Below are positions 1-64,000 of a stretch of DNA of 64,000 nt, piece by piece. A model generated the notes under the pieces. It ran no database searches, was not told the origin of the DNA, and saw nothing but the letters and a program-made list of their open reading frames with translations. The translations under genes were made by a program, and so were the position numbers. The DNA lies in assembly GCA_022710975.1 (NCBI GenBank), contig JAKLGA010000006.1:62001-126000 (forward strand), in the 5' to 3' direction. Numbering within the stretch: the stretch's first letter is position 1; each line of letters starts with the position of its first letter. Source of the stretch: Myxococcota bacterium (GTDB lineage: Bacteria; Myxococcota; B64-G9).

Positions 1-2
1 AG

Positions 3-356
3 CTGGCCTGGCAGCTGCTCTGGGTCCAGACCGGCGATCCGCAGGCGGCCAAGCTGCTGTTCGAGCAGGGCATCGTCCAGCCGCGCCAGCAGCTCATCCA
101 GGCCGTGCTCGGCAGCAAGCGCGCGGTGAGCTACGACGTGGGCGTCACCCTGAGGGAGCTGGGGGACGTGCAGGCCTGGCAGCTGCTGGGGGCGGCCGAG
201 GGGCGCTTGCAGGAGTTGTACTTCCAGCGGGGGGACGAGGTCTGGCTGGTGACCGGCTCGGGCCCGCAGAGCGGGGAGGCCGGCGGCCGGATGAGCATCC
301 AGGATCTGCTGGGCCGGGCCGACAGCTTGCCCTTCTGGCCCGCCTCCGTGGAATGA
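3..356 (+). CDS. C-terminal fragment of unrecognised protein
   Basis: An open frame enters from the left edge and ends at TGA 354-356, giving the last 117 residues of a longer protein. The visible part is Leu/Gln-rich and probably alpha-helical at first (LAWQLLWVQTGDPQAAKLLF), then has a Gly-rich strand-like stretch (YFQRGDEVWLVTGSGP). I do not recognise a family; it may be a DUF4388-like or other regulatory tail, but no diagnostic motif is present. It precedes the rplC promoter and is probably a separate transcription unit. The start lies outside the window. Confidence 0.6.
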   Translation: MAWQLLWVQTGDPQAAKLLFEQGIVQPRQQLIQAVLGSKRAVSYDVGVTLRELGDVQAWQLLGAAEGRLQELYFQRGDEVWLVTGSGPQSGEAGGRMSIQDLLGRADSLPFWPASVE

Positions 357-370
357 ACTTCATTTTTTTC

Positions 371-398
371 TTGCATCCCCTGGTTCGGTGGCTATAAT
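371..398 (+). promoter_or_regulatory. Sigma-70-type promoter of rplC
   Basis: TTGCAT (371-376) and a perfect TATAAT (393-398) are separated by 16 nt, in a locally AT-richer stretch right after the upstream stop codon. Transcription would start near 405, leaving a leader of about 75 nt before rplC. An AAGGAG ribosome-binding site sits at 466-471. Confidence 0.75.
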
Positions 399-478
399 TC
401 AGCGCTCTCGAAATCCGGCAGGGCGCCGGATCGAGGTTCGGAAGGGCGCGAATACGCGGACTGCGAAGGAGTTTTGCG

Positions 479-1135
479 ATGTCCAGGGCGATTCTGGGAC
501 GTAAGGTCGGCATGACCCAGATCTTCGACGAGGCGGGCCAGGTGATTCCCGTCACGGTCGTGCAGGCGGGTCCCTGCGTGGTGGTCCAGAAGCGGACCGC
601 GGCCAAGCACCGCTACACGGCGCTGCAGATCGGCTTCGACGAGATCGCGGGCCGCAAGCTGACCAAGCCCGTGCGGGGCGTGTTCGAGCGGCTGGAGCTC
701 AAGCCCCAGCGCTTCCTGCGCGAGGTGCGCATGAGCGCGGAGGAGGTCGAGGCCTACAAGGTGGGCGACACCATCAAGGTCTCCATCTTCGCCGCCGGCG
801 AGTACGTCGACGTGGAGGGCATGACCAAGGGCAAGGGCTTCCAGGGCGTGGTGAAGCGCTTCCACTTCCGGGGCGCGAACCAGACCCACGGCACCCACGA
901 GTACCGTCGCCACGGCGGCGCCATCGGCTGCCGCGAGGATCCCGGCCACATCTTCAAGGGCCGCGGGATGCCCGGCCACATGGGCCACACGCGCGTCACC
1001 ACCCCGAACCTCAAGGTGGTGAAGGTGGACGCGGATCAGAACCTGCTGCTGATCCACGGCGCCGTGCCCGGCTCCAAGGGCGCGCTCCTGTTCGTGCACA
1101 AGGCCGTCAAGCACATGGCCAAGCAGGGCCTGTGA
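479..1135 (+). CDS. rplC: 50S ribosomal protein L3
   Basis: Ribosomal protein L3, which binds 23S rRNA near its 3' end and helps nucleate assembly of the large subunit. The 218-residue product shows the family signatures: N-terminal GRKVGMTQIFDEAG, central GFQGVVKRFHFRGANQTHGT, then GGAIGCREDPGHIFKGRGMPGHMG-type loop residues and C-terminal NLLLIHGAVPGSKG. Length is normal. In E. coli the GQNQTPG part of this loop carries the Gln methylated by PrmB; here the aligned position is Cys (GCREDPG). The start is fixed by AAGGAG at 466-471, 7 nt before ATG. Neither rpsJ upstream nor rplD downstream is present, so this rplC stands outside the usual S10 operon order; it could be the sole copy moved out or a second copy. 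Confidence 0.96.
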   Translation: MSRAILGRKVGMTQIFDEAGQVIPVTVVQAGPCVVVQKRTAAKHRYTALQIGFDEIAGRKLTKPVRGVFERLELKPQRFLREVRMSAEEVEAYKVGDTIKVSIFAAGEYVDVEGMTKGKGFQGVVKRFHFRGANQTHGTHEYRRHGGAIGCREDPGHIFKGRGMPGHMGHTRVTTPNLKVVKVDADQNLLLIHGAVPGSKGALLFVHKAVKHMAKQGL

Positions 1136-1334
1136 GCCACCTCACACCCTGAGCCCTCCGGCCGCTTCCGGGCCTCCGCTCCCGCTCCTCCCGCCCTGGT
1201 AATCAGATGTGGTCCAGAGTGGGAATCATCAATTAAAGAAATTGCTTGCCTTGCCTCCGGAGGCTGTCATATATCCGGTTGCAACCATGGCTTGCTACCG
1301 TTCCTCCAAACAGCGCAGCGGAGATTCCAAGACC

Positions 1335-2084
1335 ATGCGTAATCGACGAAGCCTGCTCGCATTTGTGTGGGTCCTGGGCCTTGTCGCCGCCTTCCCCGCC
1401 GCAGCCCGGGAAGGCGAGCCCGAGGTCGTGGTCGCCAACCGCATGTTCGACATGGGGGGGAAGTTCGAGGTGGCCTTCTCCCCGCTCACGGTCTCCGTGT
1501 TCGACAAGTACACGCGCCACTTCGGCCTCGATCTCGGCCTGGTGTACTACTTCCACGACACCATCGGCATCGAGATCGAGGGCGGCTACAACTACGTGGC
1601 CGGCTGGCGGGTGCTGCTGACCGACATCGTCGCCAAGAGCGCCCTGCAGGCCCCGGTGGAGAAGCTGCCGCTGACGGATCTGAAGTACATGCAGGGCTAC
1701 GCCCAGGGCGGGCTGATCTTCAGCCCGCTGTACGGCAAGCTCAACCTGTCCTCGGAGCTGGCCTTCGGCATCAACCTGTACTTCGTGGCCGGCGGCGGGG
1801 TGGGCTTCTACAAGTACCCGCTGCGCGGGATCGGCACGGGCGGACATCTCGAGAACCAGCTCTACGCGAGCGACATGAGCATCAAGGGCATGTTCTACTT
1901 CGGCGGCGGCGTGCGGCTGCACGCGCTGGACTGGTTCAGCCTCAGGCTGGAGGTGCGCGATCAGTGCGCGCCGGACAGCTACGTCGCGGACAAGAAGACG
2001 GTCAGCAACGCCATCGAGCCGGTCACCATCGAGGACTTCGTGCACATCGTCTCCTTCCGCCTGGTGACCAGCTTCGCCTTCTAG
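1335..2084 (+). CDS. gltA: Outer-membrane beta-barrel protein, GltA-like
   Basis: Predicted outer-membrane barrel of 249 residues. ATG 1335 is chosen over more upstream codons because it begins a clean Sec signal (MRNRRSLLAFVWVLGLVAAFPAAA) and has GGAG at 1320-1323. The mature part alternates amphipathic strands with Gly/aromatic residues and ends in Phe (VTSFAF), as outer-membrane barrels do. It belongs to the small barrel type common in myxobacteria. It is first of eight collinear genes whose types match gltA-H of the Myxococcus gliding complex, where GltA, GltB and GltH are barrels. The symbol rests mainly on that gene order. The preceding 199 nt (1136-1334) are AT-richer, contain the palindrome GGTTGCAACC at 1277-1286 and probably hold the promoter, although no convincing -35/-10 pair was found. 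Confidence 0.75.
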   Translation: MRNRRSLLAFVWVLGLVAAFPAAAREGEPEVVVANRMFDMGGKFEVAFSPLTVSVFDKYTRHFGLDLGLVYYFHDTIGIEIEGGYNYVAGWRVLLTDIVAKSALQAPVEKLPLTDLKYMQGYAQGGLIFSPLYGKLNLSSELAFGINLYFVAGGGVGFYKYPLRGIGTGGHLENQLYASDMSIKGMFYFGGGVRLHALDWFSLRLEVRDQCAPDSYVADKKTVSNAIEPVTIEDFVHIVSFRLVTSFAF

Positions 2085-2104
2085 GCGGGTCACGGAGAGA
2101 CACC

Positions 2105-2848
2105 ATGAAGACGCGAATCCTGATGACCCTGGTCGCCGCCGCGCTGCTGGCCCCGCCCGCCGCCCTGGCCCAGAGCCCGAACGAGCGGGTGCACGTGCTG
2201 CAGAAGCGGGACTACTCGGTCAAGAACAAGATCGAGGTGACGCTGCTCGGCGGCCTGTCGCTCGGCGACGTGTTCACCCAGAACTACTCCCTCGGGCTGG
2301 GGATCGACTACCACCTGAACGAGGCCTTCGCCCTGGAGGCCTCCTGGTTCACCTCCGGCTTCCCCGCCGGCGCGACGAACGACAGCGCCCGCTTCGGCAT
2401 GACCTACACCGACGCGGTCAGCGAGCTGGAGGGCACCGACCTCAGCCCGCTGGCGGCCGATCTCTCCATGATGAGCAACTGCGCCAGCCTGAACGTCCAG
2501 TTCAGCCCGATCTACGGCAAGTTCTCGCTGTTCAACGCCACGATCGGGCACGCGGACTTCTTCCTGACCGCCGGCGGCGGCGTGGCCTGGACCGAGTACC
2601 GCGACAGCAGCGATCAGTGGCAGGACACCGGCACCTACTTCGTGGGCAACTTCGGGCTGGGCTTCCGCATCTTCATCGCGCGCTGGTTCGCGGTGCGGCT
2701 GGATCTGCGCGACTTCGCCTTCTCGGCGCGCGTCGACCAGGGCGCCAACGGCGTGTCCACCAAGATCCGCAACAACCTCTTCTTCATGCTCGGACTGAGC
2801 TTCCTCTTCGGCGGCGAGGAACCGGTCGAGATCTGGAGCCCGTACTGA
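2105..2848 (+). CDS. gltB: Outer-membrane beta-barrel protein, GltB-like
   Basis: Second barrel of the pair, 247 residues, 20 nt after the first gene and probably co-transcribed. Signal peptide MKTRILMTLVAAALLAPPAALAQ; GGAGAG at 2094-2099 precedes the ATG by 5 nt. The mature protein has the same style as its neighbour: alternating strands, Gly-rich turns (FLTAGGGVAWTEY), and a barrel-like body with a few residues (EEPVEIWSPY) past the last strand. In Myxococcus, GltA and GltB form an outer-membrane subcomplex with periplasmic GltC; here the same three types occur in the same order. The specific identity is inferred from synteny. Confidence 0.72.
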   Translation: MKTRILMTLVAAALLAPPAALAQSPNERVHVLQKRDYSVKNKIEVTLLGGLSLGDVFTQNYSLGLGIDYHLNEAFALEASWFTSGFPAGATNDSARFGMTYTDAVSELEGTDLSPLAADLSMMSNCASLNVQFSPIYGKFSLFNATIGHADFFLTAGGGVAWTEYRDSSDQWQDTGTYFVGNFGLGFRIFIARWFAVRLDLRDFAFSARVDQGANGVSTKIRNNLFFMLGLSFLFGGEEPVEIWSPY

Positions 2849-2879
2849 GCGGCGCGCCGCGACAGAGAGGATGACGACC

Positions 2880-4475
2880 ATGCGAAAGCTCATCGCGCTC
2901 TTCGGCCTGCTGCTCGCGCTCGGCCCGGCGGCCGCGCAGGCCCAGGCCAACCCGAACATGATCAACGACGCGGTGGACGCCTACAACCGGAACGACCTGG
3001 GCCGCGCGGCGCTGCTGTTCTACGAGGCCAAGATGACCGACACGGCCGCGGCCAACCGGGCCAAGGCCGAGTACTACCTGGGGCACTCGCTGTTCAAGCT
3101 GGGCATGTACCAGTCGGCGCTGGCCTTCTACAACGCCGTGTTCGTGGCCGGCCCGGCCCACCCGTACTACCTGAAGGGCGCCGAGGGGCTGATCAACGTG
3201 GCCCAGGCGCTGAGGGACGACACGCTCATCCCGTCGCAGATCAACAAGTACTACAACAGCCAGGGCTTCGCGGCCATGGACCCCATGGCGCTCAGCCGCA
3301 TCAACTACTACGTGGGGCTGCTGCTCTACCGCCAGGACAAGCTGGACCTCGCCATGGCCTACCTGGGCGCGGTGGACCCGAAGAGCCCGGTGTACGCCAA
3401 GGCGCTCTTCCTGCTGGCCATCATCCACACCAAGCTGGGCGTGCGCTTCGCCCAGGGCCGCGACGAGGCCCGCAGCCAGGCCGAGTACGACACGGCCATC
3501 AAGCTGTTCGAGCAGATCCTCGACCTGTCGGGCCGCGAGGCCGCCCGCGCCCGCCAGGCGCTGGCCACCTACGACGACATCCAGCGCATCTGGCAGCTGT
3601 GCACGCTCAACCTGGCCCGGGCCTTCTACGGCAAGGGCGACTACGCCAAGGCCACCGTGTACTACGCGCGCATCCCGCGCTTCAGCCGGGACTGGGCGGA
3701 CGCCCTGTTCGAGATCGGCTGGGGCTTCTACATGCGCCAGGAGTTCGGCAAGGCCCTGGGCGCGCTGCACACCCTGCACTCGCCCTACTTCGGCGATCTC
3801 TTCCACCCCGAGTCGTGGATTCTCCGCGGCACCATCTACTTCCAGGCCTGCCTGTACGACGAGGCCAAGGTGGCCCTCAAGCACTTCGAGGACAACTACG
3901 TCACCCACCTGCCGCTGCTCAAGCAGCTGACCGAGGGCGCGCTGCCGCCCGAGGCCTACGCCTCGCTGCTGCTGAAGGACCAGCTCGCGGCCGACGACCC
4001 CATGGCCAAGGTGCCGGCCTTCATCCGCGCCTCGATCCTGGACAACCCGCGCGTGGAGAACTTCCGCTACTTCCTGCGCAGCCTCGAGGCCGAGGCCAAG
4101 GCCATCGAGAACGCCGACGAGTGGAAGGGCACCCGGCTGCAGCAGGAGCTCGCGGGCGTCGTGTCCGTGCAGCGCACCCTGCTGGAGAAGACCGCCGGCG
4201 GGTTCGTGAAGGCCAACCTGATGCAGACCTACCAGACCATCTTCGGCTACGTCACCCAGGCCAAGATGGTCGGCCTGGAGATCACCTCGCGCGAGCGCCT
4301 GCTGGCCAAGGCCAACCTGCCGCAGGCGGCCGAGGAGCGCGGCAAGCTGGCCCCGCGGCCCAAGACCCCGGACGAGACCTACAACTACTGGCCCTTCCGG
4401 CAGGAGTACTGGGAGGACGAACTGGGCTTCTACGAATACACCGTGCGGCTCGCCTGCCCGAAAGAGCTCGAGTGA
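2880..4475 (+). CDS. gltC: Periplasmic TPR protein, GltC-like
   Basis: A 531-residue exported helical-repeat protein. ATG 2880 is preferred to ATG 2871 because GAGAGG (2865-2870) abuts 2871 but is 9 nt from 2880, and 2880 starts a standard signal peptide (MRKLIALFGLLLALGPAAAQAQA). The body is built of tetratricopeptide-like helical pairs, for example EYYLGHSLFKLGMYQSALAF and ARAFYGKGDYAKATVYYARI, in two blocks at roughly residues 30-200 and 235-330, followed by a less regular C-terminal helical region. It sits after the two barrels, as gltC does in Myxococcus, where the protein links the barrels in the periplasm. Its TGA is in TGATG with a possible upstream ATG of the next gene. Confidence 0.75.
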   Translation: MRKLIALFGLLLALGPAAAQAQANPNMINDAVDAYNRNDLGRAALLFYEAKMTDTAAANRAKAEYYLGHSLFKLGMYQSALAFYNAVFVAGPAHPYYLKGAEGLINVAQALRDDTLIPSQINKYYNSQGFAAMDPMALSRINYYVGLLLYRQDKLDLAMAYLGAVDPKSPVYAKALFLLAIIHTKLGVRFAQGRDEARSQAEYDTAIKLFEQILDLSGREAARARQALATYDDIQRIWQLCTLNLARAFYGKGDYAKATVYYARIPRFSRDWADALFEIGWGFYMRQEFGKALGALHTLHSPYFGDLFHPESWILRGTIYFQACLYDEAKVALKHFEDNYVTHLPLLKQLTEGALPPEAYASLLLKDQLAADDPMAKVPAFIRASILDNPRVENFRYFLRSLEAEAKAIENADEWKGTRLQQELAGVVSVQRTLLEKTAGGFVKANLMQTYQTIFGYVTQAKMVGLEITSRERLLAKANLPQAAEERGKLAPRPKTPDETYNYWPFRQEYWEDELGFYEYTVRLACPKELE

Positions 4476-4501
4476 TGGCGCGGGCCACGGGAGGACTCAG
4501 A

Positions 4502-7500
4502 ATGGACCGCCTGGGCATGAAGGTGTGGGTGCTGACGCTGGCCGCGCTGTGGACGCTGGGCGGCCTCCCGCCGCCGGCCGCGGCCGGAGACGGTGACGCG
4601 GCGACGCTCGTGGCGCAGGCCAAGAAGAAGAAGAAGGCCAAGGGCAAGAAGCCCAAGGACGACAAGAAGAAGAAGCCCAGCGAGGTGCCGGAGTTCGAGA
4701 AGAAGAAGCCGGACAAGGAGGCCCCTCCCGAGGAGGAGCTGTCCACGGGGCCGGCCAAGATCAAGCTGCCCATGATGGAGGAGAAGAAGGGCGAGAAGGT
4801 CACCCTCGAGGAGCAGCTCCTCGACAAGGAGATCGCCCAGCTCAAGGAGATCATCGCCGACCCTGCCTCCGAGGGGCCGTCCAAGGCGGACCTCCTGTTC
4901 CGCCTGGCCGAGCGCTACTACGAGAAGGCGCGGGCCATCTACTACACGGAGATGCAGGACTACGACAAGGCCATCCAGGAGTGGCTGAAGGACAAGGAGG
5001 CCGGCAAGGACCGGCCCGAGCCCAAGATCGACAGCCGCAAGAGCAAGGTCTACACCGAGCAGGCCATGCAGGTTTACGGCGTGATTCTCAATAAGTACAA
5101 GGACTACATGCGGCGTGACGAGGTGCTGTTCACCATCGGCTACAACCGCTACGAGTCCGGCAACAAGGCCGAGGGCGTGAAGATGTACTGGGAGCTCATC
5201 AAGAGCTACCCGGAGAGCCGCTTCGTGCCGGACGCCTACCTGGCCATGGGCGAGCACTACTTCAACTCGAACGACGTGTTCAACGCCAAGAAGGCCTACG
5301 AGAAGGCCGCCTCCGCCAAGGACAACGAGAAGGTCTACACCTTCGCGGTCTACAAGCTGGCCTGGTGCGACTACAACCTGGGCGAGTACGAGAAGGGCAT
5401 CGAGAAGTTCAAGCAGGTGGTGGAGCTGTCCATCCGCGAGGCGCAGAAGGGCGAGGCGGGCGACAAGAACAAGATCCTGCTGCAGAAGGAAGCGCTCCAG
5501 GACATGGTGCTGGCCTACTCGCAGATCGACGCCCTGGAGGCCGCCGAGGAGTACTACCTGTCCCAGGTCGGCAAGCAGGGCGCGCTCGAGTACATGCGGA
5601 AGCTCGCCCGCACCTACGAGAAGCAGGGCAAGGCCGAGATGACGGTCAAGAGCTTCCGGCGCCTGCTGGACGAGTACCCGACCGATCCGGAGTGCCCGAG
5701 CTTCCACAACTCCATCGTGCAGGCCTACCGCAAGCTGAACGACCGGACCAAGGTGACCCGCGAGATCAACCGGCTGATCGATCAGTACAAGCCGGGCACG
5801 ACCTGGGCCGAGGTCAACAAGGACAACAAGATGGCCATCAAGCGGGCCAACTCGCTGGTCGAGGAGAGCCTGCGCGACCTGGTGACCTCCTACCACAAGG
5901 AGGCCCAGGAGACGAAGAGCTGGGACACCTACAACCTGACCCGCGGCATCTACGCCAAGTACCTCGACACCTTCCCGGACAGCGAGTACGCCTACAAGCT
6001 GCGCTGGTACTACGCCGACATCCTGTACAAGATGGGCGACTTCTACGGCGCCGGCGGGCAGTACACCAAGCTGGTCGAGGTCAACCCGAAGGGCGACTAC
6101 GTGCAGGAGTCCGCCTACAACAGCGTGCTGTGCTGGGAAAAGTGCATGCTGATGCGGGACAACGACAAGGCCGACTGCCGCGAGTGGCAGCCCAAGAAGG
6201 GCGGCAAGGTCGGGCCGGAGGAGTCCAAGGCCATCCAGAAGCAGAACGTGCGCTTCATCGTCGAGGGCAAGGTGGCCAAGGCCGAGCTGGAGCGCAAGGA
6301 GATCCCGTTCTTCGAGCAGAAGTTCCTCGACGCCGCCGACAAGTACGCCCAGCTCGCGCCGGGCCACGACATGTACATCCCCATCCGCTTCAAGTGCGCC
6401 TTCATCTTCTACACGTACCGGCACTTCGACGAGATGGCCAAGCGCTTCGGCGAGATCATCGAGCGCTACCCGGACAACGAGAACGCGCTCAAGGCCGTGC
6501 GCCTGTCGCTGAACAGCCTGTACATGAAGTCGACCCTGTCCGACACCGAGGCCGAGCGCAACAAGGCCTGGACCGACGTCAACCACTGGGCCAAGACCTT
6601 CGCCGCCAACAAGGTGCTGATGAGCAGCCCGACGGCCCGCAAGGAGAAGTTCGAGGTCGAGATCCAGAGCCTGATCGAGGAGTCGGGCTACAACGTGGTG
6701 CTGGCGCTGCGGCAGACCGACGCGCTCAAGGCCGCCTCGGGCTTCGACCAGTTCGTCAAGGACTACCCCAAGTCGAAGTACGCCCACCGCGCGCTGTACG
6801 CGGCCATGGTCATCTACGACGAGGCCAACCAGCTCGATCTGGCCATCGGCGCCGGCAAGAAGCTGCTCAAGGCCTACCCGGACAGCGACCGCATCAACCC
6901 GACCATCGGCTTCCTGGCCGCCTTCCACGATCGCGTGGCCGACTTCTCCCAGTCCGCCTTCTTCAACGAGATGTACTTCAAGAAGTGGCTGGAGCAGGAG
7001 GGCAAGCAGGACGAGGACGAGGGCGGCAAGAAGGCCAAGGCGAAGCGCAAGCCCGCCAGGAAACCCGCGCCCAAGGGCAAGGTGAAGGACGAGGACAAGG
7101 TCGAGGAGATCCTGATCACCGACAAGGAGGCCGCGGACGCGCTGTACAACGCGGGCCTGCTGCGCGAGAGCACCGGCGACTTCGGCAAGGCCATCGGGAA
7201 CTACGTCAAGTACCTGAAGTTCTTCCCGGACGCCAAGGACACCCAGGACATCTACTTCAAGGTGGGCGAGATCTACGAGCGCCAGGGCAAGACCCGCGAG
7301 TCCGACCGCGTGTTCGAGGCCTACCCCAAGAAGTACGGCGATCGCTCCAGCCCGGGCCGCAACCTGGCCGTGGTGTACAAGCGCGCCCGCTTCCTGCGGG
7401 AGCTGGGCAACGCCAAGGACGCGGACAAGCTGCTCGACCAGATCCTCGAGGCCTACAACAAGCTCGAGGAGAAGGACCGCACCCCTGAGGCGCGCATGGC

Positions 7501-8125
7501 CGTCGCCTACGCGCGCTTCCTCCAGGTGGACCGCGAGTACACCGAGTACGTCGATCTCAAGCTGGTGCTGCCGGCCTCGGTGCTGAAGAAGAACCTGTTC
7601 AAGAAGATCGAGACCCGCCCCAAGCTCTCCAAGAAGTACGAGGAGATCGTCGGCTACGCCGATCCGGACTGGACCGTGGCCTCGCTGGTGCGGGTGGGCG
7701 AGCTGAACCAGAACCTGGCCGACTCCATGCTGGAGGCGCCGGTGCCCGGCGGGCTGACCCCCGAGCAGGCCGACATCTACGTCGAGGAGCTGCAGAAGCA
7801 GGCCCTGCCGCTCGAAGAGACGGCCATCATGTTCTACCGCAAGGCCATCGAGGTCTCGAACGCCAAGGGCATCTACAACTCCTGGACGCTGATGGCCCAG
7901 GACAAGCTGCGCAAGTACGAGCCGGCCCGCTTCCCGGCGCCGTACGAGGCGGGCTTCGTGTCGACCGAGTTCTTCTACGACCTGGGGCAGCAGCTCGACA
8001 AGCTCGAGGTGCCCGAGGCTCCCCCCGAGCCGGAGCCCGCGCCCGCTCCGGCGGGGCCGGGGGCTGCGCCGGCGGGTGACACGGCCCCGGGCGAGGACGC
8101 CCCGGCCGAGAAGCCGGCGGCGTGA
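4502..8125 (+). CDS. gltD: Large TPR protein, GltD/AgmU-like
   Basis: A 1207-residue helical-repeat protein, close in size to Myxococcus AgmU (GltD). ATG 4502 is chosen because GGGAGG (4489-4494) lies 7 nt upstream and a signal-like segment follows (MKVWVLTLAALWTLGGLPPPAAA); ATG 4475, overlapping the previous stop, lacks a good site. A Lys-rich stretch (about residues 40-70) and an acidic/Lys region precede many TPR units such as EALQDMVLAYSQIDALEAAEEYY and AMVIYDEANQLDLAIGAGKKLL. A second Lys-rich linker lies near 7015-7110, and the tail is Pro/Ala-rich. AgmU is a gliding-complex component found in the periplasm and cytoplasm; the signal here favours export. Neighbouring order supports the assignment. 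Confidence 0.75.
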   Translation: MDRLGMKVWVLTLAALWTLGGLPPPAAAGDGDAATLVAQAKKKKKAKGKKPKDDKKKKPSEVPEFEKKKPDKEAPPEEELSTGPAKIKLPMMEEKKGEKVTLEEQLLDKEIAQLKEIIADPASEGPSKADLLFRLAERYYEKARAIYYTEMQDYDKAIQEWLKDKEAGKDRPEPKIDSRKSKVYTEQAMQVYGVILNKYKDYMRRDEVLFTIGYNRYESGNKAEGVKMYWELIKSYPESRFVPDAYLAMGEHYFNSNDVFNAKKAYEKAASAKDNEKVYTFAVYKLAWCDYNLGEYEKGIEKFKQVVELSIREAQKGEAGDKNKILLQKEALQDMVLAYSQIDALEAAEEYYLSQVGKQGALEYMRKLARTYEKQGKAEMTVKSFRRLLDEYPTDPECPSFHNSIVQAYRKLNDRTKVTREINRLIDQYKPGTTWAEVNKDNKMAIKRANSLVEESLRDLVTSYHKEAQETKSWDTYNLTRGIYAKYLDTFPDSEYAYKLRWYYADILYKMGDFYGAGGQYTKLVEVNPKGDYVQESAYNSVLCWEKCMLMRDNDKADCREWQPKKGGKVGPEESKAIQKQNVRFIVEGKVAKAELERKEIPFFEQKFLDAADKYAQLAPGHDMYIPIRFKCAFIFYTYRHFDEMAKRFGEIIERYPDNENALKAVRLSLNSLYMKSTLSDTEAERNKAWTDVNHWAKTFAANKVLMSSPTARKEKFEVEIQSLIEESGYNVVLALRQTDALKAASGFDQFVKDYPKSKYAHRALYAAMVIYDEANQLDLAIGAGKKLLKAYPDSDRINPTIGFLAAFHDRVADFSQSAFFNEMYFKKWLEQEGKQDEDEGGKKAKAKRKPARKPAPKGKVKDEDKVEEILITDKEAADALYNAGLLRESTGDFGKAIGNYVKYLKFFPDAKDTQDIYFKVGEIYERQGKTRESDRVFEAYPKKYGDRSSPGRNLAVVYKRARFLRELGNAKDADKLLDQILEAYNKLEEKDRTPEARMAVAYARFLQVDREYTEYVDLKLVLPASVLKKNLFKKIETRPKLSKKYEEIVGYADPDWTVASLVRVGELNQNLADSMLEAPVPGGLTPEQADIYVEELQKQALPLEETAIMFYRKAIEVSNAKGIYNSWTLMAQDKLRKYEPARFPAPYEAGFVSTEFFYDLGQQLDKLEVPEAPPEPEPAPAPAGPGAAPAGDTAPGEDAPAEKPAA

Positions 8126-8162
8126 CGTGGGACGTCGGATGGGCAAGCGAGGGACGCAAACC

Positions 8163-9833
8163 ATGCGCAGCGCTCTGATTCCAGTGATGGCGGTCGGGCT
8201 GGCCCTGGTGCTCGCGGGCTGCCCGGAGAAGGTCGTGGTCAAGCCCCAGGAGCCGATCAAGAAGGTCGTGCGGGTGAAGCCCGCCGAGGAGACCTTCAAC
8301 GAGGGCCTGGACGCCCTGGCCGCCAAGGACACCGACCGCGGGCTCGCGCTGATGCGCGAGGCCATGGCCAAGAAGCCCGACAACGTCCGCATGCAGGTGG
8401 TGGGCAACTACAACCTCGGCGCGCTGGCGCTGGCCAAGGGCGACCTGCCCGCCGCCGAGGCCGCCTTCCAGGCGGTGCTGAAGGCCGACGAGCTGCACAA
8501 GGCCGCGCTGCTCGACCTGGGCGTGGTGCTGAAGCGCCAGAAGAAGTACAAGGAGGCCATCGCGCACTACCAGGCCGCGCTGTCCAAGCTGCCGCGCGAC
8601 CCGGAGATCATGAACAACCTGATCGTGGTCTTCCGCCTGGACAAGCAGTACGCCGAGGCCGAGAAGACCGGCCACAAGCTGCTGGCGCGGGCCCCGACCA
8701 ACGTCGAGGCCTACAAGAACCTGACCCTGATCTACTACGACCAGGGCAAGTACGAGATGGCCGAGCTCTTGTGCATCAACGCCGGCAAGATGCTGGAGAA
8801 GCTGCGGGCCAAGGACCCGAACGTGCCCGAGGACGCAGGGATCTTCAATAACCTGGGGATGATCTACGTGGGCATGAAGCGCTACCGGGACGCGCTGGCC
8901 CAGTTCGACAAGGCCCTCAAGATCAACCCCGACTTCACGGAGGCGCTCGTCAACCAGGCCGCCATCGCCCACCGCTTCCGCGACTACGAGAAGGCCCTGG
9001 CGGCCTACGACAAGGTCCTCAAGCTCGATCCGGGCAACGGCCTCGCCCAGGTCGGCCGGGCCTACGCGATCTTCGGCAACGGCGACGGCAAGGCCGCCCT
9101 GCCGCTGTTCGAGGCGCTGCTGGCCAAGGAGCCCGGGGACACCCTGCTGCTGTGGAACCTGGCCAGCATCTACGACGACCAGCTCAAGGACTACGCCCGG
9201 GCGATCGAGTACTACAACAAGTACAAGGCCGCCAAGGGCTCGGCCCTCAAGGCCGACGATCCGGTCACCAAGAAGATCGCCGTGGCCACCCAGAAGCTGG
9301 AGATGGCCACCGAGATGAAGAAGGAGCAGGAGGAGGAGGACCGCAAGGCCGCCGAGGAAGAGGCCAAGAAGAAGAAGGCCCTCGAGGAGGCCAAGAAGGA
9401 GACCAGCGCCGAGGGCAAGCAGAAGCTCGAGGACATGCTGAAGGCGGGCGACGAGTCCACCGGCCAGCCCCCCGCCGAAGGTGGCGACAAGGCCGCCCCG
9501 CCTCCCGCGGGTGACAAGCCCGCCGAGGGCGACAAGCCGGCCGAGCCGGCCAAGGCCGAGGGCGACAAGCCGGCCGAGCCGGCCAAGGCCGAGGGCGACA
9601 AGCCGGCCGAGCCGGCCAAGGCCGAGGGCGACAAGCCGGCCGAGCCGGCCAAGGCCGAGGGCGACAAGCCGGCCGAGCCGGCCAAGGCCGAGGGCGACAA
9701 ACCGGCCGAGCCGGCCAAGGCCGAGGGCGACAAGCCGGCCGAGCCGGCCAAGGCAGAGGGCGACAAGCCGGCCGAGCCGGCCAAGGCCGAGGGCGACAAG
9801 CCGGCCGAGCCCGCGGAGCCCGCAACCCCTTAG
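8163..9833 (+). CDS. gltE: TPR lipoprotein, GltE/AglT-like
   Basis: A 556-residue lipoprotein with a clear lipobox: MRSALIPVMAVGLALVLAGC, Cys 20. ATG 8163 is preferred over ATG 8139 because GAGGGA (8149-8154) is 8 nt upstream and the signal is complete. Around eight TPR-like pairs fill residues 40-380 (for example DLGVVLKRQKKYKEAIAHYQ, NNLGMIYVGMKRYRDALAQF). A charged Lys/Glu coiled segment follows, then a Pro/Ala/Lys tail of nine near-identical 11-residue repeats (EGDKPAEPAKA), likely an extended spacer reaching across the periplasm. Myxococcus AglT/GltE is likewise a TPR lipoprotein between AgmU and the small GltF gene. Confidence 0.77.
   Translation: MRSALIPVMAVGLALVLAGCPEKVVVKPQEPIKKVVRVKPAEETFNEGLDALAAKDTDRGLALMREAMAKKPDNVRMQVVGNYNLGALALAKGDLPAAEAAFQAVLKADELHKAALLDLGVVLKRQKKYKEAIAHYQAALSKLPRDPEIMNNLIVVFRLDKQYAEAEKTGHKLLARAPTNVEAYKNLTLIYYDQGKYEMAELLCINAGKMLEKLRAKDPNVPEDAGIFNNLGMIYVGMKRYRDALAQFDKALKINPDFTEALVNQAAIAHRFRDYEKALAAYDKVLKLDPGNGLAQVGRAYAIFGNGDGKAALPLFEALLAKEPGDTLLLWNLASIYDDQLKDYARAIEYYNKYKAAKGSALKADDPVTKKIAVATQKLEMATEMKKEQEEEDRKAAEEEAKKKKALEEAKKETSAEGKQKLEDMLKAGDESTGQPPAEGGDKAAPPPAGDKPAEGDKPAEPAKAEGDKPAEPAKAEGDKPAEPAKAEGDKPAEPAKAEGDKPAEPAKAEGDKPAEPAKAEGDKPAEPAKAEGDKPAEPAKAEGDKPAEPAEPATP
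9525..9821 (+). repeat. 33-bp in-frame tandem repeat (nine units) in gltE
   Basis: Nine consecutive 33-bp units start at 9525 and repeat every 33 bp, encoding EGDKPAEPAKA. The first eight are nearly identical at DNA level, with single synonymous changes such as AAA for AAG and GCA for GCC. The ninth diverges into PAEPAEP. Unit number is likely to vary by slippage or recombination without shifting frame. Confidence 0.95.
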
Positions 9834-9919
9834 CAGGTCTGGGAACCTCGGGCGAGGTGGGTTGTCGGTAGCGAGCAAGGGTGAATCGACGGGTGGCCAC
9901 GAGAGTGGAGGATGTCGAC

Positions 9920-10243
9920 ATGAAGCACTGGAAGCTGGTTCTCTCGACGCTCGGGTTCCTGGGCGTTGCGCTGCTGGCCGGTACCGCCCTGGCTCAGGCC
10001 GAGGGCGGGGCCGCGGCGGATCCCGCCGGAGCGGCCGGGGCGGGCGCGCCGGCCGCGGACACGGTGCAGACCATCTACAAGAAGACCACCATCATCGACT
10101 TCTCGGACGTGACCATCACGGGCGAGCTGACCAAGCCCGAGGGCTCGTACCTGATGAACAAGAAGAAGGCCAACTTCAACCTGCTCATCCGGGTGCGGGA
10201 CGACTTCCTGCCCGAGATGATCAAGTCCGTGGACAATCTCTAG
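9920..10243 (+). CDS. gltF: Small exported protein, GltF position
   Basis: A 107-residue protein starting at ATG 9920, picked because GGAGGA (9907-9912) is 7 nt upstream and the frame begins with a signal peptide or membrane anchor (MKHWKLVLSTLGFLGVALLAGTALAQ). After an Ala/Gly-rich spacer comes a short conserved-looking segment (TTIIDFSDVTITGELTKPEG, then YLMNKKKANFNLLIRVRDDF). That segment resembles the TITGEL/P-x-G-x-Y linker regions seen near AdventurousGliding TonB-like proteins, but I cannot name a domain. Its position between the TPR lipoprotein and the FHA/TonB-like protein is that of gltF. The function is inferred from order alone. Confidence 0.65.
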   Translation: MKHWKLVLSTLGFLGVALLAGTALAQAEGGAAADPAGAAGAGAPAADTVQTIYKKTTIIDFSDVTITGELTKPEGSYLMNKKKANFNLLIRVRDDFLPEMIKSVDNL

Positions 10244-10283
10244 TCCCCGGCTGGCGCGGTTCCTCTCGAAGGCGAGGTGGCGA

Positions 10284-12275
10284 ATGGCGGTCAAGAAGGG
10301 CAAGAAGCTCCGCATCATCCTCGAGGTCAACCTGGACGGGAAGACCACCCGGCACGAGTTCGACCAGGACAAGATCATCCTGGGCTCCGGGCCGGTGGCC
10401 GGGCTCAAGCTGGACCACCCCTCCGTGGCCAGCATGCACGCCATCTTCCAGGCTGGCCAGGACGACGAGAGCGCGCTCCTGGTGGTGCTGGAGGAGGGCG
10501 TCAAGCTCAACGGCGAGGAGGTCGACCGGCAGGCCAAGGTGCGCCGGGGCGACTCGCTGACCGTGGGCGAGATCGAGGTGTTCGTGGTCGGCTGCGGCGA
10601 GGACGCCATCGAGACCAAGGCGGAGCCCGCGCCCGCCAAGGCCGAGGCCGTCTCCGACGACGAGGTCGAGGAGCTGCCGGCCGAGGACACCAAGCCCGAG
10701 CCCGCCAAGGCCGCGAAGCCCGAGCCGGCGCCCAAGGCCGAGCCCAGGAAGGAAGCCAGGCCCGAGCTGCCCAGGCCCGAGGCCAGGAAGGAGCCGGCCA
10801 AGGAGGCCAAGCGCCCGCCCTCACCGCCGCCCGCCCGCAAGGAGCCCGCCAGCGGCACGCAGGTGGTCCGGCGCCGGGAGATCCCCCGCGCCGCCGAGGC
10901 CGGCGCCAAGTCGGGCGAGAACTTCTTCGCGCGCGAGATCTCCCCCATGGAGCGGCCGCAGCCGGGTGAGCGGACCCTCGAGGTCAAGGTGATGTGGGGG
11001 CGGATCGTGCTGGCCGTGGCGCAGTTCCGCGAGGGGCAGCCCGTCACCGTGGGCGAGGGGCCCGGCGCCTCCATCCGCCTGTCGACCGATCGCGAGGGCA
11101 ACGAGCTGCTCACCCTGGCCAGCCCGGGGGGGACGGACGGCTACGTGGTGCACGTGGCCTCGGGCATGGAGCTCGAGGTGCGCCGCGACGGCAAGCTCGC
11201 GGAGGTGGGTGAGCTGCCCTCCCAGGGCGCCACCCGCACCTACGCCCTGAAGGTCCACGAGCGCGCCCGCCTCATGGTGGGCCAGCTCGCCTTCGTCATC
11301 CAGTACGTGACGGGCGTCCGCGGGGTGCGCAGCGCCGCCGACAAGGACCACCAGATGGGCAAGTGGTGGACGGTGCTGTTCATCATCGCGCTCGGCCTGT
11401 GGTTCATGATCGACGCGACGCCGCGCAACGAGATGGACCCCTTCGACTACCTGAAGAACCCGGCGCGCTTCGCCACCCTGCTCATGCCCACGAAGGTGGA
11501 CGAGAAGAAGAAGACCTTCGAGGAGATCAAGAAGGCCAAGGAGGAGAAGCCCAAGCTCGAGGACGACAGCAAGTGGAAGAAGGTCCAGACCGACACCAAG
11601 AAGAAGGACCAGGACATCCCCAAGGAGATCAAGCGCGAGCAGGATCGCAAGATCGCCACCAACGCGGGCATCCTGGGCCTGCTGAAGAAGGCCGGCGGCG
11701 GCACCGGCGATGACGCCTCCTCGGTGTTCGGCGGCGCGGCCATGACCAACCTGGACTCGCAGCTCGACAGCCTGCGCTCCGGCATGGCCGACTCCAGCGG
11801 CTTCGGCGGCCTGGGCACCCGCGGCGGCGGGCCCGGCGGCGGCGGCGGCGGGCTGGGCCTGGGCGGCATGGGCACCTCCGGCTACGGCCGCGGCGAGGGT
11901 GGCAAGTACGCCGGCGCGTCGCTCGGCCACCGCGGCAAGAGCAACGTGACCGTGGTCAAGGGCAAGACCCGCATCATCGGCGCCCTGTCGCAGAAGGTCG
12001 TCGGCGACTACATCAAGCGGTACTGGGCCCAGTTCAAGTTCTGCTACGAGCGCGAGCTGTCCAAGAACCCCAACCTGTACGGCAAGATCTCGGTCAACTT
12101 CACCATCGACGGCAGCGGCCGGGTCAGCGAGGCGTCGGTCATCCAGACCACCATGAACAACACCAACGTCGAGGAGTGCCTGCTGCGCGTCATCCGCCGC
12201 ATCCGCTTCCCGCAGCCCAAGGGCGGCGGCGAGGTCATCGTGACCTACCCGTTCCTGTTCCAGACCGCGGGCTGA
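10284..12275 (+). CDS. gltG: FHA-TM-TonB-like protein, GltG/PglI-like
   Basis: A 663-residue inner-membrane protein predicted to span the envelope. Residues about 8-105 form an N-terminal FHA-type domain (LGSGPVAGLKLDHPSVASMH, then VKLNGEEVDRQAKVRRGDSL), followed by a Pro/Ala/Glu/Lys linker. Residues about 230-340 look like a second, more diverged FHA-like beta domain. One TM segment follows at about 360-378 (WWTVLFIIALGLWFMID), then a Lys-rich helix and a Gly-rich stretch. The C-terminal domain (about 555-663; GALSQKVVGDYIKRYWAQFK, CYERELSKNP, FTIDGSGRV) is the AgmX/PglI-type TonB-like tail. FHA domains read phospho-threonine signals. This domain layout is that of Myxococcus GltG and is the firmest anchor for calling this a glt cluster. 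Confidence 0.85.
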   Translation: MAVKKGKKLRIILEVNLDGKTTRHEFDQDKIILGSGPVAGLKLDHPSVASMHAIFQAGQDDESALLVVLEEGVKLNGEEVDRQAKVRRGDSLTVGEIEVFVVGCGEDAIETKAEPAPAKAEAVSDDEVEELPAEDTKPEPAKAAKPEPAPKAEPRKEARPELPRPEARKEPAKEAKRPPSPPPARKEPASGTQVVRRREIPRAAEAGAKSGENFFAREISPMERPQPGERTLEVKVMWGRIVLAVAQFREGQPVTVGEGPGASIRLSTDREGNELLTLASPGGTDGYVVHVASGMELEVRRDGKLAEVGELPSQGATRTYALKVHERARLMVGQLAFVIQYVTGVRGVRSAADKDHQMGKWWTVLFIIALGLWFMIDATPRNEMDPFDYLKNPARFATLLMPTKVDEKKKTFEEIKKAKEEKPKLEDDSKWKKVQTDTKKKDQDIPKEIKREQDRKIATNAGILGLLKKAGGGTGDDASSVFGGAAMTNLDSQLDSLRSGMADSSGFGGLGTRGGGPGGGGGGLGLGGMGTSGYGRGEGGKYAGASLGHRGKSNVTVVKGKTRIIGALSQKVVGDYIKRYWAQFKFCYERELSKNPNLYGKISVNFTIDGSGRVSEASVIQTTMNNTNVEECLLRVIRRIRFPQPKGGGEVIVTYPFLFQTAG

Positions 12276-12299
12276 TCCAGCGAGCGAGGGCTGACCAAC

Positions 12300-13010
12300 A
12301 TGCGTAGACTGCTGGCCATCGGTGCGATCCTGGCGATTTCCCTGTGGGCGGCCATGGCCGCGGGCGAGGAGGGCGGGGGAGGTGGCGAGGAGGCCACGCC
12401 CGCCCCGGGCGAGGCCGCAGCGCCCGCGCCCGCCCCGGCCGCGGAGGCGAAGACCGCCAAGCCGGCCGAGGAGGCGGAGGAGATCGCCTTCGAGCGGCTG
12501 ACGGGGCTGTTCTTCGAGGGCCGGGGCGGCGTGTTCTTCACCCTGGGCGGCTCGCGCGGCTACTCCAACGCCCAGCCGGTGTTCGGTTTCGAGGTCGGCT
12601 ACGACATCAACGACTGGTGGTCGCTCGGCTTCCAGTACGCCTCCGGCTACCAGGCGGCCAACCCGATCGAGGCCTGCCCGACCCCGGATCAGCCGGCCCT
12701 GTGCGGCGACTACACCGGGTACCACCAGGACTTCTCGCTGACCTTCTTCAACCTGGCCACCGACTTCGACCTGGTGGGCGGGGAGCGCTGGGCGCTCGAG
12801 GCGCGGGTAGGCGGCGGCGTGGTGCTGATCAACCCGTCGGCCGAGCCGGACGCGGCGCCGGTGGACGGCGACGTGTTCGCCGGGCTGCGGGTCGAGTACT
12901 ACACCCTGCTGAAGCACTTCACCCTGGCGCTCGAGCTCGAGTACGCGCTCGTGGTCCCGACCATGATCCACTGCCTGGCCGGCTCCTTCTCCATCGTCTA
13001 CACCTTCTGA
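12300..13010 (+). CDS. gltH: Outer-membrane beta-barrel protein, GltH-like
   Basis: A 236-residue predicted outer-membrane barrel, 24 nt after gltG. Signal peptide MRRLLAIGAILAISLWAAMAAG, then a Gly/Glu and Ala/Pro-rich spacer (residues 22-62), then alternating beta strands with Gly/aromatic residues (GVFFTLGGSRGYSN, GFEVGYDINDWWSLGFQYAS) and terminal Phe (SIVYTF). In Myxococcus, gltH follows gltG and encodes a barrel, so the match is by type and order. It ends the cluster: no gltI (agmK), gltJ (agmX), gltK or aglRQS motor gene follows in the window. Confidence 0.73.
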   Translation: MRRLLAIGAILAISLWAAMAAGEEGGGGGEEATPAPGEAAAPAPAPAAEAKTAKPAEEAEEIAFERLTGLFFEGRGGVFFTLGGSRGYSNAQPVFGFEVGYDINDWWSLGFQYASGYQAANPIEACPTPDQPALCGDYTGYHQDFSLTFFNLATDFDLVGGERWALEARVGGGVVLINPSAEPDAAPVDGDVFAGLRVEYYTLLKHFTLALELEYALVVPTMIHCLAGSFSIVYTF

Positions 13011-13016
13011 GCCCTC

Positions 13017-13032
13017 GGCCCGGACCCGGGCC
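13017..13032 (+). terminator. GC hairpin after the glt cluster
   Basis: A perfect inverted repeat, GGCCCG/CGGGCC with a four-base loop, starts 6 nt after the gltH stop. There is no T-tract, so it may stabilise the 3' end of the mRNA or mark a Rho-dependent end rather than act as a standard intrinsic terminator. Confidence 0.35.
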
Positions 13033-13192
13033 AGCAGGAAGAACCTGGATCGTCCAGCGAGTGGAGGGGGAACTCGCGTCGCGCAGGCAGGGCGTGGGCC
13101 CCGAGCCTGCAGGTGCCGGCCGGCCCGTCCTGGATGTACAATGGGCGTCGCTTGGGGCGGATGACATCGCTGGAAGAGTCAGGAGGGAAGGG

Positions 13193-13273
13193 GTGAACCG
13201 CGTGAAGGCGCTCCTGGGTGGTGGATTCGTGGCCGCCTTGGCCGTGGTCCTCGTGGCCTCCCAGGCAGGCTGA
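13193..13273 (+). CDS. Possible 26-residue membrane peptide
   Basis: In the 323-nt space between gltH and the next gene, a GTG at 13193 has a strong AGGAGG (13181-13186) 6 nt upstream. It opens a 26-residue frame, NRVKALLGGGFVAALAVVLV followed by ASQAG. The sequence has two basic residues and one hydrophobic span, so it looks like a small membrane or secreted peptide. A second tiny frame (ATG 13161) ends in the GTGA that opens this one, suggesting coupled translation. No family is recognised and it may be spurious. The rest of the gap shows only a TACAAT (13137-13142) without a good -35. Confidence 0.35.
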   Translation: MNRVKALLGGGFVAALAVVLVASQAG

Positions 13274-13333
13274 TCCCTCCGGCAGGTGCCTGCCTTCTGC
13301 GGCGGGCGAAGTGCAATCTGATAGGTGCGGTCC

Positions 13334-13747
13334 ATGCCCTTCATCACGATCCTCCTCACGATGGCCCTGGTCCTCCATTGCGCGCTGACCAGCCTCGCCG
13401 CGCGGCGGAGTAAGCTGTGGGCGGTTGGCGGCGGGGCCCTCTCGTTGCTCTGCCTCTATGCGCTGCTCGAGGCGTCATCCCGAGGAGACGCCTGCCTGAT
13501 CCATGGAGGTCCGGAGCTCTGCGGATTGACGATGAGGTGGTGCTGGGTCAGCCTCAGCGCCCTGGTCGCCAGTGCGCTGGTTTGCTCGGTCGGCATTCTC
13601 AGAAACAGGAAGAACCTGCGGCTATCGAGGCGGGCGAGGGTGGTCGAGTTGGTCGTCTTCTCGGCCGAGGTCTGCGGCGTCCTCTTCCTCGCCGGGGGCC
13701 ACGTCCGGGCCCTGATGCAGTTCCTCGCGGCATCCTTACCGCGGTGA
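13334..13747 (+). CDS. Small multi-pass membrane protein, unknown
   Basis: A 137-residue hydrophobic protein with about four membrane spans (near residues 2-22, 27-43, 65-87, 101-124) and several Cys. ATG 13334 has AGGTG at 13323-13327. No domain is recognised. Codon use is noticeably less biased toward G/C third positions than in the glt genes before it (many tcg, cgg, gtt, att codons). Together with the following ankyrin gene it forms a compositionally different patch, suggesting recent acquisition or weak selection. The next gene starts 64 nt downstream, so the two may be co-transcribed. Confidence 0.6.
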   Translation: MPFITILLTMALVLHCALTSLAARRSKLWAVGGGALSLLCLYALLEASSRGDACLIHGGPELCGLTMRWCWVSLSALVASALVCSVGILRNRKNLRLSRRARVVELVVFSAEVCGVLFLAGGHVRALMQFLAASLPR

Positions 13748-13811
13748 AGGGAACCTCGGAGGTGTGGAACCTGTCCGACGATGAATGGGATAGCAGCTGG
13801 ACCGAGGCGCC

Positions 13812-14933
13812 ATGCAAGCGGCTCTCGCTCACATCGTCGATGGGTATCATCGCTTCGCGGAACGTCCGCTGCTCGGCCTGGTTGTCCTCCTGGCGTTCGC
13901 TTCTGCCGCAGCACGATGGCGGAAAAAGGCGGCGAACGGAACCTGGTCGCAGTGGAGACGATCCCTCGTCGGGCTTGTATGGCTGTCTGCCGAACTCACC
14001 TCGATGATCGACACCCGGGACCTGGTCGCTGCCGACCGGAAACAGTGGGGCACCGTCGCCCTCATGGCGGGCGTGAATCTCAGGAACGAGAAGCTCGTGC
14101 GGCAGGCGATCGCCCTGGGTGCGGACCTCGAGTGCATGAACTCCAGGGCCCTCACTCCGTTGATGATCGCCGCGATGCACGGGGATCTCGGCAGCGTGCG
14201 TGCCCTCGTCGATGCCGGGGCCCAGGTCTCGTGCGACAACTGCTATATGAGCCCTCTCACGATGACCTACGGCGTCGGTGTCGAGCACGGGCGCTTCACG
14301 ATCTCAGTGCACGAGGAGGTCCTCGAGTACCTCCTCAGCAAGGGCGCGAATCCCAACCACGGATGCGGGCGTCGCCGGCCGATGCTGTACAACGCAATCA
14401 TGGCGGATCGGCTCGACATCGCGAGGTTGTTGATTTCCTATGGGGCGCACCCTGGCTGTTCCGACCGGGATGACTGGCCGATTCTCTCGGCTGCCCAATC
14501 GCGGGAAGCCCTTCACCTGCTCATGGATCATGGAGCATCGCTGGCCGAGAGAGGCCCGAAGGGCGACGGCGTGCTCGTCTACCTGGTCGCCGCCGGGGCT
14601 CCGCTGGAGGTCGTCGAGGAGGCGAATCGGATGGGCGCCGCGATCATCGATGATCCGCAGGGAGAGTGGTGCATCACGGTGCTCGCGCTAGCCCACGGAA
14701 AGCGCGATGTGGTTCGATGGCTGCTCGGGAGAGGTGCGCCGGTGGATTGCGTGGACGAGCATGGCGACGCCCCCTTGCATCTGGCAGCCGAAGCCGGCAG
14801 AGCGGACCTCGTGAAATTGCTCCTGGCCCGCAAGGCGAACAAGACCCTCAAGAATTCATCGGGTATGACTCCCGAAGATGTCGCCAGGCAGAAGGGCGCG
14901 GAGGAGGTCGTCAGGCTCCTCTCGGCGCCATGA
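13812..14933 (+). CDS. Membrane-anchored ankyrin-repeat protein
   Basis: A 373-residue protein with an N-terminal membrane segment (about residues 19-34, LLGLVVLLAFASAAA) and a C-terminal ankyrin solenoid. Repeats are visible at LTPLMIAAMHGDLGSVRALV (near residue 117), the region around VLEYLLSKGANPNHG, RLDIARLLISYGAHPG, KRDVVRWLLGRGAPVD, and HGDAPLHLAAEAGRADLVKL near the end. Ankyrin repeats mediate protein-protein contacts; a membrane-tethered form is often found with toxin, protease or phage-related partners, but nothing here specifies one. Composition is lower in GC than the flanking clusters, like the small membrane protein before it. Confidence 0.85.
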   Translation: MQAALAHIVDGYHRFAERPLLGLVVLLAFASAAARWRKKAANGTWSQWRRSLVGLVWLSAELTSMIDTRDLVAADRKQWGTVALMAGVNLRNEKLVRQAIALGADLECMNSRALTPLMIAAMHGDLGSVRALVDAGAQVSCDNCYMSPLTMTYGVGVEHGRFTISVHEEVLEYLLSKGANPNHGCGRRRPMLYNAIMADRLDIARLLISYGAHPGCSDRDDWPILSAAQSREALHLLMDHGASLAERGPKGDGVLVYLVAAGAPLEVVEEANRMGAAIIDDPQGEWCITVLALAHGKRDVVRWLLGRGAPVDCVDEHGDAPLHLAAEAGRADLVKLLLARKANKTLKNSSGMTPEDVARQKGAEEVVRLLSAP

Positions 14934-14990
14934 ACCCCCGCGCAGCGCAGGCAAGGCAGGTGCCCCAGGAGCGCGATGGAGTTCCAGGCT

Positions 14991-15062
14991 GGTGATCTGA
15001 GCTTCCAGTGAAGTCGGGTGGAGTTGTTCGCCGGTGATCTGCGCCGGGAGTGAAGTGGGGTG
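14991..15062. repeat. Two imperfect 30-nt direct repeats
   Basis: Copies at 14991-15020 and 15033-15062 share GGTGATCTG at the left and AGTGAAGT followed by GGGTG at the right, with 6 mismatches in 30 positions and a 42-nt offset. They lie in the 228-nt space between the ankyrin gene and the hybrid kinase. They may be a remnant of a small tandem repeat or a pair of regulator sites. Confidence 0.6.
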
Positions 15063-15112
15063 AGGTCCTGGGTCCTCCGGCAGGGGGTCCGGGCCGGTGT
15101 CCCGTCGATTGA

Positions 15113-15140
15113 TTGCGGTGAAGCCGCCCTGTGTTACCAT
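15113..15140 (+). promoter_or_regulatory. Weak candidate promoter of the kinase operon
   Basis: TTGCGG (15113-15118) and TACCAT (15135-15140) are 16 nt apart, upstream of the GGGAGA site (15147-15152) and the ATG at 15162. Both boxes deviate from consensus. Confidence 0.35.
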
Positions 15141-15161
15141 GGCCTCGGGAGACACCTGCGC

Positions 15162-18100
15162 ATGGGCGAAAACCGCTACCGCATCCTGGCCGTGGACGAC
15201 GAGGAGGACGGGCTCGACGTGCTCCAGCGCGTGCTGGAGACCGAGTACGAGGTGCTGTCCGCCCGGAGCGGGGCCGAGGCCCTGGCGCTGCTGCGCCAGC
15301 ACCACGTGGACCTGCTGATCACCGACCAGCGCATGCCCCAGATGACCGGCATCCAGCTCATCGAGGAGGCCCGGAAGCTCCAGCCGGACATGGTGCGCAT
15401 CATCCTGACCGGCTACACCGAGCCGGCCGACCTCATCGACGCCATCAACCGCGGCGAGGTGTACCGCTACCTGACCAAGCCCTGGGACATCCAGGACCTG
15501 CTGCTCACCATCCGCCACGGGCTGGAGAGCTACCAGCTCCGGCGGGACAAGGAGCGCCTGACCGCCGACCTCGAGCTCAGGCTCAACGCCATGAGCCTGT
15601 TCCTCGACCTCAGCCGCGACGCCGCCAAGGCCGGCACCCACCAGGAGCTGGTCGAGGCGGTCATGCGCTACCTGCCCTCGGTGGTGGACTTCGACCTGGC
15701 CGCCGCGCTGGTCGAGCAGGACGCCGGCCGGCGCTCGCTGCTGCACCTGCACTGCCGGCGGCCGCTCCACCAAGAGGTGCTGCAGGCCGCCCGGGTCGAG
15801 GTGCTGGCCGCCTACAACGCGCTCGGCGGCAACGCGCTCGACGAGAAGGGCCTGGTGCTGAAGATCACCGGCGACACGCGCGCCCCGGAGGGCGGTGCGG
15901 AGGAGTTCGGCTCCACGGTCCAGGTGGTGCTGCGAGACGAGCGCGGGCCGGTGGGGCTCATCCGGCTGAGCGCCGCGCCGGCGCACGTTTTCCGCGACGA
16001 CACCCGGCAGCTCCTGGACGTGCTGGCCAACCACACCGCAGCCATCGTGCGCAGCCTGCGCGAGCAGCTGCGCGGGGAGCAGCACCGCCTGGAGCTCATG
16101 GTCCACAGCCTGGCGGACGGCGTCATCATGGTGGACGAGCGCGATCGGGTGTTCGTGATCAACCCGGCCGCCCGGCGGCTGCTGCACCTGTCGCCCGACG
16201 CGCCCGTGGACACGCGCTACCTCAAGGACACGCTGGGCTTCTACCCGTTCGACCTGGTGCGCGGCTGGGCCGCGCGCGAGCCCTCGGTGGTCAAGGAGGA
16301 GATCCAGGTCTTCGACCGCGCGCTGCACTCGATCGTCTCCCCGGTGCTGCTCGACGACCGGCTGGTGGGGGTCGCGGTCGTGCTGCGCGACATGAGCGAG
16401 GAGAAGGCCCTCGAGGACCGCAAGGAGGAGTTCGTCTCCATCGTCAGCCACGAGCTGCGCACGCCGCTCACCAGTATCGGCGGCGCGCTCGACCTGCTGC
16501 TGCACCGCTACGCCGGCGAGATCAACCCCAAGCAGGAGCGCTACATCAGCCTGGCCAAGGGCAGCTGCGACAAGCTCAACACCATCATCGACGATCTCAT
16601 CGATCTGAACCGCTACGCCAAGGGCAAGCTGGAGATGCAGCCCGGCCGGGTGCTGCTCGGCCAGCTCGTCCAGGAGGCCTGCGACAACTACCAGGCCGCG
16701 GCCGTCGAGCGGGAGGTGCGCCTCGTGGTGGAGGGGGGCGCCGAGCCGCTGTGGACCTGGGCGGATCGCAACCGCCTGCACCAGGTGCTCAACAACCTGC
16801 TCTCCAACGCGCTGAAGTTCACCAAGCCCGGCGGCCGCATCTGCGCGCGCGTGTTCCGCTCGCCGGCCCTGCCGGGCTTCGCGGCCGTGGGGGTGTCGAA
16901 CGACGGCGACGAGATCGCCGAGCAGGATCAGGAGCGCATCTTCGAGAAGTTCGAGCAGGCCCGGCACTCGCGCCAGAGCGGGGTGAGCGGCTCGGGCCTG
17001 GGGCTCAGCATCTCCAAGGGCATCGTCGAGGCGCACGGGGGGCGCATCTGGGTGGAGAGCGGCCGCGGGCAGGGCACGCAGTTCCTGTTCACCCTGCCGC
17101 TCCTCTCGGTCCAGGCGGGCGTGGCCGAGGCGCCCCCGCTGGAGCCGCCGCTCGCGGCCGTGGAGGCGGTGCGCTACAAGGTCCCGCCGCGCCTGCTGGT
17201 CGTGGACGACGACGAGACCACCACCTTCGTGATCAAGGGCGTGCTCATGGCGCGCGGGTACAGCGTGCTGGTGGCCCACGACCACCGCGACGCCCTGCGG
17301 CTGGCCCGCGAGCGCCACCCCGATCTCGTCATCATGGACATCCGCATGCCGCAGCTCGACGGGCTGCAGATCACCGACATCCTGCACCACGACCCCGAGA
17401 CCCGGGAGATCCCCGTGCTGGTGCTGAGCGTCCTGTCCTCGGAGGAGGAGGCCTACCGCGTGGGCGCCTCGGCCTTCCTGAGGAAGCCGGTCGAGCTCGA
17501 GCAGCTGGACGAGACCGTCAACCGGCTGCTGGAGCAGCGCAACCTCGTCCGCCGCCGTTACAAGGTCATGGTGGTGGACGACGATCCCGCCATCCGCGCC
17601 GTCTCCAAGGAGCTGCTGGAGGGCCAGGGCTACGCGGTGCTGGAGGCCGAGAGCGGGACCCAGGCCCTGGAGCTCCTGACCCGCCACCCGGTGGACATCG
17701 TGCTGCTCGACGTGATGCTGCCCGACTACGACGGCTTCCAGATCACCGAGCGCATCCGCGCCCAGCGCAACCTGGCCGATCTGCCCATCATCTTCGTGTC
17801 CGCGCGGGGGCAGACCGCCGACAAGGTGCGCGGGCTGCGCGCGGGCGGCGACGACTACGTGGTGAAGCCGTTCGACGCGCTGGAGCTCGGCGCCCGGGTC
17901 GAGTCGGTGCTGCAGCGCAAGGAGCGCGAGCAGGACTCGAGCCCGACCACCAAGCTGCCCGGGAGCGTGGCCATCGACCGCGAGATCCACAAGCTGCTGG
18001 GGGCTGGCCAGCCCTTCAGCCTGTGCTACCTCGACCTCGACAACCTGAAGGCCTTCAACGACTACTACGGCTACGCCAAGGCGGACGGGGTCATCCACCA

Positions 18101-18520
18101 GACCGGCGATCTCATCCGCAAGGCGGTTGAGCAGCACGGGCAGGCCCAGGACTTCGTAGGGCACGTGGCCGGCGACGACTTCGTGCTGATCACCCACCCG
18201 GAGCGGCTGGCCGCCATCGCCGGGGAGGTCATCCAGACCTTCGACCGCCTGATCCCGCTCTACTACCACCCGGACGATCAGGCCCGGGGGTACATCGAGA
18301 CCGAGGACCGCTTCGGGGTGATGCGGCGGTTCCCCATCATGAGCATCTCGCTGGCGGCCGTGCACGTGCGACCCGGCGGCGCCCGCAACCACGCCCAGAT
18401 CGCCGCGCGGGCCGCCGAGCTCAAGCGCAAGGCCAAGGCGATGCCAGGCAGCGTGCTGGTGGAGGGCCAGGTCGAGCGGGAGGAACCAGCGGGCACCCCG
18501 GGGTGTCCCGCGGCCGAGAC

Positions 18521-18524
<4 letters not shown>
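15162..18524 (+). CDS. Hybrid histidine kinase with three receivers and degenerate GGDEF
   Basis: A 1120-residue cytosolic signalling protein without membrane spans. Order of domains: receiver 1 (DD at 12-13, phospho-acceptor D55); a GAF-like region (about 150-300); PAS (about 308-410); HisKA with H430 in VSHELRTPLTS; HATPase (N box LNNLLSNALKFT, then GSGLGLSISKGIV); receiver 2 (D726); receiver 3 (D850); and a C-terminal diguanylate-cyclase-like domain (YLDLDNLKAFNDYYGY) whose active-site motif is AGDDF (1003-1007) instead of GGDEF. That motif predicts weak or no c-di-GMP synthesis; the domain may instead sense a nucleotide. The start is supported by GGGAGA at 15147-15152. The final TGA overlaps the next ATG (ATGA), so the two kinases are translationally coupled and probably act in one pathway. 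Confidence 0.9.
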
Positions 18525-20375
<1,851 letters not shown>

Positions 20376-20383
<8 letters not shown>

Positions 20384-21374
20384 GCGCATCCTCTTCATCG
20401 TGGCGGTGGGCGCCCTGCTCTTGCTGGTGCCGCTGGTGTACTACCTGCTGTTCGAGCGCTCGCTGAGCGTGACCGACCCCGGCCAGGGCCCGGCGCCACC
20501 GCCTCCGGTCGCGCCCCAGGCGGTCGACGCGGGTGAGCTCGCGCCGCCGCTGGCGGCCCCGGTGGTGCTCAGCGTGCTCGAGCTCCGCGGCCAGGTCGAG
20601 GTGAACCGCGAGGGCGGCGCCTGGACGGCCGCGGAGGAGGGCCTGATCCTGTCGAGCCAGGATCGGGTGCGCACCGGCCCGGAGTCGAGCGCCCTGCTGT
20701 CGATGCCCGGCATCTTCGCGGTGCGCCTGGACTCCGAGAGCGAGTTCAAGATCCGCTCGCTGGCCGAGGACACCATGCGCTTCCTGCTCGAGCAGGGCAT
20801 GCTGTCGGCCGAGGTGCGGGAGGATCCCGACCTGCTGTTCGAGGTGGCGGCCGCCACCGCCACGGTCCGCACCCACGGCGCCGACTTCCGCATGCACGTG
20901 AGCCGCGCCGGGGTGGTGGCCGTGGGCGCCTCCGCCGGCCAGGTGGAGCTCGAGTCCAGCGGCAAGGTGGTCCAGGTCCGGGCGGGCTACCTGACGCGCG
21001 CGGAGCGCGACCGGCCCCCGCTGGATCCCATCCCGATCCCCGCGGCGCTGTTCCTCAAGGTCCGCTGGCCGGCGCGCTCGGAGCTGGGCAAGCGGGAGGT
21101 CGCCATCTCCGGAGCCACCGAGCCGGGCGCGCGGGTGCTGGTGGACGGTGCCATCGTAGAGGTCGACTCCAGCGGCAGGTTCCGCAAGGTGGTCGGCCTC
21201 AAGGAGGGCGCCAACCGCGTCCTGGTCCGCTCCCAGGACGTGGGCGGCAACCAGGTGGACAGCCAGTCCCCGCCGCTGCACGTGGACACCCGTCCGGACA
21301 GCTTCGAGATCAAGACCTCTCCGGACATGTGGAAGAAGGACAAGCAAGGCAAGGGGGACAAGGGGGGCGGGTAG
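20376..21374 (+). CDS. FecR-domain membrane protein with Ig-like domain
   Basis: A 332-residue protein whose ATG at 20376 overlaps the kinase stop by 8 nt. One N-terminal TM anchor (residues 4-22, ILFIVAVGALLLLVPLVYYL), a Pro-rich spacer, then a FecR-type beta domain (about 62-205; LELRGQVEVNREGG, RTGPESSALLSMPG, AAATATVRTHGADFRMHV). A glucodextranase-B/Ig-like domain follows (about 230-310; ISGATEPGARVLVDGAIVEV), then a Lys/Gly-rich tail. FecR domains in non-TonB contexts usually act as extracytoplasmic ligand- or glycan-binding modules. Coupling to the sensor kinase suggests a role in the same envelope-signalling pathway. It does not look like an anti-sigma factor, as no sigma gene is adjacent. 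Confidence 0.82.
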
Positions 21375-21378
21375 GGGC

Positions 21379-21407
21379 TTGACGAGCGCGCCCGTTGCCC
21401 GTACACT
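21379..21407 (+). promoter_or_regulatory. Sigma-70 promoter ahead of the riboswitch
   Basis: TTGACG (21379-21384), 17-nt spacer, TACACT (21402-21407). The predicted transcription start near 21414 lies just before the structured leader, so it would be transcribed in full. Confidence 0.8.
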
Positions 21408-21430
21408 GGAATCAGAAAAGTTGCGGAGTG

Positions 21431-21528
21431 TTGCCATCCGAAAAGGCAATCCGGGCGAAGGCCCGGTGCGCAAAGCTCCTGACCCCGCGGAAACGAGTGC
21501 GGGGGAGATGGGCTGCCGAAGATGGCGA
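21431..21528 (+). ncRNA. GEMM-I-like riboswitch (cyclic dinucleotide sensor)
   Basis: A 98-nt leader element with the GEMM-I (c-di-GMP-I) layout. P1: TTGCCATC (21431-21438) pairs along its full length with GATGGCGA (21521-21528), including one G-U. Then AAAAGGCAAT (21441-21450); P2: CCGGGC (21451-21456) with GCCCGG (21461-21466) around a GAAG loop; then the signature CGCAAAGC (21469-21476); P3: CCCCGC (21483-21488) with GCGGGG (21499-21504); and a 3' GGGCTGCCGAA (21510-21520) whose TGCC can pair with GGCA (21445-21448). GEMM-I RNAs bind c-di-GMP, and some deltaproteobacterial variants prefer cGAMP. The loop GAAG rather than GAAA is a deviation. It lies between a good promoter and a secreted beta-propeller gene and is followed by a possible terminator. 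Confidence 0.8.
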
Positions 21529-21548
21529 GAAGAGAAAGAAGTCTTGCG

Positions 21549-21582
21549 CGCGGCCGAACCCTCTCGGGGGGCGGCCGCGTTT
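21549..21582 (+). terminator. Possible expression-platform hairpin of the riboswitch
   Basis: CGCGGCCG (21549-21556) pairs with CGGCCGCG (21572-21579), an 8-bp GC-rich stem with a 15-nt loop, followed by TTT then a short interrupted T-rich run. It lies 20 nt after the aptamer and about 50 nt before the start codon, which suits conditional termination, though the T-tract is short. Confidence 0.5.
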
Positions 21583-21632
21583 CGCGTTTCCGGGGTGTCG
21601 CAGGTGGCAGAGTTGCGGGAAGGAGAGCGGAC

Positions 21633-23099
21633 ATGACTCGAAGCGCACGCGTGGCGGTGGTGCTCTCGGCTCTGGTTCTGCTCTTGCCGGGGCTGGCCTC
21701 CGAGGCGATGGCCTATCGCTTCGAGGGCGTGGAGAGCCAGCTCACGACCGATCTGGCGGATCAGTTCGATCCGTCCATCTCGGGCGCCTTCACCGTGTAC
21801 ACCGATCGGCGCAACCCGGACGCCGACATCTACCTGTTCGACATCGAGGCGGGCATCGAGACCCAGGTCACCTCGGGCGGCGGCGATCAGATGCTCAACG
21901 ACGTGTCCGGCTCGCGGGTGGTGTACACGGACTTCGGCGCCGGCAACGCCGACGTGTTCCTGTACGACGCGGCCACCGGCGTGACCACCCGGCTGACCGA
22001 GGACCCGGCCAACCAGCGGCGCCCGGCCATCTCCGGTGACCGGGTGGTGTACGAGGACGACCGCAACGGCGACCTGGACATCTACCTCTACGACCTGGCT
22101 GCGGGCGTGGAGCAGCGCCTGACCGACGATCCCGCCATCCAGCGCAAGCCCTCCATCTCGGGCGACAGGGTGGTCTGGGAGGATCACCGCGCCGGCAACG
22201 CGGACATCTACCTCCACGATCTCGCGACCGGACTCACCACCCCGCTGGTGGCCGACCCGGCCGACGACCTGGAGCCGGACCTCGACGGCGACATCCTGGC
22301 CTTCACCTCGAACCGCTCGAGCGTGGGCGACGTCTTCGCGCTCCACCTGCCGACGGGCACGCTGCGGCAGATCACCAGCGGCGACAGCTACGAGCGCAAC
22401 CCCTCCGTCTCGGGCGGCTACGTGGCCTACGAGAGCTACCAGGACGGGGACGCGGACATCTGGCTCTACAGCCTGGTGCTGGACACGGCCGAGCAGGTGA
22501 CGATCGATCCGGCCGAGCAGTACCTGCACGATCTGTCGGGCAACCGCATCGTGTACACCGACAGCCGCAACGGCAACCTGGACATCTACCTGTTCGAGTT
22601 CGTGTTCGACGACCCGGCGCCCGGCGGCGAGGGCTGCGGCGATCCAAAGGCCCGGCTGCTGTTCGGCCCCAAGGTGTACACCCGGGGCCACGGCGCGCCG
22701 CGCTGGGTGCTGGATGGCTTCGCCAGCCACGAGCTCGAGGGCCAGACGGCCTTCGTGTGCATCCAGAACGGCGACCTCGACGGCGACCAGCGGGTGACCT
22801 CGGCCCTGGTGTCGCTGAACGACGTGCTGGTGGCCGGCCCCGGGGACTTCGGCCAGCAGGTCGAGGCGCTCGAGCTGCCCGTCGACCTGGCGTGCCTCAA
22901 CGCCCTCGGGGTCCAGCTGCGGGGCGAGCCCGGCGCCACGTTCACCCTGAGGGTGGTGGCGCCGCTGCCCGAGGACGCGGTCATCATCACCTGCGCGACC
23001 GCCGATCCCTCCCGGGGTGGCGCGGGCACGGCGCTGGCCTTCTTCGGCCTGCTGGGCCTGCCCGTGGGCCTGGCGCTGGCGCTGCGCCGCCGTCGCTGA
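21633..23099 (+). CDS. Exported TolB-like beta-propeller protein with C-terminal anchor
   Basis: A 488-residue secreted protein. ATG 21633 follows AAGGAG at 21620-21625 and starts a signal peptide (MTRSARVAVVLSALVLLLPG, cut near AMA). About seven propeller blades follow, each with a motif such as GDRVVWEDHRAGNADIYLHD or SGNRIVYTDSRNGNLDIYLF (residues about 30-330). A second beta region containing two Cys follows. The C-terminus has a sorting-type tail: Gly-rich GGAGTALAFFGLLGLPVGLA, then an Arg cluster (RRRR). Propellers of this type bind proteins or glycans at the cell surface. The upstream GEMM-like riboswitch suggests expression is set by a cyclic dinucleotide, as is common for surface proteins. 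Confidence 0.85.
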   Translation: MTRSARVAVVLSALVLLLPGLASEAMAYRFEGVESQLTTDLADQFDPSISGAFTVYTDRRNPDADIYLFDIEAGIETQVTSGGGDQMLNDVSGSRVVYTDFGAGNADVFLYDAATGVTTRLTEDPANQRRPAISGDRVVYEDDRNGDLDIYLYDLAAGVEQRLTDDPAIQRKPSISGDRVVWEDHRAGNADIYLHDLATGLTTPLVADPADDLEPDLDGDILAFTSNRSSVGDVFALHLPTGTLRQITSGDSYERNPSVSGGYVAYESYQDGDADIWLYSLVLDTAEQVTIDPAEQYLHDLSGNRIVYTDSRNGNLDIYLFEFVFDDPAPGGEGCGDPKARLLFGPKVYTRGHGAPRWVLDGFASHELEGQTAFVCIQNGDLDGDQRVTSALVSLNDVLVAGPGDFGQQVEALELPVDLACLNALGVQLRGEPGATFTLRVVAPLPEDAVIITCATADPSRGGAGTALAFFGLLGLPVGLALALRRRR

Positions 23100-23116
23100 C
23101 CCGGGCCCGAGCGCTC

Positions 23117-23145
23117 TTGACCCGAGGACCCTGGCGGGTTAGCAT
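23117..23145 (+). promoter_or_regulatory. Sigma-70-type promoter
   Basis: TTGACC (23117-23122), 17-nt spacer, TAGCAT (23140-23145), 18 nt after the propeller stop and about 44 nt before the next start. Confidence 0.65.
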
Positions 23146-23188
23146 CCTGGCGACTCCGTTCGCGATTTTGCCGTGCCGGAGGGCCTGG

Positions 23189-23392
23189 ATGAACCTGACC
23201 GGCGATCCGCAGGGGCTCGAGGAGCTCCGCAAGATCAAGGAAGAGCGCAAGGATTTCCTGCGCTTCCTGATCACCGAGGCGAAGACCTCCTTCTCGCGGA
23301 GCGCCACCTTCAAGGGCTCTGACGGCCGGACCTGGAAACTCACGTTCGATGGCCAGAAGGACGAGCTCCACGTGTCGCCAGACGGCGGCTGA
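23189..23392 (+). CDS. Small conserved-looking protein, unknown (67 aa)
   Basis: A 67-residue protein beginning MNLTGDPQGLEELRKIKEER. It has a charged N-terminal helix (about residues 8-32) and a C-terminal beta-hairpin-like part (RTWKLTFDGQKDELHV). It is acidic/basic mixed with no signal peptide, TM or Cys. No family is recognised. A convincing promoter directly upstream and a zinc-ribbon gene 35 nt downstream support it as real and as first gene of the following operon. There is no strong Shine-Dalgarno; GGAGGGCC at 23178-23185 is the nearest match. Confidence 0.6.
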   Translation: MNLTGDPQGLEELRKIKEERKDFLRFLITEAKTSFSRSATFKGSDGRTWKLTFDGQKDELHVSPDGG

Positions 23393-23427
23393 GCCGCACA
23401 CCGGCCATCCACTACCCGGGAGACGCC

Positions 23428-23901
23428 ATGCCTTTCTGCCCTGAGTGCCGCGCCGAGTACCGTTCCGGTTTCACCCGCTGCTCCTCCTGCGACGTCGACC
23501 TGGTCGAGAGCTTGCCCGAGCTCGCGCCCATGACCGAGGTGGAGATGCGCAAGGCCCTCGAGGGCAAGGAGCTGGTGGCCATCACCTCCGGCTACCTCGA
23601 CGCCGTGCTCGAGACCCGCGACCACCTGGCCGCGAAGCGCATCCTGAGCGTGGTCGAGGAGGCCGAGGCTGCGCCGCCCCAGCCCGGGTTGCCCAAGCGG
23701 GTCAAGCTGATGGTGGCCAAGGAGAGCCTGGAGGCTGCCGCGGCCTGCCTCGGCGAGTCCTTCCGCGCCATGGTCGCCCAGGAGGGCCTGCAGGCGAACG
23801 CCGAGATCGCCTTCGAGCGCTGTCCGGCCTGCAACAGCCCGGTGCCGCCGGACGCGGAGGAATGCCCGGAATGCGGGCTGGTCGTCGGCAAGGGGGGTTG
23901 A
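23428..23901 (+). CDS. Zinc-ribbon protein with DUF2007-like core
   Basis: A 157-residue cytosolic protein with treble-clef-like zinc ribbons at both ends: CPECRAEYRSGFTRCSSCD (residues 4-22, CxxC...CxxC) and CPACN...CPECG near the C-terminus. The centre (about 48-125; ELVAITSGYLDAVLETRDHL, then KRVKLMVAKESLEAAAACLG) resembles the signal-transducing DUF2007-type fold used to sense or bind small ligands. Function is unknown. The stop overlaps a TTG start of the next gene (TTGA), so the genes are translationally coupled even though the next product is exported. Confidence 0.8.
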   Translation: MPFCPECRAEYRSGFTRCSSCDVDLVESLPELAPMTEVEMRKALEGKELVAITSGYLDAVLETRDHLAAKRILSVVEEAEAAPPQPGLPKRVKLMVAKESLEAAAACLGESFRAMVAQEGLQANAEIAFERCPACNSPVPPDAEECPECGLVVGKGG

Positions 23902-26006
23902 TCCGCACCCTCGCCGCGGCCTGTCTGCTCTCGCTCGCCACGCCCGCTCTCGGGGCCGGGGAGGGCGCCGGCTGGCAGGCGCTGCCGCTCCTGGGCTGCC
24001 TGCCAGCGGACGGAGGGCCCCCGCTCGAGCTGTTCGTGTGGGGGGCCGGGCTGGACGGCAGGGCCGCGGGGCTCGAGGCCAGCTGTGAGGTCGGGCGGGT
24101 CGAGGGGCTCCGGCCCGCGGGCCGCGATCTGCTGGCCCTGACCTACGCCCCCGCGATCGCGGAGCGGGCCGGGGCGGCCCGCGACAGCTGCCGCCTCGGG
24201 CGCCGGGGCGGCGCTCCGGGCGAGGGCTTGACCTTCCAGCTCCCGCTGTGCCTCCACCCCGCGGGCCGGATCACGCTGCGCGCCGAGCCGGACCACCTGC
24301 TCGCGGGCGTGGGCCAGAAGGCCCTGCTCGACATCACGGCCGTGGACGTCGAGGGCAGGCCCTGGCCGGGGCAACCCCTGGAGGTGACCGTCAACATCGG
24401 CCACGCCTCCGAGGTCCAGGAGGTGGAGCCGGGCCGCTACCGGGCCGAGTACCTCCCGCCCGACGATCCCTTCCCCCAGGTGGCGGTGATCATGGTGGCC
24501 AACCCGCGGGGCGCGAGCGCGGGCCGGGTGGCCGTGGGGCGGGCGGTGCTGCCCATCACGGCGCGGATCGAGCTGCCGGGGCGTACGGAGGCCGGGACGC
24601 GCATGGAGATGAGCGTGGCCGGGCGCGCCTTCGGCCCGGTGGTGGCGGACCGCGCGGGCGCCTTCCGGCTGCCCATCCTGGTCCCGCCCGGGTTCGGCAC
24701 GGGCCAGGCGACCTCGACGGATCGCGCGGGCAACCGCCGCCAGCGGGTGGTGGATCTTTTCCTGCCGGAGGTCAACCAGCTCGGGCTGTGGGCCCACCCC
24801 CGCAGGCTGCCGGCGGACGGCCGGTCGCGCGCCAACCTGCTCATCACCACGGTCGATCGGTATGGCAACCCCGCCGATCTGGGCGGGGCGGAGCTGCGCG
24901 CCCGGCGGGGGACGGTGTCCGCCCCCCGCCGGCTGGACAAGGGCCTGCTGGCCGCCAGCTACACGGCGCCCGAGGAGTCCGGCGCCGGCGAGGCCGACCT
25001 GGTCGAGGTGCGCTTCCCGGGCGGGAAACAGCGCAGCGCCGTGGAGATCGCCCTGCTGCCGGGCCCGGCGGCCCGGCTGGCGCTCCAGGCTCCCATGAAC
25101 CTGCCGGCCGACGGGTCGAGCCCGGCCGAGGTGCGGCTGCAGGTGACCGACGCGCGCGGCCACCCGGTGGCCGGCAAGTCGGTGCACTTCGAGGTCAGCG
25201 AGGGAGCCATCGAGCCGATCCGGGAGGAGTCGCCGGGCCTGCACCTCGCGCGCCTGATCCCTCCCTCCGGGCCGGCCCGCTGGCAGCTCCAGGTGCGGGT
25301 CGAAGTGCGCGACGCCCAGGGCCGTGTCCCCGCGCGCATCCTGGCGGGCGCGCCGGGCTGGACGCGGGCCGGGGCCGGGCCCGGCGGGTGGCTGGCGGTG
25401 GCGGTGGTGGACGCCGCCGGCCTGCCGGTGCCCGCGGTCGAGCTGGTGATGCGGGCCGGCCCCCTGGGTGAGGGCCGCGCGACAACCGACGAACTCGGCT
25501 GGGCCCGGTTCCACCTGGCTGGGGCCCCGCCTGCCAGCCCCGCGGCGCTCGATCTGGCCACCCGCGATGGCCAGCTCGGCGCCCGGGTGATCCTGCTCGG
25601 CGCGCCGGACGGTTCGGGCCGGCTGCTGGCCCCGGGCCAGGCCGAGGCCCTGCCCATGTCGGCGGCGCTGCACGCGGAGACCGAGGTCCAGCTCTACCCG
25701 CCGTGCCCGCTCCGCCTGTCGCTCGCGACGGCGGCGGGCGCGGGGCCTGGCGAGCTCGTCCTGCGCGTCTCGGCCAGCGACGCCGCGGGCACCCCGGTGC
25801 GGGTCGAGGCGCTGCGGCTGACGGCCTCGGAGGGAGAGCTCAGCGCGCCCGAGGAGCGCGGCCCGGGGCGCTACGAGGCCCGCTGGCGCGGCCGGGGCGG
25901 GGCCTCCTCGCCGCTGCTGCTGTCCGCCACCGATCTCGCGTCCGGGGTGGGGGCGTCGCTGGAGGTGCGCGTTCGGCCGGACGGCCCGGCCGGGGTGGGC
26001 CCGTGA
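23898..26006 (+). CDS. Exported protein with invasin/Big-1-like Ig domains
   Basis: A 702-residue protein read from TTG 23898, which overlaps the preceding stop and lies just after AAGGGGGG. That start yields a proper signal peptide (IRTLAAACLLSLATPALGAG), whereas ATG codons downstream would lose it. The mature part consists of Ig-like beta sandwiches; two show the Big-1/invasin pattern: RLPADGRSRANLLITTVDRY (residues about 305-400) and MNLPADGSSPAEVRLQVTDA (about 400-490). Others are seen at VLLDITAVDVEGRPWPGQPL-like and VAVVDAAGLPVPAVEL-type stretches. Such proteins are typically surface or periplasmic scaffolds. Its end overlaps the start of the SdrD-B/outer-membrane gene (GTGA), so the two may work as a pair. 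Confidence 0.78.
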   Translation: MIRTLAAACLLSLATPALGAGEGAGWQALPLLGCLPADGGPPLELFVWGAGLDGRAAGLEASCEVGRVEGLRPAGRDLLALTYAPAIAERAGAARDSCRLGRRGGAPGEGLTFQLPLCLHPAGRITLRAEPDHLLAGVGQKALLDITAVDVEGRPWPGQPLEVTVNIGHASEVQEVEPGRYRAEYLPPDDPFPQVAVIMVANPRGASAGRVAVGRAVLPITARIELPGRTEAGTRMEMSVAGRAFGPVVADRAGAFRLPILVPPGFGTGQATSTDRAGNRRQRVVDLFLPEVNQLGLWAHPRRLPADGRSRANLLITTVDRYGNPADLGGAELRARRGTVSAPRRLDKGLLAASYTAPEESGAGEADLVEVRFPGGKQRSAVEIALLPGPAARLALQAPMNLPADGSSPAEVRLQVTDARGHPVAGKSVHFEVSEGAIEPIREESPGLHLARLIPPSGPARWQLQVRVEVRDAQGRVPARILAGAPGWTRAGAGPGGWLAVAVVDAAGLPVPAVELVMRAGPLGEGRATTDELGWARFHLAGAPPASPAALDLATRDGQLGARVILLGAPDGSGRLLAPGQAEALPMSAALHAETEVQLYPPCPLRLSLATAAGAGPGELVLRVSASDAAGTPVRVEALRLTASEGELSAPEERGPGRYEARWRGRGGASSPLLLSATDLASGVGASLEVRVRPDGPAGVGP

Positions 26007-29000
26007 GGCGCGACCGGCCGAGGCCCCTGGGGGCGGGGCTTGGCGTGGGCTGGATCGCGCTCGGCCTGCTCTCGCTCGGCGCCGCGCGGGCCGGGGAGTG
26101 GCCCGGGCTGGACGTCCGCGGCCAGGCGCTGGTCGTGGGGCGGGTGTTCGAGGACCTGGACGGGGACGGGCGCTTCTCGGCGGGTGAGCGTGGGCTGCCC
26201 GGGGTGCGCCTGCTGACGGATGGGGGGCTCCAGGCGCTCACCGACGCCGACGGACTCTTCCACCTGCAGCTCCTGGCGGGCGGCCTGGAGCTGCAGGCGG
26301 GCCACCTGGTGGTCCTCGACCGGAGCAGCCTGCCCGCCGGGGCCCGGGTGAGCGGCACCTCGCGGCGGCTGTTGCACCTCGCGCCGCTGGAGACGGTCCA
26401 GGTGAGCTTCCCGGTGCGCTCCCCTGCCGCGGAGCCGGGCGGGCCGAGCCCGCTGCCCGCCCGCCAGGGACACCCGGGCCTGGCCCTGCGCGCGCAGGCC
26501 GGCGCCCTGTGGGGCGCGGCGGCGCTCGAGGTCCCCGAGGGCTGCTGGCTGGAGGCCGATGGACAGCCGCTGGAGCTCGACCCGGCCCGGCTGGCGCTGA
26601 TCCCCGTGCCGCTCGCGGCCGACGTCAACTCCCGCCTGGTCGTGCTGGCCTGCGAGGACGGCAGGCTCGAGGCCTGGCTCCTGCGCCTGCACCGGGTGCT
26701 CCGCCCCTCCGGCGGGGCGCTGGTCGTGCCGGGCGCCCCCCGGGCACTGGCCGTGTGCCAGGGCTCCAGGCTGGGCGAGGTGGAGCGCACCCGCTCCGTG
26801 GAGCTGGACTGCCGCAGCCTGCCCGGCGCCAGCCTGAGCCTGGGCGCGCAGCGGGTTGGGCAGGTCACCCGGCGGCTGGTGCTGGAGGTGGAGCCCGGGC
26901 CCAACACCTTCCCCCTGGAGGTCGTCCTGGACGGCGGCGGCCGCCTGGCCAGCCAGGTGACCTGGCAGGTCCGCCAGGTCTCGGCCACCGGGGCGCTGCT
27001 CGGCACGGCGGCCCTGGGGTACGCCTTCGGCGGTGGCGCGGAGGGCGTCTACCTCGGCGGGCGGCTGCGCGGCCAGCTCGAGGCCAGCCTGCCCCTGGAG
27101 CTCAGGCTGAGGCTGAGCGGCGGCCTGGAGTCCTCCAACCTCGAGGGACTGGCGGCCGGGCAGGCGGCCCGCCAGGTGCTCGGCCCGGCCCGCGACCCGG
27201 GCCGCTGGGAGCGCGCGCCCGACCCGGAGGCGGGCTGGAGCCTGAGCGGGGACGACGGCGCGCTGTGGAGCGTCAATCCGTCCGCCTCGCGGTACCGGCT
27301 GGAGCTGCTGCGCAAGGCCTCCCGGCTGGGGTACGGCGAGTTCGCCCTGGACGACGGCGCCAGCCTGCGCTTGGGTCAGGTGCGCCGGAGCCTGGTGGGC
27401 GCGTTCGGCCGGGTGAGCGCCCTCGAGGACGTGTTCGGCGGGCCCGCGCCCGCGCTGCAGCTCGAGCTGGACGGCTTCTGGGCGCGGCCCGATCCGGATC
27501 CCTCCAGCGCGGCCCTGCCCGTCGGCCCGAAGGCGCTGCGCACGGCCAGCCAGCTCCCGGCCCACGAGGAGCTCCTGGCCACGGGCGGCAGCCTGTACTT
27601 CCTGGGCCATGGCTGGGTGGTGGAGGGCAGCGAGAGGTTGCTGGTCGAGGCCCGCGACGCGCGCACGGGCCTGCCGCTCGCCCAGCGCAGGCTCCGCCGG
27701 GGCGTGGACTACGAGGTCGACTGGAGCGCGGGGCGGATCCTGCTGACCCAGCCTCTCGATCCGGGCCTGCTGACCGGCAGCGCCATCCGGCTCGCCCCCC
27801 TCGGCGGGCGGACCACCGTGCTGGTCGCGGACTACGAGCACCTCGCGCTGGCGGATACGGATCCGCGGGACACGCTGGTCGGCGGCCGGGTGGGCATCGC
27901 CGGGCGGCCGGGTGGGGGGTTGGTGCTCGAGGCGTCCGGCAAGGCCCTGGGCGGGTTGTCGACGGGAGACTCCGCCGACTACCTGCTGTGGCAGACGAGC
28001 GCCCGCGCGGCCCTCGGGGAGCTGCTCGAGGTGTGGGCCGGCTACACCCGGACCCAGGGGCACATCCTGACGCCGGCCTACTCCCTGGACGGCGGGCTCA
28101 GCTTCCTCGAGGCCCCCGCGCCCCGGCGCGCGCAGGGCGAGGCCCTCGAGGCCGGGCTCGAGCTCGCCCTCGAGGGTCTGCGCTCGGAGCTGCGGTACCG
28201 GCGCTGGCTGGAGGGCTTCGCCGATGGCTGGGTGGTGGCCTCCGGAGATCTCAACCAGTTCATTGGAAGTATTGATGCAACGCCATGGGAAGACTGGATA
28301 ATCCACGCAGCAGCCACGACGGATCAGCGAGCCGGTGGGCTGGCCTGGGACACCCGGCTGGGCATCCGCAACCGGCCGATCGAGCCCCTCGAGATCGCCC
28401 TGGAGGCCTCCTTCGAAGCGGCCTCGCCCCGGGGTTCGGGTCTGGCCGCCCAGGACTTCGCGGCACTGCGGGGAGACGGCCAGCGATCGCTGGTGGGGCT
28501 CCGGGCGAACTGGGAGGTCCTGCCAGGCTGGTCGCTGTTCGCCGGGCACCAGCAGGCCGTGTACCTGGCCGGCGTCGGTCGGCCCGCCCGGGATCTGAGC
28601 CTGGCGAGCGCCGGCACCCAGCTCGCGCTCACGGAGGGTCTGGCCGTGGGGCTCGAGGCGGGCTGGGGCCCCGAGATCGGCAACCTGGTGCGGCTCGGGC
28701 TCAGCGAGCAGCTCGACGGGGAGCGGTCCTCGTTCGCCTACACCACCTTCACCACGGACGGCTCGGCGGTCCGCCAGGGGGGCTGGACCGCGGGACAGTC
28801 CGGGCGCACCGAGCAGGGCTGGCTGGTGTCCTCGGGCCAGAGCTGGTCGGCCCTGGAGGGCGGCCAGGCCGCGGGCCAGCAGGTGGCGGTGGAGATTCCG
28901 CTGGGCTCGCCCTGGCGGCTGAAGCTGGCCTACGAGCGGGCGGAGGCGGACGCGCCCGCGGACGGGCTGGCGCGGGCCGACCTCCTCGGCGGACCCTTCG

Positions 29001-29845
29001 AGGACCGGGTGGGCGCCGGGCTCGGTCGCCCGGGCCGGCGCAACGCGCTGTTTGGCCGGCTGGCCTACGTGGGGGAGCGCCTGCAGCTCTCCACGGCCGC
29101 CGAGTACCGGGTGGAGGAGCACCTGCCCCTGGCCGGTCTGTCCGGGGCGGCGGCGGACGCGGCCAGCGCCCACCGGCAGGCCGTCCTGCGCCTGGGCCTG
29201 CGCTGGACGCCGCTCGCCGGGCTGGCCCTGGGGGGCCGCGTGGCCTGGGCCGAGACGTTCGGCGGCCCGACCGGGGACGACGGCCCGGGCCTGCCCGAGG
29301 GGGGCTTCTTCGAGGGCTCGGCCGCGGTGGTCTGGCGGCCCGGCGCGTTGCCCTGGCTGGCCCTGCTGGCGCGGGCCGCCGGCGGGGAGGAGCAGGCCCC
29401 TGCGCGCGCAGAGGCCGAGCTGGGCCAGGAACGCTGGGCCATGGGTACCCTGGCCGTCCACCTCGCGCCCTGGAGCTGGCTGCAGCCGAGCCTGGCGCTG
29501 GCGCCCTGGTGGAGCGCCTACACCCCCGCGGATGGGCCCTCGGCCGAGCGGGTGGGGCTGCTCGGGCTCCTGCGACTCAGCTCGGAGGTGTGGGCCGGGC
29601 TCGGGCTGTCGGTCGAGGCGAGGCTGGCGGTGAACCGGCCCGGCTACGACCTGGCGCTCGGCATGGCCGCCGAGCCAGCCGCGGCGGGCTTCGCCCTGGA
29701 GGCCTTCTACCGCCTGGCGAACGAGTCGCTGGGCGGCCTGCGCCTCGGGGTCGGCTACTCGTTCTCGGACATCCCCGATCCGTTGCTGTCCGACCTGCAC
29801 GCGGGGCGCCAGGGGGTGTTCATCCGGCTGGAAGGGGATCTTTGA
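26003..29845 (+). CDS. SdrD-B-domain protein with predicted outer-membrane barrel
   Basis: A 1280-residue exported protein from GTG 26003, overlapping the previous TGA. The signal region (LGVGWIALGLLSLGAARA) is followed by an SdrD-B/Cna-B-like domain (about residues 42-95; RVFEDLDGDGRFSAGERGLP), which binds calcium in relatives. A middle beta domain comes next, then from about residue 380 onward a long run of alternating amphipathic strands (LPLELRLRLSGGLESSNLEG, LEVWAGYTRTQGHIL, GLSVEARLAVNRPGYDLALG), consistent with a large barrel. The last strand is VFIRLEGDL. It may form a surface channel or exporter with the Ig-like partner; this is inference. A short AT-rich run with atypical codons lies inside at 28255-28320. 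Confidence 0.75.
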   Translation: MRRDRPRPLGAGLGVGWIALGLLSLGAARAGEWPGLDVRGQALVVGRVFEDLDGDGRFSAGERGLPGVRLLTDGGLQALTDADGLFHLQLLAGGLELQAGHLVVLDRSSLPAGARVSGTSRRLLHLAPLETVQVSFPVRSPAAEPGGPSPLPARQGHPGLALRAQAGALWGAAALEVPEGCWLEADGQPLELDPARLALIPVPLAADVNSRLVVLACEDGRLEAWLLRLHRVLRPSGGALVVPGAPRALAVCQGSRLGEVERTRSVELDCRSLPGASLSLGAQRVGQVTRRLVLEVEPGPNTFPLEVVLDGGGRLASQVTWQVRQVSATGALLGTAALGYAFGGGAEGVYLGGRLRGQLEASLPLELRLRLSGGLESSNLEGLAAGQAARQVLGPARDPGRWERAPDPEAGWSLSGDDGALWSVNPSASRYRLELLRKASRLGYGEFALDDGASLRLGQVRRSLVGAFGRVSALEDVFGGPAPALQLELDGFWARPDPDPSSAALPVGPKALRTASQLPAHEELLATGGSLYFLGHGWVVEGSERLLVEARDARTGLPLAQRRLRRGVDYEVDWSAGRILLTQPLDPGLLTGSAIRLAPLGGRTTVLVADYEHLALADTDPRDTLVGGRVGIAGRPGGGLVLEASGKALGGLSTGDSADYLLWQTSARAALGELLEVWAGYTRTQGHILTPAYSLDGGLSFLEAPAPRRAQGEALEAGLELALEGLRSELRYRRWLEGFADGWVVASGDLNQFIGSIDATPWEDWIIHAAATTDQRAGGLAWDTRLGIRNRPIEPLEIALEASFEAASPRGSGLAAQDFAALRGDGQRSLVGLRANWEVLPGWSLFAGHQQAVYLAGVGRPARDLSLASAGTQLALTEGLAVGLEAGWGPEIGNLVRLGLSEQLDGERSSFAYTTFTTDGSAVRQGGWTAGQSGRTEQGWLVSSGQSWSALEGGQAAGQQVAVEIPLGSPWRLKLAYERAEADAPADGLARADLLGGPFEDRVGAGLGRPGRRNALFGRLAYVGERLQLSTAAEYRVEEHLPLAGLSGAAADAASAHRQAVLRLGLRWTPLAGLALGGRVAWAETFGGPTGDDGPGLPEGGFFEGSAAVVWRPGALPWLALLARAAGGEEQAPARAEAELGQERWAMGTLAVHLAPWSWLQPSLALAPWWSAYTPADGPSAERVGLLGLLRLSSEVWAGLGLSVEARLAVNRPGYDLALGMAAEPAAAGFALEAFYRLANESLGGLRLGVGYSFSDIPDPLLSDLHAGRQGVFIRLEGDL

Positions 29846-29876
29846 CCGCGCGGGTTGGCGGAGATCTGGTGCTAGA

Positions 29877-32774
29877 ATGGCCGCCGTGTTCGTGCGAACC
29901 AGGAGCTTCTCGAGGATCGCGGCGTTGGCCTGGGTGCTGGCGCCCGGCCTGGCGTGGGCGCAGGCAGGCACCTGGCTGGCGGTCGATCTCGGCCTGGGCG
30001 TGGATCTCAACGACGTGGACTTCGCCGACGCGGAGCACGGCTGCGCGGTGGGCAACGCCGCCACCATCCGCTGCACCGGGACGGGCGGGGAGACCGCGGC
30101 CGAGTGGTTCGCGGGTGACGTGGGCGGGGTGACCCAGAACCTGCGCGGGGTGTTCTTGCGCGACGCGTCGAACGGCTGGGCCGTGGGGGACAGCGGGACC
30201 GTCCTGTCCACGGCCGATGGAGGCCACACCTGGACCCAGCTCGACGTCCCCGCGGGCCCCCCGAACCTGCGGGCGGTCTGGGTGCTCGACGCCCTCCAGG
30301 CCTGGGCGGCCACGGGCACCATGGGCTTCGTGGCGCTGCGCACCACGAACGGCGGCACGAGCTGGAGCCCGGACTCGATCGTGGACGGCACCGGCCAGCG
30401 GGTGGTCATGGCCAGCGCCTCCGAGGGCTGGATGATCTCCACCCTCTCCACGAGCGGCCGTGGGGTGATCTGGCACACCACCGACGGCGGCCTGAACTGG
30501 GGCGAGGAGCTGATGACCGGGGATCTGCTCTTCGGGTTGGCCCGCTCGGGCACTGGGCGGGTGTTCGCCGTGGGAGAGCTCGGGACCCTGTTCCGGCGCG
30601 ACGGCAGCTGGGGCCTCCAAGAGACCGTCGGCGCCACCACGCTGCAGGGGGTCGCCTTCGCCGCCCAGGACCCGCAGCGCGCCTGGGCGGTCGGCCTGGG
30701 CGGGGTGATCTGGCACACCGCGAACGCCGGTGACTCCTGGTCCGGCCAGGGCTCGGGCACGCTCCAGGATCTCCTGTCCGTCGACGGGCAGGACGGGCTG
30801 CGGGCCTGGGCGGTGGGCAAGGCCGGGACGCTGCTGGTCTACCGGGAGTGCGGCGCGGGCGCCCCGTGCGCGGGCGGCGTCACCGGCTGCCTCGATGAGG
30901 GCCAGTGCGACCTCGCCCAGGGGGTGTGCGGGGTGGCGCTGGCCGACGGGGCCGAGTGCGGGGTGCGCTCGTGTCAGGGGACCGACCTGCTCCACCAGAC
31001 CTGCCTGGCGGGCGCCTGTCAGCCCGCGACGCTGCTGGCCGCCTGCACCAGCGCCGACCCCTGCCTGGACCCGACCTGCGACCCGGCCGCGGGCTGCGGC
31101 GCCTCGCCGAACGCCGCCGGCTGCGACGACGGCGACGCCTGCACGCAGGGGGACCAGTGCGCGGGCGGGGTGTGCCTGCCGGGCGAGGCGATCGTGTGCC
31201 AGGACGCAGAGCCCTGCACGGACGACGGCTGCTCCCCGGCCAGCGGCTGCGTGTTCACGCCGAACAGCGACCCGTGCGACGACGGCGACGCCTGCACGCA
31301 AGGGGACCAGTGCGCGGGAGGGGGGTGCGTCTCCGGGGAGGCGGTGCTCTGCCAGGACGGCAACCCCTGCACCGACGACGGCTGCCAACCGGCCAGCGGC
31401 TGCGTGTTCCCGCCGAACAGCGCGGCCTGCGAGGACGGCTCGGCCTGCACGCTGTTCGACGCCTGCGCGAACGGGGCCTGCCAGCCGGGCGAGGCCGTGG
31501 ATTGCAGCGGCCTCGACGGGGTCTGCCGGATGGGGGTGTGCGACCCGGACACGGGCGGGTGCTCCGCCGAGCCGGCGGGGGACGGGACGGGCTGCCAGGA
31601 CGGCGACCCCTGCACCTCGGGCGACACCTGCCAGGCCGGGGCCTGCCAGCCGGGTGGACCGACGGACTGCTCCCACCTGGACACCGCCTGCGGCCTGGGC
31701 GTGTGCCAGCCGGCCCAGGGCGGCTGCGCAGCGCAGGCCCGCCCCGACGGCACGGGCTGCGACGACGCGGTGGACTGCACCCGGGACGACGCCTGCGCCG
31801 GCGGGGTGTGCGCCGGGAGCCCCTACACCTGCGACGACGGCGATCCGTGCACGCTGGACCGGTGCGATGGGTCGGGGGGCTGCGCGGCGCCGGCGCCGGC
31901 GCCCGACGGCACCCCCTGCGGCGTCTGCCTGGCGTGCCGGGCGGGCCTGTGCGCGTCCGCCGACCAGGGCGACGCCTGCCAGGACGGCCAGGGCTGCCTC
32001 GGGCTGTGCGACCAGGACCAGGTGTGTGTGATCGAGGCGCTGTGCGGGCAGGTGGTGGACGGCTGCGACCTGCGCCTGGACTACGGTCCCGGCGCGGAGC
32101 AGAGCCTGCTGTGCCGCCTGCCCGAGGACAGCCTGGCCGCGGCCGTGGTGGTGGGGGTAGGCCCCCAGGCCGTGCCGGGCCTGGCGCCGGTGCGCGTCTC
32201 CCTGACGCGCGCCTTCGGCGCGCCGCTCGCGGAGCTCTGGATGCTCCTCGGGTTCCAGGGCAGCCAGGAGGGCCTCGGCCTGGTGCAGGACAGCGCCCGG
32301 GCGCGCTGGCTGCCCGCGCTCGAGGGCGGCGCCGCGCCCGCGGAGCTGGTCGTGGACGACCGGGAGGACCGGGTGCTGCTCCGCCTGGACGGCAGCGCCC
32401 AGGCCTGGGACGCGCTGGAGGTGGACCTGCTGCTCCAGGTGCGCGGGCCCGGCGGGCTGCCGTTCGAGGTGGAGGTGTGGGCACCCTGCGTGGCCCCCCG
32501 CGCCGAGCCGGGTTGCCACGCGGGCTTCGCCCCGGGGCGGGAGGATCGGCCCGCCGATCCGGCCCTGGGCGGCGGGCCGCCCGATCTCCAGCAGGTGGCG
32601 CTGCCGGTGCAGGCCTGGAGCCTGGCCGGCACCTACCTGCCGCTCGGGTCGGAGGAGCCGGCGCCTCGAGCCGGGCTGGGTTGTCAGTGTGGTGGGGGCG
32701 TGGATGGGGCGGCCTCGGCCGCGCTCGGCCTGCTCGGCCTGGCGTGCCTGGCCCGCCGAAGGAGGCAGAGATGA
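29877..32774 (+). CDS. Ycf48-like propeller/CTDC-repeat protein with MYXO-CTERM tail
   Basis: A 965-residue secreted protein. Signal peptide in the first 30 residues (RIAALAWVLAPGLAWAQ). Residues about 35-320 form Ycf48/BNR-like propeller blades (NGWAVGDSGTVLSTADGGHT, then VIWHTTDGGLNWGEEL). Residues about 325-720 are Cys-rich Dictyostelium CTDC-like repeats (CDDGDACTQGDQCAGG, CTDDGCSPASGCVFTP). A beta domain follows (about 725-925), and the C-terminus is a MYXO-CTERM-type sorting signal: GLGCQCGGG, hydrophobic span, RRRR. Such tails mark surface-anchored proteins of myxobacteria. ATG 29877 lies inside a TAGAAT (29873-29878) resembling -10 boxes of other lipoprotein genes here, so the true start could be slightly downstream. 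The stop overlaps the next gene (ATGA). Confidence 0.85.
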   Translation: MAAVFVRTRSFSRIAALAWVLAPGLAWAQAGTWLAVDLGLGVDLNDVDFADAEHGCAVGNAATIRCTGTGGETAAEWFAGDVGGVTQNLRGVFLRDASNGWAVGDSGTVLSTADGGHTWTQLDVPAGPPNLRAVWVLDALQAWAATGTMGFVALRTTNGGTSWSPDSIVDGTGQRVVMASASEGWMISTLSTSGRGVIWHTTDGGLNWGEELMTGDLLFGLARSGTGRVFAVGELGTLFRRDGSWGLQETVGATTLQGVAFAAQDPQRAWAVGLGGVIWHTANAGDSWSGQGSGTLQDLLSVDGQDGLRAWAVGKAGTLLVYRECGAGAPCAGGVTGCLDEGQCDLAQGVCGVALADGAECGVRSCQGTDLLHQTCLAGACQPATLLAACTSADPCLDPTCDPAAGCGASPNAAGCDDGDACTQGDQCAGGVCLPGEAIVCQDAEPCTDDGCSPASGCVFTPNSDPCDDGDACTQGDQCAGGGCVSGEAVLCQDGNPCTDDGCQPASGCVFPPNSAACEDGSACTLFDACANGACQPGEAVDCSGLDGVCRMGVCDPDTGGCSAEPAGDGTGCQDGDPCTSGDTCQAGACQPGGPTDCSHLDTACGLGVCQPAQGGCAAQARPDGTGCDDAVDCTRDDACAGGVCAGSPYTCDDGDPCTLDRCDGSGGCAAPAPAPDGTPCGVCLACRAGLCASADQGDACQDGQGCLGLCDQDQVCVIEALCGQVVDGCDLRLDYGPGAEQSLLCRLPEDSLAAAVVVGVGPQAVPGLAPVRVSLTRAFGAPLAELWMLLGFQGSQEGLGLVQDSARARWLPALEGGAAPAELVVDDREDRVLLRLDGSAQAWDALEVDLLLQVRGPGGLPFEVEVWAPCVAPRAEPGCHAGFAPGREDRPADPALGGGPPDLQQVALPVQAWSLAGTYLPLGSEEPAPRAGLGCQCGGGVDGAASAALGLLGLACLARRRRQR

Positions 32775-34300
32775 GCGGCGGCATGCGTCTCGGACTGGTC
32801 TGCGTCAGCCTGCTGGGGCTCGGCCTGGCTGGCTGCAGCAGCGGCAAGGGCCTGCGCAAGCTCGCCCAGGAGTCGGACTTCCGCACCCCCGCCGATCTGC
32901 GCGCCGAGGGCCTGCTGAAACGCGCGGACCAGCAGCTCGACGCGGGGGATCGCCAGGGCGCGGCGGCCAACTACCTGGCGGCCCTGGAGGAGCGCCCCGA
33001 TCTCTACGACGCCCACCTCGGGCTGGGCACCCTCTACGACATGGAGGGGGACGAGCTGTCCGCCCTGGCCGAGTACGGCGGGTACACCGAGGTGGTCCCG
33101 CGGGCCAGGATGTCGCTCGACCTCATGCTGGCCTACCACGAGGGCAAGTTCGCGCGCGATCCCGTCTCGCCCCAGGACATCTCCAAGGAGCGGCGGGCGC
33201 TGGCGGTGCTCGAGCTCAGCCGGGCCATGGTCGACCGCCGCGCAGGCCGGCTGGCGCAGGCCCTGGAGCGTCTCACCCGGGCCTACGAGGGCCTGCCGCG
33301 CTCCGGTCTGCCGGAGTACCTGGCGGGCATGATCGAGCTGGAGCTGGGCAGGGAGGCCGAGGCCCGGCAGAGCTTCGAGGCCGCGGTCTCGCACAACGGC
33401 TACTTCGCCAGGCGGTTGCTGACCGATCGGGTCGACCAGCGCCTGGGGGGGCTGCTGGAGCGGGTGCGCGAGCTCCTGGGCGACGCGCTGACGGCGCACC
33501 CGGCGGACGCGATCACCGGCCTGCTGGCGGCCGTGGTGGACTTCCGGCTGGGCGCCCCGGAGCGCAGCCTCCAGGTTCTGCGCCAGGCCCAGGGCTGGGG
33601 CACGCCGGGCTGGGAGGCCCTGTTCCTCAAGGCCCTGGTCCTCGATCGGCTGGGCCAGCGGGTGGAGTCCGATCAGGCCCTGGGGGACATCGTGATGCTC
33701 AAGTACGATCTCTCCCAGGCCTTCACCCTGGAGGAGGCCAGCCTGTTCCACGGACCGCTGGCGGGCCAGGCGGACGCCTTCGCCCTCGAGCGGATGGCCC
33801 CCGTGCTGCCCGAACCAGCCCGGGCCTACTTCCGCTGGCGGCTGCGGGCCGAGGCCGGCGATCCCGCCGCGGCCGAGGAGCGGGCGAGCTTCGAGCGGGT
33901 GAGCGCCGAGGGCTTCCCGGCGGGTGCCTTCGCGGACGTCCCGGGCCAGGAGCCGCCGACCGTCGAGCCGCGCACCCGGCCCGAGTACCTGGGCGCCGTG
34001 GACGGCCGGCTGCAGGACGCCATGCGGGCCTTCAACCGCTGCGACGCGACCCGCCGGGCGCTGCGCTCCAACCCGAGCGCGCGCATGCTCTTCCGGCTGC
34101 AGCTCGACGGGGCCGGCGCGCCCGCCCTGGTGGCGGTGCTCGAGAACACCACCGACGACCCCCCGCTGGCCTACTGCGTCGTGCGCAAGCTGCTGCTGAT
34201 GCGCTTCCCGAAGTCGCGGCGGACGGTCGAGACCTTCAAGCTGCCGATCATGCTCGGTCCGGAGGTGGATGGGCTGCTCGAGCAGGGGACCGGCGGCTGA
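32771..34300 (+). CDS. TPR lipoprotein
   Basis: A 509-residue lipoprotein: MSGGMRLGLVCVSLLGLGLAG then Cys, a clear lipobox (LGLAGC). ATG 32771 overlaps the previous TGA and has AAGGAGG just upstream; ATG 32783 is a weaker alternative. TPR-like helices fill most of the mature protein (AAANYLAALEERPDLYDAHL, RLAQALERLTRAYEGLPRSG, SLQVLRQAQGWGTPGWEALF). The C-terminal region (about 410-505; AMRAFNRCDATRRALRSNPS, then LAYCVVRKLLLMRFP) has two Cys and resembles the TonB-like/AgmX-type tail in spacing (a first Cys, then a PLAYCVV-type Cys before a hydrophobic stretch), but is more diverged. Likely an outer-membrane assembly or scaffold factor for the neighbouring surface proteins. Confidence 0.82.
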   Translation: MSGGMRLGLVCVSLLGLGLAGCSSGKGLRKLAQESDFRTPADLRAEGLLKRADQQLDAGDRQGAAANYLAALEERPDLYDAHLGLGTLYDMEGDELSALAEYGGYTEVVPRARMSLDLMLAYHEGKFARDPVSPQDISKERRALAVLELSRAMVDRRAGRLAQALERLTRAYEGLPRSGLPEYLAGMIELELGREAEARQSFEAAVSHNGYFARRLLTDRVDQRLGGLLERVRELLGDALTAHPADAITGLLAAVVDFRLGAPERSLQVLRQAQGWGTPGWEALFLKALVLDRLGQRVESDQALGDIVMLKYDLSQAFTLEEASLFHGPLAGQADAFALERMAPVLPEPARAYFRWRLRAEAGDPAAAEERASFERVSAEGFPAGAFADVPGQEPPTVEPRTRPEYLGAVDGRLQDAMRAFNRCDATRRALRSNPSARMLFRLQLDGAGAPALVAVLENTTDDPPLAYCVVRKLLLMRFPKSRRTVETFKLPIMLGPEVDGLLEQGTGG

Positions 34301-34322
34301 CCGCCGGTGGAGGGAGGGACGC

Positions 34323-36329
34323 ATGGGCCAGGACCAGCCTCTGCTGGAGAGCGATCTCCGGCTGCTGTACGACCTGCTGCGCGACGCCACGCGGCGCTCG
34401 GATCTCAAGGGCCTCTTCCACGTGCTGTTCCGCGGGGGGCGCGAGGGCCTGGCCGCGCGGGAGGGCCTGATCGCCCGGCACAACCCGGTCACCAGCTCGC
34501 TGGAGATCAAGGTCAAGACCCCGGGCCGGCTCCAGGAGCGCGAGGATCTCCTGCTGGATGATCGCCCGCCCGTCGCGGCGCTGCTGACGCTGGCCGAGCC
34601 GCTGGTGCGCCGGGAGCCCGAGGGGTTCTTCTTCGCCGGCTCCGGGGTGCAGGTGGCCGCGCCCATCCCCGTGGACGCGGGCGCCTCCGGCATCCTGGTG
34701 CTGGAGGCGGAGGATCCCGAGGTGTTCCGGCCCGAGCGGCTGGCCTTCCTGCGGGCGCTGCTCGATCAGACCTCCAACGTCATCCGCACGCGCTCGAGCG
34801 TCGAGTCCTCGCGCCGCGAGGCGGCCGCCTGGTGGGAGGTCGGACGGCGCATGGTGAGCCCGGCCGACCTCGACGTCTCGGAGCTGAGCACGCTCCTCGG
34901 CCAGGTGCTGCAGCTGGCCATGGCCCGCACGAAGACCACCAACGGCATCATCCTGATGGCGGACGAGAAGTCCGGCGAGCTGGTCACCTACACGCAGGCG
35001 GTCATGGGCGACCTGATGTACCAGGTGCCCGACAAGATCCGCCGGCGCCAGCGGGCCCGCGCGTCGGGCATCGTCTTCCAGGTGCTGGACAGCAACAAGC
35101 CGTACCTCAGCAGCAACATCGAAACCGACCCGAACTACATCCCCCTGTTCAAGGGCATCAAGAGCCACTTGAGCGTGCCGATCTCCTTTCAGGACCGGTG
35201 CATCGGGGTGATCGTGGTCGAGTCCCCCGAGCCCAACGCCTTCACCCTCGAGGACCAGAAGGTGCTCGAGGAGCTGTCCAAGAACATCGTCACCCTGGTG
35301 CGGCGCGCGCAGCTCTACGAGGCCACGCGCGACGACAGCCCGGGCGGCGGCCGGGGCATCCTCATCCGCGGCCTGAGCCCCGAGTGGAAGGAGGTCGAGC
35401 ACCGCGTGGAGCGGGCCGCCTCGACCAACGCCACCGTCATCCTGCGCGGGGAGAGCGGCACGGGCAAGGAGCTGGTCGCCCACGCCATCCACTTCAACAG
35501 CAAGCGCCGCGAGCGCAAGCTGGTCGTGGTCAACTCGGCCGCCATCCCGGACCAGCTCCTGGAAAGCACCCTGTTCGGCCACGTGCGCGGGGCTTTCACC
35601 GGAGCCAGCTATGACCGGGTGGGGGAGTTCGAGAAGGCCGACGGCGGGACCATCTTCCTGGACGAGATCGGCGAGCTGAGCCTGCCGCTGCAGGCCAAGC
35701 TGCTGCGGGTGCTGCAGGCGGGCGAGATCCAGAAGGTCGGCTCCAACGAGGACGCCAAGCACGTGGACGTGCGGGTCATCGCGGCCACCAGCCGGGACCT
35801 GGAGGCCATGATGAAGGCCGGCCAGTTCCGGGAGGATCTCTACTACCGGCTGCACGTGGTGCCGATCTGGCTGCCGGCGCTGCGCCTGTTCAAGAAGTCG
35901 CTGCCCGGCATGGTCAAGTCCTTCATCGAGGAGGCGGCCCGGGAGTTCGACCGGCAGGTCACCGGCATCACCGCCGAGGCCATGGAGCTGCTGCTGCGCC
36001 ACGACTACCCGGGCAACGTGCGGGAGCTGCGCAACATCGTCGAGCAGGCCATCATCATGGCCCGCGGAGAGCTTATCGGCGTCGAGGATCTGCCCGCGCA
36101 GCTCGTCGCGGCGGTGTCCTCCGGCGGCGCCAGCCCGGTGTCCACCAACCGAGACTTCAAGTCGCGCAAGAAGGAGACCCTGGATCGCTTCGAGCGCGAG
36201 TACCTGCATGACCTGCTCAGCGAGGTGCGCGGCAACATCTCGCGGGCCTCCGAGATCTCGGGCATCAACCGGGTGAACTTCTACAAGCTGCTCCGACGCC
36301 ACGAGATCGAGTCGGCCACCTACCGCTGA
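34323..36329 (+). CDS. GAF-containing sigma-54-dependent activator (Fis family)
   Basis: A 668-residue bacterial enhancer-binding protein. Two GAF-type sensory regions fill about residues 1-150 and 175-335 (the second with GIIVFQVLDSNKPYLSS-type and PISFQDRCIGVIVVE motifs). The AAA+ core follows: Walker A GESGTGKE (376-383), GAFTGA (423-428) contacting sigma-54, Walker B GGTIFLDEIGE (about 439-449), and YYRLHVVPIWLPALR. The C-terminus ends with a Fis-type helix-turn-helix (GNISRASEISGINRVNFYKL). No receiver domain is present, so activity is probably set by a ligand of the GAF modules. It is 22 nt after the TPR lipoprotein gene, and may control promoters of the surface-protein genes around it; no clear -24/-12 site was found nearby. 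Confidence 0.93.
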   Translation: MGQDQPLLESDLRLLYDLLRDATRRSDLKGLFHVLFRGGREGLAAREGLIARHNPVTSSLEIKVKTPGRLQEREDLLLDDRPPVAALLTLAEPLVRREPEGFFFAGSGVQVAAPIPVDAGASGILVLEAEDPEVFRPERLAFLRALLDQTSNVIRTRSSVESSRREAAAWWEVGRRMVSPADLDVSELSTLLGQVLQLAMARTKTTNGIILMADEKSGELVTYTQAVMGDLMYQVPDKIRRRQRARASGIVFQVLDSNKPYLSSNIETDPNYIPLFKGIKSHLSVPISFQDRCIGVIVVESPEPNAFTLEDQKVLEELSKNIVTLVRRAQLYEATRDDSPGGGRGILIRGLSPEWKEVEHRVERAASTNATVILRGESGTGKELVAHAIHFNSKRRERKLVVVNSAAIPDQLLESTLFGHVRGAFTGASYDRVGEFEKADGGTIFLDEIGELSLPLQAKLLRVLQAGEIQKVGSNEDAKHVDVRVIAATSRDLEAMMKAGQFREDLYYRLHVVPIWLPALRLFKKSLPGMVKSFIEEAAREFDRQVTGITAEAMELLLRHDYPGNVRELRNIVEQAIIMARGELIGVEDLPAQLVAAVSSGGASPVSTNRDFKSRKKETLDRFEREYLHDLLSEVRGNISRASEISGINRVNFYKLLRRHEIESATYR

Positions 36330-36339
36330 GCCCGCCAGC

Positions 36340-36368
36340 TTCCAGAAACCCTGATTTTCTAGTAGAGT
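36340..36368 (+). promoter_or_regulatory. Candidate promoter of the MopE-like lipoprotein gene
   Basis: TTCCAG (36340-36345), 17-nt spacer, TAGAGT (36363-36368), 33 nt before the ATG. The -10 resembles the TAGAAT boxes upstream of the other two large lipoprotein genes. Confidence 0.5.
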
Positions 36369-36400
36369 GGGACAACTCGATCCGACGGAGGTCCCTGACC

Positions 36401-39400
36401 ATGCGACACGCAGTCAAGGTCGGCTGGCTGATCCTGTCCGCCCTGGCCCTGCTCCAGTCCGCCTGCGGGAGCGGCGCCTCGCCGGCGCAGGACTCGGGCG
36501 TCATCCTGTGCACCGGAGACGCGCAGTGCCCCGTGGGCATGTTCTGCAACGACGGGATCTGCCAGGAGCGGGTGGACGGGAGCGGCTGCGCCACCGATCA
36601 GGATTGCCCCGCGGGGCAGCGCTGCAACCTGACCTCCGGGCAGTGCGTGGACGAGCAGCAGGACGGCGGCGAGGACGGCGCGGACGGAGGCGAGGACGGC
36701 GCGGACGGGACCGACGGCGGGGACGAGCTGCCCGGGGAGTGTGAGCCCGACCAGGTGCGCGACTGCGGCCCGCTCACCAAGGTGGGCGAGTGCGACTTCG
36801 GCGTGGAGAGCTGCCAGGGCGGGCAGTGGAGCGGGGTGTGCGTGGGGGCGGTCTACCCCCAGAACGAGCTGTGCGACGGGCTGGACAACGACTGCGACGG
36901 GGACACGCCGCTCGACGAGCTGGATCAGGACGAGGACGGTTTCCGGGTGTGCGCCGGCGACTGCGCCGACCTGGCTCCTGAGGTGAACCCGGACGCCTCC
37001 GAACTGCCCTGCAACGGTCTGGACGACGACTGCGACCCGGTGACCGCGGACTTCGCCGACGCGGACAGCGACGGCGCGAACTCCTGCGACGACTGCGACG
37101 ACGACGACCCCGACGTCCACCCGGGCGCGACCGAGATCCCCTGCGACGGCCTGGACAACGACTGCGCGCTCGCCACCCCCGACGGCCCCGACCTCGACGG
37201 GGACGGGATCAGCTCCTGCGCCGGCGACTGCGACGACAACGACCCCGAGCGTTTCCCCGGGAACACGGAGCTGGCCTGCAACCACAAGGACGACGACTGC
37301 GCGCCGCTCACCTTGGATGACCCCGATTCGACAGACGCGGACGGAGACCTCTACACGGTGGGCTGCGGCGGGGACTGCAATGACGGTGACAACGCAGTGC
37401 ATCCGGGCGCTCAGGAGGTCGAGTGCGACGGCATCGACAACGACTGCAACCCAGCCACGGGTGATGATCCCGACCCGGCGGACGTGGACGACGATGGCTA
37501 CACGGTGGGTTGCGGACAGGACTGCCGGGACGATCTCGCAGGCGTGCACCCCGGCGCGAGTGAGATCGGCTGCAACAGCCTGGACGACGACTGCGACGCC
37601 GCCACGCAGGACGACCCCCAGGACGGCGATCTCGACGGCGTGACGCTGTGCCAGGGCGACTGCGACGACGATGACAACGAGGTCTACCCTGCCCACCCGG
37701 AGGTGCCATGCAACGGCAAGAACGACGACTGCGACCTGGCCACCGCGGACGGCCCCGACGCTGATTTCGATGGGGTCAGCGCCTGCGGCGGAGACTGCGA
37801 CGACAACGACGCAGCGGTCTACCCTGGCCACGAAGAGTGGACCTGCGACGGCAAGGACAACGACTGTGATCTGGTGAACACCCCGGACGATCCCAACGCG
37901 GACGGCGATCCGGTCAGCCTCTGCGCCGGTGACTGCGACGATTTGAACCCGCTCCGCTACCCTGGCAACACGGAGACCACCTGCAACGGCAGGGACGATG
38001 ACTGCAACAACGGCACACCGGACAACCCCAACGTGGATGGGGATCCGGTCAACCTGTGCTCGGGCGACTGCGACGACAGCGACGCCCAGGTGTACCCCGG
38101 CAACCCGGAGATCGCTTGCGACGGCAGGAACAACGACTGCAACGACGCCAGCCTCGATCGGCCAAACACGGACGGGGACGCGGTGGGCCTGTGCGACGGC
38201 GACTGCAACGACAACAACGCCGACATCTACCCGGGCCACGCAGAGGTGATGTGCAATACCCTCAACGATGACTGCAGCGACGCGACCCCGGATGATCGCA
38301 ACCAGGACGGCGACCCGGTGAGCGAGTGTGGCGGGGATTGCGACGACACCGACAACCAGATGTACCCGGGCAACACCGAGACCCCGTGCGATGGCAAGAA
38401 CAACGACTGCAACGAGGCGACCACGGACACACCCAACGCGGACGGCGACCCCGTGGGGCAATGCGCCGGGGACTGCAATGACAACGACCCGCAGGTCTAC
38501 CCGGGCAACCCGGAGGTCACCTGCGACGGCAAGAACAACGACTGCAACCCCGGAACGCCCGACCGCCCCAACGTCGACGAGGATCCGGTGGGCCTGTGCG
38601 ATGGCGACTGCGACGACAACAACCCGCAGCGCTACCCCGGTAACGTCGAGACCACCTGCGACAGCCTGGACAACGACTGCAACGCCGCCACGCTGGACAA
38701 CCCGAACGCGGACGCGGATCCGGTGACCCTGTGCGCCGGGGACTGCAACGACGGCGACGCGGCCATCTACCCGGGCCACGTGGAGACGCCCTGCGACGGC
38801 AAGAACAACGACTGCAACCTGGGCACACCCGACCAGCCCAACGCCGACGGCGACGCGGTGGGCTTCTGCTTCGGCGACTGCAACGACAACGACCCCGCCA
38901 TCTACCCGGGCCACGCGGAGATCTGCGACCGCAAGGACAACGATTGCGATGGCCTGGTCGATCGGACCGGCGCTGACGGGGTGTGCCCGATCGGTGAGCT
39001 GTGCGATATTCCCGCGGCCGCCGGGGAGGAGCAGTGCGCCGCGCCGCTCTACTGCCAGCACAACGGGGCCGACAACACCAACCGCTGCACGCACTGGTGC
39101 AACAACTCCTTCGACCTGCCCGGCGACTCGGACGGGGTGCACGAGTGCCCCGCGGGTTACGGCTGTGAGGCCTACTCGAACACCGACTCGGCCGGCTTCT
39201 GCTGGACGGCCCCTGGCAGCGTCCTGACCGGCCGGGCCTGCACCCTCGACACCGACTGCAAGAGCGGCTGGTGCACGGACATCGGCGGCGGGGTGATGCG
39301 CTGCAGCGACGTGTGCGCCAAGGACGCCGACTGCATGCAGGACGCGACCACGATGAGCTGGCGCTGCGTCCTGTACGAGATCACCAGCCCGAACGGCACC

Positions 39401-39853
39401 ATGGTCCACGGCCTGTGCTTCCCGCAGGCCGGGACCGGCAGCACGGGGGCCGCCTGCGGCGCGCACAGCGACTGCCGGGACGGCTTCTGCAACCCCTACA
39501 GCGGCGAGTGCATGAACCTGTGCAGCGTCGAGGGCGACTGCACTTCGCCCTACATGTGCGACTGGTGGCCGGGCACGGACTACTCGGCCGACGCCGGCGA
39601 GTCCACCTTCAAGGCGTGCTGGGACTACTGGGGGACGCGCGGCGTTCGCACGTTCGGCCAGACCTGCACCGTCAACCTGGGCGCGATCTACAGCTCCCAG
39701 TGCTCCAGCGGCCTGTGCTTCGACTTCGATGGGGCCGGGACGAAGTGTGGGCAGTTCTGCAACCTGGACACGGACTGCCAGGCCGGCTACAGGTGCGACT
39801 TCTTCTTCACCTACGGGGACACCGGCCTGATCCGGGCCTGTCAGCCCGAGTGA
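36401..39853 (+). CDS. Large lipoprotein with MopE-like Asp/Cys repeats
   Basis: A 1150-residue lipoprotein (signal VGWLILSALALLQSAC, lipobox LQSAC). The N-terminal module carries two short Cys-rich units (SGVILCTGDAQCPVGMFC and CATDQDCPAGQRC), then an Asp/Gly spacer. Residues about 155-855 hold some 15 repeats of the MopE / putative-metal-binding type, each with DNDC..., D-x-D-x-D and GDCDDNDxxVYPG motifs. The C-terminal third is another Cys-rich region with units like CTLDTDCKSGWCTD and CNLDTDCQAGYRCDF. Methylococcus MopE binds copper, but most repeats of this class are probably calcium-stabilised and Cys-paired. A surface or outer-membrane location is likely. Its N-terminal module is shared with the two other giant lipoproteins of the window. 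Confidence 0.87.
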   Translation: MRHAVKVGWLILSALALLQSACGSGASPAQDSGVILCTGDAQCPVGMFCNDGICQERVDGSGCATDQDCPAGQRCNLTSGQCVDEQQDGGEDGADGGEDGADGTDGGDELPGECEPDQVRDCGPLTKVGECDFGVESCQGGQWSGVCVGAVYPQNELCDGLDNDCDGDTPLDELDQDEDGFRVCAGDCADLAPEVNPDASELPCNGLDDDCDPVTADFADADSDGANSCDDCDDDDPDVHPGATEIPCDGLDNDCALATPDGPDLDGDGISSCAGDCDDNDPERFPGNTELACNHKDDDCAPLTLDDPDSTDADGDLYTVGCGGDCNDGDNAVHPGAQEVECDGIDNDCNPATGDDPDPADVDDDGYTVGCGQDCRDDLAGVHPGASEIGCNSLDDDCDAATQDDPQDGDLDGVTLCQGDCDDDDNEVYPAHPEVPCNGKNDDCDLATADGPDADFDGVSACGGDCDDNDAAVYPGHEEWTCDGKDNDCDLVNTPDDPNADGDPVSLCAGDCDDLNPLRYPGNTETTCNGRDDDCNNGTPDNPNVDGDPVNLCSGDCDDSDAQVYPGNPEIACDGRNNDCNDASLDRPNTDGDAVGLCDGDCNDNNADIYPGHAEVMCNTLNDDCSDATPDDRNQDGDPVSECGGDCDDTDNQMYPGNTETPCDGKNNDCNEATTDTPNADGDPVGQCAGDCNDNDPQVYPGNPEVTCDGKNNDCNPGTPDRPNVDEDPVGLCDGDCDDNNPQRYPGNVETTCDSLDNDCNAATLDNPNADADPVTLCAGDCNDGDAAIYPGHVETPCDGKNNDCNLGTPDQPNADGDAVGFCFGDCNDNDPAIYPGHAEICDRKDNDCDGLVDRTGADGVCPIGELCDIPAAAGEEQCAAPLYCQHNGADNTNRCTHWCNNSFDLPGDSDGVHECPAGYGCEAYSNTDSAGFCWTAPGSVLTGRACTLDTDCKSGWCTDIGGGVMRCSDVCAKDADCMQDATTMSWRCVLYEITSPNGTMVHGLCFPQAGTGSTGAACGAHSDCRDGFCNPYSGECMNLCSVEGDCTSPYMCDWWPGTDYSADAGESTFKACWDYWGTRGVRTFGQTCTVNLGAIYSSQCSSGLCFDFDGAGTKCGQFCNLDTDCQAGYRCDFFFTYGDTGLIRACQPE
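36869..38964 (+). repeat. MopE-like protein repeats (about 15, roughly 135 bp late in the array)
   Basis: Around 15 GDC(D/N)D-centred units run in tandem. In the second half the spacing is regular at 135 bp (45 residues), for example GDC codons near 38334, 38469, 38604, 38739 and 38874. DNA identity between late units is high, while early units are shorter and more diverged, suggesting growth of the array at its 3' side. Confidence 0.85.
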
Positions 39854-39869
39854 TTCGGCGGAGCGCGCG

Positions 39870-40481
39870 ATGCTAGAGCACATCCACCGCATCGTCCACG
39901 ACTGCTTCCGCATCGACGGGCCGGTGGTGATCTACACCGACCCGTTCCACCTGCCGGACGGGCTGCCCCGGGCCGATCTGGTGCTCATCTCGCACGACCA
40001 CTACGATCACTGCTCGCCCGAGGACCTCGCCAAGCTGGCCAAGCCGGACACGGTCTACGTCGCCATCGAGGCCTGCCGGAAGGCCCTGGCCAAGCTCCCG
40101 GGCAAGGTCCAGGTGGTGAAGCCAGGCGACCGCCTCGAGGTCAAGGGCGTGGCCATCCAGGCCGTGCCGGCCTACAACGTGGACAAGAAGTTCCACCCCA
40201 GGGCGGCCGGCCACGTGGGCTACATCTTCACCGCCCACGGCAAGCGCCTGTACTTCGCCGGCGACACCGACCACATCCCGGAGATGAGGTCCTTCCAGGT
40301 TGACGTGGCCCTGCTGCCCGTGTCCGGCACCTATGTGATGACCGCCGAGGAGGCCGTGGCCGCCGCGGCGGATCTGCATCCCGAGGTGACCATCCCCATG
40401 CACTACGGCGAGATCGTCGGCGACCCGGGCGACGCCGCCCGCTTCCAGAAGCTCAACCCAGGCCGGAGCGTGATCAAGTAG
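39870..40481 (+). CDS. Metallo-beta-lactamase-fold hydrolase (UPF0173-like)
   Basis: A 203-residue cytosolic hydrolase with the metal-binding motif HDHYDH (residues 42-47), a further GDTDHIPEM (Asp ligand) and MHYGEIVGD near the C-terminus (His ligand). These features are typical of the L-ascorbate-6-phosphate-lactonase/UPF0173 branch of metallo-beta-lactamases, whose substrate is often unknown. The start lies 17 nt after the preceding stop, so it may be co-transcribed with the lipoprotein gene. It converges on the PilZ gene, their ends being adjacent (40481 and 40482). Confidence 0.9.
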   Translation: MLEHIHRIVHDCFRIDGPVVIYTDPFHLPDGLPRADLVLISHDHYDHCSPEDLAKLAKPDTVYVAIEACRKALAKLPGKVQVVKPGDRLEVKGVAIQAVPAYNVDKKFHPRAAGHVGYIFTAHGKRLYFAGDTDHIPEMRSFQVDVALLPVSGTYVMTAEEAVAAAADLHPEVTIPMHYGEIVGDPGDAARFQKLNPGRSVIK

Positions 40482-41693
40482 TCAGGTGGGGACGGGGGGA
40501 TCTCCGTCGGGCGCCAGCAGCAGGCTCCGGAGGTAGGCCCGCAGCCGCTCCTGGGCGTCGGGCTTCAAGTTCAGGAAGCTCGCGCCGACGCCCGGCACGC
40601 GCTGGGGCGCGGCCGGATCCGGCAGCACGCGGCGGACCACCTCGCAGGCCAGGTTCAGGGCGGGCTGCCCACCGGGGGACTCGAACGCCACCTCGATGCG
40701 CTCGCCCGGGCTGAGCGGATCCAGGCTCTGCAGGAAGACCCCGGAGCGCGAGATGTCGCGAGAGAAGGTCAGCCGCGCGCGGTCGAGCCCCAGGGAGCGG
40801 AACTGCACCGGGATGCGGCGTTTCAGGCGGGCGTGCAGGCGGCGCCCCTCGGCGTCCGTGGTCATGCCCCGCAACCCCAGGGCCTGGACGGCGATGAACC
40901 GCAGCAGCGCCCTGGTGGCGGCGGGCGGCGCGTCCACGAACTGGAAGGCGACCGACACCTGGCTCGCGCCAGGCCCCGGGCTGACGCGCACCAGCCGGCC
41001 CAGCAGGGAGAGGGGACGCCGCAGGCCGGGCAGCGCCAGGCTCAGCTGGTAGGGCGTGTCGGCGCTCAGGCCGGAGAGCTGCGCGCCCCCGATCGCCAGC
41101 AAGCCCAGCGAGCCGAGATCCTCGGTCACCAGCTCCCAGGACTCGCCGCCGGGGCTGCGCACGCCGAGCGCCAGCCTGGACGACAGGCGGGGGCTGCGGC
41201 GCCGCTCCAGCAGGTTGGCCCGCACCACGTCGCGCACGAGCTGGTAGACCAGGGACTTCTGCTCGTAGTCGAGCCCCACGAAGCGCACGCCCATCCCGCT
41301 CCCGGCGGGCCCGCCCGCGCGGACCAGGTTGACCACCACGCCCTGCACGCGGAAGCGGAAGCCGCGCCGCTCGAGCGAGATCTCGAGCTCCAGCGGCGTG
41401 CCCTCGGGCAGGGGAGAATCGGTGGCGATGAACAGCCCGCCTTCGCCCAGCACGGAGATGTACCGATCGCGCATCTCGTCGCTGGTCCAGAAGCGGACCT
41501 CCATGTTCACTGGCGCGCGCAGGTGTTCGCGACGGTCGGAGGACGGGTCGGTGGGGCGCTGGAAGAGCGCCTCCTCGATCTCGTTGCGCAGGTGCTTGAG
41601 GCTGGTGCGCTCGAGGTCGCTCAGCGCCTCCGGCTGGTCGTGCCGGCGCTGGTTGAGGGCCTCGAAGGCCTCGAGCATGCTGTTGTAGCTCAT
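40482..41693 (-). CDS. Multi-PilZ-domain protein
   Basis: A 403-residue cytosolic protein with three PilZ-like segments: about residues 52-150 (RREHLRAPVNMEVRFW, SVLGEGGLFIATD), a degenerate middle one (about 185-275), and about 298-395 (RRIPVQFRSLGLDRA, SRDISRSGVFLQS). The first and last keep the Arg-rich start and the (D/N)xSxxG-type turn needed for c-di-GMP binding; the middle lacks a clear motif. ATG 41693 (MSYNSML) is preferred over GTG 41705 because the mapped promoter at 41720-41748 would leave only a few bases of leader for the latter. A divergent single-domain PilZ gene shares the upstream region. Confidence 0.83.
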   Translation of the reverse strand: MSYNSMLEAFEALNQRRHDQPEALSDLERTSLKHLRNEIEEALFQRPTDPSSDRREHLRAPVNMEVRFWTSDEMRDRYISVLGEGGLFIATDSPLPEGTPLELEISLERRGFRFRVQGVVVNLVRAGGPAGSGMGVRFVGLDYEQKSLVYQLVRDVVRANLLERRRSPRLSSRLALGVRSPGGESWELVTEDLGSLGLLAIGGAQLSGLSADTPYQLSLALPGLRRPLSLLGRLVRVSPGPGASQVSVAFQFVDAPPAATRALLRFIAVQALGLRGMTTDAEGRRLHARLKRRIPVQFRSLGLDRARLTFSRDISRSGVFLQSLDPLSPGERIEVAFESPGGQPALNLACEVVRRVLPDPAAPQRVPGVGASFLNLKPDAQERLRAYLRSLLLAPDGDPPVPT

Positions 41694-41719
41694 CCGCGAT
41701 TCCACTCCCCGAGGCCGGT

Positions 41720-41748
41720 ACCCTAGCCGAATCCAGGAGGCGAGTCAA
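41720..41748 (-). promoter_or_regulatory. Promoter of the multi-PilZ gene
   Basis: On the minus strand, TTGACT, a 17-nt spacer and TAGGGT, placed about 25 nt before the ATG at 41693. It lies in a 184-nt divergent intergenic region. Confidence 0.7.
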
Positions 41749-41805
41749 CCGGGTAGTTCGTTGTCCTTTGAAAAAATAGAGAATTATGCGGGATAAGGAG
41801 GAAAT

Positions 41806-41834
41806 TTGACGGGTATTCACGTGTAGGATAAGGT
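41806..41834 (+). promoter_or_regulatory. Promoter of the single-PilZ gene
   Basis: TTGACG (41806-41811), 17-nt spacer, TAAGGT (41829-41834), in an AT-rich stretch (41755-41830). It leaves a leader of about 37 nt before the ATG at 41878, which has GGAGGT at 41868-41873. Confidence 0.6.
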
Positions 41835-41877
41835 GGTCCACAGGATGACACGCAAGGTTCGAAACCCGGAGGTAGCC

Positions 41878-42213
41878 ATGGCGAGCACGGAGCTGGAGCG
41901 CAGGGTGGAGGATCGCAAGCCGCTGGACATCTACCTGAACAAGCTGGTGGGAGACCACCCGTTCATGGTCCGCGCGGCGGACATCTCGACCACCGGGATC
42001 TACCTCCACAAGCTCATCGAACCGACTCTGCCCGAGGGTTCGATGGTCAGCCTGGAGTTCCAGCTGCCGAACTCCGATGAGGTGATCTGGGCCCGAGGCA
42101 CGGTGATGCGCGAGGCCCAGCGCTGGGGCACCGAGGGGATCGGCGTGTGGTTCACGATCCTGCCCAGGGCCTTCCGCCGCATCATCGAGGGGTACGTGGC
42201 CCAGGCCGCCTAG
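41878..42213 (+). CDS. Single-domain PilZ protein
   Basis: A 111-residue cytosolic PilZ protein of the short myxobacterial type. It shows ERRVEDRKPLDIYLNKLVGD, the turn ADISTTGIYLHKL and EGIGVWFTIL. The Arg residues before the barrel and the DxSxxG-like DISTTG suit c-di-GMP binding. The start is set by GGAGGT 4 nt before ATG. It is divergent from the multi-PilZ gene and convergent with the M20 peptidase gene, whose stop is 28 nt away. Confidence 0.88.
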   Translation: MASTELERRVEDRKPLDIYLNKLVGDHPFMVRAADISTTGIYLHKLIEPTLPEGSMVSLEFQLPNSDEVIWARGTVMREAQRWGTEGIGVWFTILPRAFRRIIEGYVAQAA

Positions 42214-42241
42214 GAGCTCGGGCCCGGCTCCCGGGGCCCTG

Positions 42242-43492
42242 TCAGGCCTTCCCCAGGAAGAGGTGCGCGAAGACCTTCGCGTCCTCCACCATGTTGGCGA
42301 TCACGCAGTACTCGTCGGGCTGGTGGGCCAGGTCGTCCATGGTGGACCAGACCACGGCCGGGATGCCCTTGCGGCGGAAGAGGGCCGCCACGGTGCCGCC
42401 ACCGATGCCCATGGGCTTGGCCTGGACGCCGCGCACCTCCTCGACCGCGCGGGCCAGGGCCTTCACCACGGGGGCGTCCACGGAGGTGGCCGGCGCGGCC
42501 TCCGCCGACTGGGCGCTCTGGACCTGGATCTTCACCTGGAACTCCCGCTCCACCTCGCGCAGCACGCGCTCCACGACCGCGTGCACCTCGCGCAGCGGTA
42601 CGTCGGGCAGCACCCGGCAATCGAAGAACAGCTTCTCGTCGCCCGGGATGGTGTTGATGTTGGGGACGTTGGCGTCGTGCCGGGTGGGCTCGAAGGTGGA
42701 GCGGGGCGGGTCGAACACCTCGTCGCGACCCGAGAAGGTCCCGTTCAGGGCCTGGTCCAGCCGCACGGTCAGGTGCGCGGCGGCCCGGGCGGCGTTCACC
42801 CCCTGATCGGGCGTGGACGCGTGGACCTGCTTGCCCTGGACGGTGAGCTCCAGCCACAGGATGGACTTCTCGGCCACCTCCAGCATGCTGCCATCGGGGT
42901 TGCCGGCGTCGGGCACGACCACCAGATCGTCGGGCTGGAACAGGTCGGGTGCGGCCTCGAGCACGTGGTCGATGCCGAAGCGTGAGCCGGTCTCCTCGTC
43001 GGCCACCAGGATGAGCGCCACGTCCCTGGGAGGGGTCACGCCCGAGTCCTTCAGCGCGCGCAGGGCGAACAGCGCCGAGACCAGACCCTGCTGGTTGTCC
43101 TCGACCCCGCGACCAAAGATTTTTCCTTCTTTGACGGTGGCTTTCCATGGATCTGTCGACCACTTCTTGAGATCTCCGGCGGGCACCACATCCATGTGAG
43201 CCATGACCCAGATCGTGGGCCGGGCCGCCTTGCCGGCCAGCCGCACCACGAGGTTCGGACGGGTGCCCTCCGGCACCCTGGGATCGGCAGCGTTGTACTC
43301 CTGGATGTCGTTGAGCCCCCAGCCCTCGAGGAGGTTCCGCAGGTACAGCGCCCGCGCCCACTCGCCCTTGCCGCCGCTCTCGGGACCGAGCGCCTGGATG
43401 GCCGTGAGCTCCTGCTGCACGGCCACCATCTCGTCCGTCCAGGTCGCGATCAGCTTGGTGATCTCGCCGAACGAACCCTTCTTCGTGCCCAT
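42242..43492 (-). CDS. M20-family metallopeptidase
   Basis: A 416-residue zinc aminoacylase/peptidase of the ArgE/DapE/ACY1 (M20) family. Visible active-site elements: HMD (H99, D101), GRGVEDNQQG (D132 bridging), ADEETGS (E166 general base, E167 zinc), VPDAGNPDG, and a late His (DLAHQPDEY). The dimerisation domain lies between about residues 215 and 310. ATG 43492 is preferred over upstream codons because AGGGAGGAGG precedes it. M20 enzymes of this size act as di/tripeptidases or N-acyl amino-acid deacylases; substrate is unknown. Codons around 43108-43160 are unusually AT-rich. The 137 nt to the divergent glycosyltransferase gene hold no clear promoter. Confidence 0.92.
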   Translation of the reverse strand: MGTKKGSFGEITKLIATWTDEMVAVQQELTAIQALGPESGGKGEWARALYLRNLLEGWGLNDIQEYNAADPRVPEGTRPNLVVRLAGKAARPTIWVMAHMDVVPAGDLKKWSTDPWKATVKEGKIFGRGVEDNQQGLVSALFALRALKDSGVTPPRDVALILVADEETGSRFGIDHVLEAAPDLFQPDDLVVVPDAGNPDGSMLEVAEKSILWLELTVQGKQVHASTPDQGVNAARAAAHLTVRLDQALNGTFSGRDEVFDPPRSTFEPTRHDANVPNINTIPGDEKLFFDCRVLPDVPLREVHAVVERVLREVEREFQVKIQVQSAQSAEAAPATSVDAPVVKALARAVEEVRGVQAKPMGIGGGTVAALFRRKGIPAVVWSTMDDLAHQPDEYCVIANMVEDAKVFAHLFLGKA

Positions 43493-43629
43493 GGCTCTGC
43501 CTCCTCCCTGGAATGGCCGCCAGGCTAGCGCGCTGTCCGCCCGCATTCAAGCCCCCTGCCGGCCTGGTCATGGAGTCGCCGCGGCCTGGGCTCTGGCCTC
43601 GGCGGACGCCGGGAGGTACGCTCGGCGGA

Positions 43630-45798
43630 ATGCAGGGCTCTCTCGCCAGATCGCTGCTTCTGGCTCCTGGCCCGCTGGCCGTGGGACTCCTCATCGGCAC
43701 CCTGATCCTGACGAGCCAGGCCCAGGGTCAGGAGCACGGAGTCTGCCTCCCACCCCGAGCCGGGGAAACCCTCGCGGCGTTGCTCCAGGGGCCGGAGCTC
43801 CACGAGAAGTTCGGAGGCCGCGTGGAGGTGAGGCGGGCCGCGATCGAGGGGGACCGCATCCGCCTGGAGCTCGGCCCGGCGGGCAGTGGCAAGCTCGAGC
43901 TCGAGCTGCTCCCCCTGCAGGCCTCGGGGATCGAGCCGTGCGGCCGCTGGTTCGGTTATCGCCTGCCCGCGGACGCGACCCCGGAGCAAGCCGACCTGGG
44001 TGGGGAGGTCGCCCGGTGGGTGGACGGGCATTACCCGGACGACCCGTGGGTGAAGTGTAATCCGGCCGGCGGGACCCAGGCCAGCGGCGGGAGCGGCTTG
44101 CGTATTCCGACCGGGTGCGTCTCGTGGTTCGTCGCCGCCATCCTGGCGCTGCTCCTCGGGCTCGGCGTGCGGAACGACAGAGCGTGCGCGGCGGGTCGCT
44201 GGATCGCGACCTGGCTCGATCGCACCGCCTGGTACTGGCTGGGTGCGTTGCTCCTGGGGATGGCCGTGGCCCGGCTGGCCCACCTGGACATCGCGCTGGA
44301 CGCCGACTACACCACCCAGCGCTTGTTCTTCGGCAGCCTGGACTGGGGGGACATCCTCGCGCACCGCTACGAGGACCAGCGTCACCCCCAGCTCTTCTAC
44401 TTGATCCTGCATGCGTTTCTCTGGATCGGCCACGAACCCTGGGTCGTGCGACTACCGGCGGCGATCTTCTCCCTAACTACCGCGGTGGCCCTGTTCGTGC
44501 TCGCCCGCCGGTACCTCGGCGAGGCGCGCGCCCTGGGGTGCGTGCTGGTGCTATCCCTGTCGACCGCCTTCCTCTTCCATTCGCGGGACGTTTCGGACGT
44601 GACCTTGTTCCTGACCCTGGCGATCCTGGCCTGGGACGCATTCCTGCGCTGCGCGGAGCGCCTCACGCTCGGCCGGGCTGTCTACCTCGCCCTGGCAGAG
44701 ATCGGGATGCTCTACTCCTACTACATGGGTGTGCTGGTGCTGGCGGCCCAGGTGGGCGCGCTCGCCTGGGCCGCGCTGCGCGGTCCCGCGCATCCGCGCC
44801 GCGGGCTGTGGGCGACCATGGGCCTGGTGATGCTCGCTTGCGTCCCGTTCTGGATCGATTTCGGCAACCTGATCCGCGCGGACCTCGCCACCCGGCAGGT
44901 GGCGGCCGCCTATCCGCAACACCTGTGGGGCGAGCGCCAGGCTGGAGAGTTCGGCGTCGACGTCCTGCGCCAGTTGTTCCCGGCGGGCCTCGGGATGGTG
45001 CCTGCAGCCCTGGCCGCCGCACTCGGTCTGTGGCGATGGCTCAGGGCCTTTCGCAGGCAGCCAGCCGGCAGGCTGATGGTCTGCTTGCTGGTGATGGCTG
45101 CGCTGGTGATCGGCCTGGGCGTCTCCCTGGTGCGGATGAAACCCTACTACGTGATCTACCTGCTTCCGCTGGTCGCGCTGTGGATAGCCTGCGGAGTGCT
45201 AGGCTTCCCGGCGGGCAGCGGGCCTGTGCCAGGTCAGGGTGCCCGCTGGCCAGCGGCCGCCAGGGGAGTGCTGGGGTTGGCCTGCCTGGCTGGCCTGGTG
45301 AGCACCTACCAGGCGGAGGCCTGGGTGAACTACCAGCGTGACAGCCACGCCGCGTACGCCAAGCTCGGCGAGTACGTGCGCGCCCATGGGGGGGCTGACC
45401 TCGTGGTGGCCGATCCAGACAGCATGCATACCATCCTGCTCTACTACCTGTTCCCCGGTCCCCTCGAGGCCTACCGGACCTGCAGGCGATCCGCCGCGCT
45501 GCCGGTGCGCTGCACCCACCAGGGGCATGAGCTGGTCAACCTGACCTCCATGCCCCGCTTGAAGGCAGGCTGGGAGGCAGCCAGCCTGGAGCGCTTCCGC
45601 GGGCTCAGGCGGCCCCTCTGGTTCGTCCACTCCTCGCGATTCTCGAATCCTGCGCTGGAGGCCGAGCTCGCCTCGACCTGCGAGCTCCAGGCGACCTTCG
45701 ACCACCTCCGCCTCCTCCGCTGCCCGGTCTCGACTCAAGGTCGGCCTCCCGGCACAACCGCGGGTGATTCCGCCGGGCCAGAGGGGCTCGCCAGGTAG
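43630..45798 (+). CDS. GT-C-type membrane glycosyltransferase
   Basis: A 722-residue integral membrane protein of the ArnT/PMT (GT39-like) type. An N-terminal signal-like span (residues 9-32) leads to a soluble extracytoplasmic domain (about 33-155; LPPRAGETLAALLQGPELHE), then 10-12 membrane spans. The first catalytic loop motif is HLDIALDADYTTQRLFFGSL, with acidic residues where GT-C enzymes bind the lipid-phosphate sugar; RHPQLFYLILHAFLWIGHEP resembles the conserved His/Pro loop. Such enzymes transfer sugars from polyprenyl-phosphate donors to lipids or proteins in the periplasm. ATG 43630 follows GGGAGGT at some distance. The final 64 nt overlap the convergent gene, which is of the same class. 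Confidence 0.83.
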   Translation: MQGSLARSLLLAPGPLAVGLLIGTLILTSQAQGQEHGVCLPPRAGETLAALLQGPELHEKFGGRVEVRRAAIEGDRIRLELGPAGSGKLELELLPLQASGIEPCGRWFGYRLPADATPEQADLGGEVARWVDGHYPDDPWVKCNPAGGTQASGGSGLRIPTGCVSWFVAAILALLLGLGVRNDRACAAGRWIATWLDRTAWYWLGALLLGMAVARLAHLDIALDADYTTQRLFFGSLDWGDILAHRYEDQRHPQLFYLILHAFLWIGHEPWVVRLPAAIFSLTTAVALFVLARRYLGEARALGCVLVLSLSTAFLFHSRDVSDVTLFLTLAILAWDAFLRCAERLTLGRAVYLALAEIGMLYSYYMGVLVLAAQVGALAWAALRGPAHPRRGLWATMGLVMLACVPFWIDFGNLIRADLATRQVAAAYPQHLWGERQAGEFGVDVLRQLFPAGLGMVPAALAAALGLWRWLRAFRRQPAGRLMVCLLVMAALVIGLGVSLVRMKPYYVIYLLPLVALWIACGVLGFPAGSGPVPGQGARWPAAARGVLGLACLAGLVSTYQAEAWVNYQRDSHAAYAKLGEYVRAHGGADLVVADPDSMHTILLYYLFPGPLEAYRTCRRSAALPVRCTHQGHELVNLTSMPRLKAGWEAASLERFRGLRRPLWFVHSSRFSNPALEAELASTCELQATFDHLRLLRCPVSTQGRPPGTTAGDSAGPEGLAR

Positions 45799-47789
45799 AA
45801 GCCGAGCGGTACGGGATCCCGAGAGTAGGTCTCACAGAAGCCACGCCGGGCCGGGAGCTCCGTGATCGCCAGGGGCTTCCACTCCCTCTGGTGATCCAGC
45901 TCAGCGCATTGCGCCTCGAACGGCGGCGGAAGATGCGCGTTGATCTGCTTTGGGCTCGACGCGTGGCAGGAGGCCGGCCGCCAGTAGGCCAGGCAACCCG
46001 TGGAGGGCTCGGAGAGCTCCTCGGGCCGGATCCAGCGGTGGCTCAGCCCCAAGAAGGCAGATAGGTGCTCTGGCGAGTTCAGTCCGAGATCTTCGTCGAA
46101 GACCGGCCGTACGATCCTGCAGCCTTGCGGGACGGAGGCCAGATGTGCCCTGAAGAAGCGATACTCGAGGCGGTAGGTCGGCTCGTCGACCGGCGCGAGC
46201 ACGCCCCAGCTCCCGAGACCTGCCACCACGATCGCTGCGAGTGCCCAGCCCGCCCAGGACCGGCCTGGAACTCGGCGGCTCAGCTGGTCAGAGAGCCAGC
46301 CGATTGCCAGCCCGGCGCTGCAGGCGGCCAGAGGAATGACGCTGAGCTGATAGCGCTTGGTGACCGGGTCCTCGCCGAGCATCTTGAGGGTCGCGAGCGC
46401 TGGAAGCAGGCTGGCGAGCAGTGAGAGCGTCAACCGATACCCGCCCCCTCGGCGCCAAGAGACTGCCAGGCCGCCGAGGGCGAGGGCCACGACCGCCCAC
46501 AGGCTGTAGGGTGGATAGAAGATCGACGCATGCTCGGAGCCGAAGAGCTTGAGGAGGTCCACCGGCCTGGACGCGCCCGTTCGGGCGAACGTGCTGGTCG
46601 CTTCGACGAGCGTCGCCCATTCGCATGCCAGGACCCAGGCCGCCAGGGCCGCGGTCAGCAGGAGGGCGGGTAGCGAGAGCTGGAGGCGGCGCAGGGTGGG
46701 ATCAGCGAACACCAGCGCCATGACGGGGAGCATGGCCAGGGCGGCGTCGGGCCTGGTGGTCGCTGCCAGCGAGAGGCTGAGCCAGGTTCCCAGGAGCATG
46801 AGCCTGGCGGCCCTCGCCTGCGCCTGCCACAGGAACACCAGCCCCGTCGCGATGAACGTAGCGACCAGGACCGTAGAATCGTCGGTCGGGGAGAGGAACA
46901 GGTGGACAGGCCAGGTGGCCAGCAGCAGCGAGGCCGCAAGGGAGGCGACTCGGCTCCCGGAGAGGGTCCGGGTCAGGAGGTAGACGGGCACGATCGCCAA
47001 TGAACCCATCACCGCCCCGAGCGAGAAGATCAGGTCGTCCGAAGGGCCCATCAAGTAGAACCACGGCATGAGCCAAGCATGGAAACCTGGGCCGAAAAAA
47101 GGCAGGTCGGAGTTGGGAAATGGGGGCACAGGCACGCGCGAATAGAGGTTGCCGGGCCCAGCGGGTGCAATCAGGTCCCTGAGGACCCAGGCCAGCGCGA
47201 CCAGCCAGAGGAGATCCAGCAAGACCGCGCGACCCTCCCTGGAGGCCCATGGTCTGAGCCGGAATAGGACCGCGAGAATCACACCTGCCCACAGGAGCAT
47301 CCATGCGCTCCATGACAGGTTGCCGATCTCCCAGGCAGTCCACCTGCTCGACTCGCGAGGAGGAGGCCTTCCGCGCTCTGCGTTCTGCAGGGCCGAATCC
47401 AGCCAGAAGTCGCCTCGGTCGACCTGGGCGACCTGTCCGGCGAGTCGTTCGAGGATCGCTTGGAGCTGAGAGCCTGGCAGGCCGCTCGAGTTTCGCAGCA
47501 GGACCCGGAAAGAGGGGGTTTCGAGTCGACTGTCCGCCTGCGAGGGATGGACCAGCGCCAGACCCAGGGTCGCGCCATCCGGACCCACCAGGGAGGCCTG
47601 AATCTCGGTTTGGGAGATGAGGAGATCCGTCACCCGCCAGCCTGAGGTCGCGTCGGTGCCGACGGAGCGGAACAGTGCCTGGACCTCCGCCTCTCGGCCC
47701 GGTCCGATCACCGGGGCCCGAGCCAGGACCGGGTTGGCCAGGAGCACGCAGTGCAGCCACAAGCTGGGGCACATCACCCAGATTCTCAT
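45735..47789 (-). CDS. GT-C-type membrane glycosyltransferase, second copy
   Basis: A 684-residue protein of the same layout as its convergent neighbour: N-terminal signal span, a soluble domain of about 120 residues (PGREAEVQALFRSVGTDATS), then roughly 11 membrane segments and a C-terminal extracytoplasmic part with several Cys. Catalytic-loop candidates are PNSDLPFFGPGFHAWLMPW and LSPTDDSTVLVATFIATGLV. Sequence identity to the plus-strand gene is low, but the architecture is shared, suggesting an old duplication with inversion. Codon use is less G/C-biased than in the surrounding lipoprotein genes. No strong ribosome-binding site precedes ATG 47789; the divergent region to 47904 has the lipoprotein promoter. 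Confidence 0.8.
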   Translation of the reverse strand: MRIWVMCPSLWLHCVLLANPVLARAPVIGPGREAEVQALFRSVGTDATSGWRVTDLLISQTEIQASLVGPDGATLGLALVHPSQADSRLETPSFRVLLRNSSGLPGSQLQAILERLAGQVAQVDRGDFWLDSALQNAERGRPPPRESSRWTAWEIGNLSWSAWMLLWAGVILAVLFRLRPWASREGRAVLLDLLWLVALAWVLRDLIAPAGPGNLYSRVPVPPFPNSDLPFFGPGFHAWLMPWFYLMGPSDDLIFSLGAVMGSLAIVPVYLLTRTLSGSRVASLAASLLLATWPVHLFLSPTDDSTVLVATFIATGLVFLWQAQARAARLMLLGTWLSLSLAATTRPDAALAMLPVMALVFADPTLRRLQLSLPALLLTAALAAWVLACEWATLVEATSTFARTGASRPVDLLKLFGSEHASIFYPPYSLWAVVALALGGLAVSWRRGGGYRLTLSLLASLLPALATLKMLGEDPVTKRYQLSVIPLAACSAGLAIGWLSDQLSRRVPGRSWAGWALAAIVVAGLGSWGVLAPVDEPTYRLEYRFFRAHLASVPQGCRIVRPVFDEDLGLNSPEHLSAFLGLSHRWIRPEELSEPSTGCLAYWRPASCHASSPKQINAHLPPPFEAQCAELDHQREWKPLAITELPARRGFCETYSRDPVPLGFYLASPSGPAESPAVVPGGRP

Positions 47790-47865
47790 GATGCGGGCAT
47801 GGTATTCGCGATGATGAACCTGCGCAACCTGCGTAAACTGCGTGGCCCACGGGCGGTTTTCGGGT

Positions 47866-47871
47866 TAGAAT
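47866..47871 (+). promoter_or_regulatory. Candidate -10 box of the giant lipoprotein gene
   Basis: TAGAAT 33 nt before ATG 47904, without a good -35. It is the same hexamer as in the 57099-57104 box and is followed by a similar CCGACC/GGTCGG inverted motif (47873-47885 region). Confidence 0.4.
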
Positions 47872-47903
47872 CCGACCGGGTCGGCATAAGCTGGAGGTGC
47901 AGG

Positions 47904-50900
47904 ATGAAGACGCGATGGTTGCGAGGGCTCCTGTGGGTGGCGCTGGGGGGAATGGCGGCGTGGGGCTGCTCGAACAGCGCCGGGCCAGGAGATGACTCTG
48001 GCATCCTGCTGTGCACGGGCGACCCGGACTGCCCCCAGGGCTTCACCTGCCTGGACGGACTGTGCACGCTGCCCGCGGACGGCGGCTGCACCATCGACGC
48101 GGACTGCCCGGACGGCCAGGTTTGCCGGCTGGGCGCGTGCGTGACCGACCAGGCGGACGGCGGGGACGGCGACGACGGGGATGGCGCCGCGGACGGCGAC
48201 GGCCCGCCTCCCGAGCCCGCGGTGGCCGTGGAGCCTGCGCTCATCGACTTCGGCAACGGCCGGGTGGGCCAGGTGGTGGAGCAGATCCTGCGCGTGCGCT
48301 CGGTAGGCGGGGCGGACCTCACGGTCTTCTCCCTCCAGATGTCGGCCGACACCAGCCCCGAGTTCGGGGCTGCGCCCCTGGGGACGGAGCTGAACGAGAT
48401 CCTGCCGCCGGGCGCGAACCTCGAGGTGCGCGTGACCTACGCGCCGCAGGATGGCAGCGTGGACTACGGCACGCTGCTCATCTCGACCAATGCCCCCTCC
48501 CAGGCGCTGATCCAGGTGCCGTTGAGCTCGTCCTACAAGGGCGTCTCGGAGATCAGCGTGGTGGAGGAGCCCGGCTCCGAGCTCGACGCGGTGCAGCAGG
48601 TGGACTTCGGCCCCGTGGCGCTGGGCGGCGCCAGCCGCCGGGTGGTGTTCATCAAGAACGCCGGGAACGGGAACGCGGTGCTGGAGATCGAGGAGGTCCG
48701 CACCAACCCCCTGGTCAGCGATCACTTCTCCCTGGAGGTGAACCCGGCCCCGCCCGCCTTCCTGAGCCCGTCGACCGGCCCGTGTGCGCTGGACGAGGAC
48801 TGCGGCGCAGGGAACCTGTGCCAGGCCGGGGTGTGCCTGGATCCGACCGGCCAGGTGCTCGGCCTGGTGAGCGTGGCCATCGACTTCGCCCCGGCCTCGG
48901 TCGGTGCGATCCAGGAGACCCTGGTGATCGCCAACGACGAGGGGGACGGGGCAGGGGACGGCGACGAGCAGGTCCGGCTGGTCGTGCTGCGCGGCGAGGG
49001 CATCCAGCCCAACCTGAGCGTGGAGCCCAACCCCATCGAGTTCGATACGCTGTTCACCGGGCAGCGGGCCGAGCTCCCGGTGACCCTGCGCAACCTCGGT
49101 GGCCAGGCCCTCACCCTGGTGGCCATCGAGCTCGTCGATGGCAGCGGGCCCTTCGCCCTGGATCTGGGCGGCCTGGCGAGCTGGACCTTGCTGCCCGGCG
49201 AGAGCGCCCAGATCCTCGCCTCCTTCGCCCCGGACGAGGCCGGCGCCCAGCAGGACATCCTCGAGGTGCGCAGCGACGATCCCGACAGCCCGGCCCGGGT
49301 GGATCTGCTCGGCCAGGCGGCGCTGCCGCCCGCGCTGGAGCTCACCCCCGAGGGGCTCGTCTTCGGCGAGGTTCAGCTCGGCCAGAGCCTGGAGCTCGTC
49401 TTCAGCGTGCGCAACGCGGGCGGGGGACCGCTGCAGGTGACCAGCCTGGAGCTCGTCACGGCGGGCTCGGAGTTCGCCCTGGTCGAGCAGGCCCTGCCCG
49501 CCCTGCAGCCCGGGGAGGCGGCCCAGGTGCACGTGGTCTACGCTCCCCTGGGCGGGATCGGCGCGGACGCGAACCTCGTGAGGGTGCGCTCGGACGACCC
49601 GGCGCGGCCCGAGGCGACCTTGCCCCTCGATGGGCTGGCCACGGATCCCGACGCGACCCTGGAGCCCCAGGCCATGGACTTCGGCGCCGTGTACCCGGGC
49701 TCGACCGCGGGGCCGCGCCTGGCGATCGTGCGCAACTCCGGGTTCGGCACGCTGCGCGTGACCAGCCTGGGGTTGGTGGGCAGCGCGGACTTCACCCTGG
49801 GCGCGGTCTCACCCGCGCTGCCGGCGGCGCTCACCTTCGGCGAGGGCGTGCAGGTCGAGGTGTTCTTCACTCCGCAGAGCGCCGGGCCGCGCAGCGCCGA
49901 GTTGACCGTGGCCACCAGCGACGTCGAGGCGTTCAGCCTGACCCTGCCCATCTCCGGCGCGGGCTCGGATTGCCCGCTCGGCTGGTGGGACGCGAACGGG
50001 GATCCCGCCGATGGCTGCGAGTACGCCTGCGAGCTGAGCGCCGGCGGCGTCGAGGAGTGCGACGGGCAGGACAACGACTGCGACGCGCAGAGCGACGAGC
50101 TGCTGGACACCCGCGTCTGCACCTGGGCCGTCCCGGGCGTCGGCACCTGCAGCGGCGAGGAGACCTGCGCCCACGAGCAGGGCTGGATCGGCTGCAGCGC
50201 GGCGGAGCCGCAGCCCGAGCTGTGCAACTCGGCCGACGACGACTGCGACACGGCCGTCGACGCGGCGGACAACAGCCTGCGCCTCTCGCCCTGTGAGCTC
50301 GACCTGGGGGTGTGCCTGGGCGCGGTCCACCGCGCCGTGCTCTGCCAGGCCGGCGCGTGGCAAGCGTGCACGGCCCTGGACTACGGGGCCAGCTACGGAC
50401 CGGAGACCTGCGACCGGCTGGACTCGGACTGCGACGGCCTCACGGACGCGGACGACCCTGACCTGCTGCCCGAGCCCTGCGCGAACCAGCTCGGCCTGTG
50501 CGGCGGCTCCGTCCACGCCCCCGCGCAGTGCTCTCCGCTCGGGGTCTGGCAGGACTGCACGGACGCCGAGTACGAGGCGCGCGACCCGCGTTTCGGGGAC
50601 GAGGTGTGCGACGGCGTGGACAACGACTGCGACGGGCAGGCCGACAGCGGCGACGCCAGCCTGACCCTGCCCCTGTGCGAGAAGCAGATCGGGCTGTGCG
50701 CCGGCGCGGCCAAGCGGCCGGGCCTGTGCTACCAGGGCGCCTGGCACGCCTGCCTGGAGGCGGACTACCAGGCCCACGACCCGCGCTACGACGACACCGA
50801 GCTGTGCGATGGGCAGGACAACGACTGCACGGGAGCGCCGGGGGCAGGGGAGGTGGACGGAGACGGGGACGGCTACCGGGCCTGCGCGGGGGACTGCGAC

Positions 50901-53900
50901 GACACCCCGGGGTCCGGCGTGGACATCCACCCGGGCGCCGTCGAGGTGTGCGACGGGATCGACAACGACTGCGATGGGTTCGTGGATGGGGAGGATCCGC
51001 AGCTCGTGCTGACCCCGTGCGAGCTCACCCTGGGGGTGTGCGCCGGCACCTTCCACCGGGCGGACCAGTGCCTGGCCGGCGGGGTGTGGGCGGCCTGCAA
51101 CGCGAGCAACTACGGGGCGGGCTACGGGGCCGAGATCTGCGACGCGGGGCTGGACAACGACTGCGACGGGCTGGTCAACGCGGGCGACCCGGGCCTGCAG
51201 CCGGCGCCGTGCGAGAACCAGGCCGGCGTGTGCAACGGAGCGTTCCACGTGCGCGCGCAGTGCCAGGTCAACGGGACCTGGCTGGCCTGCGGCGCGGCCG
51301 AGTACGAGGCCCGCGACCCGCGCTACGGGGCCGAGGAGTGCGACGGCGCCGACAACGACTGCAACAGCCTGCAGGACGAGGCCGACGCGGCGCTGGTGAT
51401 CCCGCCGTGCGAGAACCAGACCGGGCTGTGCGCGGGCGCGCTGCACCGGCCGCTGCTGTGCAACGGCGCGCTCGGCTGGAGGGCCTGCGAGGCCGCGGAC
51501 TACGAGGCCCACGACGCGGCCTACAGCGCGACCGAGCTGTGCGATGGGGTGGACAACGACTGCTCGGGGACGGTGCCGGCGAACGAGGCCGACGCGGACG
51601 GAGACGGATACCGGGTCTGCGGCGGGGACTGCAACGACAGCCCGCCGGCCGGCGCGGCCATCCACCCGGGCGCGGTCGAGACCTGCGACGGCGTCGACAA
51701 CGACTGCGACGGGTTCCTCGACGGGAACGACCCCCAGCTCGTACTGGCACCCTGCGAGTTGAGCCAGGGTGTCTGCGCCAGCAAGTTCCACCGGGCGGAC
51801 CAGTGCGGCGCGGGCGGCGTGTGGGCGGCCTGCGACGGCAGCAACTACGGCGCGAGCTACGGCGCCGAGGTCTGCGACGCGGGGCTGGACAACGACTGCG
51901 ACGGCCTGACCAACGCCGCCGATGCGAGCCTGGTGCTCGCGCCGTGCGGGAACCAGGCCGGGGTGTGCAGCGGCGCCCTGCACGCGCGGGCGCAGTGCCA
52001 GGCGAACGGCACCTGGACGGCCTGCGCCGCGGCGGACTACGAGGCCCATGACGCCCTGTACGGCGTCGAGGAGTGCGACGGCGCGGACAACGACTGCGAC
52101 GGTCAGGTCGACGGCAACGACGCCAGCCTGAGCCTGCCGCTGTGCGAGAAGCAGGGCGGGCTGTGCGCGGGCGCCGCCAAGCGTCCCGGCCTGTGCTACC
52201 AGAGCGCCTGGCACGCGTGCACGGAGGCGGACTACCAGGCCCACGATGCGCGCTACGACGACGTCGAGCTGTGCGACGGCCTGGACAACGACTGCTCGGG
52301 GACGGTGCCGGCGAACGAGGCCGACGCGGACGGGGACGGGCACCGGGTCTGCGGCGGGGACTGCAACGACAGCCCGCCGGCCGGCGCGGCCATCCACCCG
52401 GGCGCGGCGGAGCTCTGCGACAGCGTCGACAACGACTGCGACACCTACCTGGACGGCGCGGATCCGCAGCTCGTGCTGACCCCGTGCGAGCTCACCCTGG
52501 GGGTGTGCACCAGCAAGCTCCACCGGGCGGACCAGTGCGGCGCGGGCGGCGTGTGGGCGGCCTGCAACGCGAGCAACTACGGGGCGGCCTACGGCGTCGA
52601 GAGCTGCGACGCGGGGCTGGACAACGACTGCGATGGACTGACCAACGCGGGCGACCCCAGCCTGACGCTGGCGCCGTGCGAGAACCAGGCCGGGGTGTGC
52701 AACGGCACGCTGCACGCGCGGGCGCAGTGCCAGCTCAACGGGACCTGGCAGGCCTGCGTCAACGCGGACTACGAGGCCCACGATCCGCGCTTCGGTAATG
52801 AGGAGTGCGACGGCGCGGACAACAACTGCAACAGCCTGCTGGACGAGGCGGACCCGGCGCTGGTGATCCCGCCGTGCGAGAACCAGACCGGGCTGTGCGC
52901 GGGCGCGCTGCACCGGCCGCTGCTGTGCAACGGCGCGCTCGGCTGGGGGGCCTGCGAGGCCGCGGACTACGAGGCCCACGACGCGACCTACAACGCGGCG
53001 GAGCTGTGCGACGGCCTGGACAACGACTGCTCGGGGACGGTGCCGGCGAGCGAGGCCGACGCGGACGGGGACGGATACCGGGTCTGCGGCGGAGACTGCA
53101 ACGACAGCCCGCCGGTCGGCACGGCCATCCACCCGGGCGCGGCGGAGCTCTGCGACGGCGTCGACAACGACTGCGACACCTACCTGGACGGCGCGGATCC
53201 GCAGCTCGTGCTGACCCCGTGCGAGCTCACCCTGGGGGTGTGCGCCAGCACCTACCACCGGGCGGACCAGTGCGTGTCGGGCGGCTGGGCGGCCTGCAAC
53301 GCGAGCAACTACGGGGCGAGCTACGGAGTCGAGAGCTGCGACGCGGGGCTGGACAACGACTGCGACGGGTTGACCAACGCGGTCGATCCCAGCCTGACGC
53401 TGGCGCCGTGCGAGAACCAGGCCGGGGTGTGCAGCGGCGCCCTGCACGCGCGGGCGCAGTGCCAGCTCGGCGGGAGCTGGCTGTCCTGCGGCGCGGCCCA
53501 GTACGAGGCCCACGACGCCCGCTACGGGGACGAGGTGTGCGACGGCGTGGACAACAACTGCAACGCCCAGCTCGACCAGGTGGATCCGCTGCTCATCCGG
53601 CCGCTGTGCGAGAACCAGACCGGGCTGTGCGCGGGCGCGCTGCACCGGGCCTCCCTGTGCCAGGCCGGGGCGGGCTGGGCCTCCTGCGACGCGACCGACT
53701 ACGAGCTCAACGACCCGGCCTACAATGCCGCGGAGCTGTGCGATCGCGTCGACAACGACTGCTCGGGCGGACTGCCGGCGGCCGAGGTGGACGGGGACGG
53801 GGACGGCTACACGCCCTGCGAGGGCGACTGCCTGGACGGCGACATCGACGTCAACCCCGGCGAGCTGGAGGTGTGCAACTCCAAGGACGACGACTGCGAC

Positions 53901-55448
53901 GGCTTCACCGACGCGCTGGACGGCTCGCTCGAGCTCGCGCCCTGCGAGCTGCAGGCCGGCGTGTGCGCGGGCTCGGAGCACGCCCTGAACCAGTGCGTGG
54001 CCGGCGGCTGGCTGCCGTGCACGGACTCGGAGTACACCGCGCACAGCGCCTACTTCGGCGAGGAGGTGTGCGGGGACGCGGGCAGCCGAGACGAGGACTG
54101 CTCGGGCGTGACGAACGACCGCGACGCGGACGAGGACGGGTACCTGCACATCGCCTGCGGCGGGAACGACTGCAACGACGACAGCGCGGCCGCGCACCCC
54201 GGCGCCTCCGAGGTGCAGGATCTGACCGACAACGACTGCGACGGGCTGGTGGACGAGGGCGTCATCCCGGTGGGCAGCCTGATCGTGACCGAGCTGCTCC
54301 CCAACCCGGGCCTGCCCGGCGACGCCTACGGAGAGTGGTTCGAGGTGTACAACGACAGCGCCATCAGCGTGAACCTGCACTCCTGGCGCATCCGCGACGA
54401 CGGCACCAACATGTTCCAGGTGGCTGCGCCTGCGGGCCTCATCATCGCGCCAGGGCAGAGCATGGTCTTCTGCCGCAACGGCGATCCGGAGCTGAACGGT
54501 GGGGTGGTGTGCGACTACGTCTACGGCGAGGGCGGCAACGTGTTCGAGCTGGCCAACTCCGGCGGGGACGAGATCGTGTTGACCCTCGATGGTCTGATCA
54601 TCGACTGGATGAACTACTCCACCACGACCGATGGACGCTCGCGGAGCCTCGACCCGAGCGCCTACGACGACGGGGCCAACGACACCCTGGCCAACTGGTG
54701 CGTGACCCCGGCCAACGCGGCCTACCAGCTCCCGGGCGGGGACTACGGCACGCCCGGCCAGATGAACGTCCTGTGCGCGGGCTCCATCGCGCTCGCCTCC
54801 GTGTCCCCCGGGTCGGGCATCGAGCAGGGCGGCGAGACCCTGACGCTGCAGGGGACGGGCTTCACCGGCGCCACGGCGGTCAGCGTGTGCGGCGCGGCGT
54901 GCGCCTCCTTCAGCGTGGTCGACGACAACGCCATCACCTGCGTGACCGCGGCCCACGCGCCGGCGGACTGCGACGTGACGGTCACCAAGGGCCCCGCCTC
55001 CAGCACCCTCACCGCGGCCTACCGGTTCACGGGCGTGGACGGGAGCCCGGGCATCGGCTGGTGCGACCTGCAGTGGCCGCTCACCGCCACCGCCCGGGTG
55101 GGTTCGGACAGCGAGCTGGTGTTCGGCCGGGTGTGGAAGTCCGGGGTGACCGAGCCGGCGGGCGCGCCAGCGGGCATCACCGGCCAGCTCGGCTACGGCC
55201 CGCTGGGCAGCGATCCGCGCTCCAGCGTGGGCTGGCGCTGGCTGACCGCGAACTGGAACCCGTCCTGCGTGGGCTGCGGCAACAACGACGAGTTCATGCG
55301 CCAGTTCAACCTGCCGGTGACCGGCACCTGGTCGTACGTCTACCGCTTCAGCGACGACGGCGGGTACACCTACGTGTTCTGCGACTTCAACCCCGGCGCG
55401 CCGCCCTTCAGCACGGGCGAGATGGGCACCCTGACCGTGACCCCATGA
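47904..55448 (+). CDS. Giant lipoprotein: ASH-like, Cys/Asp repeats, lamin-tail, IPT domains
   Basis: A 2514-residue lipoprotein (MKTRWLRGLLWVALGGMAAW, lipobox AAWGC). The N-terminal Cys module (SGILLCTGDPDCPQGFTC) and Asp/Gly spacer are shared with the two sister lipoproteins. Residues about 105-690 are five or six ASH/choice-of-anchor-D-type Ig domains (IDFGNGRVGQVVEQILRVRS, LVFGEVQLGQSLELVFSVRN). Residues about 695-2110 are Cys-rich DNDCDG repeats alternating with PCE...GVCxGAxHxxxQC units, in a 732-735-bp higher-order pattern. Then a lamin-tail domain (about 2130-2290; LIVTELLPNPGLPGDAYGEW), an IPT/TIG domain (about 2295-2375) and a C-terminal beta domain (GWCDLQWPLTATARVG to the end). 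GGAGGTGCAGG precedes the ATG. The stop overlaps the radical SAM start (ATGA), implying coupled synthesis. Confidence 0.88.
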   Translation: MKTRWLRGLLWVALGGMAAWGCSNSAGPGDDSGILLCTGDPDCPQGFTCLDGLCTLPADGGCTIDADCPDGQVCRLGACVTDQADGGDGDDGDGAADGDGPPPEPAVAVEPALIDFGNGRVGQVVEQILRVRSVGGADLTVFSLQMSADTSPEFGAAPLGTELNEILPPGANLEVRVTYAPQDGSVDYGTLLISTNAPSQALIQVPLSSSYKGVSEISVVEEPGSELDAVQQVDFGPVALGGASRRVVFIKNAGNGNAVLEIEEVRTNPLVSDHFSLEVNPAPPAFLSPSTGPCALDEDCGAGNLCQAGVCLDPTGQVLGLVSVAIDFAPASVGAIQETLVIANDEGDGAGDGDEQVRLVVLRGEGIQPNLSVEPNPIEFDTLFTGQRAELPVTLRNLGGQALTLVAIELVDGSGPFALDLGGLASWTLLPGESAQILASFAPDEAGAQQDILEVRSDDPDSPARVDLLGQAALPPALELTPEGLVFGEVQLGQSLELVFSVRNAGGGPLQVTSLELVTAGSEFALVEQALPALQPGEAAQVHVVYAPLGGIGADANLVRVRSDDPARPEATLPLDGLATDPDATLEPQAMDFGAVYPGSTAGPRLAIVRNSGFGTLRVTSLGLVGSADFTLGAVSPALPAALTFGEGVQVEVFFTPQSAGPRSAELTVATSDVEAFSLTLPISGAGSDCPLGWWDANGDPADGCEYACELSAGGVEECDGQDNDCDAQSDELLDTRVCTWAVPGVGTCSGEETCAHEQGWIGCSAAEPQPELCNSADDDCDTAVDAADNSLRLSPCELDLGVCLGAVHRAVLCQAGAWQACTALDYGASYGPETCDRLDSDCDGLTDADDPDLLPEPCANQLGLCGGSVHAPAQCSPLGVWQDCTDAEYEARDPRFGDEVCDGVDNDCDGQADSGDASLTLPLCEKQIGLCAGAAKRPGLCYQGAWHACLEADYQAHDPRYDDTELCDGQDNDCTGAPGAGEVDGDGDGYRACAGDCDDTPGSGVDIHPGAVEVCDGIDNDCDGFVDGEDPQLVLTPCELTLGVCAGTFHRADQCLAGGVWAACNASNYGAGYGAEICDAGLDNDCDGLVNAGDPGLQPAPCENQAGVCNGAFHVRAQCQVNGTWLACGAAEYEARDPRYGAEECDGADNDCNSLQDEADAALVIPPCENQTGLCAGALHRPLLCNGALGWRACEAADYEAHDAAYSATELCDGVDNDCSGTVPANEADADGDGYRVCGGDCNDSPPAGAAIHPGAVETCDGVDNDCDGFLDGNDPQLVLAPCELSQGVCASKFHRADQCGAGGVWAACDGSNYGASYGAEVCDAGLDNDCDGLTNAADASLVLAPCGNQAGVCSGALHARAQCQANGTWTACAAADYEAHDALYGVEECDGADNDCDGQVDGNDASLSLPLCEKQGGLCAGAAKRPGLCYQSAWHACTEADYQAHDARYDDVELCDGLDNDCSGTVPANEADADGDGHRVCGGDCNDSPPAGAAIHPGAAELCDSVDNDCDTYLDGADPQLVLTPCELTLGVCTSKLHRADQCGAGGVWAACNASNYGAAYGVESCDAGLDNDCDGLTNAGDPSLTLAPCENQAGVCNGTLHARAQCQLNGTWQACVNADYEAHDPRFGNEECDGADNNCNSLLDEADPALVIPPCENQTGLCAGALHRPLLCNGALGWGACEAADYEAHDATYNAAELCDGLDNDCSGTVPASEADADGDGYRVCGGDCNDSPPVGTAIHPGAAELCDGVDNDCDTYLDGADPQLVLTPCELTLGVCASTYHRADQCVSGGWAACNASNYGASYGVESCDAGLDNDCDGLTNAVDPSLTLAPCENQAGVCSGALHARAQCQLGGSWLSCGAAQYEAHDARYGDEVCDGVDNNCNAQLDQVDPLLIRPLCENQTGLCAGALHRASLCQAGAGWASCDATDYELNDPAYNAAELCDRVDNDCSGGLPAAEVDGDGDGYTPCEGDCLDGDIDVNPGELEVCNSKDDDCDGFTDALDGSLELAPCELQAGVCAGSEHALNQCVAGGWLPCTDSEYTAHSAYFGEEVCGDAGSRDEDCSGVTNDRDADEDGYLHIACGGNDCNDDSAAAHPGASEVQDLTDNDCDGLVDEGVIPVGSLIVTELLPNPGLPGDAYGEWFEVYNDSAISVNLHSWRIRDDGTNMFQVAAPAGLIIAPGQSMVFCRNGDPELNGGVVCDYVYGEGGNVFELANSGGDEIVLTLDGLIIDWMNYSTTTDGRSRSLDPSAYDDGANDTLANWCVTPANAAYQLPGGDYGTPGQMNVLCAGSIALASVSPGSGIEQGGETLTLQGTGFTGATAVSVCGAACASFSVVDDNAITCVTAAHAPADCDVTVTKGPASSTLTAAYRFTGVDGSPGIGWCDLQWPLTATARVGSDSELVFGRVWKSGVTEPAGAPAGITGQLGYGPLGSDPRSSVGWRWLTANWNPSCVGCGNNDEFMRQFNLPVTGTWSYVYRFSDDGGYTYVFCDFNPGAPPFSTGEMGTLTVTP
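50802..53735 (+). repeat. Higher-order tandem repeat, four units of 732-735 bp
   Basis: Equivalent CTGTGCGA codons occur at 50802, 51537, 52269, 53004 and 53736, giving unit lengths of 735, 732, 735 and 732 bp. Each unit contains four sub-repeats of roughly 60 residues, in a fixed order (DNDCSG/DNDCTG, DNDCDGF or DNDCDTY, LDNDCDGL, then DNDCDG or DN(D/N)CN). Units 2-4 are very similar at DNA level over long stretches; a partial fifth unit follows to about 54050. Length differences of 3 bp keep the frame. Confidence 0.9.
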
Positions 55449-57079
55449 GCCCGCACCAGGCCGAGGAGCGACGGCGGTGGGTCCGGCTCACGCGGATCTG
55501 CAACAACCGCTGCGTGTTCTGCCACGACTGCCTGAGCCACGACGGCTCCCGGCGGCCCGTGGAGGAGCTCGAGGCGGAGCTGCGGGCCGGCCTCGCGGAG
55601 GGCGCTGCCCGGCTCATCCTGTCGGGCGGCGAGCCCACCCTCCACCCGGCCTTCCTCGAGCTGGTGGCCCGCGGCCGGGCGCTCGGCTACCGCTGGGTCC
55701 AGGTGGTCTCCAACGGGCGCATGTTCGCCTACCCGGGCTTCGCCCGGGAGGCGGCCGAGCGAGGGCTGTGCGAGGCGACCTTCTCCATCCACGGGCAGAC
55801 GCCCGGGCTGCACGACCGGCTCACCGGCGTGGCCGGCTCGTTCGCGCAGGCGCTGGCCGGCATCCACAACCTGCAGCGGGCCGGCCTGGTGGTCAACGCG
55901 GACGTGGTGTTGAACGCCTGGAACTTGCCGGTGTTGCACGAGATCATCGGCTTCTTGCTCGCGCGCGGCATCCGCGAGTTCGACCTGCTGTGGCTGGTGC
56001 CCTTCGGGCGAGCCTGGGAGCGCCGCCGGGAGCTCTTCGTGCGGCCCGAGGACGCCGCGCCGGCGCTCCGGCGGACCATCGAGCTGGCCCGGGAGGCGGG
56101 GGCGGTGGTCTGGACCAACCGGCTCCCGGCGGCGGCCCTGGAGGGGCTGGAGGAGCTCATCCAGGACCCCCACAAGCTGCTCGACGAGGTGCGCGGCCGG
56201 GCCACCGAGCTCGCGGGCTGGCTGGAGCGCGACGAGCCCATGGCGTGCCGCGATCCCGAGCGCTGTGGCGTGTGCTTCCTGGGCGGGTTCTGCGCCTCGC
56301 TCGAGCGCTGGCGCGAGCAGGTCCGGGCGGGGATGCTCCAGGGGCTGCGGCTCGCGTGGGCGCAGCGCGACGCGCCGCAGGCCAGGCGCTGGGCGGCCCG
56401 GACCCGCCGGCTGTGGCTGGCGGCGCCGTCCCGGGCGGCGGCCGCCGCCTGGCTCGCAGGCCTCGGAAGGCAGCCCGAGGAGCTCGTCCTGGAGCTCCAG
56501 GCCGGGGCGGAGAGGGAGCAGGGCGGGGAGTCCGCCGCCGCCGGGCAGCCCGGGGGGATCCGGCTCGTCCGGCTGGCCTCCTCCGACCCGCGAGTCCTCG
56601 AGGCGCTGTGGACGGCGGGGACCCCGTCCTTGGAGGTGATCCTCGACCGGTGGTCCGCGGCCTGGGTCGCAGACCAGGCCGGCGGACTCTCGCAGGGTCC
56701 GGCCCGTTTCCTCTTGTCTCTCAAACGGTTCTCGTCCCGGGAAGCCGCCCGCGAGCAGGGCTGTGACCCCCACCTGGCCCTGGCGCCCCTGGCGGGGTCT
56801 CCGATGCGGGTAGGCGACATGCCCTGGTGCGCGTCCCGGGCAGCCCAGCCGCTCGCGGAGCCCGGTTGCCTGTCCTGCGAGGCGCTGGGCCCGGACGGTG
56901 GCCTCGACCTGCCCGGGTTGGCGGAGCACTACCTGCGCGAGGAGTACGGCCTGCACGCGGCCCGCTGCGCCTCCTGCGGCCTTCGCCCACGCTGTCCGGG
57001 GATGCCCGCCCAGCACGCCCGATGGCTGGGCCTGGCGCGTCTCGTCCCGCGCCCGGCGGACGTCCAGACGTCGAATTGA
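55445..57079 (+). CDS. Radical SAM protein coupled to the giant lipoprotein
   Basis: A 544-residue radical SAM enzyme. The 4Fe-4S motif is C19-x3-C23-x2-C26 (ICNNRCVFC), with another Cys at 29; LSGGEPTLHP is the SAM-binding GGEP motif, and VSNGRMF and FSIHGQTPGLHDRLTG follow. The C-terminal part has extra Cys groups (CRDPERCGVCFLGGFC about 265-285; CLSCEALG and CASCGLRPRCPGMP at the end), consistent with SPASM-like auxiliary clusters. The ATG overlaps the lipoprotein stop (ATGA), so both are made together. Parts (SNGR, GSF..AL.GI.NL) recall HxsC-type and other peptide-modifying radical SAM proteins, but I do not assign it to HxsC. A Cys-rich neighbour protein as substrate is a hypothesis. Confidence 0.88.
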   Translation: MSPHQAEERRRWVRLTRICNNRCVFCHDCLSHDGSRRPVEELEAELRAGLAEGAARLILSGGEPTLHPAFLELVARGRALGYRWVQVVSNGRMFAYPGFAREAAERGLCEATFSIHGQTPGLHDRLTGVAGSFAQALAGIHNLQRAGLVVNADVVLNAWNLPVLHEIIGFLLARGIREFDLLWLVPFGRAWERRRELFVRPEDAAPALRRTIELAREAGAVVWTNRLPAAALEGLEELIQDPHKLLDEVRGRATELAGWLERDEPMACRDPERCGVCFLGGFCASLERWREQVRAGMLQGLRLAWAQRDAPQARRWAARTRRLWLAAPSRAAAAAWLAGLGRQPEELVLELQAGAEREQGGESAAAGQPGGIRLVRLASSDPRVLEALWTAGTPSLEVILDRWSAAWVADQAGGLSQGPARFLLSLKRFSSREAAREQGCDPHLALAPLAGSPMRVGDMPWCASRAAQPLAEPGCLSCEALGPDGGLDLPGLAEHYLREEYGLHAARCASCGLRPRCPGMPAQHARWLGLARLVPRPADVQTSN

Positions 57080-57104
57080 CCGTTTCGTCGATCGCCCGTA
57101 GAAT
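57076..57104 (+). promoter_or_regulatory. Sigma-70 promoter of the third lipoprotein gene
   Basis: TTGACC (57076-57081), 17-nt spacer, TAGAAT (57099-57104), 49 nt before ATG 57153 (GGAGGT lies in between). The -35 box overlaps the radical SAM stop codon. Confidence 0.8.
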
Positions 57105-57152
57105 CGGTCGAGATCCAGTGGACATGGGAGACCGGCTCCGCGGAGGTGGTTC

Positions 57153-60100
57153 ATGAAGCTCTCGGCGCGTGGCCTGTGGCTGGCGATGGCCGTCTGCTCG
57201 CTCGTGGTGTGGGGCTGTGACGGCTCCTCGGGCCTGCCGTCCGACGGGTCGGTGATCACCTGCACCGATGACGAGGACTGCCCGGTGGATCAGGCCTGCG
57301 AGCAGGGGGTGTGCCAGCCCATCAACCCCACCTGTGGAGACGGCGGCCCCTGTCCCGACGGCGAGGTGTGCGTGGACGGCCAGTGCGTCCCCGAGACCCC
57401 GGACGGCGGCGACGGGGGGGACGGCAGCGACGGGGCGGACGACACGCCGGTGCCCGACATCGAGGTGGTCTCCCCCCTGATCTCGGGCGACACCTACCAG
57501 CTCGACTTCGGCAACGTGCTGGTGGGCATCAGCGCCAGCCAGCAGATCGTGCTGCGCAACGCCGGCGACGCCAACCTGCGCATCCTGCAGCTCAACCTCG
57601 AGATGGGCACCGACGTGGAGGACTTCAGCGTTCCCCAGGCGATCGTGGACAGCTTGCCGATGGTGATCGAGCCGGGCGGCCAGGCGGCGATCGACATCGT
57701 GTACACCGCCAGCGACGGCCTGACCGATCACGGCATCCTGGACATCATCTCCAACGATCCGGACGAGGCGCTGGTCAAGATCCACCTGCTGTCCGAGTTC
57801 AAGGGCACGGCCGAGGCCGCGGTCACGCCCGAGCTGCTCGACTTCGGCGACGTCCCGCTCGGCCAGGCGAGCGCGCCGCTCACCGCGACCCTGTCCAACA
57901 TGGGCTCGGGCAACGCCGTCCTGACGGTGTCCGACGTCCGCTTCGGGGTGCTGAACAACCCGGACTTCGGCCTGAGCCTGCGCGACATGAGCGGCGCCAC
58001 GGTCGTGCCGCCGGTGCTGCTCAACAACGGCGACGCCCTGGACGTCCAGGTGATCTACCACCCTCAGCTGCGGGAGACGGACGCGGACGAGATCGTGTTC
58101 GTGACCGACGATCCGCTGCAGAGCATGCTCGAGGTGGCCCTGGCCGGCCGCGGGGTGGTCGGGGATCTCGCCATCGCGCCCAGCCCCGTGGCCCTCGGCC
58201 GGGTGCGGGTGGGGGAGCACGGCCAGACGGAGGTGACCATCTCCAACGCCGGTGGGGCCGAGCTCCAGGTGTCAGGCATCGCGCTCGCGGCCCACAGCGG
58301 GGAGTTCAGCCTGGCGTCCACGGAGGTGGATCTGGCCGGCCTGCCCGCCAACCCGCTGACGCTCAGCCCGGGCCAGGCCGTGCACGTGACCCTCGGGTTC
58401 GACCCGGCGGACGCGGGCGACGAGACGACCCAGCTCCTGGTGGACAACTCGAGCGCCGAGCCGCAGCGCGCGGCCGCGGTGAGCGCGAGCGGCTATGTGC
58501 CGCCGGCCGTGCAGGCCGACCCCGACCCCCCGGTGCTCCAGTACGGCAACGTGCAGATCGACTTCGGTTCGGGCCAGGCGGAGACCAGCACGCTGGTGGT
58601 CGAGCTCACCAACGTGGGCGGTGAGCCGCTCCGCATCGACAGCATCCAGCGCGCCGCCAGCACCAGCATCGAGTACACTTTCAGCCCGGCCTCCATCCCG
58701 CCCATCGACATGGGGGTCACGGTGCCGCTGTCGGTGCACTTCACCCCGGCCGCCCTGGGCGCCAAGCAGGGGGCGCTCCTGGTGGACACCAACGATCCGG
58801 ACATCGCGGTGGACGGCGTGACGGGCCGGCTGCAGATCGACATGCTGGCCAACGGCATCGATCCCAACATCTTCGTCACCCCGGCCGCCAGCATCGCCTT
58901 CGGCTCGGTGTACGTGGGCCAGCAGGTGACCCGCCAGGTGGTCGTGCGCAACGCGGGCAGCGGCCCGCTGTCGGTCGACGCCATCGCGCTCAGCCCGGGC
59001 AGCTCCAACTCCTACAGCCTGGCCAACCTGCCGCAGCTCCCCATGGTCATCTCCAACGCCATGACCGAGCTCACCTTCGACGTGCTGTACGTCCCCGCCG
59101 CGGAGGGCGCCCAGGACGCGGGCGCGGTGCTGATCGATTCGTCGGACATCGGCAACCCCAGGGTGGACCTGGCCCTCACCGGCACCGGCGCGGCCTGCCC
59201 GGTCAACACCCTGGATTGCAACGACGATCCGCAGGACGGATGCGAGGTGACCTGCGTGCCCGCCGGGGCCGAGCAGTGCAACTACCGCGACGACGACTGC
59301 GACTGCGCCACGGACGAGGACTTCGATCTGGACACCGATCCCGATCACTGCGGCTCGTGCGCCAATGACTGCACCTACCTCCACGGCCTGGCCGGCTGCT
59401 CCGGCGGGCAGTGCCACCTGGCCCAGTGCGCGGCGGGCTGGGACGACTGCGATGACGACGAGGACACGGGCTGCGAGACCGACATCACCACCATCAGCGA
59501 CTGCGGCCAGTGCGATCGGGTCTGCCAGTTCGCCCACGCCGAGCCGAGCTGCCTGGGCGGGGCTTGTGTCATGGGCGACTGCGACACGTACTTCAAGGAC
59601 TGCGACGGCTTGAGCAACACTGGCTGCGAGGTGTCCTTCAACGACGACGAGCAGAACTGCGGCGACTGCAACATCCGCTGCCTGTACGCCAACGGCACGG
59701 GCATCTGCCTGGGCGGGTTCTGCCGGCTCGACACCTGCCTGCAGGACTTCGCCAACTGCGACACCCTGGAGAACACGGGCTGCGAGGCGAACCTGCTCAC
59801 CGATCCGCTGAACTGCAACGGCTGTGGCAACGACTGCCCGGACGCCGGCGGCACCCCGGTGTGCAACGACGGCACCTGCGGCGTGTCGGACTGCAACCCG
59901 GGCTGGGCGGACTGCAACGGGGACGGGACCACCTGCGAGACCAACACCGCCGCGGATCCCAACAACTGCGGCGGCTGTGGCAACCAGTGCGAGTTCGCCA
60001 ACGATCACGGGACGTTCAGCTGCGTCGGCTCCACCTGCGTGGTGAGCTCCTGCGAGGCGGGCTGGGGCAACTGCGACTCCCAGGCCCCCAACGGCTGCGA

Positions 60101-60764
60101 GACCGACGTGAGCCAGGACGCCCAGAATTGCGGCTACTGCGGCCACGTCTGCCAGCTCGATCACGCCGGCTCGTACTGCGCGGCCTCCGCCTGCCAGCTC
60201 GGGGCCTGCGACGCGGGCTTCCACAACATCGACACCAACCCGCTGAACGGCTGCGAGTGCGCCGAGGACAGCGAGGCCGACCTGTGCGCGGACGCCCTGG
60301 TCACCAACCTCGGCTCCCTGGGCGCGGGCGGCAACCTCGAGCTGACCATCACCAACAACCTGATCCCCTGGGTGGCCGGGGTGATCCAGGACGAGGACTG
60401 GTACACCTTCACCGCGCTGGACGACTTCTCCGCGGACGTGGCCGCCGGCGTCGACCACCACGATCTGCACGTCTTCTTCGAGGCCGGCAGCGGCAACCCG
60501 GGGGCCCAGTACGCCTTCAAGATCTACCGCTTCCACGGCGCCGGTCCGAACTGCAGCAACAAGCAGCTCCTGTGCGACGCGAACGGCGCCCTCGACTTCC
60601 ACCACTATGGCCAGAACCCCTGCTGGCGCGGGACCTCCAACCCGAACCAGTCCATCCGCTACTGCGGGGACGACGACTCGGCGCGCTACTGGATCCAGGT
60701 CTACCGGGTGAGCAGCCTGGTCACCTGCGAGCCCTATGTGCTGCGCGTCATCCTGGTGCCCTGA
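57153..60764 (+). CDS. Large lipoprotein with ASH-like and Cys-rich repeats
   Basis: A 1203-residue lipoprotein (MKLSARGLWLAMAVCSLVVW, lipobox VVWGC). The N-terminal module (GSVITCTDDEDCPVDQAC, then CPDGEVCVDGQC) matches those of the two other giant lipoproteins. Residues about 100-680 are five ASH/choice-of-anchor-D-like Ig domains (LDFGNVLVGISASQQIVLRN, IAFGSVYVGQQVTRQVVVRN). Residues about 688-1045 are Cys-rich repeats of about 45 residues with GCE(T/V)..., NCGxCGxxC and GxCxxxxC motifs, common in myxobacterial surface proteins. The C-terminal domain (about 1060-1203; EDWYTFTALDDFSADVAAGV) resembles a pre-peptidase/choice-of-anchor beta domain. It lies between the radical SAM gene and the Hxs operon, with its own promoter. 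Confidence 0.87.
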   Translation: MKLSARGLWLAMAVCSLVVWGCDGSSGLPSDGSVITCTDDEDCPVDQACEQGVCQPINPTCGDGGPCPDGEVCVDGQCVPETPDGGDGGDGSDGADDTPVPDIEVVSPLISGDTYQLDFGNVLVGISASQQIVLRNAGDANLRILQLNLEMGTDVEDFSVPQAIVDSLPMVIEPGGQAAIDIVYTASDGLTDHGILDIISNDPDEALVKIHLLSEFKGTAEAAVTPELLDFGDVPLGQASAPLTATLSNMGSGNAVLTVSDVRFGVLNNPDFGLSLRDMSGATVVPPVLLNNGDALDVQVIYHPQLRETDADEIVFVTDDPLQSMLEVALAGRGVVGDLAIAPSPVALGRVRVGEHGQTEVTISNAGGAELQVSGIALAAHSGEFSLASTEVDLAGLPANPLTLSPGQAVHVTLGFDPADAGDETTQLLVDNSSAEPQRAAAVSASGYVPPAVQADPDPPVLQYGNVQIDFGSGQAETSTLVVELTNVGGEPLRIDSIQRAASTSIEYTFSPASIPPIDMGVTVPLSVHFTPAALGAKQGALLVDTNDPDIAVDGVTGRLQIDMLANGIDPNIFVTPAASIAFGSVYVGQQVTRQVVVRNAGSGPLSVDAIALSPGSSNSYSLANLPQLPMVISNAMTELTFDVLYVPAAEGAQDAGAVLIDSSDIGNPRVDLALTGTGAACPVNTLDCNDDPQDGCEVTCVPAGAEQCNYRDDDCDCATDEDFDLDTDPDHCGSCANDCTYLHGLAGCSGGQCHLAQCAAGWDDCDDDEDTGCETDITTISDCGQCDRVCQFAHAEPSCLGGACVMGDCDTYFKDCDGLSNTGCEVSFNDDEQNCGDCNIRCLYANGTGICLGGFCRLDTCLQDFANCDTLENTGCEANLLTDPLNCNGCGNDCPDAGGTPVCNDGTCGVSDCNPGWADCNGDGTTCETNTAADPNNCGGCGNQCEFANDHGTFSCVGSTCVVSSCEAGWGNCDSQAPNGCETDVSQDAQNCGYCGHVCQLDHAGSYCAASACQLGACDAGFHNIDTNPLNGCECAEDSEADLCADALVTNLGSLGAGGNLELTITNNLIPWVAGVIQDEDWYTFTALDDFSADVAAGVDHHDLHVFFEAGSGNPGAQYAFKIYRFHGAGPNCSNKQLLCDANGALDFHHYGQNPCWRGTSNPNQSIRYCGDDDSARYWIQVYRVSSLVTCEPYVLRVILVP
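59214..60260 (+). repeat. GCE/NCGxCG cysteine-rich protein repeats
   Basis: Seven or so units with the order GCE, D..NCGxCG..C, G.C, C..G..DC run through this part of the lipoprotein gene, about 135-150 bp each. Unlike the array in the giant lipoprotein, these units are well diverged at the DNA level. Confidence 0.75.
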
Positions 60765-60777
60765 ACCCACCGCCGGC

Positions 60778-60807
60778 TTGACTTGCGCTGCGCGGAACGC
60801 GTAGTGT
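60778..60807 (+). promoter_or_regulatory. Promoter of the Hxs-like operon
   Basis: TTGACT (60778-60783), 18-nt spacer, TAGTGT (60802-60807). It lies 13 nt after the lipoprotein stop, so the Hxs operon has its own start near 60814. Confidence 0.65.
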
Positions 60808-60814
60808 TCCCCTG

Positions 60815-60833
60815 CGAGGTGGACGGCACCTCG
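60815..60833 (+). promoter_or_regulatory. Leader hairpin of the Hxs-like operon
   Basis: A perfect 7-bp stem, CGAGGTG/CACCTCG, around GACGG, begins almost exactly at the predicted transcription start and 26 nt before the start-codon region. There is no T-tract. It could be an mRNA-stabilising 5' hairpin or an operator. Confidence 0.45.
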
Positions 60834-60859
60834 TGGGGTTTGCCAAGGGGAAATAACAA

Positions 60860-61324
60860 ATGGAAATATCAAGAGAAACTACAAAAGATAGCATTCGGCT
60901 TGAATTGGATGAGAAGCTCTTTCCCCGTCCGGTTTCCGTCGCGGCCGCCTACCGGTTCCTGGACCGATGCTACATCCGGCTGGAGCGCGCGGGGAAGCAG
61001 CACCTGATCGTCCAGCTGAAGGGCAAGCAGAAGATCACCAAGGCGTCCCTCGAGTGCCTGGCGGAGGAGTTCCAGAACGAGCTGTTGCACCAGCTCCTCC
61101 GCCACCAGGTGGCCGAACGCACGGCTGGACTCCGGGACGCCATCGTGGGGCGGGCCCTGTTCTCGGCCGAGCCCGCGCCGACCGAGGCCGCCTCGCCTGG
61201 CGGGGACTCGGCGGGTCCAGCCGACATGGACTACCTCGACGACCCGCTGGGCATCGCTGTGCCCTGGGAGGAGAAGTATGGCGAAGGCCAGGACAAGAAC
61301 GGTGGCGGGCAAGGCCAGAGCTGA
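60860..61324 (+). CDS. hxsD: HxsD-like protein of a His-Xaa-Ser system
   Basis: A 154-residue cytosolic protein. Residues about 12-50 (IRLELDEKLFPRPVSVAAAY, then RFLDRCYIRLE) and 70-100 (LAEEFQNELLHQLLRHQVAE, then RTAGLRDAIVGRAL) follow the HxsD pattern, including the place of its LLNDYxLRE-like signature, here diverged to LLHQLLRHQ. The last 45 residues are an acidic Pro/Gly tail. HxsD proteins occur only with the HxsB/HxsC radical SAM maturases and a His-Xaa-Ser repeat peptide, and may guide the substrate. AAGGGG (60845-60850) precedes the ATG by 9 nt. The first 20 codons are strikingly A/T-rich compared with everything around. The 3' end overlaps the next gene by 47 nt. Confidence 0.75.
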   Translation: MEISRETTKDSIRLELDEKLFPRPVSVAAAYRFLDRCYIRLERAGKQHLIVQLKGKQKITKASLECLAEEFQNELLHQLLRHQVAERTAGLRDAIVGRALFSAEPAPTEAASPGGDSAGPADMDYLDDPLGIAVPWEEKYGEGQDKNGGGQGQS

Positions 61325-61658
61325 GGTCCAGGCCAGGGCCGGGACCAAGACCAAGACCAAGGCCAAGGTGACAGCCAGGAGCCGAGCCCCGGCCGGCGCG
61401 AAGCGCCCACGCGCCACGTCCTGCAAGGCGACCGGCGTGTCCAGCGCGGGCCTGGTGCTGGAGCTGGATGGGCACCTCTACCCGCGCGCCGCGGTCGATC
61501 GGGCCCGGGCCGCCTTCGCCCACCTGGCGCGGATCGAGGTGTGCCGGGTGGGTGAGCTCCTGCGGATCGAGTTCCACGAGGCCGAGCCCGAACTGGCCGG
61601 GGTCCTGCCCGACGAGTTCGCCAACTACGCGCTCGGGTGCATGACGGTGAACCCATGA
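61278..61658 (+). CDS. Second HxsD-like protein with basic histone-like N-terminus
   Basis: A 126-residue protein starting inside the previous gene, with a strong GGGAGGAG directly upstream. The first 52 residues are Lys/Arg/Ala/Thr-rich (MAKARTRTVAGKARAEVQAR) like a histone-H1 tail. The rest aligns with the upstream protein: LELD..L(F/Y)PR near LVLELDGHLYPRAAVDRARA, and L..EF.N..L at VLPDEFANYALG. It therefore looks like a truncated paralogue of HxsD lacking the second helical half. The basic tail could contact the acidic tail of its neighbour or nucleic acid; this is speculation. The stop overlaps the maturase start (ATGA), so dosage is coupled. Confidence 0.7.
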   Translation: MAKARTRTVAGKARAEVQARAGTKTKTKAKVTARSRAPAGAKRPRATSCKATGVSSAGLVLELDGHLYPRAAVDRARAAFAHLARIEVCRVGELLRIEFHEAEPELAGVLPDEFANYALGCMTVNP

Positions 61659-63166
61659 GCTTCGAGCTGCCCGAGGTCCGCAACCCGGGCCTGATGCCCT
61701 TCCGCTTCCGGCTCTTGCCGGGGGGCCGCGCGGTGGTGGTCACCGATCTGGCCGGACGCTTCGCCATCCTGAGCCGGGAGGAGTTCGGAGACTTCGTGGC
61801 GGGCACGCTGCCGGACGATCACCCGGCGGCTGCGCGGGTGAGGAACGCGGGGCTCGTGCGCTCCGCAGAGGGAGAGACCGACACCGTCGCAGCCCTGCGC
61901 CGGAGGAGCGAGCACCTGATGCGGGGGCCCGGCCTGCACATCCTGATCCTCACCCTGCGCTGCAACCAGGCCTGCGTGTACTGCCACGCGAGCCGCAAGG
62001 GGGAAGGCGCCGAGGGTGTGGACATGAGCCAGCAGACGGCGGCCCGTGTCCTGGACGTGGTGTTCGCCTCTCCCAGCCCGGATCTCACCCTCGAGTTCCA
62101 GGGTGGTGAGCCCACCCTGAACTTCGAGGTGCTGCGCTTCGTGGTGGAGGAGGCCAGCCGGCGAGCCAGCGCGAGCGGCAAGCGCGTCTTCTTCAGCCTC
62201 GTCTCCAACCTCAGCCCGCTCGACCAGGAGAAGATCGACTTCCTCGTGGACCACGGGGTGATGGTGTGCTCCTCCATCGATGGGCCCGCGGCCCTGCACG
62301 ACAGGAACCGCCGCTGGAGCTCCAGGAGCGCCCACCAGGCCACGCTCGCTCGCATCGAGGAGTTCCGCAGGGCGTACGCCAAGCGTGGCCTCGACCCGGA
62401 GCTGGCGTTCGTGAACCTGCTGGCCACCGTCTCGCGCGCCTCCCTCGCTCAGCCCGAGGCGCTCGTCGACGAGTACGTGCGCCTGGGCAGCAAGGTCGTC
62501 CACCTGCGGTCGCTCAACCCCTTCGGCATGGGCAAGAAGATCTGGGCCAAGGAAGGCTACACGGCCGAGGAGTACCTGGCGTTCTACCGGCGGGCCTTCG
62601 ATCACATCGTGAAGCTGAACCGCGCCGGGGTCGAGATCATGGAGAAGATCGCCGCGCTCGCGCTCACCCGCATTCTGACCGACGACGATCCGAATTACAT
62701 GGACCTGCGCTCGCCGTGCGGGGCTGGCATCGGCCAGCTGGCCTACGGATACGATGGCAAGGTCTACACCTGCGACGAGGGCCGCATGGTGGCCGCCATG
62801 GGCGATCCCATGTTCTGCATCGGCGATGTGCAGGCGGGTGGTTACGCGGACATCATCAGGCACCCCGGGGTGCGCTCCCTGTGCGTGGCCTCCTGCCTGG
62901 AGTGCTTGCCCGGCTGCTCGGATTGCGCCTACGCCCCGTACTGCGGGGTCTGCCCAGTGTACAACTACGTCCAGGAAGGGGACCTGGTGGCCCGCTGGCC
63001 GCAGAACGATCGCTGCCGAATCCAGATGGGAATCGCGGATCTGCTCTTCGAACGCCTCCAGGAGCCGGGCCTCGAGCCGCTGCTTCGCCGCTGGACCATC
63101 AACCGGGATCGTTCCTCGGTCTACAGGCGAATGATGCCCTTGACAACTCCGGTAACCTGCCCGTAG
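61655..63166 (+). CDS. hxsB: HxsB-like radical SAM/SPASM maturase
   Basis: A 503-residue radical SAM enzyme. The N-terminal 90 residues (FRFRLLPGGRAVVVTDLAGR) have the HxsB-type start. The 4Fe-4S motif is C103-x3-C107-x2-C110 (RCNQACVYC), followed by DMSQQTA, LEFQGGEPTLNFE, SSIDGPAALHDRNR, and MDLRSPCGAGIGQLAYGYDG then VYTCDEGRM, all positions conserved in HxsB. The C-terminal SPASM region holds about ten Cys (CVASCLECLPGCSDCAYAPY, CGVCPVYNY) for auxiliary Fe-S clusters. Such enzymes install radical-derived bonds in peptide substrates; the nearby Ser-His-Gly repeat protein is the obvious target. The ATG overlaps the previous stop. A companion HxsC is not adjacent. Confidence 0.88.
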   Translation: MSFELPEVRNPGLMPFRFRLLPGGRAVVVTDLAGRFAILSREEFGDFVAGTLPDDHPAAARVRNAGLVRSAEGETDTVAALRRRSEHLMRGPGLHILILTLRCNQACVYCHASRKGEGAEGVDMSQQTAARVLDVVFASPSPDLTLEFQGGEPTLNFEVLRFVVEEASRRASASGKRVFFSLVSNLSPLDQEKIDFLVDHGVMVCSSIDGPAALHDRNRRWSSRSAHQATLARIEEFRRAYAKRGLDPELAFVNLLATVSRASLAQPEALVDEYVRLGSKVVHLRSLNPFGMGKKIWAKEGYTAEEYLAFYRRAFDHIVKLNRAGVEIMEKIAALALTRILTDDDPNYMDLRSPCGAGIGQLAYGYDGKVYTCDEGRMVAAMGDPMFCIGDVQAGGYADIIRHPGVRSLCVASCLECLPGCSDCAYAPYCGVCPVYNYVQEGDLVARWPQNDRCRIQMGIADLLFERLQEPGLEPLLRRWTINRDRSSVYRRMMPLTTPVTCP

Positions 63167-63198
63167 GATAGGAAAAGTCTTCCCGGGAGGCCGCCGCC

Positions 63199-63597
63199 AT
63201 GCCGAAGGACAAGCTCCCTAAGTTGGACAAGGATCCATCCGCTTTCCTCACGGCGGAGGAGCGCAAGCTCACGCGGCGCGACGTCCTCTCGACGTCGGCC
63301 ACGGCGCTGCTGCTCGCGGCGGGAACGAGTCTGGTGGCGGGCAAGGCTGCCGCCAGCACGGCTGGCGCACAGCCCGTCGGGGCAGGCAAGGCGCCCGCAG
63401 AGGGCGGCGCTGCCGCGCTGAAGGGGGTCGACCTGTCCCACTGCTCGCACGGCTCCCACGGCTCCCACGGCTCGCACGGCTCCCACGGCTCCCACGGCTC
63501 CCACGGCTCGCACGGCTCCCACGGCTCGCACGGCTCCCACGGCTCGCACGGTTCGCACGGCTCCCACGGCTCGCACGGCTCTCACGGCTCGTGGTGA
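63199..63597 (+). CDS. hxsA: Ser-His-Gly repeat precursor (HxsA-like) with predicted Tat signal
   Basis: A 132-residue putative substrate of the maturase, 32 nt downstream of it, with GGGAGG (63185-63190) 8 nt before ATG. The N-terminus has a twin-arginine-type signal: LTRRDVLS (RR at 26-27), a moderately hydrophobic Gly-containing core (ATALLLAAGTSLVAG) and an Ala-rich cleavage region. A linker (AGAQPVGAGKAPAEGGAAAL) leads to LSHC followed by 16 Ser-His-Gly units and a final Ser-Trp. Read as His-Gly-Ser, the array fits the His-Xaa-Ser repeats of HxsA. The single Cys before the array and the terminal Trp are possible crosslink or processing sites. Alternatively it is a His-rich metal-binding peptide. 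Confidence 0.8.
   Translation: MPKDKLPKLDKDPSAFLTAEERKLTRRDVLSTSATALLLAAGTSLVAGKAAASTAGAQPVGAGKAPAEGGAAALKGVDLSHCSHGSHGSHGSHGSHGSHGSHGSHGSHGSHGSHGSHGSHGSHGSHGSHGSW
63445..63588 (+). repeat. 9-bp tandem repeat, 16 units of Ser-His-Gly
   Basis: Sixteen uninterrupted 9-bp units (TCNCACGGN) encode SHG. The Ser codon alternates TCG and TCC (one TCT, late), and one Gly codon is GGT. The synonymous variation shows selection on the peptide rather than a very recent slippage burst. Confidence 0.95.
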
Positions 63598-63603
63598 GCC
63601 CCT

Positions 63604-63999
63604 TCAGCGCTGCCGCCCGCAGCGCTCCATGACCAGAATCCAGAGGGTGCAGCCGAGTTCCTGCGCGTCGAACTTCTCGAGCGTTCGCAGGCCGGCCTCT
63701 CGGCCCCAGGCCTCGACCTCAGCCACGTCCAGGTCGTGGAGGTGTTCGAAGGGCAGCCCTGGATGGTCCTCCACCGCCTGCGTCTTCTGAGCGCTGCGGA
63801 CCAGCCCGAAGAGCACGTCCTCGGCGAGCAGCAGACGCCCGCCGTGGGGCGCCAGCATGCTGGCCATCCGGGTGATGGCCCTGGAGGGGGAGCGCAGGTG
63901 GTTGAGGCTGCGCAACGACAGGACCCAGTCGAAGGGCCTCCCGCTCCAGCGCCAGGCCTCGAAGCGAGTCCGGCGTCGGGAGAACCCGGCCAGCCCGGG
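63604..63999 (-). CDS. SAM-dependent methyltransferase, C-terminal part
   Basis: A minus-strand frame enters from the right edge and ends at 63604, 6 nt from the end of the precursor gene (tail to tail). The 131 visible residues contain a post-motif-II pattern of class I methyltransferases (FDWVLSLRSLNHLRSPSRAI, then MLAPHGGRLLLAED), with the later strand LGCTLWILVMERCG. The SAM-binding motif I lies outside the window. The substrate is unknown. Being divergent in direction it is not part of the Hxs operon, although a function on the peptide cannot be excluded. Confidence 0.75.
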   Translation of the reverse strand, partial: PGLAGFSRRRTRFEAWRWSGRPFDWVLSLRSLNHLRSPSRAITRMASMLAPHGGRLLLAEDVLFGLVRSAQKTQAVEDHPGLPFEHLHDLDVAEVEAWGREAGLRTLEKFDAQELGCTLWILVMERCGRQR

Positions 64000-64000
64000 C

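Follow-up and report, generated by a model that had tools for sequence, protein, structure and literature searches.

The window analysed here, a 64,000-nt (64 kb) stretch of DNA from a bacterium of the phylum Myxococcota, contains a gene for a secreted beta-propeller protein that is preceded by a promoter, a structured leader, and a ribosome-binding site. The features of this locus are listed below (window positions).

21379..21407, + strand: sigma-70-type promoter TTGACG-17-TACACT, recognized by its pattern; similar boxes are found at the same place in orthologous leaders
21430..21450, + strand: predicted ligand-free hairpin GUUGCC/GGCAAU, covering the P1 5′ strand and G20-C22 (z −3.3, 0 of 200 shuffles)
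21431..21438, + strand: P1 5′ strand UUGCCAUC, pairing with 21521-21528; its inner part varies compensatorily
21435..21520, + strand: c-di-GMP-I (GEMM-I) aptamer, covariance-model match to the complete RF01051 model
21445..21447, + strand: equivalents of G20-G21-C22, the ligand-selectivity base and the first P2 pairs, of the canonical c-di-GMP type (alignment and literature mapping)
21448..21450, + strand: 5′ side (AAU) of the P2 internal loop, with the 3′ side (UGC) at 21467-21469; lineage-specific subtype
21451..21466, + strand: P2 hairpin with a GAAG loop at 21457-21460 (direct reading and covariance model)
21470..21476, + strand: GCAAAGC core with the equivalents of G45, C46, A47, and A48 and the start of P3 (invariant alignment columns)
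21474..21514, + strand: P3, outer part 21474-21477/21511-21514 and inner part 21483-21488/21499-21504, without the usual tetraloop receptor
21511..21516, + strand: GGCUGC, comprising the P3 3′ strand and the C92 equivalent (21516); also the proposed 5′ half of an antiterminator, with the predicted partner 21550-21555
21521..21528, + strand: P1 3′ strand GAUGGCGA, partner of 21431-21438
21549..21589, + strand: probable intrinsic terminator with the stem CGCGGCCG/CGGCCGCG and the tail UUUCGCGUUU (weak U-tract); the hairpin is also present in seven other leaders of the family
21620..21625, + strand: RBS AAGGAG, 7 nt upstream of ATG 21633
21633..23099, + strand: secreted beta-propeller gene (PD40; TIGR04275 repeats) with a signal peptide and a C-terminal hydrophobic-RRRR tail (domain matches and orthologs)

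The promoter that a sequence-only reading had proposed was found to be unique within 400 bases (one TTGACG-17-TACACT pattern, 0.0 expected in shuffles), and the orthologous leaders of the family contain −35 boxes resembling TTGACA and −10 boxes resembling TATACT/TATTCT, located at a similar distance. The gene had been described as encoding a beta-propeller, and the domain searches agreed, with PD40 matches and seven matched TIGR04275 repeats (285 bits, cut-off 85) in a protein that is secreted. An alternative start codon, ATG 21522, was rejected in favor of ATG 21633 on the basis of the RBS, the signal peptide, and the orthologs.

Full orthologs of the propeller protein are encoded in five of the nine genomes of the family, the window's own included, and the other four are 57–65% identical. 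The genome G004 contains only the start of an ortholog, at a contig end (MTNVKFF...APAEAYRFEG). The aptamer is present in the leader of the propeller gene in all six genomes in which the gene was found (own, G004, G005, G006, G007, and G008). The aptamer and the propeller gene lie downstream of genes for a histidine kinase and a FecR-domain protein in the window's own genome, G004, G005, G006, and G007, but not in G008, which indicates that the aptamer is associated with the propeller gene and not with the cluster. Further aptamer copies in G001 and G002 are located in front of other large, secreted-looking proteins. The window also encodes, at 15060-18524, a hybrid histidine kinase that carries three receiver domains and, at its C terminus, a degenerate GGDEF domain (AGDDF, no RxxD I-site); its ortholog adjoins the riboswitch gene at the same place in G006 and G007.

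Searching the window against all Rfam families with cmscan yielded a match to RF01051 (c-di-GMP-I/GEMM-I) at 21435-21520 on the + strand, which comprised the complete model and, with 45.9 bits (E 8.8e-6), exceeded the gathering score of 35. The suspicion of a GEMM-I-like aptamer was thus confirmed by the covariance-model search, and no RNA family other than RF01051 reached its threshold anywhere in the 64 kb. A match of asR3 at 21545-21583 had 16 bits versus a gathering score of 46 and was regarded as due to chance. A genome-wide search for a second GEMM-I copy in the 7.1 Mb genome found none, and this single copy points to one direct RNA target.

The promoter, P1, P2 with the GAAG loop, the core, and P3 were all located where the sequence-only reading had placed them. 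P1 is completely paired (21431-21438/21521-21528, 8 bp) and is extended by C21439-G21518 and G21440-C21517 beyond an AA bulge. The last base of J1/2 is G21445, the G20 equivalent. P2 consists of G21446-C21471 and C21447-G21470, the internal loop AAU/UGC, a stem of six pairs, and the GAAG loop; it is followed by A21472, the A47 equivalent. P3 is formed by the outer pairs AGCU/GGCU and the inner pairs CCCCGC/GCGGGG, and C21516 is the C92 equivalent, as mapped from G74-C75-C76 of 4YAZ. Direct reading of 21379-21636 showed that both the CGCAAAGC core and GGGCTGCC are present in the leader. The GAAG loop of P2 is not a GNRA loop, and the alignment has deletions in P3 at the receptor positions of the Rfam consensus; a GNRA tetraloop with a P3 receptor is common but not universal in RF01051 and was not used as an exclusion criterion.

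The element was compared with known members of the class. It shares with Vc2 of V. cholerae (GEMM-Ia, RF01051) the complete model match, the P1/P2/P3 layout, and the equivalents of G20, G21-C46, C22-G45, A47, and C92. In contrast to Vc2, the P2 internal loop is AAU/UGC instead of AAA/GAC, the loop is GAAG instead of GNRA, the P3 receptor is missing, and J1/2 is, by our count, shorter by one base. The family c-di-GMP-I-GGC (RF03167) belongs to the same clan and is represented in further genomes of the phylum (L002 and L004), whereas the window copy scored best with RF01051.

Sequence comparison within the family revealed compensatory changes in every helix. In an alignment of nine same-family aptamers with their P1 flanks, 9 of the 21 pairs showed two-sided changes, compared with 4.0 in shuffles (0 of 500), and the correct pairing register was far above all slid registers. 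A model built from the family recovered the copy of G004, which is outside the alignment and had not been used (E 2.9e-17; its P1 is compensated, UCAU/AUGA), as well as a further weak copy in G002. In six genera, the aptamer is conserved in front of the orthologous gene. The P1-P2-P3 junction is supported by covariation. Taken together, the E-value, the compensatory changes, and the conservation upstream of an orthologous gene exclude chance, and the element is almost certainly a c-di-GMP-I aptamer.

The ligand contacts were mapped onto the window bases with the Vc2 numbering and with PMC6274999, PMC9262584, and PMC7288161. All equivalents of the selectivity contacts of Vc2 are canonical for c-di-GMP, namely, G20 (21445), G21-C46 (21446-21471), C22-G45 (21447-21470), A47 (21472), and C92 (21516). 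The natural ligand is therefore very probably c-di-GMP, and a GGDEF-domain search of the window's own genome gave 23 hits, of which many have the canonical Asp. One GGDEF protein, L034 (G000:C24:334090-334566), combines an intact GGEEF motif with an Asn at the position of PleD D344.

The sequence-only reading had taken the GAAG loop and the ACGC-to-GCGC change as signs of a variant with another ligand preference, such as cGAMP. Both changes are present, but an altered ligand is not supported by them. The GCGC change is outside the published ligand contacts, is accompanied by an A-to-U change on the opposite strand, and recurs in GEMM-I copies from further families of the phylum; it is part of a lineage-wide subtype of the P2 internal loop (AAU/WGC). 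Relatives, which likewise lack the usual P3 receptor, have several different non-GNRA P2 loops, GAAG among them. The contacts of the cGAMP riboswitch (4YAZ) are G8, A9, A11, A12, A14, C15, G40-A42, and C75, a list that does not include the internal loop. A change of G20 to A confers cGAMP binding (PMC7288161; PMC9262584). Among the fetched GEMM-I copies of the phylum, G20 was present in 31 of the 32 parsed aptamers, and the AAU/WGC internal loop accompanies G20 in f8, f13, and the window's own family. The internal-loop position adjoining the P2 stem is U-A, C-G, or G-U among members and U-U in the window, so that this position can be read as an extension of P2 by one pair that is specific to the lineage.

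A cGAMP-selective (GEMM-Ib-like) or dual-specificity riboswitch nevertheless has some points in its favor, as the P2 loop and the internal loop are changed and one GAF-GGDEF protein of the genome has a Ser at the Hypr position; among solved structures, the best match of this protein is GmGacA (6d9m, E 2e-42). This protein, L044 (G000:C1:113664-114131; ORF 910-2049 of L044), carries GHLRGS, in which the Ser occupies the position of PleD D344, and, by the serine criterion of PMC9140294 and PMC6456294, is a candidate Hypr cGAMP synthase. The overall fold is also shared with the cGAMP riboswitches of Geobacter (GEMM-Ib; 4YAZ, pilM, pgcA). However, these have an A at position 20 (A14 in 4YAZ) and C15-G40 as the first P2 pair, whereas the window has G21445 and G21446-C21471, i.e., the c-di-GMP orientation; the changed bases are absent from the listed ligand contacts, and the terminator of the window, in contrast to GEMM-Ib, does not overlap the aptamer. 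The phylum does include A20 copies, in another family, a type to which the window copy does not belong. Given the position mapping and the spread of the changes among relatives, cGAMP specificity on the grounds of GCGC and GAAG was rejected, and cGAMP as a sole or second ligand is improbable. It is likewise improbable that the phylum-wide AAU/WGC subtype of GEMM-I, with its re-paired P2 internal loop and, in the window's family, no tetraloop-receptor docking, has an affinity or selectivity so shifted that some members answer cGAMP from a host Hypr GGDEF despite G20. As a separate observation, the genome G012, of another family, contains two copies with an A at the position-20 equivalent, L026 (253-340, −) and L029 (1501-1588, −), which are candidate cGAMP-type riboswitches, and also two G20 GEMM-I copies.

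A GC hairpin and possible terminator had been proposed upstream of the RBS. A terminator-type hairpin was indeed found at 21549-21579 (−25.5 kcal/mol versus a shuffled mean of −13.0, sd 2.7), about 40 nt upstream of the RBS; the hairpin is strong, and its U-tract UUUCGCGUUU is poor. Terminator-type hairpins are located 17–30 nt past the aptamer in eight leaders of the family, six with clear U-tracts and two (window and G005) with weak ones. The hairpin of G002c was no better than shuffles, and no clear terminator was seen in the G001 leader.

The leader of the surface beta-propeller gene thus likely contains a riboswitch of class I for c-di-GMP; with somewhat less assurance, we infer that it is a transcriptional OFF switch acting by termination. 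Without ligand, GUUGCC/GGCAAU (21430-21450) would form as RNA polymerase advances, and GGCUGC/GCGGCC (21511-21516/21550-21555) would then capture the 5′ arm of the terminator and allow read-through. Folding of the truncated window transcript gave this second pairing, which is predicted to open P3 and hide the C92 equivalent. With c-di-GMP bound, P1-P2-P3 would hold these strands, the hairpin at 21549-21579 could form, and the propeller gene would be downregulated, so that high c-di-GMP would mean less surface propeller protein. In the window, the antiterminator was modestly better than shuffles (z −2.15, 5 of 200), and its fold was ahead of the aptamer fold by 6.5–8.8 kcal/mol once the 5′ arm was transcribed; the gap decreased to 2.4 once the terminator was complete. 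The terminator is also present in the ligand-free equilibrium fold, and therefore, the switch would have to be kinetic. In relatives, the 5′ arm and loop of the terminator are complementary to the 5′ part of the aptamer; p values, given without correction for how many leaders and segments were tried, were at most 0.05 in four of the eight leaders, i.e., G006 (11 bp, CAUCCGAAAAG/CUUUUCGGAUG, 0.008), G008 (0.018), G002c (0.006), and G007 (0.05, borderline). The corresponding pairing was not significant in the window, G005, G002a, and G002b.

The same aptamer and ligand might instead operate an ON switch or another expression platform, e.g., via Rho or translation. The weak U-tract of the window and an antiterminator pairing not clearly above chance are compatible with this alternative, which is possible but clearly less likely, as the position of the hairpin is conserved in eight leaders, six of them with clear U-tracts, and the RBS is distant from the hairpin. 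Moreover, the terminator stem uses no aptamer strands, unlike the ON terminator of the pilM kind, so both can coexist, and this non-overlap fits an OFF switch of the Cd1 type with a competing antiterminator better than the pilM type. In the Cd1 OFF switch of C. difficile, aptamer and terminator coexist, and the pilM ON switch differs in this respect (PMC9262584). As in Cd1, coexisting aptamer and terminator would compete with an antiterminator that unfolds the pocket; the platform sequence is different, and for the window, the direction is one that we infer. Replacement of the tetraloop adenines abolished binding by Cd1 (PMC9262584), and the non-GNRA P2 loop without a visible receptor counts against a c-di-GMP OFF switch in the window. 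The missing GNRA loop and receptor, the U-U in the extended P2, and the weak terminator tail would also suit a decayed, non-functional remnant. This is very unlikely, as the pocket bases are intact, the full promoter-aptamer-hairpin-RBS layout is present, compensatory changes have occurred, and the aptamer has been retained with all six orthologs. The element is a genuine, conserved, and ordinary c-di-GMP-I riboswitch with small lineage-specific differences.

In a bacterial family that has been little studied, the riboswitch connects one conserved gene for a surface beta-propeller with c-di-GMP signalling, and it suggests that lineages can lose the GEMM-I tetraloop-receptor contact and yet retain the ligand pocket. 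Beyond these two points, a well-studied class gains one more routine member. Elsewhere in the phylum, six GEMM-I copies were found in the genome G030, with pairs on the same contig about 0.6–1.4 kb apart (L022/L025 on G030:C479; L030 on G030:C523). At L007, two Acido-Lenti-1 RNA matches (1334-1378, +; 1184-1229, −) are located close together upstream of a GEMM-I copy.

Follow-up and report, generated by a model that had tools for sequence, protein, structure and literature searches.

What kind of His-Xaa-Ser (Hxs) peptide system carries two HxsD-type proteins and no HxsC, and how might it act on its precursor? The question is raised by a locus in the window, by which we mean the whole stretch of 64,000 nucleotides analysed here (genome G000, contig C26; relatives are coded G for genomes, f for families and g for genera, and f1 is the family of G000). 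On its plus strand, at 60860-63597, the window holds four genes in the order hxsD - hxsD_rel - hxsB - hxsA4, hxsD_rel encoding the second HxsD-like protein. Judged by its sequence, the locus is a well-conserved HxsA4-type His-Xaa-Ser cassette that lacks HxsC and HxsC4 and is accompanied by other radical-SAM families.

The four-gene cassette and its repeat precursor

The genes, the repeat array and the promoter-like sites lie as follows:

60778..60807, plus strand: weak promoter-like site before hxsD, TTGACT-N18-TAGTGT (8/12 matches)
60860..61324, plus strand: hxsD, 154 aa (TIGR03976, 59.1 bits, cut-off 50)
61278..61658, plus strand: hxsD_rel, 126 aa (NF038315 "HxsD-like protein", 53.6 bits, cut-off 41)
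61655..63166, plus strand: hxsB, 503 aa (TIGR03978, 488 bits, cut-off 370)
63140..63169, plus strand: promoter-like site of hxsA4, TTGACA-N18-TAGGAT (10/12 matches)
63199..63597, plus strand: hxsA4 precursor, 132 aa (NF038313, 97.2 bits, cut-off 55)
63445..63588, plus strand: 16 tandem Ser-His-Gly codon triplets, with synonymous differences only between units

The earlier note had described an Hxs locus of two HxsD-like proteins, one HxsB and an (SHG)16 precursor, and this four-gene locus is real: in the HMM comparison with the Hxs families all four proteins score above the NCBIfam cut-offs, the third-codon-position G+C of 81-90% in all four genes supports coding, and the overlaps of 47 nt (hxsD and hxsD_rel) and 4 nt (hxsD_rel and hxsB) are as it had given them; a gap of 32 nt separates hxsB from hxsA4. 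Its idea that the subtype was undescribed did not hold, since each protein passes the cut-off of its NCBIfam model and the curators have thus already named the subtype, with models for HxsA4 (NF038313), HxsC4 (NF038332) and the HxsD-like protein (NF038315). The precursor falls below the cut-off of the canonical HxsA model TIGR03979 (10 bits, cut-off 122).

HxsB carries the radical-SAM motif CNQACVYC (PF04055, 44 bits) and a Cys-rich, SPASM-like C-terminal part, for which the assignment rests on the TIGR03978 match because the Pfam SPASM model gives only E 0.23. The next-best NCBIfam models, those of the PapB-type ranthipeptide and nif11-type maturases, match over much of its length at 114-116 bits. 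HxsB is of the same radical-SAM/SPASM peptide maturase kind but scores far below their cut-offs (340 and 519 bits), and whereas PapB-type ranthipeptide and nif11-type substrates supply Cys for thioethers, the core of HxsA4 has one Cys.

The HxsA4 precursor consists of a leader with a Tat-like RR and a hydrophobic segment, followed by HC(SHG)16SW-stop. The 16 SHG units and the Cys before them are present as first read, and Ser-Trp-stop closes the array. At the DNA level the 16 units fall into four unit types with only synonymous changes, which argues that the peptide itself is kept and that the array is not merely a fresh DNA satellite. Orthologous arrays were found in 17 cases from seven families; the complete ones have 9-58 units, and they share the near-constant frame H-C-S-H-(G/A)-(S-H-G)n-S-W-stop. 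Across them Gly is replaced by Ala only, the C-terminal Trp is present in 17/17, and no frame-breaking changes were seen. Wherever the sequence covers it, the residue before the array is Cys, except in G163 (V) and in the second copy from G055 (G); the sequence from G005 begins within the array.

These arrays bear on the notion that the locus is a degenerate, non-functional remnant, a low-complexity array expanded by slippage beside orphan enzymes. Tandem repeats change length easily and the range of unit numbers among relatives would suit it, but we consider it very improbable, because the units of the array differ by synonymous changes only, because seven families with quite different codons keep one peptide frame and the terminal Trp, and because the enzyme genes and their motifs are intact.

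The Tat-type precursor proposed before agrees with the Tat-like segment seen in the window and in f1 and f9, and fails as a family-wide trait: the segment is absent from the precursors of f11, f13-g35 and f17, and those of f18/f19 have RG. Being confined to some lineages, it is not a defining feature.

A single promoter for all four genes, as first suggested, is doubtful, because the better-matching predicted site lies just before hxsA4 and the weaker one before hxsD. The hxsA4 site was found once against 0.1 expected in shuffles. Five f1 loci were inspected, those of G002, G003, G004 and G008 among them, and each has a TTGAC(A/T)-N18-TA site ahead of hxsA4; in G002 it is present although nitrogenase-like genes separate hxsB from hxsA4; hxsA4 therefore probably has its own promoter, which would allow the substrate to exceed the enzyme. 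The site upstream of hxsD falls below the standard scan threshold, and other loci of the family carry TTGACA-N17-type sites in that region.

The two HxsD-type proteins and the absence of HxsC

The earlier note was right that no HxsC adjoins the cassette: in the whole genome the best match to TIGR03977 reaches 93 bits (cut-off 268), and HxsC4 (NF038332) reaches at most 156 bits (cut-off 500). We surveyed 195 Myxococcota genomes and searched HxsC in the 41 with an HxsB match and in two relatives. HxsD_rel was detected in 16 of the 195 genomes and HxsC above cut-off in 16, and none has both. HxsB is above cut-off in 31 genomes, 15 with HxsD_rel, 15 with HxsC and 0 with both (Fisher 6e-8). The remaining one, G167, at first seemed to lack HxsD_rel, which we rejected because a diverged copy lies directly before hxsB. 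The exclusion also holds within f13: the variant (the kind of system with HxsD_rel) is found in its genus g35, and the canonical system in several other genera.

The canonical system, HxsA-D, was reportedly described by Haft and Basu in 2011. Both kinds have proteins of the HxsB and HxsD families, and their precursors lead into the repeat in a similar way, by L-A-x-H-x-S-H. The window locus differs from the canonical loci of the survey, which have HxsC, a single HxsD and no HxsD_rel, and whose precursors, in place of the SHG array, carry a short stretch of mixed H-(R/S/Y)-S and then a tail rich in Gly. The four-gene order of the window, proposed for a search in other genomes, recurs in f13-g35, and in f1 and f13-g35 the genes form a tight overlapping unit. 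In the f13-g35 genomes G067, G068 and G070 a true HxsC4 (575-589 bits) directly follows hxsA4, whereas here another radical-SAM gene, rSAM-B, adjoins hxsA4 instead.

HxsD, with its conserved C-terminal motif DPLGIxxPWE, is found in 16/17 variant genomes, G050 (79% complete) being without a match. In f18/f19 the gene is not upstream of hxsB, and a loss was rejected since hxsD lies elsewhere in those genomes. HxsD and HxsD_rel are homologous by profile comparison (hhalign 88%, E 3e-6), and in AlphaFold2 models made with only five sequences each they share a beta-alpha-beta-beta-alpha core with pLDDT >90 and disordered ends. A PDB fold search with these models gave no match at E 0.001 or better. 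Two assignments gained no support: a faint similarity between HxsD and the dimerisation subunits L/K of RNA polymerase is not significant (E 4e-3), and for an RRE nature (PqqD-like winged helix) of either protein no such fold match turned up, PqqD-like entries being absent among the 50 PDB fold matches listed.

The basic stretch of HxsD_rel, taken for a tail at first, is N-terminal. As for the two roles offered for this protein, a replacement of HxsC is improbable: as a homologue of HxsD without a radical-SAM motif it cannot supply HxsC chemistry, and other radical-SAM families co-occur with it. The better half of that guess is a substrate-presenting partner, a role that it may have. A role of HxsD and HxsD_rel with the substrate fits the gene grouping in f11 and f17, where hxsD, hxsD_rel and hxsA4 lie together and hxsB is elsewhere with rSAM-D.

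Companion radical-SAM enzymes and a proposed pathway

Radical-SAM genes flank the cassette on both sides, and a further one lies beyond the window:

55445..57079, plus strand: rSAM-A, 544 aa, CNNRCVFC (PF04055, 65 bits)
57153..60764, plus strand: predicted lipoprotein/surface protein, 1203 aa, with HYDIN/ASH-type Ig-like domains (Pfam/NCBIfam)
63604..64000, minus strand: 3' part of rSAM-B with the methyltransferase domain (PF04055, 68 bits; Methyltransf_23, 39 bits)
G000:C26:158104-159045: rSAM-D, 32 kb beyond hxsA4

The best NCBIfam models for rSAM-A are HxsC4 (93 bits, cut-off 500) and HxsC (90.5 bits, cut-off 268), and with scores below both cut-offs it belongs to neither. The gene of rSAM-B has its 3' end at 63604, 7 nt from hxsA4, and starts beyond the window, running to G000:C26:127592. 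An rSAM-A orthologue is present in 17/17 variant genomes and in 1/178 others (G001), and rSAM-D likewise in 17/17 and in 1/178 (G127, 33% identity); the co-occurrence with the variant has p about 1e-21 for each, counted over seven families with relatedness uncorrected. Orthologues of rSAM-B occur in 14/17 variant genomes and outside these in G001 only, and rSAM-B adjoins hxsA4 in the six relatives that have both on one contig (G002, G003, G004, G005, G008, and G165). In G001, a relative with a 70%-complete genome, the contig breaks off within rSAM-B. The gene of rSAM-D adjoins hxsB in G055 and G163; elsewhere it often lies on a different contig or at a distance of tens of kb.

In trees, rSAM-A, B, C, D, and E form one clade each and none was identified as HxsC. 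We rejected rSAM-D as the HxsC orthologue: the long branch of HxsC shows no specific link with rSAM-D, so that the idea of rSAM-D taking over from HxsC draws on the co-occurrence of rSAM-D with the variant. Similarly, rSAM-G (C26:136176-137111), which is HxsC4-like over its full length (119 bits), forms its own clade and is not supported as HxsC4. The shared distribution, inflated as it is by common descent, suggests that the radical-SAM companions of the variant genomes are part of one pathway, and the cassette probably belongs to such a multi-radical-SAM pathway, larger than four genes.

Another reading is a self-contained four-gene system in which HxsD_rel stands in for HxsC and the co-occurring radical-SAM genes serve a separate pathway of the same genomes. 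The perfect exclusion of HxsC and HxsD_rel, the tight unit of f1 and f13-g35 and the frequent distance of rSAM-D all speak for it. We nevertheless hold it to be unlikely, as HxsD_rel lacks the means for HxsC chemistry, the companions track the variant across seven families, and a true HxsC4 sits right after hxsA4 in f13-g35.

The reading that we prefer, and think reasonably likely, is that of an HxsA4-type RiPP cassette in which HxsB and HxsD/HxsD_rel would act on the SHG array, with extra radical-SAM enzymes involved or the HxsC step unneeded. In this scheme HxsD and HxsD_rel together, possibly as a heterodimer, would hold the precursor for HxsB, whose SAM-derived 5'-deoxyadenosyl radical would modify the Ser-His-Gly units one after another. 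The canonical HxsC step would be done by one extra radical-SAM enzyme, for which rSAM-D is best placed, or would not be needed. The modified peptide may be exported folded in lineages with the Tat-like leader, and a His-rich polymer that binds a metal or cofactor would be the likeliest kind of product. Counting against this preferred reading are the 32 kb between rSAM-D and hxsA4 in this genome and the bona fide HxsC4 beside hxsA4 in relatives of other families.

Genomes have been known for years to contain His-Xaa-Ser systems, and in the literature searched no product or mechanism was found for them. The variant separates their parts, as both kinds share HxsB and HxsD, HxsC excludes HxsD_rel, and the radical-SAM set travels with the variant; this provides a short gene list for co-expression and a clean comparison of two natural designs. 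Should the companions also have the HxsA4 peptide as their substrate, the pathway would be an unusually radical-SAM-rich one among RiPPs.

Nitrogenase-like genes and a neighbouring predicted surface protein

In this genome we also detected NifH-like (PF00142, 265 bits) and nitrogenase component-1 family (PF00148) proteins, encoded 25-35 kb beyond hxsA4. In G002 hxsB and hxsA4 are separated by a NifH-like gene and two component-1-like genes; in G008 and G165 the distance between nitrogenase-like and hxs genes is about 13 kb or less, and in G000 and G006 it is 26-35 kb. A NifH-like gene is next to rSAM-D in G000, G004, G005, and G006. At a threshold of at least 44% identity, such genes are present in 11/17 variant genomes against 2/178 others. 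At that identity they are absent from the variant genomes of f9 and f13-g35 (97-98% complete in part) and thus not essential to the variant, and we rejected them as its core; in f11, f17, and f19 they are on other contigs. We report the nitrogenase-like genes as an association and not as part of the cassette. A literature search combining nitrogenase-like, radical-SAM and Myxococcota had one match (PMC11423573), which concerns isethionate use in Rhodobacter.

The same distribution bears on the possibility that the cassette is a branch of some larger pathway, in which the SHG peptide would make or carry a cofactor and NifH-/NifD-/NifK-like proteins would load or reduce it. It agrees with the placement of these genes amid or near hxs genes in G002, G008, G165, G000, and G006, with the NifH-like neighbours of rSAM-D and with the enrichment among variant genomes; their absence from f9 and f13-g35 and their location on other contigs in three families argue against it, and we rate it as distinctly unlikely. 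Equally speculative, and to be given little weight for the present, is a single conserved pathway that would assemble a metallocluster or cofactor with a peptide as its scaffold. Its members would be the SHG peptide, HxsB, both HxsD-type proteins and three or more additional radical-SAM enzymes, joined in several lineages by a nitrogenase-like HDK complex. If true, this would link a RiPP to a nitrogenase-like reductase for the first time.

The gene of the 1203-aa predicted lipoprotein/surface protein, uncertain as a part of the Hxs system, sits between rSAM-A and hxsD, and a close homologue occupies the same place in G002, G004, and G005.

Large surface-type proteins and genes beyond the window

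Two large surface-type proteins are encoded in the window:
48141-55448, large surface-type protein of 2435 aa, which resembles the 1203-aa protein
57153-60764, large surface-type protein of 1203 aa with HYDIN/ASH-type Ig-like domains

Starting 1 kb past the window end, about a dozen radical-SAM genes were detected within 33 kb of the source contig (G000:C26:126954-159576, stretches L001-L003). Several of these are B12-binding or have HxsC4 as nearest family, and a GlmU-like and a NodU-like gene lie among them. NifH-like and component-1-like nitrogenase-like proteins are also encoded near the hxs genes (G000:C26:151188-158099; L003:6188-13099). Nitrogenase-like NifH and component-1-like genes are placed between hxsB and hxsA4 in another Myxococcota genome (G002:C102:101306-105832).

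Precursor genes in other genomes

Two hxsA4 genes are encoded in tandem at G055:C104:65350-66744. The array of the first has 58 units; that of the second has 34 and is not preceded by Cys. Draft assemblies are often broken at or near hxsA4, as seen at contig ends of G003, G004, G005 (inside the SHG array) and G006, and hxsA4 may therefore be under-reported in MAGs.

A second group of HxsB-like proteins

We found a second group of HxsB-like proteins scoring 309-352 bits, below the HxsB cut-off (370 bits), in G101, G115, G121, G124, G133-G137 and G052 (C8:162677-164044). Except for G052, these genomes have neither an HxsC over cut-off (268 bits) nor HxsD_rel, the second HxsD-like protein.
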